Source: a virus. Taken from it: 22,409 nucleotides of DNA. Numbering within the stretch: position 1 is the stretch's first letter; each line of letters starts with the position of its first letter. Location of the stretch: the IMG/VR virus record IMGVR_UViG_3300005253_000830, positions 1 through 22,409 of that record. One strand, given 5' to 3'. Made by a program: the position numbers and the translations under genes. Below are positions 1-22,409 of the stretch, one piece after another. The notes beneath the pieces are model-generated. The model was not told where the DNA came from. It saw only the letters and a list, made by a program, of their open reading frames with translations, and ran no database searches.

Positions 1-219
1 CCACTGCACAGTGCCACTGAACGCGTACCCAATATCCTCAGTGTAGCTGTAGCTAATCTTGTAGTAGTCGTCCTCGATGTCAGCAATGACAAACTTCTCG
101 TCCTCATTCGTCGCGACCACATATGCCCAGCTAGCATTTGGAAATGCGTTCCAGAGCGCGGAGTTGATTGCCTCCAAGCGCGCCTCTACGAACTCACTCT
201 CGTTCTTCTCTGTTGCCAT
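1..219 (-). CDS. Start of a probable head-region protein (partial), in frame with the upstream methyltransferase
   Basis: An ATG at 219 is preceded by AAAGGAGCAATT, a very good ribosome binding site at proper spacing, so a separate protein probably starts here even though the upstream methyltransferase frame reads into it. The visible 73 residues are acidic: an N-terminal helix (ESEFVEARLEAINSALWNAF), then alternating beta-type segments such as KFVIADIEDDYYKISYSYTED. This N-terminal layout is reminiscent of phage prohead protease or capsid-assembly proteins that follow portal and MuF genes, but no catalytic motif lies inside the window. Function is therefore inferred from position only. Confidence 0.5.
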   Translation of the reverse strand, partial: MATEKNESEFVEARLEAINSALWNAFPNASWAYVVATNEDEKFVIADIEDDYYKISYSYTEDIGYAFSGTVQW

Positions 220-633
220 AATTGCTCCTTTGAATATCCACAAGCAGTGAGGTTCTACAGTGAACTTCCGGTCCTTGTCGCCACCCATTGGAGTGAAGTC
301 CAAATCGACAACACGGATCTCGACGCCTAACCTTACGGCGTTCTTCCACCAACTTGACTCTTGTCGTATCGGTAGCAGCATGACAATCGTGCTACCATGC
401 TTTGAGCTCTCTTCAGATGCTTTGCTGACCCACTGCTCTAGTCCGAGATGCCAAGGCGGCGAGCACCAACCATCATCTTTCCAGTCCATTTTGAAAGCGT
501 CCATGTCCTCGGTCACCCATTTGGGCAAGAGGTGGAACTTATCGGACGCGGCGTAGTCAACCTGGAGATTGAATTCCTTGTTGAACTCGTCGAACCACTT
601 CTGGGGTGTTGCTAGATAGGTGTCCTCAGACAT
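1..633 (-). CDS. Dam-like phage DNA adenine methyltransferase, in-frame with a second domain (partial, runs off left edge)
   Basis: The minus frame is open from the ATG at 633 to the window edge (211 codons, no stop). Residues 8-137 resemble the phage N-6-adenine methyltransferase family (Dam, Pfam PF05869): an N-terminal TPQKWFDEFNKEF block, a VDYAAS segment, and the catalytic-type motif CSPPW at 57-61, where the family usually has NPPY or a variant. It would methylate adenine in phage DNA, probably to resist host restriction. The methyltransferase part is complete by about residue 137 (CLWIFKG), but no stop follows. The frame continues into the ORF that has its own ribosome binding site and ATG at 219. 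The start at 633 has only a distant AGGAG about 14 bases upstream, and the frame is also open further upstream. Family assignment is by motif pattern; the fusion is read directly from the sequence. Confidence 0.62.
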   Translation of the reverse strand, partial: MSEDTYLATPQKWFDEFNKEFNLQVDYAASDKFHLLPKWVTEDMDAFKMDWKDDGWCSPPWHLGLEQWVSKASEESSKHGSTIVMLLPIRQESSWWKNAVRLGVEIRVVDLDFTPMGGDKDRKFTVEPHCLWIFKGAIMATEKNESEFVEARLEAINSALWNAFPNASWAYVVATNEDEKFVIADIEDDYYKISYSYTEDIGYAFSGTVQW

Positions 634-716
634 AAAAACAGGCCAAGCTCCTCGCCCCCACGAGGTCTTGACCTTGACCTTGCTATTATAAACTATTTCA
701 CCGACTACTGCGAACC

Positions 717-1163
717 CTAACGCCTGGTCTTTAGGATGTTCTCCGTCACGCGCAAGATCGCCTTCCGGAAGAAGCGGATGTACAGCTTCAAGAACGGACC
801 CCGAATGACTGTCTGCACCGTGTTCCACCGGCCCCTATGCATCCAGGCCTGACGCTGCTCGTCTTGCACCCACTGAGCATAGGGGGTGACGTTCCAGACA
901 GACCCGCGCACCTTACGAGGGCTGCCGGACACGCTGCCCTTCAAGAAGCGCCAACGTCGACCAAGCGTGCCCGTGCGCCTGTACGTAGACCCAATGGGCG
1001 GGGGTGGGTAGATCGCTAGATGCCTCTGGGCAATCACCAACGACTGTATGGTCGCGAACTCCGTCGCCTTCTGCAGCGCGTGCGGGAACTTCTTGAACGC
1101 CTCGGCAGCGCGGACCACATCTCGGGCGTCCAGTGTGAGTTCTAATGTTTGAGTTTTAGCCAT
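717..1163 (-). CDS. HK97 gp10-like / minor virion protein (tentative)
   Basis: This 148-residue basic protein follows the MuF-like gene, and its ATG at 1163 overlaps that gene's TAA (1156-1158), suggesting translational coupling. A longer frame reaching 1238 exists but lies inside the MuF gene, so I chose the coupled ATG. The N-terminus (LELTLDARDVVRAAEAFKKF) is a beta-helix segment of the kind seen in HK97 gp10-type head-tail joining proteins. The C-terminal half has YAQWVQDEQRQ and a HRGRW motif, then a strongly basic tail ending KTRR. Its place between minor head protein and capsid-side genes fits a head-completion or structural role. The assignment rests on weak sequence pattern plus synteny; it could be another small structural protein. 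Confidence 0.45.
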   Translation of the reverse strand: MAKTQTLELTLDARDVVRAAEAFKKFPHALQKATEFATIQSLVIAQRHLAIYPPPPIGSTYRRTGTLGRRWRFLKGSVSGSPRKVRGSVWNVTPYAQWVQDEQRQAWMHRGRWNTVQTVIRGPFLKLYIRFFRKAILRVTENILKTRR

Positions 1164-2136
1164 CGTCAGTGGGACCGAAGATCGGATTGTCCAAGCTAGT
1201 AGTACCCGTAAACTCGTCGAACGCGTCGCCCAGCTCACTAGTGACCGCGGCCGTGATCCAGCAGCGACAATTTACGTGACTTGGAGGCCCGTCGACCTCA
1301 CCCAGATCGGTAAAGAAAAGTGAATCGAGTAACACCCTCGTGCCGTCGAGCGGGCGGCAAATAGGACACACCAATTCATCTCGGGCTGAAGACCACCGCT
1401 TATGTGTAATCACACCGGACTCTCTCCACGCCACCAAAGCACCCTCTGCGTACGCCCGGGTGGCCTCGGTCGCGGCGATCGTCGCGGCGCGGCTGTGGCT
1501 CATCCACGTGCCCTCTTGGATCTTGGTCACCAGCTCAGGGAAGGTACCGCCAGTCTCGATCCACGAAGCAAGGCTGCTCCTGAGGTTCTTCTTGTCGGTG
1601 TCGGTGAGGGTCTGCTTGAACAGCGGGCTCGACTCTCGCACCAGATGCATCGTGTGCTGAAACGCCCAGTCAGCAACGTCAGTGTCAACCCTACCAGGCT
1701 CAACGGACACGGCGAAGTTGGCCTCAAGGTCGCCTACCGCTATGTCGACACTCATGCGCGCCGCCTCCTCCATGAATGGGAGGATGTCCGCTATGTATCC
1801 ATTCTCCCACATCACCCAGAACTCGGGCGGCAGGCTGATCAGGTCATCATCGAACTTTAGCCATCGCTCGATCGTGCGTACTCTGTGGCCCTCATACAGC
1901 GGAACTAATGTCTTAGCTGGTCGCATGTACTTGAACGGGCCGGCCTTGTCAGGGTAAAGTTTACGCAGTTCGGGGATTAGGCGCTCGAACTTTCGCTGCC
2001 ACCCGATCACCAGCTGCTCGTTGAACCGCCTCTCCCAGTCGCGGTAGATGTCGTGGAGTGGGGACGTCTCGGGGAAGCGCCCCTCACCCTGACCGAAGCT
2101 AGCAGAGGGTGCAGCCACCTTTAGTCTAGATGCCAT
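1156..2136 (-). CDS. Minor head protein, SPP1 gp7 / MuF family (head morphogenesis)
   Basis: This 326-residue protein carries the phage Mu gpF / SPP1 gp7 domain (PF04233) at about residues 190-300. It has the helical AATIAATEATRAYA segment (217-230), a KRWSSARDELVCPICRPLDG block with C257-x2-C260, and the closing PPSHVNCRCW (285-293). These Cys/His positions are the family hallmark. Proteins of this family sit inside the head next to the portal and help assembly or DNA ejection. It lies two genes downstream of the portal, as expected. The start ATG overlaps the end of the upstream small zinc-finger gene by 11 bases. Residues 1-180 are largely helical with no recognised domain, as is common for the family. 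Confidence 0.9.
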   Translation of the reverse strand: MASRLKVAAPSASFGQGEGRFPETSPLHDIYRDWERRFNEQLVIGWQRKFERLIPELRKLYPDKAGPFKYMRPAKTLVPLYEGHRVRTIERWLKFDDDLISLPPEFWVMWENGYIADILPFMEEAARMSVDIAVGDLEANFAVSVEPGRVDTDVADWAFQHTMHLVRESSPLFKQTLTDTDKKNLRSSLASWIETGGTFPELVTKIQEGTWMSHSRAATIAATEATRAYAEGALVAWRESGVITHKRWSSARDELVCPICRPLDGTRVLLDSLFFTDLGEVDGPPSHVNCRCWITAAVTSELGDAFDEFTGTTSLDNPIFGPTDDG

Positions 2137-2374
2137 GTTTATCCCGCCAATGATTAGGCCAGTCTTCCCAGGCTAAAGGCTTGCCGCACATACATACCAT
2201 CGGCGGCATGCCGGTGCCGTAGGTCTTAACCGTGGCGTACATCGCGTCAGCAGAGCTGCGCCGGTCACCAACCACGCTGAAGAGCTCACGGGAGGCAGCG
2301 AGCATACCCTTGCTCCAGAGAGCTCTGTTCTCGTCCTTCTGCTTAGTCGTCAGTGGGCTCATCGGCAGCGTCAA
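2126..2374 (-). CDS. Small zinc-finger-like protein between portal and MuF genes
   Basis: This protein has up to 82 residues. The C-terminus has CMCGKPLAWEDWPNHWRDKH, a C-x-C plus H-x4-H arrangement typical of a small C2H2-like finger. The N-terminal part is helical and charged. The start is uncertain: a TTG at 2374 lies 9 bases after a GGAG, while an ATG at 2362 (MSPLTTKQ) has no site at good spacing. Both lie within the last codons of the portal gene, and the end overlaps the MuF start. It belongs to the packaging/head operon, but I do not recognise a named family. A nucleic-acid or protein-binding adaptor role is possible. Confidence 0.72.
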   Translation of the reverse strand: MTLPMSPLTTKQKDENRALWSKGMLAASRELFSVVGDRRSSADAMYATVKTYGTGMPPMVCMCGKPLAWEDWPNHWRDKHGI

Positions 2375-3695
2375 AATCTGTCACTCCAAATCCCACTCCT
2401 GGTACCATGCGAGGGGGGATGAGCTTGTGGTCCACCTTCTCATCGAGCAGCCCCTGCCTCTGGGACTCCATAACGCCCAACTCCGGACCAAGTGCCTGGA
2501 TCAACGTCTTGACCGCACGAGCGCGCTTGTCCGCGACCTCGGCCTCCAGTGCCTCGTCTTGTGGGACTACCCCCTCGAAGTGGGCCTCAATGTTCTCAGT
2601 GCCACCCTCGTACACGGTGTTGATCATCATCGTCATGGTGGCGGCTATCCGCTCCAGCGACGGTGCGACCGTGTACTTCAGGGTCATGTACTCTCCAACC
2701 TCTGCATTAGAGCGATTGACGTCCTCGCTCAGTATCACCGCCGGGTGCACGCCGAAGATGCCGAAGATCCGCATCCTATTGAGCTTGGTGCCCTCGATGA
2801 ACTCAATGTCCCGCATATTCATGCCCATGTCCCGGTACTTGAACGACTGCCAGAGGAACGCCACCTGGTGAGCCTTCGACGGATCCCCGGTGTAGGTGTC
2901 CTTCAGGTACTCACGCATCGCTCTTACTTGATCGGGTGACACGCTCTCACGGTCACTCTCGATCACGCCTCCCAGTCGCATCCCGTTCTTGAACAGGGCG
3001 GCGTTCTGGATCTGCGCGGCCAGGTCAGATGAGGACGCGTAGTTGGCAGCCTCAATGGGTGATAGCCCCTCGTAATCCTTCAGCGGGTGGTACCGCTTGA
3101 AGTGTGTCATCGCGCTGGGCTTGAACATGATCTTGCTCCCATCCAGCTCATACAGGTAGCCATCTATATACTCTGTCGCCGACGGCTTGATCGTCAGCCG
3201 ATCGGGGCGCACCGCCCAGAGGGCCACAGGTTCCTTGGTCCGCTCGACCAGTTTCTGGTGGTCGTTCTGCTCCACTGGCTTCTCACCATCGTCAAGGTGC
3301 CAATACGCGTTGCCGTTCAGCTGCATGGTGATCAGCTGCTTCTCGACGAACTCGAAGGTGCTGTTCCACGGGTTGGGTGAGTCCCAGAGCTCCATGAACG
3401 GGTGCTCATCCGCCGGCTTGGTGGGCCAGCCCGTGATGATGTCACGCTCGGAGTTCGCGTCGAACAGCTGCAGCTTGGTCGCCTGCATGGCGGCCATCTC
3501 TGCCACCCTGTTGACGCACATGTAGACCAGGTCTGAGCGCGTGTAGCGCAGCGCCTGGTTGGCGTAGATCAGGTTGTCGGTGACATCACCGGCTGCGCCC
3601 GTCGTGCTGCGCGTGACGCCCGCCACGGGCACCAGGGTGCCACTGGGTGAGACGATCTTGTCGGTCACCTGTCGACGCTTCCATCCGAATGGCAT
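2343..3695 (-). CDS. Phage portal protein, HK97 family
   Basis: At 450 residues this matches the usual length of HK97-type portal proteins (PF04860). Supporting segments are the N-terminal YTRSDLVYMCVNRVAEMAA helix, the WDSPNP and FVEKQLITMQLNGNAYWHL region, HFKRYHPLKDYEGLSPIEAA, the FEV/FIEGTKLNRMRIFGIFGV stem region, and the VNRSNAEVGEYMTLKYTVAP block. The portal forms the dodecameric ring through which terminase pumps DNA. The start is preceded by GAGGAGGAATA, an almost ideal ribosome binding site. Its ATG overlaps the TAA of the small membrane-protein gene upstream (TAATG). The acidic C-terminus ends in ADEPTDD and overlaps the next gene. Confidence 0.95.
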   Translation of the reverse strand: MPFGWKRRQVTDKIVSPSGTLVPVAGVTRSTTGAAGDVTDNLIYANQALRYTRSDLVYMCVNRVAEMAAMQATKLQLFDANSERDIITGWPTKPADEHPFMELWDSPNPWNSTFEFVEKQLITMQLNGNAYWHLDDGEKPVEQNDHQKLVERTKEPVALWAVRPDRLTIKPSATEYIDGYLYELDGSKIMFKPSAMTHFKRYHPLKDYEGLSPIEAANYASSSDLAAQIQNAALFKNGMRLGGVIESDRESVSPDQVRAMREYLKDTYTGDPSKAHQVAFLWQSFKYRDMGMNMRDIEFIEGTKLNRMRIFGIFGVHPAVILSEDVNRSNAEVGEYMTLKYTVAPSLERIAATMTMMINTVYEGGTENIEAHFEGVVPQDEALEAEVADKRARAVKTLIQALGPELGVMESQRQGLLDEKVDHKLIPPRMVPGVGFGVTDFDAADEPTDD

Positions 3696-3874
3696 TATTC
3701 CTCCTCAAAATTGCGATTGAAAAGAGCAGCGATCACACCGAGTGCTGCCCAAAAAACGGGTACCCCCACCAGGTACACGAGAGGATCCAGACCTCGAACC
3801 GCGAACAGGATGTACAGCGGGAAGAGCACCAGCAGTGTGAATGCCACGTGCTGAACAACCAGACTAACTCTCAT
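3695..3874 (-). CDS. Small two-helix membrane protein (59 aa)
   Basis: A 59-residue protein with two clear hydrophobic segments: about 9-26 (HVAFTLLVLFPLYILFAV) and about 34-54 (YLVGVPVFWAALGVIAALF). They are joined by a short RGLDPL loop, and the protein ends in NRNFEEE. The start is well supported: AAGGAGGCAAGTC precedes the ATG, the ATG overlaps the upstream TGA (ATGA), and the stop overlaps the portal ATG (TAATG). It is co-transcribed with the portal gene. Two-helix hairpin topology with a charged tail is compatible with a holin or a membrane-associated accessory, but nothing in the sequence proves lysis function and there is no endolysin in the window. Confidence 0.8.
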   Translation of the reverse strand: MRVSLVVQHVAFTLLVLFPLYILFAVRGLDPLVYLVGVPVFWAALGVIAALFNRNFEEE

Positions 3875-4092
3875 GACTTGCCTCCTTGATGCATCCAGTC
3901 CGGGAACTCGTACAGCCCCGGAGCCCAGTAGGTCTCAGCACACCGGGCACAATCCACGCTCTGTCGCTTATCTCTTATGGCCACATACATATGGGTAGGG
4001 TGCGCGAAAACGTGTCCGTACCGCGAGCAGAAGAACATACAGTTCCACGCCCACGTCAGCTCTCGAAGTTTGAACTCCAGCCAGCTATTCAT
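3871..4092 (-). CDS. Small Cys-rich protein, unknown function
   Basis: A 73-residue protein with aromatic and cysteine-rich composition. It has CMFFC near residue 18 and CARC near residue 48, with histidines at HVFAHPTH and WMH. The paired cysteines suggest a small zinc-binding fold, though the spacing CxxxC is unusual for a classic ribbon. Its ATG sits inside the end of the upstream 49-residue membrane protein gene, and its TGA overlaps the next ATG (ATGA). It is therefore part of a translationally coupled run of very small genes between the DPPY methyltransferase and the portal. I do not recognise a family. Confidence 0.6.
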   Translation of the reverse strand: MNSWLEFKLRELTWAWNCMFFCSRYGHVFAHPTHMYVAIRDKRQSVDCARCAETYWAPGLYEFPDWMHQGGKS

Positions 4093-4234
4093 CGTTGTCC
4101 CCCATTATCCACTTCCTCGAGCGTCGAATATCAAAGTACAGAAACACACCTAAGAACACCATGAAACCAGCAATCACAGGGAATGCCTCAGGACAGTTGC
4201 AGTTACTTATCGCCATCCAAATCAACGTTGGCAT
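4085..4234 (-). CDS. Very small single-pass membrane protein (49 aa)
   Basis: A 49-residue protein with an N-terminal CNC motif, one hydrophobic helix (about 16-33, FPVIAGFMVFLGVFLYF) and a basic RRSRK segment after it, predicting an N-out, C-in orientation. The start has an excellent site, AAGGAGGCAAG, directly before the ATG. The same 11 bases also precede the 59-residue membrane protein at 3874. The stop (TAG) lies 5 bases inside the following gene. The function is unknown; it is the first gene of the small-protein run leading to the portal. Confidence 0.75.
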   Translation of the reverse strand: MPTLIWMAISNCNCPEAFPVIAGFMVFLGVFLYFDIRRSRKWIMGDNDE

Positions 4235-4291
4235 CTTGCCTCCTTATGTTCCCGAAAGTTCATAAACGTAAATTGAAGTACATATAATTGC

Positions 4292-4649
4292 GAGTAGGCA
4301 GGCAGGCTACCTAGTTGACCGCGAATCGATCTACAGTTTTTCCAGACTCACTCATTACATACACGTTTGCCGGGGAACGTATAATCACATCCTGAGCGGA
4401 CACATCTCCCCAGTCTAAGCGCAGAATTACCACGCCGTACTTCAACTCATCGTTACCCTCAGCGACATCCACATCAAAGCTAGACACGAACCCATCGGTG
4501 ATTTCTATATCTAGGCCGTTTGGAGATTCCGGATGTCGAATTACGTAGCGTTTGCATTCTAGCATTCGCTCGTTGTTGACGTTACTTCCTCTTGGTACGA
4601 TCTTCAAAAACATATCTTTCTCCCTTTCTGTCTATCTGCCTGCCTACTC
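4292..4649. repeat. Perfect 14-bp inverted repeats flanking a small gene
   Basis: GAGTAGGCAGGCAG at 4292-4305 and its exact reverse complement at 4636-4649 bracket the 100-codon gene at 4311-4613. There is no obvious target duplication outside the arms and no transposase inside. It could be the termini of a small gene cassette, or a structure pairing the two ends of the transcript. Confidence 0.6.
4311..4613 (-). CDS. Hypothetical protein between inverted repeats (100 aa)
   Basis: A 100-residue acidic, beta-rich protein with segments YVIRHP, GLDIEITDGFVSSFDVDV, YGVVILRLDW and DVIIRSP, and no membrane segment. The start follows AAGGGAGAAAGAT, a good ribosome binding site. The gene is separated from its neighbours by non-coding DNA on both sides, unlike the overlapping genes around it, and is bracketed by a perfect 14-bp inverted repeat. 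It appears more A+T-rich than the portal and terminase genes (by eye, not computed). This suggests a stand-alone accessory gene (a moron-like cassette). I do not recognise the family. Confidence 0.65.
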   Translation of the reverse strand: MFLKIVPRGSNVNNERMLECKRYVIRHPESPNGLDIEITDGFVSSFDVDVAEGNDELKYGVVILRLDWGDVSAQDVIIRSPANVYVMSESGKTVDRFAVN

Positions 4650-4681
4650 TTCTGCCACACCTCAGTCCCATGTTCAGTGTG

Positions 4682-4765
4682 ATCACGCGCAGTGATACGA
4701 AGCCCTGCTTAGGGGGCCAGGATTCCCACCTATACAGGCAGTTTCCTGGGCCTGCGCTGGTGCGC
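4682..4765. ncRNA. Tandem hairpin block (structured non-coding region)
   Basis: Four hairpins stand almost back to back: ATCAC/GTGAT at 4682-4696, CCCT/AGGG with a 4-base loop at 4703-4714, GGCCAGGA/TCCTGGGCC (one bulge, 21-base loop) at 4715-4752, and GCGC/GCGC with a TGGT loop at 4754-4765. None is followed by a long T run on either strand, so they are not classic terminators. They lie directly 3' (minus strand) of the tRNA-like element and before the 100-residue gene. Likely a structured RNA or processing region; its identity is unknown. Confidence 0.5.
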
Positions 4766-4777
4766 TGTCTTACACAA

Positions 4778-4881
4778 TGGACCCGGTGGGATTTGAACCC
4801 ACATGTCCTCGGCGTGCCGTTGATCATCTTACTACCGGAAGCGGTCACCGCCGTAGAGGAGCTCTCCTAAGTATCGGGCCC
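4778..4881 (-). tRNA. tRNA-like element of unusual length (104 nt), anticodon unresolved
   Basis: On the minus strand the 3' part has a canonical T-arm: stem GTGGG/CCCAC around the loop TTCAAAT, matching the TTCRANY consensus. The 3' strand CGGGTCC then pairs with GGGCCCG at the 5' end (seven pairs, one G-U). It begins 8 bases after the stop codon of the DPPY methyltransferase. Acceptor and T-arm pairing together are unlikely by chance. The total is 104 nt, however, about 28 more than a normal tRNA, and I find no 5-bp anticodon stem with a 7-base loop. A possible D-arm (CTT-CCGGTAGT-AAG) sits displaced by about 30 nt. It could be a tRNA with an insertion or intron, a degenerate tRNA, or a tRNA mimic. 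No CCA is encoded. Confidence 0.5.
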
Positions 4882-4889
4882 CACTTAGA

Positions 4890-6335
4890 TTATACCTCTT
4901 CCTCCACAGCGCTGTGAGCCAGCCGTGCCTCCGCTATCGCGGTGTACTGTGCCTCTGCCTCGATGCCAACGACTTCATCCCACCCAGCCCGGGCAGCGCC
5001 GATCATCTCGCTACCACTACCAGAGAACGGCACCAGCATGCGTCGGCTTCGGCCTTCCAGCTCAGGTGGCAGGCTGAGCAGTGCTAGGTAAGTGAGCAGC
5101 TTGATAGGCTTGACCGTGGGATGAATGCACCCCTGGGCACGCTGCTTCTTGTCCAGCTGTTCCCATTCGATCTTACTGACCTGTTTGAATCCCTTGTCCA
5201 CACGCTGCCAGTAGAAGTCCTCCAGACCGGCGTCCTTCTCGGATCGACTGGCCTTGGCGCAGTAAAAGAAGCGGGATGGTCCTCCAGTGTCTTTATAGCC
5301 TTCGTCAGTATTGTTGGCTGTCCAACCGTGGATTCCGTAAAAACCTTGAATATCGTGTTTCTTGCGAGTTGTTCTAAAGCTACTAGAAAGCTCCCCCACC
5401 TGATCATCCAACTGCCGCACTGGGCAACCTGGAACACATGCCCAGCGTGCATCGCCCGCCTGCACACACTCCTCATGGTGGGTGAGCATCAGGTTGGCAG
5501 GCCATCGGCCGTTCGGAGCTGGAGACGCGCGCTCTTCACTTGACCGCTCATCACTTAATTTGGCTTGGTTGTATGTTGTTTTGCCTACTTTAGAAGAGTG
5601 CGGAGTCATTCGTTCTTCAGGTTCATCATGGCTAATTCGGGAACCATCAATATTCAATGCCCCAGATCCAAACTCCACCGCCAGCTGTGCGAAGGTGTGT
5701 TTGCCGCGGGGCGCCCGGCACAGGAACACGGGTTCCCAGGCTGGCTTGAGCGCGGTGCCGTAGCTGCCCCAAACCTCGGACTCGAGAGTAACGGGTTTCG
5801 TTTCATCGTACTCTGGCTTGAACTCACCAAGGCTCTCAGTGTCGGAACTGGCCGCGCCTTTGGCTTTGCCTGTAACCTCGCGCTCCACTCCAGCTTCCTT
5901 GTCCATTCCCTTGCTTATATTATGCGATTTTGGGAATCCTTGACCTTGCAGCCACATCAAGCAGTCGACGATCTCAAACCCCCCAGTCTCAAGCCCCACG
6001 CCGAGGTGGTGGAAGGTCCGCGTGCCACCGAAGAACATGCACACCGCACCTGGGTACAGAGCCTTCTCGATCAGCAGGGCTGACCACTCAGCAATCCATT
6101 CTTGGTAGTGCTGCAGGCTTTCGAACCCATCCCACTTCTGACCCATGAACCCACCTGACAAGCGAGCATACCGCCCATCGCTGCCTTCCTTAGCGGGCGC
6201 ACTGCCCTTCTTGCCAAATCGCTTGGTGATTGAGATTAGTGCATAGGGTGGATCTGCTAGAACTGCGTGAAACTTCTCCCCATCATAATTGGTCAACCAC
6301 TCAACGAGCTCTGCTTGCTCTATGCTCCATCTCAT
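4890..6335 (-). CDS. DNA methyltransferase, DPPY type (N6-adenine/N4-cytosine, beta-type order)
   Basis: A 481-residue protein of the N6_N4_Mtase family (PF01555). The catalytic motif DPPY is at residues 28-31. The SAM-binding motif FSGSGSE is near residue 437, followed by VVGIEAEAQY, so the catalytic motif precedes the SAM motif, as in beta-class enzymes. HPTVKP just before the SAM motif is another family signature. The middle (about 140-400) is a long insertion with WGSYGTALKPAWEPVFLCRAP and FFYCAKASRSEKDAGLE, likely target recognition. DPPY favours adenine-N6 methylation. The start was taken at the ATG whose TGA overlap with the upstream gene is ATGA, with AAGG 7 bases before, rather than 27 bases upstream at 6362. 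Confidence 0.9.
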   Translation of the reverse strand: MRWSIEQAELVEWLTNYDGEKFHAVLADPPYALISITKRFGKKGSAPAKEGSDGRYARLSGGFMGQKWDGFESLQHYQEWIAEWSALLIEKALYPGAVCMFFGGTRTFHHLGVGLETGGFEIVDCLMWLQGQGFPKSHNISKGMDKEAGVEREVTGKAKGAASSDTESLGEFKPEYDETKPVTLESEVWGSYGTALKPAWEPVFLCRAPRGKHTFAQLAVEFGSGALNIDGSRISHDEPEERMTPHSSKVGKTTYNQAKLSDERSSEERASPAPNGRWPANLMLTHHEECVQAGDARWACVPGCPVRQLDDQVGELSSSFRTTRKKHDIQGFYGIHGWTANNTDEGYKDTGGPSRFFYCAKASRSEKDAGLEDFYWQRVDKGFKQVSKIEWEQLDKKQRAQGCIHPTVKPIKLLTYLALLSLPPELEGRSRRMLVPFSGSGSEMIGAARAGWDEVVGIEAEAQYTAIAEARLAHSAVEEEV

Positions 6336-6751
6336 TGGGCGGCCTTCAATGCGGCACGACATATCGCGAGAGGGGCGGTATCTGCCTCCACGAAGTCAGC
6401 GAAGTCTCCTCTCCAAATTGGGCTTCCTCCCGAGTTGTATTCCTCTGCAATAGTCACGCTCCAGGTTATTTGAGGAATCATGCCCGGACCCAAGGACTCG
6501 TCAATCGTATTTATTTCAATCAGCCATGTCTCCAGAATTCGCCCCACCACCTCCCATGCTGCTGCTATGTCGGTGCTGTAGCGAGAAGGGAACGCGGGGT
6601 TACCATCTGAAAGTTCAACTCCTCTACCCCTGCCGTCTTCCATGATGCCACCCACTATGCGCCACTCCATCACAGCCTCAGCCACCCACGTATCCAGACA
6701 CCGGTTGGCCTCGTGTTCGTCTATCTCAGTCTCGCAATGTGGACATTTCAT
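6332..6751 (-). CDS. Zinc-ribbon plus phage ABA-sandwich domain protein
   Basis: The protein has 139 residues from the ATG at 6751, chosen because GGAGGTAAGG precedes it directly; a start at 6763 is also open. The N-terminus MKCPHCETEI supplies one CxxC knuckle. The body matches the conserved phage ABA-sandwich domain pattern (PF18066): DTWVAEAVMEW, then SRYSTDIAAAWEVV, then EADTAPLAICRAALKA. These proteins are widespread in phages and their role is unknown. It overlaps the terminase gene end and the methyltransferase start, so it is part of the packaging operon. Domain recognition is from memory of the motif pattern. Confidence 0.78.
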   Translation of the reverse strand: MKCPHCETEIDEHEANRCLDTWVAEAVMEWRIVGGIMEDGRGRGVELSDGNPAFPSRYSTDIAAAWEVVGRILETWLIEINTIDESLGPGMIPQITWSVTIAEEYNSGGSPIWRGDFADFVEADTAPLAICRAALKAAQ

Positions 6752-8372
6752 CCTTACCTCCATATCCCTGCTCCCCCAACCATGCCATCATATCATACTG
6801 CCCGTAGCGGAACAGCGCTAGCGCTACTGCGTCGCCGGCATCTGGTGACCTGCCGATGCGCTTCTTTATCTGGGCCTTGACCTCTAGCCTGATCTTGCCA
6901 GCGACAGGTCTGTAACGTGGGGCAGCTAAATCCGCTATGAGTTCGGGGTCGTCCGGGATCATAAGGACGCCATCTTCCATCATCTCCCGGATGTTCCAGT
7001 AGGCCTCGGCCCGAGCGTTGCCCAGCAGTAAGACGCCGGACTTGTCGGTGGCCTCGGACTTTCCCCCAAAGTTCACCGCCCGTATGTTGGCGCCGGTAAG
7101 CGTCTCCCTGGCCGCGTCGACCACGGCCCCACCAACACCGATAGCGTCGATGTTCACCTGCACACCCTTCAAGCCGAGGGGTAGCATCATGTTGACTACG
7201 CTCGCCCCGTCCGGCGTCTCCTTGCCTGGCCTCTTGACAAGCTCCGCAATGTACAGACCCTCATGGAGGGGAGCCAGCACCGAATCATCCTCGCCACCTC
7301 GTGCCACGTCAACGCCCAGCGCTATGAGCTTACCGGGGTCGAGCCGCTTGTCCGTTGCCTCCACCCACCGGGCGATCGACTCGTAGATAAGCCGGGTTGG
7401 GATCACCTGATAGGCATCATCCTCAGCACCGGCATCCCAGTCACCTGCTAACAACTGTGAGCGTAGAGGCTCCGGCAGCGCTTGCAGCATTGAGAGGTAC
7501 TTGGTGTCGTGCGAGTAGTACGGGTTGTCCTGAACACCGGCCGGTATGAACGTACGGGACACCGGATACACCCACTCGCCTGCTACTTTGACACGGGGCG
7601 CCTGCTCCATCGCTGAAGCGTACGCGCCAGTACGCTCCTCATCTGTTGCGTCTGGGTCGTTGAGCGTGTCCAGCAGGTCGTAGGTCTGGATTCGGGGGCC
7701 GGGCACTTCCTTGTCCTTGCCCTCCTCATCTGTGATGAACCACCGCAGCTCCCCAGGCAGTGCTGGGTCGGGGTGCTTCTTGTCCACCCATGGTGCCCAT
7801 CGCTTCTTTACCCAGTAGCCCTCGGCCGTAGGCGGCGGGTTGGACGCACCAACGATGCGCGTGCGTTGGAGCGGATCTGCAGTACGCAGCCAGCCGGTCA
7901 GGTACTTATATTGAAATTCAGTGAAGTGGGTGAGCTCGTCAAAGGCAACGAGGTCGTGTGGACGGCCCTGGTACTTCTGGACGTCGAGGTTATACTGGGC
8001 GGCTCCGAACTCGATCTTCCGCTTGCCCGGCACCTTGTACCAGATCATCTTGCCGGAGTTGAAATTCGCTCCGTTCTTTACCTCCGGGATGATCTCCCTC
8101 GACCGTGACACCAGCGCCTCGAGCTGGGGAAACATCCGCCTGAAGATTATGGACACCTGGTGCTTGGTTGCTGCCAGGCCCAACAGTAGGTCGGACTTCC
8201 CTCCACCCGCGGCACCGCCGTACAACAGCTCAGTCGCAGTGCAGATGTAGGCCGCCTGCTGAGGTTTATTATCCGGGTGAGGGATCCACAGGGCGGCCAT
8301 TGTCGGCGCCTGCAGTGTTTGGTCGATCGGTAGGGTCGGCGTTGGGGATAGCTGTGTCAACTGAGTCTCCAT
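6726..8372 (-). CDS. terL: Terminase large subunit (packaging ATPase and nuclease)
   Basis: A 548-residue protein with a complete set of terminase motifs. Walker A is GGAAGGGKS at 52-60, Walker B LVAFDE at 141-146, and the coupling motif GASNPP at 175-180. The RNase H-like nuclease carries acidic positions in GVDVARGGEDDS (about 353-364), VNIDAIGVGG (about 407-415) and SPDAGDAVALALF near the C-terminus. It cuts concatemeric DNA and drives it through the portal. The start is ambiguous: the ATG at 8372 lies just after GAGG and overlaps the small-subunit gene by 104 bases, while MAALWIP at 8300 would give a smaller overlap but has no clear binding site. All catalytic parts are retained with either start. 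Confidence 0.95.
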   Translation of the reverse strand: METQLTQLSPTPTLPIDQTLQAPTMAALWIPHPDNKPQQAAYICTATELLYGGAAGGGKSDLLLGLAATKHQVSIIFRRMFPQLEALVSRSREIIPEVKNGANFNSGKMIWYKVPGKRKIEFGAAQYNLDVQKYQGRPHDLVAFDELTHFTEFQYKYLTGWLRTADPLQRTRIVGASNPPPTAEGYWVKKRWAPWVDKKHPDPALPGELRWFITDEEGKDKEVPGPRIQTYDLLDTLNDPDATDEERTGAYASAMEQAPRVKVAGEWVYPVSRTFIPAGVQDNPYYSHDTKYLSMLQALPEPLRSQLLAGDWDAGAEDDAYQVIPTRLIYESIARWVEATDKRLDPGKLIALGVDVARGGEDDSVLAPLHEGLYIAELVKRPGKETPDGASVVNMMLPLGLKGVQVNIDAIGVGGAVVDAARETLTGANIRAVNFGGKSEATDKSGVLLLGNARAEAYWNIREMMEDGVLMIPDDPELIADLAAPRYRPVAGKIRLEVKAQIKKRIGRSPDAGDAVALALFRYGQYDMMAWLGEQGYGGKDEMSTLRD

Positions 8373-8853
8373 TATCCTCGAGCAGCGGGGCGTGGGTCAC
8401 ATGCTTCCAGATCCGCTCTTGCCTCTCTGCGTCCGTTAGTGGCCGAGCAGGTACGATAGCCACGATGTGCTCCTCGGGGGCGGCCAGGCCTAGCAGTTTG
8501 GTGAGTTGGGCCAGGTAGCCGCGCTCCTGCTGCATGGCCTTGAACGTGTCGTCCATCAGAAGGATGTCGTCCTCATCCGTTATGATCTCCCGCGTGATGA
8601 TGGCGTCCAGGTAGGACAGCCTCTTCTCTATGATCTCGAGCTGCAGCACCAGGTACTCGTCGGCGCCGGGCAAGATCTCGTGGATGCGCACCTGCACGGC
8701 GGCAAGCACCAGCCGGCGGGCGTGCATGCGGGAGTACCCCATGACGCGCGCGACCTCAGCGTAGTTCGGATCCTTGATCCAGAGGTTCAGCGCCTCCATG
8801 TGCTTGGGGGAGAGCTCAGTCTCGTCAACGGGGATGATGTTGGTACTCGCCAT
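8269..8853 (-). CDS. terS: Terminase small subunit (DNA recognition)
   Basis: A 194-residue protein directly upstream of and overlapping the large-subunit gene. The N-terminus holds a helix-turn-helix-like stretch, NYAEVARVMGYSRMHARRLV at about 29-48. A helical, oligomerisation-type middle (EYLVLQLEIIEKRLSYLDAII and MQQERGYLAQLTKLLGL) and an acidic, disordered C-terminal tail follow. This layout is normal for small terminase subunits that bind the packaging site. An AAGG lies before the ATG. Identification rests on position plus the HTH/coiled architecture; no more specific family signature was seen. Confidence 0.8.
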   Translation of the reverse strand: MASTNIIPVDETELSPKHMEALNLWIKDPNYAEVARVMGYSRMHARRLVLAAVQVRIHEILPGADEYLVLQLEIIEKRLSYLDAIITREIITDEDDILLMDDTFKAMQQERGYLAQLTKLLGLAAPEEHIVAIVPARPLTDAERQERIWKHVTHAPLLEDNGDSVDTAIPNADPTDRPNTAGADNGRPVDPSPG

Positions 8854-8971
8854 AGTGTAACCTTATCCCCTCAGTCAATATGTGAAGACAGCCAGCAACT
8901 TTAGTAAGCGCTGGCTGCCCTCGGAGGTCAAGGATTGGTGGAGTGGGGGTTCCACCACTATATAGTTTACC
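8854..8971 (-). promoter_or_regulatory. Intergenic region with two hairpins upstream of terS
   Basis: This is the only sizeable gap between the SPPY methyltransferase and terS. Hairpin 1: TGGTGGA (8936-8942) pairs with TCCACCA (8951-8957). Hairpin 2: CAGCCAGC (8889-8896) pairs with GCTGGCTG (8910-8917). Neither has a long T tract on the minus strand. An AGTTTACC (8964-8971) / GGTAAACT (8989-8996) inverted repeat straddles the methyltransferase stop. It plausibly terminates or processes the early leftward transcript and provides a start for the packaging operon, but no convincing -35/-10 pair was found. Confidence 0.45.
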
Positions 8972-10261
8972 CTATTTCTCATCTTTTTGGTAAACTTTTA
9001 GGCGTTTAATTCGCTCCAGCGACTTTCCTTTGATTGGCTCAAGCACCCGAATCGCTGCTTGCTCTCGCAGGTACTCCCGACTAAGGTCCAATCCAATCCA
9101 TCGATTACCAAAGAAGGTTGCAACCTGACCAGTAGTACCGGATCCCATGAATGGATCTAACACGATTCCAGGTACGGCTTCTTCCTGGGTGTGAGGGTGT
9201 TCGCAGGTGGGGCGGTAGCCGAGAACGCTATTTGTAGGGTCGCCCATTCCCATGTTTCCATCGTTGCGCGTTCCCATCTCAAGATGCGCTTCGAGCTTTC
9301 CCCCGACTGGGAGCTTGTTGGGGTTGTCATGTTCAACCACCGCCGCCCATCCCTGCCCACAAACAGGACACGCCCACTGTGGACACGTTGCACGGATCAG
9401 TGGAGCTATGAGAGCAGGCGGGAAGGTCGCGTAGTGTGCACCCTTATAGGGTGCTGCGGGAATGTCGAGGACGTCGCGTGGGTTGCGGCCCGATGTGGGA
9501 TTGCCTGTTCGCTTGCGACTATCCTCTCCATCTCTACCAAATGTCTGTGTGTTATCTGTGCGTTCAAATCTACTGTCACCCTCTGTATTAGCGTTCTCCC
9601 TCACCGCCTCCTGATTGCTCCAATACTTCATCTTCTTTGTAAGCATGAAGACGTACTCATGCGCGCGAGTGTGCCGCCAAGAACCGCGCTTCAACACGAG
9701 TCCATCGTTAGGGTTGCACTTCTCACACCCTAAGCAATCTTGGTATTTCTTCCCCACTTTGATCCGATGCTTGACCCATCGGGTTCCCGCAACGGATTCG
9801 GGCATTGGATTTCTTTTGAACCACACAAGATCCTGCCTCACGATCCACCCATCGGCTTGCAAAGCGAGGGCTACGCGGTGGGGCACCATCATTAGGCTGC
9901 CTTGTGGAAAGCGAGAAGCCACCGGTCGTTCTGTGTTGTTGTCCCACGCCTTGCGGTCTAGCTGATTGGTGGCTACGCCTCGTTGACCGCCTTCCCGAGA
10001 TCCGTAATTGCCCCAGCTACCACCATAACAATCCCCATAATTCAGCCAGAACACCCCATCATCGCGCAATACCCGTTTGATCTCCCGAGCCCACTCAACA
10101 GTACGTTCAACATGCCGCTCGAGGGTTGACTCAAGTCCCAAAGGTTCCTCCCCCTGCTCACCGGCATACTTGCGCAAGCCCAAATATGGCGGAGACGTCA
10201 TCACACAATGCACCGATCGATCTCGCAGCGGTATATGGAACACATCACTTTGCAGTAGCAT
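8972..10261 (-). CDS. DNA methyltransferase, SPPY type (likely N4-cytosine or N6-adenine)
   Basis: A 429-residue protein of PF01555 type. The catalytic motif TSPPY is at 22-26 and the SAM motif DPFMGSGTT at about 369-377, followed by WIGLDLSREY, again in beta-class order. SPPY is typical of N4-cytosine enzymes, though not exclusively. The middle contains cysteine clusters CLGCEKC and CPVCGQGW, which suggest a zinc-binding insertion in the target-recognition region. A DVLDIPAAPYKGAHYATFPPALI block precedes the SAM half and is common in phage enzymes. The start at 10261 is set by GGAGGATAAGG just upstream and a 17-base overlap with the zinc-ribbon gene; the longer frame to 10423 only shadows that gene. 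Confidence 0.9.
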   Translation of the reverse strand: MLLQSDVFHIPLRDRSVHCVMTSPPYLGLRKYAGEQGEEPLGLESTLERHVERTVEWAREIKRVLRDDGVFWLNYGDCYGGSWGNYGSREGGQRGVATNQLDRKAWDNNTERPVASRFPQGSLMMVPHRVALALQADGWIVRQDLVWFKRNPMPESVAGTRWVKHRIKVGKKYQDCLGCEKCNPNDGLVLKRGSWRHTRAHEYVFMLTKKMKYWSNQEAVRENANTEGDSRFERTDNTQTFGRDGEDSRKRTGNPTSGRNPRDVLDIPAAPYKGAHYATFPPALIAPLIRATCPQWACPVCGQGWAAVVEHDNPNKLPVGGKLEAHLEMGTRNDGNMGMGDPTNSVLGYRPTCEHPHTQEEAVPGIVLDPFMGSGTTGQVATFFGNRWIGLDLSREYLREQAAIRVLEPIKGKSLERIKRLKVYQKDEK

Positions 10262-10463
10262 CCTTATCCTCCGTAGGTTGATCCGAAACATCCTTCTCTG
10301 AAACCCTAAGAACTCTATCAACGTCCCCCTCGTCAGGTAGCTCCCAGGCGCTCTTGCAGGCTCGACACCGGATGGACGCCCCTCCCCCAGCATGGAGCCT
10401 GATCTGAATCCGCATTTCACCACAGAGCGGGCACTTCTCGGGTCTATCCTTGAGCACTGTCAT
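10245..10463 (-). CDS. Small zinc-ribbon protein
   Basis: A 72-residue protein with CPLCGEMRIQIRLH and IRCRACKSAWELP, two CxxC knuckles about 19 residues apart that form a classic zinc ribbon at residues 11-36. An acidic, probably disordered tail follows (DVSDQPTEDKDATAK). It overlaps the SPPY methyltransferase start, so the two are co-expressed, and it may help in DNA binding. The ATG at 10463 follows GGAGAGTTTG; a TTG one codon earlier is also possible. Confidence 0.75.
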   Translation of the reverse strand: MTVLKDRPEKCPLCGEMRIQIRLHAGGGASIRCRACKSAWELPDEGDVDRVLRVSEKDVSDQPTEDKDATAK

Positions 10464-10610
10464 CAAACTCTCCAGAGAACAAAAGTTCTAGTTTCTTACC
10501 AAATTACCGGTTTTAGCCTTTTCCCTATACTAGACTATACAACTTCTTCTTAAGGGGTAATAAGGAAATACCCATATTTCGGTAGTTTGGTAACTCTCAC
10601 GGTGCAACTT
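10464..10610 (-). promoter_or_regulatory. AT-rich intergenic region with a 14-bp inverted repeat
   Basis: This gap of 147 bases lies between the primase-helicase gene (upstream on the minus strand) and the zinc-ribbon/methyltransferase pair. TTACCAAATTACCG (10496-10509) and CGGTAGTTTGGTAA (10580-10593) are inverted copies with one mismatch, about 70 bases apart. Between them is a run of A+T with TATAGT and TATAGG hexamers on the minus strand that could act as -10 elements, without a good -35. Candidate operator/promoter for the methyltransferase pair, or an origin-like site beside the replication gene. Confidence 0.45.
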
Positions 10611-12824
10611 TCATCTTCCTTCCCACTCCTCTGGCTCGGCCAGTGTTTTAATGCCTATGTATTTCGAGTTCCCGCCCGTGCTCTCCACTCCAACATCGTA
10701 GTGACTTTGTAGGTACTCGGTGATCTTCATCGTGCTGGGACCCTTTCGCCAGTTGTACTGCTCCTGTACCCAGTAGTCTAGCTGCCGCTTGAACTCAGAC
10801 CGGTAGCAACTCTCGTCCTTGACCAGCTCGCAGTTCTCGGACACGAACATCCCTATCGGATCGTTGTCAGCCCGGTACTCAGCGGTAGCCGCCACCACCT
10901 GTGGCGGAAAGTCAAACCCCCGCTCAAAGAACTGTTGCGCACCCTCGATGGCCCACCGTAAAATTCCTGGACGCTCGGCGGTTAGCATCTCGTCGACCTC
11001 GTACCTTGGGCGACGAGCCTCGACTGGCACCTGGTTGGTGAATGGTATCAGCACCAACCTGCGCCAGATGGGGTCATCCGTTGACTTTACCTTCGGCCTG
11101 TTGTTGGTGCGCACCCACACCTTGAAGCGCGGTCGATACTCGAAGGTGTCCTGCCGCATGAACTTCACCGAGAGGGTATCACCGCCGGTAACCGCTTTGA
11201 CCAGATCCTCGTTGAGGAAGTCGTTCTCGCCGGTCTCGCTGGCCGTGGCGAACCTCGAGCCGCGCATCCCAGCTAGCGTGGAAAGCGCGAAGTTCTCGTT
11301 CCCCGCTCCCATCACTGCTCTGGCGTTGAAGCTCGTGGCGTAGTCGGAGCCGATCGCACCGTACAGGTTTTCCATAATCGTGGACTTGGCGTTCATCCCC
11401 AGGGCGCCCCAGCATATGAACATGTGCTCCGGTACCAGTCCGGTGAGACTGTAGCCAACGGCCCGTTGGAGGAAATCGATCATCTGTTGATCGCCACCAA
11501 AGGCATAGTCTAAAGTTTGCAGCCACTCATCGTGCGGTGCCTCACTGTCCCAGGGGTACGGGCAAACCTTGGTGATACGATCCATTGGGTCTGGAGTCTT
11601 ACACTCAAGGGTACGGAGGTTCAGTGTGCAATCAGCGACGTTGAGGAGTTCAACAGTGGCGTCGCCGTCCAGCTCCTCGTGCTCGATCTTTACATCCTTT
11701 TGCTTGCGACCGAGGCTGACCATTGCCTGTATCCTGGAAACGTTGCGGCTCGCCTTTGCCCACTTCCGCAGCCTCTCCGCGTCCTTTCCACCGTGCTGGT
11801 TCGCCTCCGCCTGGATCCGCCTGGTGGTCCGTTCCGCCAGCCGGCCGACGAGTAGTGACTCCGGGTCGTGTCTCCACCGTTGGGTATCCCAAACGTGCCA
11901 ACCTGGACCAGTGGCATAAAGTACTTTCCTGTCAAAGTAGTAGGCCAGCCTGATGGCGTTGTCCTCGTCCGTCAGCCCGAGCGGTGAGCCGAACCGGAGC
12001 GGCTGCTGTGGCTCGCTCCCATTCACGTTCGGGACCTTCGCCTCCATCTGGTCGAGCGCGGCTTTGATACCACTTGCCACCGGCTCGAGGATGCTGGCTT
12101 CCGTCCATTTGTTTAATGGGTCGGTATCAGGTATTTCTCCTGATCGCCACTTGGTTAGGAAGTGCTGACGGATCTCGTCCTCGTCCCAATCTGTGTGAAT
12201 TAACATACGAGCGTAATGATGTAAGTGTCCGTTTTGATCAACGTCCCAAACTGCGTCTAACGGGAGCCAATCTGTGTTTCCAGCTTGTTCTTTGATGGCC
12301 TTTAGCAACCAAGCCGGGCATTCTGCTATTGTGGAGTCAAACGGAGAGTTTAGCCATTCATAAGTATTACCACTTGGGTGAGGGCTGGGTGGAAGGACAA
12401 TCATTCCTCCTTCTGCCCTGATATCGACTCCCTTGACAGGTATGCTCGTACCGCTGCTGACCACGCGATCTGACGGGTAAGCAAAATAGTAATGATGACC
12501 GCCACTGCCACTGAGCACCGTTGGAGTCTTTGGAAGCTCTCCCTTATCCTCGAGTAAATCTAACCATCCCTTGTCGGGATCGTCAACGTCAATACAAAAG
12601 ATACCCGACCCCTCGCCAGTCACGACGCCGAACGAGATGCCCTCCGAGTCGTCCTTGTAAGAGGCGTACCAATTCTCAATTCTATCAATAGAGTTCGTGG
12701 ATCTTTCGGGCCAGCGGCTGCCTCTTGGCCGTTTTGCGCGTGATCCGAGCGCGTAAAGTGGGATCAATCGCCACCCCAACACACTTGCGTATTGGCGGGC
12801 TAAACTTAGAACCTCGTCGCTCAC
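10611..12824 (-). CDS. Primase-polymerase / SF3 helicase replication protein
   Basis: A 737-residue protein. The N-terminal prim-pol domain (about 5-175) has the catalytic FCIDVDD (D79, D81), SGGHHYYF (107-114) and GVDIRAEGGMIVLPPSPHPSG (133-151). The C-terminal half is a D5-like region and SF3 helicase: Walker A variant GALGMNAKST (473-482), Walker B-type ATASE (526-530), sensor WVRTNNRP (570-577) and WRRLVLIPF with the probable arginine finger (588-595). It would unwind and prime phage DNA at the origin. Note A479 in place of the usual G of the GKS motif. The GTG start follows AAAAGGAGATCAA and overlaps the TGA of the small upstream ORF (GTGA). Confidence 0.92.
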   Translation of the reverse strand: MSDEVLSLARQYASVLGWRLIPLYALGSRAKRPRGSRWPERSTNSIDRIENWYASYKDDSEGISFGVVTGEGSGIFCIDVDDPDKGWLDLLEDKGELPKTPTVLSGSGGHHYYFAYPSDRVVSSGTSIPVKGVDIRAEGGMIVLPPSPHPSGNTYEWLNSPFDSTIAECPAWLLKAIKEQAGNTDWLPLDAVWDVDQNGHLHHYARMLIHTDWDEDEIRQHFLTKWRSGEIPDTDPLNKWTEASILEPVASGIKAALDQMEAKVPNVNGSEPQQPLRFGSPLGLTDEDNAIRLAYYFDRKVLYATGPGWHVWDTQRWRHDPESLLVGRLAERTTRRIQAEANQHGGKDAERLRKWAKASRNVSRIQAMVSLGRKQKDVKIEHEELDGDATVELLNVADCTLNLRTLECKTPDPMDRITKVCPYPWDSEAPHDEWLQTLDYAFGGDQQMIDFLQRAVGYSLTGLVPEHMFICWGALGMNAKSTIMENLYGAIGSDYATSFNARAVMGAGNENFALSTLAGMRGSRFATASETGENDFLNEDLVKAVTGGDTLSVKFMRQDTFEYRPRFKVWVRTNNRPKVKSTDDPIWRRLVLIPFTNQVPVEARRPRYEVDEMLTAERPGILRWAIEGAQQFFERGFDFPPQVVAATAEYRADNDPIGMFVSENCELVKDESCYRSEFKRQLDYWVQEQYNWRKGPSTMKITEYLQSHYDVGVESTGGNSKYIGIKTLAEPEEWEGR

Positions 12825-12940
12825 TTGATCTCCTTTTGTGATCCGTTTCCACCAGATGGGCCATACCTACGCCTGCGTGTCTCCCACATCTTAGTCGCGG
12901 CGTTGTTTTCAGGGTCTTTACGCTTGCGTGTCTTCCACAT
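12821..12940 (-). CDS. Small basic ORF with internal repeat; probable out-of-frame tail of the GIY-YIG gene
   Basis: A 39-codon frame starting one base after the GIY-YIG stop. It encodes two related units, KMWKTRKRK and KMWETRRRR, from a 28-base in-frame direct repeat (12867-12894 and 12918-12945, 25 of 28 identical, 51-base period). The ATG has no ribosome binding site. The TRRRRYGPSGGN type of tail resembles the C-terminal DNA-binding parts of phage GIY-YIG and homing-type proteins. The TGA overlaps the GTG of the primase. It may be translated only by reinitiation or by a frameshift from the gene above. Confidence 0.5.
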   Translation of the reverse strand: MWKTRKRKDPENNAATKMWETRRRRYGPSGGNGSQKEIK

Positions 12941-12941
12941 C

Positions 12942-13166
12942 TTAGCCAGAGCTTTTTACGCCCAGGATCTCTGCGCTCTCCAGTGGAACTCCATCGCGAG
13001 CGGCGCACTTTACCGTTGTCCTGCACTCTCCGGCTTGATGTTGGTGCAATCTCTCGGCCGGCCCGCCCTTCTTATTTTTCGGCCAGCTCCCAACGTAGAG
13101 GATGTTCCTCGGGTGATACTTCTGATAGAGCCCGTAGATCACATGTTCTTGTGTTCTTCCGCTCAT
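12942..13166 (-). CDS. GIY-YIG-like endonuclease domain protein (short, possibly frameshifted)
   Basis: A 74-residue protein that aligns with the start of GIY-YIG nucleases: HVIYGLYQKYHPRNILYVGSW supplies the (G/V)IY...Y(V/I)G pair, and ERLHQHQAGE supplies the expected Arg/His segment. The Glu of the later catalytic motif is not obvious, and the domain ends early at a TAA. Immediately before this stop is a run of five A bases. Shifting frame there would continue into ALAKMWKTRKRK and the 39-codon ORF that follows. The start at 13166 (MSGRTQEH) is preceded by GGGTGGCAAG; a longer frame to 13265 has no binding site. It is the first recognisable gene of the leftward operon. Confidence 0.6.
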   Translation of the reverse strand: MSGRTQEHVIYGLYQKYHPRNILYVGSWPKNKKGGPAERLHQHQAGECRTTVKCAARDGVPLESAEILGVKSSG

Positions 13167-13252
13167 CTTGCCACCCACAACAAGCAGCCACCAAGCCGGG
13201 AGAGACCCGTCATGGGCAGCAAGGCGAGCGTAAGAAGGTGTGTGATCATCAT
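13163..13252 (-). CDS. Very small hydrophobic ORF before the GIY-YIG gene (doubtful)
   Basis: A 29-codon frame encoding a hydrophobic peptide (HLLTLALLPMTGLSRLGG and LLWVAR). Its TGA overlaps the ATG of the GIY-YIG gene (ATGA), as real neighbours do in this genome. There is no ribosome binding site before its ATG, so it may be a leader peptide or chance. Confidence 0.22.
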   Translation of the reverse strand: MMITHLLTLALLPMTGLSRLGGCLLWVAR

Positions 13253-13266
13253 GGCTTGGTGACACC

Positions 13267-13418
13267 CATAGTTTACTACAAACCCGGGCAGTCTGCCCTC
13301 CTTTTGTGCCTACATCTTCACCGGTGTTGTGAATATGAACTTAGAGTGAATATGGTACCCTAGTACCCTGTAAATATATAAACATGTGGTATATTGTGGG
13401 CATGAAAGAGAGGACAAC
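13267..13418. promoter_or_regulatory. Divergent control region with two sets of direct repeats
   Basis: This non-coding, A+T-rich stretch separates the leftward and rightward operons. It contains the palindrome GGGCA-GTC-TGCCC (13286-13298); two exact copies of GTGAATATG (13329-13337 and 13346-13354, 17 bases apart); and two exact copies of GTACCCT (13355-13361 and 13363-13369, 8 bases apart). A third ATATTCAC in opposite orientation lies at 13923-13930, before the ParB-like gene. Spaced repeats in a divergent gap fit operator or replication-initiator sites. No leftward promoter with both boxes is convincing. Confidence 0.6.
13387..13395 (+). promoter_or_regulatory. Candidate extended -10 promoter for the rightward operon
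   Basis: TGGTATATT is an extended -10 (TGnTATAAT-like). It lies 23 bases before the GTG start of the first rightward gene, after an A+T-rich stretch. No good -35 is present, as is allowed for extended -10 promoters. Confidence 0.4.
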
Positions 13419-13712
13419 GTGAGCGAGAAGTCGTTCGGCCCTGACTGGCAGCCCGACGAGCCTGCGGTCCTCGAGGGGGCGGGTGTGGTTTACAGCTTTG
13501 ACCCGGTTGACGGTTTCACGAGCTTCAGCTACACCGCCAAGTACAAGGGGCTCGTGCTCAGCAGGCGGGTGTACGTAACCGATCGGGAGGACTTCGAGAG
13601 GCTGCTGGTCCACTGGAACCTGGACGAGCGGTGGATCTACACAGCCTACAAGGTGGACGACAGTGGGCCGCGCCAGGACATGGAGCGAAGCATGTATGAA
13701 GGGAGTTACTGA
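13419..13712 (+). CDS. Hypothetical early protein (97 aa)
   Basis: The first gene of the rightward operon, with a GTG start after GAGAGGACAAC. The protein is soluble and aromatic, with beta segments VVYSFDPVDGFTSFSY and YKGLVLSRRVYV followed by a helix EDFERLLVHWN. The frame is open back to 13386, but no better start exists there. The stop overlaps the next ATG (TGATG). I do not recognise the family. As the first gene beside the divergent promoter it may be an early regulator or takeover protein, by position only. Confidence 0.72.
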   Translation: MSEKSFGPDWQPDEPAVLEGAGVVYSFDPVDGFTSFSYTAKYKGLVLSRRVYVTDREDFERLLVHWNLDERWIYTAYKVDDSGPRQDMERSMYEGSY

Positions 13713-13918
13713 TGAAGGACGAGCGGGACGCCAAGGCGGCAAAGTTCGACAACGAGTGGGCGGTCAAGAAGGCGAAGTGGGAGCGGAATGCACTAATGGA
13801 GAAGTTCTGCCAGGGCGTGTCCAATGAGAACCTCGAATCTTTGCCTCAAGCACCAATGCTAATCGACGCTTGGTTGAAGACTCAAGAAAGGGAGGCTGGA
13901 CATGAAGAGATAGTGTGA
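13712..13918 (+). CDS. Hypothetical helical, charged protein (68 aa)
   Basis: A 68-residue protein, mostly helical and rich in Lys/Glu (KDERDAKAAKFDNEWAVKKA), with one Cys and no hydrophobic span. Its ATG overlaps the stop of the upstream gene (TGATG), with GGGAG 6 bases before. It is translated with the preceding gene. No family recognised. Confidence 0.68.
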   Translation: MKDERDAKAAKFDNEWAVKKAKWERNALMEKFCQGVSNENLESLPQAPMLIDAWLKTQEREAGHEEIV

Positions 13919-13975
13919 CAATATATTCACAGTTGGTCAAGGGGTTGGGGAACACTAATCAACAGGAGGCAGTGA

Positions 13976-14911
13976 ATGAGTAAGAAGAACGGCAAGCTCA
14001 AGGAGCATGAATTGAGCAAGTACTTCCCGATGCTCTCAGCTGACGAGTTCGCCACGCTCCGAGATGACATCAGGGAGCACGGGCAGCTGGAGCCCATCAC
14101 CATCTACAACGGGGAGGTGTTGGACGGGCGCAACCGGTTGGCGGCGGTCGACGAGCTGGGCATCGATCCCAAATTCAGGGACTACGAGGGTGACGACCCA
14201 CTGTCCTACGTGGTGTCGATCAACCTGATCCGCCGCAGCCTATCGCCGGGACAGCGGGCTGCGGTTGGTGCGCGACTGACAGCTGACAGTGAGTATGGTC
14301 GTGATGGGCCAGACCCAGAGTCGGTTTCACAGGAAACCGTCTCCGTCAAAGCGGTAGCGGAGCAGCTGGGAGTGGGCAGCGCGCAACTGACCGTTGCCCG
14401 TGACCTAGAGCAAAACCACTCCGATCTCTTCGAGGAGCTGGAGACGGGGCAGATCAGCATCACCCGGGCAACAGGACTACGAGCTGTGGTCAACGTGCCG
14501 GGTCTATCCAAAGCTCAGCGGAAGGCCGCGATCAAGAAAGCCGACGAGTTCAAGGACCGCGACGTCTCAGCACTGGCCATCGAGGTCGAGGATGCGGTGA
14601 TCAAGCAGGGGTCCAGCGGCTTTAAGCAGGTGATGGGCATGACCACCGGTGCGATCATCGAGCACACCATGGAAGTGCGCCCTGGAGTTCATCGTAAGAA
14701 GCCAGTGGTCGACACCATCGAAGTGGTGAACTACATGAATGACGGAATGGACGCCATTGCTGATCTGAAACATGCATGGAAGGGCATCCAAACCACAGAT
14801 AAAAAGTCCGAGGGTGATAAGCAATCGATCGTAGCAAGCTGGTGGTCGCAGATCTCCACCATGATCGCTGAGTGGGACGACTTCGCGGCCCTGCAGGAAG
14901 GAATTGAGTAA
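13976..14911 (+). CDS. ParB-like protein (ParB/Srx N-domain plus HTH)
   Basis: A 311-residue protein. The N-terminus has the ParB-type core: LRDDIREHGQLEPITIYNG, then GEVLDGRNRLAA at 46-57 and LSYVVSINLIRRSLSPGQRA. The GRxR-like GRNR is the nucleotide-binding loop. An HTH follows at about 123-143 (SVKAVAEQLGVGSAQLTVARD), then a helical C-terminus. Single phage ParB-like proteins without ParA are common and act as DNA-binding regulators or enzymes rather than segregation factors; which applies here is not visible. The ATG follows CAACAGGAGGCAGTGA. The same 12-base leader CAACAGGAGGCA is repeated before the gene at 15452. Confidence 0.85.
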   Translation: MSKKNGKLKEHELSKYFPMLSADEFATLRDDIREHGQLEPITIYNGEVLDGRNRLAAVDELGIDPKFRDYEGDDPLSYVVSINLIRRSLSPGQRAAVGARLTADSEYGRDGPDPESVSQETVSVKAVAEQLGVGSAQLTVARDLEQNHSDLFEELETGQISITRATGLRAVVNVPGLSKAQRKAAIKKADEFKDRDVSALAIEVEDAVIKQGSSGFKQVMGMTTGAIIEHTMEVRPGVHRKKPVVDTIEVVNYMNDGMDAIADLKHAWKGIQTTDKKSEGDKQSIVASWWSQISTMIAEWDDFAALQEGIE

Positions 14912-15090
14912 TGACAGTACTAAAGAAAGCACAAGGTAGGCGAACCGCCGTCACCAATCAAAGGGTGTGGCGGAGTCCGCTGCTGAGGAAGACGGGGCTG
15001 ATGTTTGAGTTACCAGAGACCTATCAACCACCGAAGCCCACGTGGAGCGGTCAAGTTCTAAAGTGCGCACGCGAGCTCGTCAGCCGATGA
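14911..15090 (+). CDS. Small basic protein (59 aa)
   Basis: A 59-residue Arg/Lys-rich protein (KKAQGRRTAVTNQRVWRSP and LRKTGL) ending CARELVSR. Its ATG overlaps the ParB-like stop (TAATG), and GGAAGGAATTGAGTA gives a binding site. High basic charge suggests nucleic-acid binding. Unknown family. Confidence 0.6.
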   Translation: MTVLKKAQGRRTAVTNQRVWRSPLLRKTGLMFELPETYQPPKPTWSGQVLKCARELVSR

Positions 15091-15123
15091 AGCCGAGCGG
15101 GTCAGGAATGGAGGAGTACAACT

Positions 15124-15372
15124 ATGAGGAGCGAATTGATGCAGTCAGGTGTACCACTCCTGACGCAAAGGCCAGAGAGCACGGGGCGACTGCTGATGGA
15201 CAACGAGTGCAGGGTGTGCGAGTGCGGAAATTTTCGCATGTGGCACTCGTTCTTCTGCGGGAAGCACGCGCTAGCTCAACGACCGGTGTCGGTAGCCCTC
15301 ATGGTTGGTGGCCTGGTAGTCAGCGCCACCGGTGAGATCCTAGGCCAAGGGCGGCTACACTCAAATCAATAA
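15124..15372 (+). CDS. Zinc-knuckle protein with a C-terminal hydrophobic segment (82 aa)
   Basis: An 82-residue protein. CRVCECGNFRMWHSFFCGKH (about 30-49) provides a C-x2-C-x-C...C-x2-H cluster likely to bind zinc. SVALMVGGLVVSATGEIL (about 56-73) is hydrophobic enough for a short membrane helix. The start has GGAGGAGTACAACT in front. A competing frame (15087-15335) is rejected because it has no cysteine pattern and unusual composition. Unknown role. Confidence 0.68.
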   Translation: MRSELMQSGVPLLTQRPESTGRLLMDNECRVCECGNFRMWHSFFCGKHALAQRPVSVALMVGGLVVSATGEILGQGRLHSNQ

Positions 15373-15451
15373 CCAGGCTCATTCACTGAGCTGCGGGCTG
15401 GGGTCCTCGTTCCTCGGAGGGCGGGGACCTCACCCACAACAGGAGGCAACG

Positions 15452-15772
15452 ATGGCACTCACAGCAGAGGAACTAGAGTTCGTGCGCAACGGCTTCACCC
15501 CGATCTTTGAGGACGAGGATGGGAACAAGTTCATCACCAACCTGTTCGATTGGGTAGGGAAGGATGAGGAAGAGGCGATGATGATGGGTGCGGTGGTCGG
15601 CGTACTCAGCGGCGTCCCCCTCGGCTTCACGTTCACCGGCGAGGTGGCCAAGGCCGTCGGCGAGAGGGTTCACTTCGAGGTGCCCACTGAGCACGGCTTC
15701 AAGATCGCGATAATTGACGGCCCGGTGTTCAACGAGCGGATGGCAGTCCAGTCTAAAGGAGACGTCCAGTGA
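15452..15772 (+). CDS. Hypothetical protein (106 aa) with one hydrophobic stretch
   Basis: A 106-residue protein with an acidic N-terminus (EELEFVRNG and FEDEDGNKF), a glycine-rich hydrophobic segment (MMMGAVVGVLSGVPLGFTF, about 43-61) and a beta-type C-terminus ending MAVQSKGDVQ. It follows CAACAGGAGGCAACG, the 12-base leader shared with the ParB-like gene. The 79-base gap before it contains a GGTCC/GGACC inverted pair that might form a weak hairpin. No family recognised. Confidence 0.7.
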   Translation: MALTAEELEFVRNGFTPIFEDEDGNKFITNLFDWVGKDEEEAMMMGAVVGVLSGVPLGFTFTGEVAKAVGERVHFEVPTEHGFKIAIIDGPVFNERMAVQSKGDVQ

Positions 15773-15966
15773 TGGCACGCAAGCGCGGGCACACCAAGGA
15801 GTACGTCGAGGCGATGAAGGACGCGGAGCCTGAGATGTTCACACCACATCCTGTGTTCCCAGATCTTGCGGGCGGTATCACCGATGAGTGGCATGCCTGG
15901 CACAAGCGGAAGCTGGCTTGGGAAGATAAGAAGTACGGGCAGCACGCATCGTGGGGAGAGGACTGA
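15772..15966 (+). CDS. Hypothetical small protein (64 aa)
   Basis: A 64-residue protein, basic at the start (MARKRGHTKEYVEAMKDAEP), then Trp/His-rich (DEWHAWHKRKLAWEDKK). No Cys and no membrane span. The ATG overlaps the previous stop (TGATG), and AAAGGAG lies 10 bases upstream. The next ATG overlaps its own TGA. Unknown. Confidence 0.65.
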   Translation: MARKRGHTKEYVEAMKDAEPEMFTPHPVFPDLAGGITDEWHAWHKRKLAWEDKKYGQHASWGED

Positions 15967-16121
15967 TGATCAAAATGATTGGAAAGAGGGTCAGACGGCA
16001 AACGCTGGTGTTCAACCTCCTTTACTGGATGGCACTTGCGATGGTGGAACAGGTGAAGGACAAGGAGATCCGTGTGAACCTCATTAATGCGTTGGATAAG
16101 ATGGAGGGTGAGATCAAATGA
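15966..16121 (+). CDS. Hypothetical small protein (51 aa)
   Basis: A 51-residue, largely helical protein: basic MIKMIGKRVRRQ, hydrophobic TLVFNLLYWMALAMV (not clearly long enough for a membrane span), then amphipathic VNLINALDKMEGEIK. Start and stop overlap both neighbours (TGATG and ATGA). Unknown. Confidence 0.62.
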   Translation: MIKMIGKRVRRQTLVFNLLYWMALAMVEQVKDKEIRVNLINALDKMEGEIK

Positions 16122-16327
16122 CTAACTTGACTCAAGTAGATTTAGTACTTCATAGTGTTCGACAAGAAGTGCAGCGATCAATGCAATTCCCAGACATCAA
16201 CTCGGAGCATGAAGGTTGGGCTGTTATAAAGGAAGAGCTTGATGAGCTTTGGGAAGAGGTTCGAGCGTACCCAGATGCTGATCGTAATAAGATGGCCAAA
16301 GAAGCAATTCACGTAGCAGCTTTGTAG
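16118..16327 (+). CDS. MazG-like nucleotide pyrophosphohydrolase, apparently shortened
   Basis: A 69-residue protein with the MazG-type helical pattern: GWAVIKEELDELWEEV gives the metal-binding EExxE helix, and MAKEAIHVAAL gives the start of the third helix. These enzymes hydrolyse (d)NTPs to monophosphates. Family members usually continue 20-40 residues beyond the VAA segment, but here a TAG (16325-16327) follows AAL. The same frame goes on after the TAG with RISVLLEKSRDYN, which fits the missing helix. The shortening may be real, a nonsense mutation, or readthrough. The start overlaps the upstream TGA (ATGA). Confidence 0.6.
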   Translation: MTNLTQVDLVLHSVRQEVQRSMQFPDINSEHEGWAVIKEELDELWEEVRAYPDADRNKMAKEAIHVAAL

Positions 16328-16364
16328 CGGATCTCTGTCCTGTTGGAAAAGAGCAGGGACTATA

Positions 16365-16643
16365 ATGTCTATTACAGAACTGATCGAAGGCGCCAAGCAG
16401 GTCTATGATGTGGGCGGTGTTGGCTGCTGCCTCCATATAGTCCTAGATGATGGGAACCTCAACGATGGCGACGTGGACTTCTGCATACGGAGGGCCGAGG
16501 ACCATGGACACGAGACTTGCAAGAAGTTTGCGGTGCGTTTGCGCGCTGAGTCTTTAGAAGTTCGCGAGCAATTGTACGAACGATACGATGAGTACTACAC
16601 GGGAACGGAAAGTCTGATACAAAAACTATGGAGATCAAAATGA
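16365..16643 (+). CDS. Conserved phage hypothetical protein (92 aa)
   Basis: A 92-residue protein with GGVGCCLHIVLDDGNLNDGD followed by CIRRAEDHGHETCKK. I recall this block from many phage hypothetical proteins in which a His-containing turn and two Cys are conserved; the function is unknown. AGGGACTATA precedes the ATG. The first codons (MSITEL) are nearly copied at 18178 and 17912. Its TGA overlaps the next start (ATGA). Confidence 0.72.
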   Translation: MSITELIEGAKQVYDVGGVGCCLHIVLDDGNLNDGDVDFCIRRAEDHGHETCKKFAVRLRAESLEVREQLYERYDEYYTGTESLIQKLWRSK

Positions 16644-16999
16644 CACAGCTGGACATACAAGAACTGATCGAGTACATCAAATGGCTCGGTGAAGCGGCCG
16701 TGCAGAGAGGGTTCGAACTGGCGATGCTTGAGGTGCAGGTGCGGATCTTCCAGCACTTTATATGGCTTGGTGTTTCGTTCGTTGCTCTAGTTGTCGCGGC
16801 TCTACTAGCGAGAGGGGCGCTGAGACACGAGCCCGCGAACATATACGATAACAAGGCGTTTTCTTTTTGGATGAGCGCCGGCATAGTTGGTTTGGTTGGC
16901 GGCGTGGGTCTATTCGCGGCCGTATCAGGACTCATTGGCTACGTCATGAACCCAGAGTGGCGAGCGATTGAGATTATCATGCAAGCGGTGGGTGGATAG
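16640..16999 (+). CDS. Two-helix membrane protein with an N-terminal amphipathic helix (119 aa)
   Basis: A 119-residue protein. An amphipathic helix (about 3-35) is followed by two hydrophobic spans: about 41-62 (FIWLGVSFVALVVAALLARG) and about 83-106 (SAGIVGLVGGVGLFAAVSG), separated by a polar loop RHEPANIYDNKAFSF. The ATG at 16640 is chosen over 16628 because GGAGATCAAA directly precedes it and it overlaps the upstream TGA. This could be a holin-like or phage-exclusion membrane protein; nothing proves either. Confidence 0.72.
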   Translation: MTQLDIQELIEYIKWLGEAAVQRGFELAMLEVQVRIFQHFIWLGVSFVALVVAALLARGALRHEPANIYDNKAFSFWMSAGIVGLVGGVGLFAAVSGLIGYVMNPEWRAIEIIMQAVGG

Positions 17000-17006
17000 G
17001 GAGATC

Positions 17007-17912
17007 ATGAGTAAGATCAGATCGTACAGCTCACCATTGAACCTCGGCCACGCGGGGTTGAAGCAATTCTGGGGTGACGAACCCGTGACCGCCACGGAGA
17101 AGATCGACGGGTCGCAGTTTAGCTTCGCGCTCATGGAAGGCGAGCTGGCGTGTCGTTCGCGTAACGCGCAGATCGACCTGGAGGATCCTGGGATGTTCAA
17201 GTTAGGCGTTCAAACTGTGCTGGACATCCACCAGCAGGGACTTCTGCACGAGGGGTGGGTCTATCGCGGCGAATACTTATCCAAGCCCGAGCACAACACC
17301 ATGGCGTACGATCGGGTGCCGCGCGGGAACATCATGCTGTTCGACATTGACCGCGGGGACCAAGACTACTTAGCGAGTTGGGCCATGCTAGAAAGCGAGG
17401 CCAACTTTTTGGATCTGGAGTGCGTGCCCAGGTTGATCACGTTCAACACTAAGCCCACCATCGCAGAGGTCACCGCTCTGCTAGATGTGGAGAGTGTGCT
17501 GGGTGGCGGAAAGATCGAGGGCCTTGTGCTCAAGAACTACAGCGCGTTCGGTCGCGACGGCAAGGTGCTGATGGCGAAGATGGTCTCCAAGGATTTTAGG
17601 GAGCGGCACAGCAAGGGCTGGAAGGAGCGCAACCCTGGACAGGGTGACTTCATAGTTCAGCTCACTCAAGGACTTGCGACTGAGGCGCGGTGGATGAAGG
17701 CCGTTCAGCACTTGCGCGAGGCGGGTGAGCTCGAGGGAGTGCCTCAGGACATCCCATTGGTGATGCGCGAGATTGTGCGGGACGTCGAGGAGGAGCACGC
17801 GGGTGAGGTGCGTGACGAGCTGTTCGCCCACTTCTGGCCCCAGATCAAGCGGGGCGTGAACCGGGGCGCGGCGGAGTGGTACAAGGCCCTGCTGGCAGAG
17901 GAGAGTTTGTAG
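17007..17912 (+). CDS. RNA ligase, Rnl2-like nucleotidyltransferase
   Basis: A 301-residue protein with all nucleotidyltransferase motifs of ATP-dependent RNA ligases (PF09414 type): motif I EKIDGSQ with the adenylated lysine K32; CRSRN (49-53); motif III WVYRGEYL (84-91); motif IIIa IMLFDI (109-114); motif IV IEGLVLKN (170-177); and motif V LMAKMVSKDFRE (188-199) with K191/K195. A helical C-terminal domain follows (about 210-301). It would seal broken RNA, for instance tRNA cut by a host defence. No polynucleotide kinase or phosphatase is in the window. The ATG at 17007 follows AGGGAGATC. The next gene overlaps the stop (TAGTG). Confidence 0.9.
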   Translation: MSKIRSYSSPLNLGHAGLKQFWGDEPVTATEKIDGSQFSFALMEGELACRSRNAQIDLEDPGMFKLGVQTVLDIHQQGLLHEGWVYRGEYLSKPEHNTMAYDRVPRGNIMLFDIDRGDQDYLASWAMLESEANFLDLECVPRLITFNTKPTIAEVTALLDVESVLGGGKIEGLVLKNYSAFGRDGKVLMAKMVSKDFRERHSKGWKERNPGQGDFIVQLTQGLATEARWMKAVQHLREAGELEGVPQDIPLVMREIVRDVEEEHAGEVRDELFAHFWPQIKRGVNRGAAEWYKALLAEESL

Positions 17913-18178
17913 TGTCTATTACATATATTCAATCTTTCACGTTCGTTGGCTCCCCGACGTACGGCATTGCTGCCAAGGAGGGCAACGAGTTCACTCTTTG
18001 GTGGAACGGGTGCAAGTTTGACCACGCGTTCACTCTTGAGGGGGCTAGGCACAAGATGTTCGCCAAGCTCAACAAGGATATTCAAAAGCATCTAAGAGGT
18101 GGTCGTGATAGCGTGCGAGATCTTGAGATAGCTCTATCAAAGCTCAACGCTGGTGGGCTAGATTTGTTGGGACTATAA
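17912..18178 (+). CDS. Hypothetical protein (88 aa)
   Basis: An 88-residue protein with a GTG start overlapping the ligase stop (TAGTG) and GAGGAGAG upstream. A beta-type N-terminus (ITYIQSFTFVGSP and NEFTLWWNGCKF) is followed by a helical, basic middle (ARHKMFAKLNKDIQKHLRGG) and a C-terminal helix. It opens MSITYIQ, like the gene at 16365. Coupled to the RNA ligase, so perhaps expressed as its accessory. No family known to me. Confidence 0.68.
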   Translation: MSITYIQSFTFVGSPTYGIAAKEGNEFTLWWNGCKFDHAFTLEGARHKMFAKLNKDIQKHLRGGRDSVRDLEIALSKLNAGGLDLLGL

Positions 18179-18210
18179 TGACCATTATAGAACTAAGGAG
18201 GGAAGCATGA
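18178..18210 (+). other. Minicistron resembling the start of the gene at 16365
   Basis: Ten codons (MTIIELRREA) between the TAA of one gene and the ATG of the next, overlapping both. The DNA around its start repeats GGGACTATAATG-x3-ATTA-x-AGAACT, seen at 16356. It contains AAGGAGGG, the binding site for the next gene. Probably a remnant of a duplicated gene start, or a coupling leader. Confidence 0.4.
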
Positions 18211-18770
18211 GTGACAAACTGAATAAGTACATGCAGGCAAGTCTCGACCAAGGACCTTTGTTGCGTACAGCTTTTATCGGTCAGGCGATGCCGAGGAACA
18301 AGCTTACGCCCCACGATTGGCCGTCGCTCAACCAATGGCTTTATTCAGTAGGGATAACCGGCGATGACATAGAACGCCACTTCCTTTACTCGGCACTCGT
18401 CGGATACTTCCCTGGCGCAGTAAATGGGTCGCACATTGCCCCCAGCAAGGAAGATATAGATGATGAACGGCAGAGGCTAAAGGAAAGCCTTATGGCCTTT
18501 GGTCCAGAGGTAGTCGTGCCTGTGGGCAAGTTATCCATACTGTCGTGCTTGAACGAAAGCGGCGGACCTTTGAGCAAATATATCGGGAACTGGTATATGG
18601 CCAACCCTTATGGCCTGTACGGCAGAGAGCTTCCAATCGTTCCGCTCCCCCATCCATCTGGGGCTAGCACATGGGTATATATAGACGGGCATCGTGAATT
18701 ACTTAATACTGCACTCTTATTGCTGTGCGTCGTCGTGAATGGTAAAATCCCCACAGAGGGAAGGCATTGA
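18207..18770 (+). CDS. Uracil-DNA glycosylase superfamily-like protein
   Basis: A 187-residue protein whose layout matches UDG-superfamily enzymes of the family 4/5 type. AFIGQAMPRN (22-31) corresponds to the GEAPG-like motif A. LVGYFPG and the SHIAPSKEDIDDERQRLKE helix follow, then EVVVPVGKLS (101-110), the strand that in relatives reads VVxLGxxA. The closing LPHPSGAST (147-155) matches the HPSG motif of the DNA-intercalation loop. It would excise uracil or another damaged base. The expected Asp/Asn of motif A is not unambiguous, so activity is uncertain. The ATG follows AAGGAGGGAAGC. Superfamily call is by motif only. Confidence 0.68.
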   Translation: MSDKLNKYMQASLDQGPLLRTAFIGQAMPRNKLTPHDWPSLNQWLYSVGITGDDIERHFLYSALVGYFPGAVNGSHIAPSKEDIDDERQRLKESLMAFGPEVVVPVGKLSILSCLNESGGPLSKYIGNWYMANPYGLYGRELPIVPLPHPSGASTWVYIDGHRELLNTALLLLCVVVNGKIPTEGRH

Positions 18771-18961
18771 CTGACAAGCCAACCCTACTGAAAGGTCCGT
18801 TGCATAGCTTTGAGTGGTACGCACAGATCAGTTGTCCGTCTTGCGGCTACGTTGCTTGGATTGACCGAGAGCAATTTGAGGGGAAAGTGTCAATAATGTG
18901 CGACAAAGAAGACTGTAGCTATCACGAAACACGCGACTTGAGGGAGGGAGAGGAAGCATGA
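18767..18961 (+). CDS. Small zinc-ribbon protein (64 aa, TTG start)
   Basis: A 64-residue protein. CPSCGYVAWI and IMCDKEDCSYHE give C-x2-C...C-x4-C, a small zinc ribbon (about 24-47), with an acidic tail. The only start in frame near a binding site (GAGGGAAGGCA) is the TTG at 18767, which overlaps the TGA of the UDG-like gene. Likely a nucleic-acid-binding accessory. Confidence 0.65.
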   Translation: MTDKPTLLKGPLHSFEWYAQISCPSCGYVAWIDREQFEGKVSIMCDKEDCSYHETRDLREGEEA

Positions 18962-19185
18962 CTGACCAACTAAGCGACTTACTTCACCTGTACTTTGAGC
19001 CCGATGACAAGATGGGGCAGGTTTTTGTGCGGGAGGCCAAAGCCCTCGAACAGCGGGTGGATAGGCTGGAGAACGGATTGAGAGAACTTTCTGATCCGGT
19101 GGTCTATGAGGGCATACCGATATTTTATGGCACTAAACAGCCGTGGCGGATTGCAAAGGAAGCCCTCGCAGAGGAGGAGGCATGA
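18958..19185 (+). CDS. Coiled-coil-like small protein (75 aa)
   Basis: A 75-residue protein. The segment VREAKALEQRVDRLENGLRE (about 24-43) has heptad spacing of Leu/Val typical of a short coiled coil. An acidic tail follows (ALAEEEA). The ATG overlaps the upstream TGA (ATGA) after GGGAGAGGAAGC. Its C-terminal wording (ALAEEE) recurs at the end of the next gene, suggesting the two are distant duplicates or share a tail by recombination. Confidence 0.66.
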   Translation: MTDQLSDLLHLYFEPDDKMGQVFVREAKALEQRVDRLENGLRELSDPVVYEGIPIFYGTKQPWRIAKEALAEEEA

Positions 19186-19445
19186 GTGATAATTCCCCGT
19201 GCAAGCGCTGTGGAAAACTTATGGATGAGGCCGAGGAGTGGAACCACGGCCACTTGGCTTGCATCGAGTATCTCCAACAGCGGGTGAAGAGATACAAACA
19301 AACATTGGAAGAATTTTGTGGTGCCGGCGAGAGAGCTATGGCCGAATCCATTGATGCCGAAGATTGCACTATGAATGCCAAATGGGTGCGGGATCGAGCC
19401 ATAATTAGCTTGATGGCCCTCGCCGAGGAGGAGGAGGCACGATGA
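19182..19445 (+). CDS. Small Cys-containing protein (87 aa)
   Basis: An 87-residue protein. PCKRCGKLMDEAEEWNHGHL plus AC forms a C-x2-C...H-x-H...C zinc-finger-like cluster. A helical segment (YLQQRVKRYKQTLEEF) and the tail ALAEEEEAR follow. The ATG at 19182 overlaps the TGA before it, with GAGGAGG in front; an upstream in-frame start at 19143 lies inside the other gene and is not used. Unknown family. Confidence 0.66.
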   Translation: MSDNSPCKRCGKLMDEAEEWNHGHLACIEYLQQRVKRYKQTLEEFCGAGERAMAESIDAEDCTMNAKWVRDRAIISLMALAEEEEAR

Positions 19446-19606
19446 AGAGTAAGCCAACGGTGTGTGACAGCCTGACCTGCGGTCACCTCCGGTGCGACGA
19501 GTTCAGGGAGTGGGCTAGGATGAAGGCCGACCTCAGTCCAGCGGTGCACGATAAGTTGTATCAGATTGCTAACACGGAAGCGAGGACTGATGAAGCAGCG
19601 GAGTAG
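19442..19606 (+). CDS. Small Cys/His protein (54 aa)
   Basis: A 54-residue protein with C8, C13, H15 and C18 (CDSLTCGHLRC), a compact possible zinc site. A helical stretch follows (EFREWARMKADL), then an acidic tail. The ATG overlaps the TGA upstream, with GAGGAGGAGGCACG in front. Unknown. Confidence 0.6.
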   Translation: MKSKPTVCDSLTCGHLRCDEFREWARMKADLSPAVHDKLYQIANTEARTDEAAE

Positions 19607-19661
19607 GCGCTACCACCTGTGGCGCGACGCCTGGACGTGGGTTAAGGTAAGGCTGAGATGA
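19590..19661 (+). CDS. Tiny basic ORF (23 aa, doubtful)
   Basis: ATG to TGA encodes MKQRSRRYHLWRDAWTWVK plus a few residues, rich in Arg and Trp. It overlaps the previous gene by 17 bases, and its TGA overlaps another ATG (19658) that opens an 18-codon frame ending at 19714. The chain of overlaps resembles real neighbours, but length and weak binding sites make coding uncertain. The rest of the gap to 19749 holds a hairpin. Confidence 0.25.
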   Translation: MKQRSRRYHLWRDAWTWVKVRLR

Positions 19662-19692
19662 AGAACAAGTTCGGACTACCCCGACGCAAGCA

Positions 19693-19709
19693 CGACGGAT
19701 GCTCCGTCG
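19693..19709 (+). terminator. Compact 7-bp hairpin, possible terminator or attenuator
   Basis: CGACGGA-TGC-TCCGTCG forms a perfect 7-bp stem, followed by GTTGATTTTGAT, only moderately T-rich. It lies in the gap before the gene at 19749, so it may reduce transcription into the downstream block. Confidence 0.4.
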
Positions 19710-19748
19710 GTTGATTTTGATCCGCATGGACGAAACAAGGAGAGTAAG

Positions 19749-20039
19749 ATGAACGAAGGAGAGCGACTACTACAAAAGGTTGAGCGCGCTGCGGACAAGG
19801 GCTACCTCGGTGATAGTGCGTTAGAGCTTGAGCTTGAGATCCAAGCGTCCATCGTGTTTGAGCTGGGTAGGATCGCCAGTGTGCTGGAGCGAGAGTTTGG
19901 CAGACCACTTACTCCGGCCATCTCGCAGGACAATATTAAGGAAGAGGTGTTGACAGTGTGCGATCATTTTGACACGCCTAATTTGTCTTGTCCTTGTTCT
20001 TGTTCTAAGTGTGCTGGTCGGGCTGACCATAACGGTTAG
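19749..20039 (+). CDS. Hypothetical protein with a Cys-rich tail (96 aa)
   Basis: A 96-residue protein. The first two thirds are helical (ERLLQKVERAADKGYLGD and ASIVFELGRIASVLEREFG). The tail CPCSCSKCAGRADHNG contains four Cys in nine positions, suggesting metal binding. It follows AAGGAGAGTAAG, a strong binding site. A possible promoter lies straight after the stop. Unknown family. Confidence 0.7.
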   Translation: MNEGERLLQKVERAADKGYLGDSALELELEIQASIVFELGRIASVLEREFGRPLTPAISQDNIKEEVLTVCDHFDTPNLSCPCSCSKCAGRADHNG

Positions 20040-20053
20040 TTTTGTAATATAAT
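20023..20053 (+). promoter_or_regulatory. Candidate promoter before the hairpin leader
   Basis: TATAAT at 20048-20053 is a perfect -10 hexamer. CTGACC at 20023-20028 is a partial -35 with a 19-base spacer, which is long. The predicted start falls near 20060, just before the hairpin leader at 20067. Confidence 0.4.
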
Positions 20054-20066
20054 CAGAGTTGGCGGA

Positions 20067-20118
20067 CCGGGACTGACTCACAGGGATCCACCCTTTCATT
20101 GGTGGTGAGCAGTTCCGG
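20067..20118 (+). ncRNA. Structured 5' leader: long three-tier hairpin
   Basis: CCGGGACTG (20067-20075) pairs with CAGTTCCGG (20110-20118), nine pairs with one G-U. After a single bulged A, CTCAC (20077-20081) pairs with GTGAG (20105-20109). Inside, AGGG (20082-20085) can pair with CCCT (20091-20094) around a 5-base loop; alternatively CACC (20089-20092) can pair with GGTG (20101-20104). The two inner pairings exclude each other, so the element could switch. It lies between a TATAAT and the AGGAGAG binding site of the gene at 20136. There is no T run, so it is not a plain terminator. Confidence 0.5.
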
Positions 20119-20135
20119 GCAATTATAGGAGAGTC

Positions 20136-20354
20136 ATGGAATACTACAAGGTCAAGTACAACAACACCAGAAGTTATGCACAGATGCAGGATGTGGCAAC
20201 TGGCCGTAAGGTTTACGTGCCCTATGTGCACACTACTCGCATACCCATACGGTTCACAAAGACCGTGTGTAGGACAGCGAGTGTAGCCATCTTATATAGA
20301 AGGGCTCTGCTCAAACGCCTCGCAGCGTGGGGTATCAACCTCATGGAGTTATGA
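20136..20354 (+). CDS. Basic hypothetical protein (72 aa)
   Basis: A 72-residue, Arg/Lys/Tyr-rich protein (MEYYKVKYNNTRSYAQ and RRALLKRLAAWG). The start follows ATAGGAGAGTC. Highly basic with beta-type N-terminal half, possibly RNA- or DNA-binding. It is the first gene after the structured leader, so it is the likely target of that regulation. Unknown family. Confidence 0.66.
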   Translation: MEYYKVKYNNTRSYAQMQDVATGRKVYVPYVHTTRIPIRFTKTVCRTASVAILYRRALLKRLAAWGINLMEL

Positions 20355-20512
20355 TGGATGAGGACGTGAGAGAAGAGCTGGTGAAGTTCACCTTTAGGCA
20401 AGGTTTAGCGGTAGGTGTGTGTGCTGGTATCTTTGCGATAACCGCAGTCCACCTAGTCCTTGAGTTGTTCTTCATGTGCGTGAGGTACGTGGAGGCTGGG
20501 CTCTGTGGCTGA
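20354..20512 (+). CDS. Small single-pass membrane protein (52 aa)
   Basis: A 52-residue protein. A charged N-terminus (MDEDVREELVKFTFRQ) is followed by one hydrophobic helix (about 17-38, GLAVGVCAGIFAITAVHLVLEL) and CVRYVEAGLCG. Two adjacent ATGs (20351, 20354) overlap the upstream TGA; GGAGTTATG spacing favours 20354. Unknown function. Confidence 0.66.
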   Translation: MDEDVREELVKFTFRQGLAVGVCAGIFAITAVHLVLELFFMCVRYVEAGLCG

Positions 20513-20711
20513 TGTTGGTGACGATCACTCCCACGAGTGGGGCTTTTCTAGGGGTGTGTGTATCTGCGGCGACCCGGGGTGTGCAATTATCTTGAGTACT
20601 CAGGACGTGGCAGCTAGGTTGAACGATTGGATCCGCTTGGATGACGAGGATTGGAAAAGGAGAATTATGATGGGACGACTACGATTGGAGGAGGCTGATG
20701 GCCGCGCGTGA
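20505..20711 (+). CDS. Small zinc-site protein (68 aa, GTG start)
   Basis: A 68-residue protein. HSHEWGFSRGVCICGDPGC carries HxH and C-x-C-x4-C, a plausible metal site. A helical DVAARLNDWIRLDDEDW segment and a basic stretch follow. The GTG start is 9 bases after GGAGG and overlaps the membrane-protein gene by 8 bases. Unknown. Confidence 0.64.
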   Translation: MADVGDDHSHEWGFSRGVCICGDPGCAIILSTQDVAARLNDWIRLDDEDWKRRIMMGRLRLEEADGRA

Positions 20712-20949
20712 AGTAGAGAGCAGTGCGATCCTGACCGCCGGTGGCGCCAAGGCGTACCGCGATCGGTTGGGAAGTATCATCGAGCGGGTAGATCTGATGG
20801 GATGGGGTGCCCGCGCTCGAGTGGCAAAAGGAACTGACCTGGCCCCATCAACGATATCCAATGTGCTGAACGGGAGACTCATCTCCAACATGCACTTGGA
20901 CCTGATCGAGGGGTACCTCGATGCCAACAAGGAGAGTTATGATGGTTAA
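20698..20949 (+). CDS. HTH-containing small regulator-like protein
   Basis: An 83-residue protein. The C-terminal half has the helix-turn-helix-like run ARVAKGTDLAPSTISNVLNG, where STISNVLNG matches the recognition helix of XRE/lambda-repressor-type proteins, followed by HLDLIEGYLDA. The N-terminus (AREVESSAILTAGG) is not conserved to my knowledge. It probably binds DNA as a transcription regulator. GGAGGAGGCTG precedes the ATG, and it overlaps the previous gene by 14 bases. XRE family membership is likely but not proven. Confidence 0.72.
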   Translation: MAAREVESSAILTAGGAKAYRDRLGSIIERVDLMGWGARARVAKGTDLAPSTISNVLNGRLISNMHLDLIEGYLDANKESYDG

Positions 20950-21661
20950 GGCGAAGAAGGACGAAGTGGTGGAACCCTCGTTCGAGGGCATGATCGAGCA
21001 GGATGAGACCAAGGCGGTTGATGAGGTTGTTGGCGATGGTGTTGAGAATGCTGGCACTATATTGGCTAACTACTCAGAAACACCTGACTTTGATCAGGAT
21101 GACGTGGTTATTCCTCGACTGCGGCTTGCGCAGGGGCTGACGACCGAGGTGCAGGATGGGCTGGCTCGCCCAGGTCAGTGGATCCTGATTGGGTACGAGC
21201 CAGAGGATGAATTGATCGTAGTGCCGGTGGCATTCACTAAGCGCAGGGAGATGCGTGACGATGATACCCGCGAGGTCCTGTGTTTTTCCAAGGACTCAAA
21301 GGTTGGTGTTGGTGACCCGGGGGGTGATTGTGCGTCTTGTCTGATGTCGCAGTGGGTTGAGGGAGACAAGGGCAAGAACACCCCGCCACTGTGCAACTTT
21401 CAGTACTCGTACCTCATGTACGTGGTGGACTTCGAGGCACTGGCAGCTATGACGTTCACCAAGTCTGCGCTACGCACGGGTAAGCTATTGAATACGATCG
21501 TGGCGCAGCGGGGGATGATGAAATGCGCGGTCAAGCTGTCGAACAGTCAGAGAAAAGGGCCGAACGGGAACTACTACGTGCCAGTGGTCAACCCGACGAA
21601 CGTTGACGATGAAGTTCTAGCAGCCGCCCGGGCTAAGGTTAGTGGAGACGTGGTGGTCTAA
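20942..21661 (+). CDS. Conserved phage protein with a Cys cluster (239 aa), possible ssDNA-binding role
   Basis: A 239-residue protein. An acidic N-terminus is followed by the conserved-looking core: DDVVIPRLRLAQGLTTEV, PGQWILIGYEPEDELIVVPV, GDPGGDCASCLMSQWVE with CxxC, PLCNFQYSYLMYV, and ALRTGKLLNTIVAQ. I have seen this arrangement in phage hypothetical proteins next to recombination or replication genes. It is sometimes guessed to bind single-stranded DNA, but no proof is visible here. Two ATGs at 20939 and 20942 are possible; GGAGAGTT spacing allows both. Confidence 0.7.
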   Translation: MVKAKKDEVVEPSFEGMIEQDETKAVDEVVGDGVENAGTILANYSETPDFDQDDVVIPRLRLAQGLTTEVQDGLARPGQWILIGYEPEDELIVVPVAFTKRREMRDDDTREVLCFSKDSKVGVGDPGGDCASCLMSQWVEGDKGKNTPPLCNFQYSYLMYVVDFEALAAMTFTKSALRTGKLLNTIVAQRGMMKCAVKLSNSQRKGPNGNYYVPVVNPTNVDDEVLAAARAKVSGDVVV

Positions 21662-21810
21662 TGGACATCGGCAAGATAAAGAAGGTTCACACCAACGTGC
21701 CCAGACCCGAGCGGGCAATCCCGGTGGAGAACTGGCCGACCAAGAAGGAAGGGGAGAGGGCCGTTCCCGTTGAGATACCGAAGCGTGAGAAGGTGGAGGT
21801 GGTGCGGTGA
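21661..21810 (+). CDS. Small charged protein (49 aa)
   Basis: A 49-residue protein rich in Lys, Glu, Pro and Val (VPRPERAIPVENWPTKKE and VPVEIPKREKVEVV), probably disordered. The ATG overlaps the stop of the preceding gene (TAATG). It may serve as a tail or partner of the gene upstream. Its own TGA overlaps the GTG of the next gene. Confidence 0.55.
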   Translation: MDIGKIKKVHTNVPRPERAIPVENWPTKKEGERAVPVEIPKREKVEVVR

Positions 21811-22409
21811 TTGGCTACCGGCTGGTACGCTACGTTCAAACCGACGCTAACTTCAACGGTGAAAAGTGGTTTGCGGATCCAACGCAGGATGATTGCGTGA
21901 CTAGTGTCTTTAAGTTTGGTAACCACTGGAAGCCAGGCCTGAACGTTGCAAGTTGCATCTCACCGTACGCGGGCGTGCTGTTCGGAATTCCTCCGCGCAA
22001 ACACGCGGTGCCCGATGAGGACTGCTCGTGTGGCTTTTACGCGTGGACTGATCTATTGAGCGCGGTCAACGAGCACATACGTCGCCAGCGAGCTCGTCAG
22101 CACCTGGTGGTTATCAAGGTCGCGGCATCGGGCAAGGTGATCGAGCACGAGTACGGGTGGCGTGCTGCCGAGGTTACGCCGCTTGCTGTGGCGTGGGTGG
22201 ACGACAGCGTGCCAGCTAAGAGCGCTCACCGGGTAGCTGAGATCCTGGAGGTACCACTCGAGCGCATCGACGTGGAGTACGAGCTGGACTCAGTGGAGGA
22301 GTGGCCTTGTTCTGGCAATATAACAGTTGATCGCCGTCATCAAGAGATCGTGAAGATTACGACTGACGCTCGGAAGGTTACCCTCACTTTTGATGGCATT
22401 GATCTATCA
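21807..22409 (+). CDS. Conserved phage hypothetical protein (partial at right edge)
   Basis: An open frame from the GTG at 21807 to the window end (201 codons), with GGTGGAGGTGGT upstream and a GTGA overlap. It contains DCSCGFYAWTDL followed by VVIKVAASGKVIEHEYGWRAAEVTPLAV. That pattern (a CxC-GFYA block, then a beta hairpin ending in GWRAE) recurs in many actinophage and other phage hypothetical proteins of unknown role. A distal region continues beyond the window (VTLTFDGIDL near the edge). No catalytic motif seen. Confidence 0.75.
   Translation, partial: MIGYRLVRYVQTDANFNGEKWFADPTQDDCVTSVFKFGNHWKPGLNVASCISPYAGVLFGIPPRKHAVPDEDCSCGFYAWTDLLSAVNEHIRRQRARQHLVVIKVAASGKVIEHEYGWRAAEVTPLAVAWVDDSVPAKSAHRVAEILEVPLERIDVEYELDSVEEWPCSGNITVDRRHQEIVKITTDARKVTLTFDGIDLS

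Follow-up and report, generated by a model that had tools for sequence, protein, structure and literature searches.

Background

Among the closest described counterparts of the element analysed here are isolated 3' ends of alanine-type genes in phage genomes and the tRNA-like domain of tmRNA. The attP core of mycobacteriophage Ms6 comprises 26 nt (AGGGGTTCGAATCCCCTTAGCTCCAC) from the same part of tRNA-Ala (PMC1762012). A similar unannotated segment was observed in Pseudomonas phage BR133a (L177 2001-2180), which matches the 3' end of ssrA and its downstream flank with 90% identity over 176 nt and likely represents an attachment site. The tRNA-like domain of tmRNA (RF00023) combines an acceptor stem and T-arm with G3:U70 and has no anticodon arm. 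G1-C72, G2-C71, G3:U70, and A73 form the alanine identity set, with G3:U70 and A73 as its classical determinants (PMC9976931). Phage tRNAs and anticodon-targeting defences are the subject of another study (PMC10264068).

The window, i.e., the whole stretch analysed, is a 22,409-nt IMG/VR virus fragment of an incomplete genome. The element is situated in a gap of 276 nt between a DNA methyltransferase gene (4890-6362, minus strand) and a 100-codon ORF (4311-4613, minus strand). Like the Ms6 core and the BR133a segment, it contains an alanine-type T-arm and acceptor 3' strand within a phage genome, but it additionally has a matching acceptor 5' strand and no integrase was found. Acceptor stem, T-arm, G3:U70, and the absence of an anticodon arm are shared with tmRNA, whereas the length of 104 nt and the lack of a tag reading frame, of pseudoknots, and of GGATTCGAC set the element apart. 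Its features are as follows.

4778..4881, minus strand: whole tRNA-like unit, 104 nt, from acceptor 5' strand to A73; matched over the full RF00005 model
4786..4802, minus strand: T-arm GTGGG-TTCAAAT-CCCAC with 5-bp T-stem and TTCAAAT loop; identical in tRNA-Ala and tmRNA genes
4778..4785, minus strand: acceptor 3' strand CGGGTCC (4779-4785), which carries U70, and A73 (4778)
4875..4881, minus strand: putative acceptor 5' strand GGGCCCG, single copy in the window; chance of a comparable partner 1.9-6.6%
4803..4874, minus strand: middle part without recognisable D arm or anticodon arm
4889..4894, minus strand: TATAAT, possible -10 box
4682..4765, minus strand: four tandem hairpins claimed earlier, unsupported as a feature

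The Acceptor Stem and T-Arm

From 4802 to 4778 the minus strand reads GTGGGTTCAAATCCCACCGGGTCCA and thus comprises the T-arm, the 7-nt acceptor strand, and A73. No CCA is encoded after A73, where ATTG comes next. The acceptor stem of 7 bp consists of GGGCCCG (4881-4875) and CGGGTCC (4785-4779) with one G-U pair at position 3:70. Hence, a T-arm with canonical loop and a 7-bp acceptor stem are present as in a tRNA, the 5' partner having a chance of 2-7%. Markov shuffling of the window would produce 0.01 strict T-arms per shuffle on average, and T-arm plus acceptor were observed in none of 200 window shuffles; the canonical T-arm and seven-pair acceptor stem enclosing 104 nt that had been read from the sequence in the earlier note were therefore borne out. 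Provided that the acceptor stem forms, 4875-4881 and 4778-4785 would present the alanine determinants G3:U70 and A73.

The two acceptor strands differ in certainty. For the acceptor 3' strand as it stands, 1.9-3.3% of real window positions offer by chance a 7-bp partner in which 6 or more pairs are Watson-Crick, and a comparable partner occurs in 6.6% of composition-matched random sequence. The exact heptamer GGGCCCG occurs a single time when both window strands are counted, at the place expected for the acceptor 5' strand. The 5' partner is less certain than the 3' end and could be of chance origin (2-7%).

A scan of a prokaryote collection of 84,980 species returned the 25-mer (4802-4778) at 12 places. 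Inspection by eye and with ARAGORN showed most of them to be the 3' ends of archaeal tRNA-Ala genes, in addition to a tRNA-Ala gene of Microgenomates and a tmRNA gene of Lachnospiraceae. Due to these matches, the 3' end of the element is regarded as alanine-type tRNA/tmRNA sequence, and as in an attP core, a T-arm and acceptor 3' strand stand isolated and match a cellular tRNA or tmRNA gene without a mismatch. The 25-nt core was found in one copy only. The tRNA-Ala genes compared with the element (L057, L058, and L064 of archaea and CPR bacteria, and the intron-bearing L055, L056, L060, and L065) are identical to it in T-arm, GGGCCCG/CGGGTCC, G3:U70, and A73, whereas the element has neither D-arm nor anticodon arm and a middle without tRNA similarity. 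The tRNA-like part of the element is real. An archaeal host, as suggested by the 3'-end matches, was considered and rejected, since TATAAT elements and terminase relatives alike suggest a bacterium.

The Middle Part and Its Fold

Similarity of positions 8-78 of the 104 nt to 63 tRNAs from the fetched loci is at chance level (p 0.24-0.48). ARAGORN, recommended in the earlier note as a check, calls no tRNA at the element, and removing any single segment of 18-44 nt from positions 8-78 never results in a called tRNA. In the controls to this test, which depends on what ARAGORN accepts as tRNA, shuffled middles were called in 35% and 251 calls were obtained from a genuine tRNA-Ala carrying an insert of 30 nt. 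Neither a D-arm nor an anticodon arm with U33 was found by hand, and a by-hand search for an archaeal bulge-helix-bulge arrangement failed as well. Thus, neither directly nor after intron removal do D-arm and anticodon arm appear, and the absence of a normal anticodon arm had been noticed correctly.

On a covariance model built from 27 tRNAs the element reaches 13.8 bits, with the acceptor 5' strand unused in the match, compared to mostly 40-52 bits for intron-bearing archaeal tRNA-Ala controls with the same acceptor and T-arm. RF00005 covers the element over its full model with 25.1 bits, below the cut-off of 29, and RF00023 yields 23.3 bits, far below the cut-off of 47. A confident assignment to either Rfam family, which the earlier note had named as a refuting outcome, is thus lacking.

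The fold of the 107-nt tRNA-like piece is marginal (z -1.44, 19 out of 200 shuffles as good). The whole block of 231 nt folds like its shuffles (z -0.47), the larger multibranch fold included. Folding predictions for a longer RNA pair the acceptor 5' strand with other sequence, so that formation of the acceptor stem is uncertain in a read-through transcript. The four near-adjacent hairpins proposed for 4682-4765 found no support, as the region 4660-4774 folds no better than shuffled sequence (z -0.01, 91 out of 200 shuffles as good). Similarly, the self-complementary pieces AGGA/TCCT and GCGG/CCGC, thought to replace the usual arms, find no support over chance. The description as a non-coding block needs the qualification that the region is weakly coding at best: the ORF at 4582-4848 scores just below the 95th percentile of non-coding frames and below the 5th percentile of genes, and due to this low codon score a protein-coding function is possible but unlikely.

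Possible Promoter and Neighbouring Genes

The TATAAT at 4894-4889 would, if active as a -10 box, start an RNA at about 4882/4881, i.e., at the 5' end of the unit. Its -35 partner is weak (CTCACA with an 18-nt spacer), and nine exact copies of the hexamer occur on both window strands. Since it overlaps the stop codon of the methyltransferase gene and was noticed after the fact, it counts modestly. A terminator for the element was not found.

In the distant relative L128, which has a similar terminase, the portal gene follows approximately 95 nt after the terminase gene, whereas here approximately 3 kb of extra genes including the methyltransferase gene and the element are situated between both. 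These accessory genes between terL and portal (window 3696-6763) comprise an ORF with a Phage_ABA_S domain, the methyltransferase gene, and two small ORFs, and they are absent in distant relatives such as L128. The 100-codon ORF (4311-4613) is flanked by a perfect 14-nt inverted repeat, GAGTAGGCAGGCAG / CTGCCTGCCTACTC, at 4292-4305 and 4636-4649. A further repeat, GGACTATAATGnCnATTAnAGAACT, for which 0 occurrences are expected by chance, is located at 16357-16381 and 18170-18194. It lies at or immediately ahead of the starts of genes pointing rightward and probably represents a promoter or operator of early genes.

An RNA ligase gene, which had led to the idea of RNA repair or processing, is indeed present (16968-17912), but it lies 12 kb from the element on the other strand, and a link between both is unsupported.

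Relatives of the Element

In the collections searched, the only copy of the element is the identical one on a second contig, L002, which differs from the window by one mismatch over 7,152 nt and belongs to the same virus. Searches with the methyltransferase, the terminase, the portal protein, and the 100-codon ORF returned either this virus or distant relatives without the element, and a pattern search with its 5' end returned unrelated sequence only. Both contigs end at the same base, window position 1. The match of L002 to the window terminates inside terL (L002 1-311 versus window 7153 onward). The first 311 nt of L002 contain a repeat-rich frame (TPR-like, by eye) that continues in frame into TerL from approximately residue 408 and has no phage match; the break represents either a chimeric contig or a real junction.

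Origin and Possible Function

Considering that the acceptor half is kept and the decoding half is unrecognisable, the element most probably represents either a rearranged relic of a tRNA or a tRNA end that was borrowed. The weights given in the following are our judgement and were not computed. The best explanation, at a probability of roughly 0.45, is a rearranged gene of tRNA-Ala or tmRNA type of which the top half, acceptor stem and T-arm, survives. The 25-nt 3' end identical to tRNA-Ala and tmRNA genes is in agreement with this, as is the window's single GGGCCCG at the acceptor 5' place, the same heptamer being present in tRNA-Ala genes with this 3' end. Furthermore, RF00005 assigns 25.1 bits to the element versus 11.8 bits to the plain ssrA 3'-end fragment of phage BR133a, the TATAAT is positioned to start an RNA at the 5' end of the unit, and a window without integrase argues against an attachment site. 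On the other hand, the 5' partner could be due to chance (2-7%) and would, by the folding predictions for longer RNAs, pair with other sequence, the TATAAT is a post hoc observation overlapping a stop codon, and the fold of the 107-nt piece is marginal versus shuffles. Since the boundary between the perfect 3' end and the unrelated middle is too sharp for gradual decay, a single replacement event must be assumed.

A serious rival, absent from the readings of the earlier note, is a 3' end captured from a host tRNA-Ala or ssrA gene, i.e., an attP-type core, active or relic, next to which the acceptor 5' strand arose by chance. According to this possible but less probable explanation the core would have served a tyrosine integrase recombining in or near the T-loop. 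That the tRNA identity begins exactly at the T-stem and stops at A73 fits well, as does a middle that is not tRNA, and the 26-nt core of Ms6 in tRNA-Ala (PMC1762012) as well as the isolated ssrA 3' end of the same extent in BR133a are close precedents. Against this explanation, the site is situated between terminase and portal genes. Normally attP adjoins int, but tyrosine integrase and resolvase domains (PF00589, PF00239) had no match in the 22.4-kb fragment, which is part of an incomplete genome. Arm-type repeats and a second core copy, which would also be in line with an attachment site, were not found, and a chance 5' partner has to be assumed.

Doubtful in our view is a selected, anticodon-less tRNA-like RNA of approximately 104 nt that accepts alanine and has its own promoter, and as an RNA that would be neither tRNA nor tmRNA it is likewise improbable. 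Such an RNA might, for example, resist cleavage by anticodon nucleases or serve to mark processing in a (late) operon. A minihelix of acceptor and T-arm that is perfect and contains the alanine identity set, next to a body of entirely unrelated sequence, the TATAAT at the right distance, and the 276-nt gap with its weak coding signal speak for it; against it, no relative has the element, neither conservation nor covariation is shown, the fold is not clearly better than shuffles, and a terminator is missing. From the sequence, a new kind of RNA is not proven. A tmRNA reduced to its tRNA-like domain, with tag and pseudoknots lost, is very improbable, although RF00023 matches end to end (23.3 bits, E 1.5e-9), G3:U70 occurs without an anticodon arm, GGAC is located shortly before the T-arm, and a real tmRNA of Lachnospiraceae has the same 25-nt 3' end. 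Plain tRNAs, those of archaeal genomes included, reach 22-35 bits on RF00023, and the 23.3 bits are therefore no evidence for tmRNA. Moreover, the tag ORF, the pseudoknots, and the conserved GGATTCGAC after the acceptor are absent, and 17 gapped-pattern matches in viral contigs, none of which has the T-arm fold, were judged to be chance, leaving no other short element alike. Hardly credible at all is a functional intron-bearing tRNA, as proposed in the earlier note on account of canonical acceptor and T-arm in a unit approximately 28 nt too long. Introns do exist in archaeal tRNA-Ala genes that share these ends, but no single excision yields a tRNA, 13.8 bits stand against mostly 40-52 bits of the intron-bearing controls, D-arm and anticodon arm with U33 were missing by hand, and the host, to judge from TATAAT elements and terminase relatives, is probably bacterial; this candidate was rejected. 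The decayed tRNA and the tRNA mimic of that note both stay as readings, to which the alanine pair G3:U70 with A73 is added.

In case of a rearranged tRNA-Ala- or tmRNA-type gene, the D and anticodon half would have been replaced or lost, so that the RNA could not decode. Transcription might start from the upstream TATAAT or proceed along with the gene row from methyltransferase to portal. Enzymes of tRNA processing could still cleave the acceptor/T-arm minihelix, which may be charged with alanine after CCA addition; because G3:U70 with A73 is the classical alanine identity, charging is conceivable for a transcribed RNA to which CCA has been added. Most likely the element is a relic that serves at most as a processing point between the methyltransferase gene and the downstream genes.

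Should the element prove to be no more than a relic or a fragment of an attachment site, phage capture of tRNAs would have left an ordinary trace here. An expressed and charged RNA would add to tmRNA a second class of RNAs that accept alanine and have no anticodon, in a phage with an RNA ligase gene of its own, and would bear on why phages carry tRNA-like genes.

Other Phage RNAs

A viral contig with a related methyltransferase gene (L091 751-1096, IMGVR_UViG_3300025322_000223) encodes a full tmRNA with 56.8 bits on RF00023. In Streptomyces phage Jollison, an unannotated, non-canonical tRNA-like gene (74359-74435; L183 approximately 953-1029) is located between a nucleotidyl transferase gene and an FtsK-like gene. 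As is the case for the element, this phage unit was missed by ARAGORN and annotators, but unlike the element it appears to keep an anticodon arm and with 30.3 bits exceeds the RF00005 cut-off. Similar unannotated tRNA-like matches occur in related Streptomyces phages.
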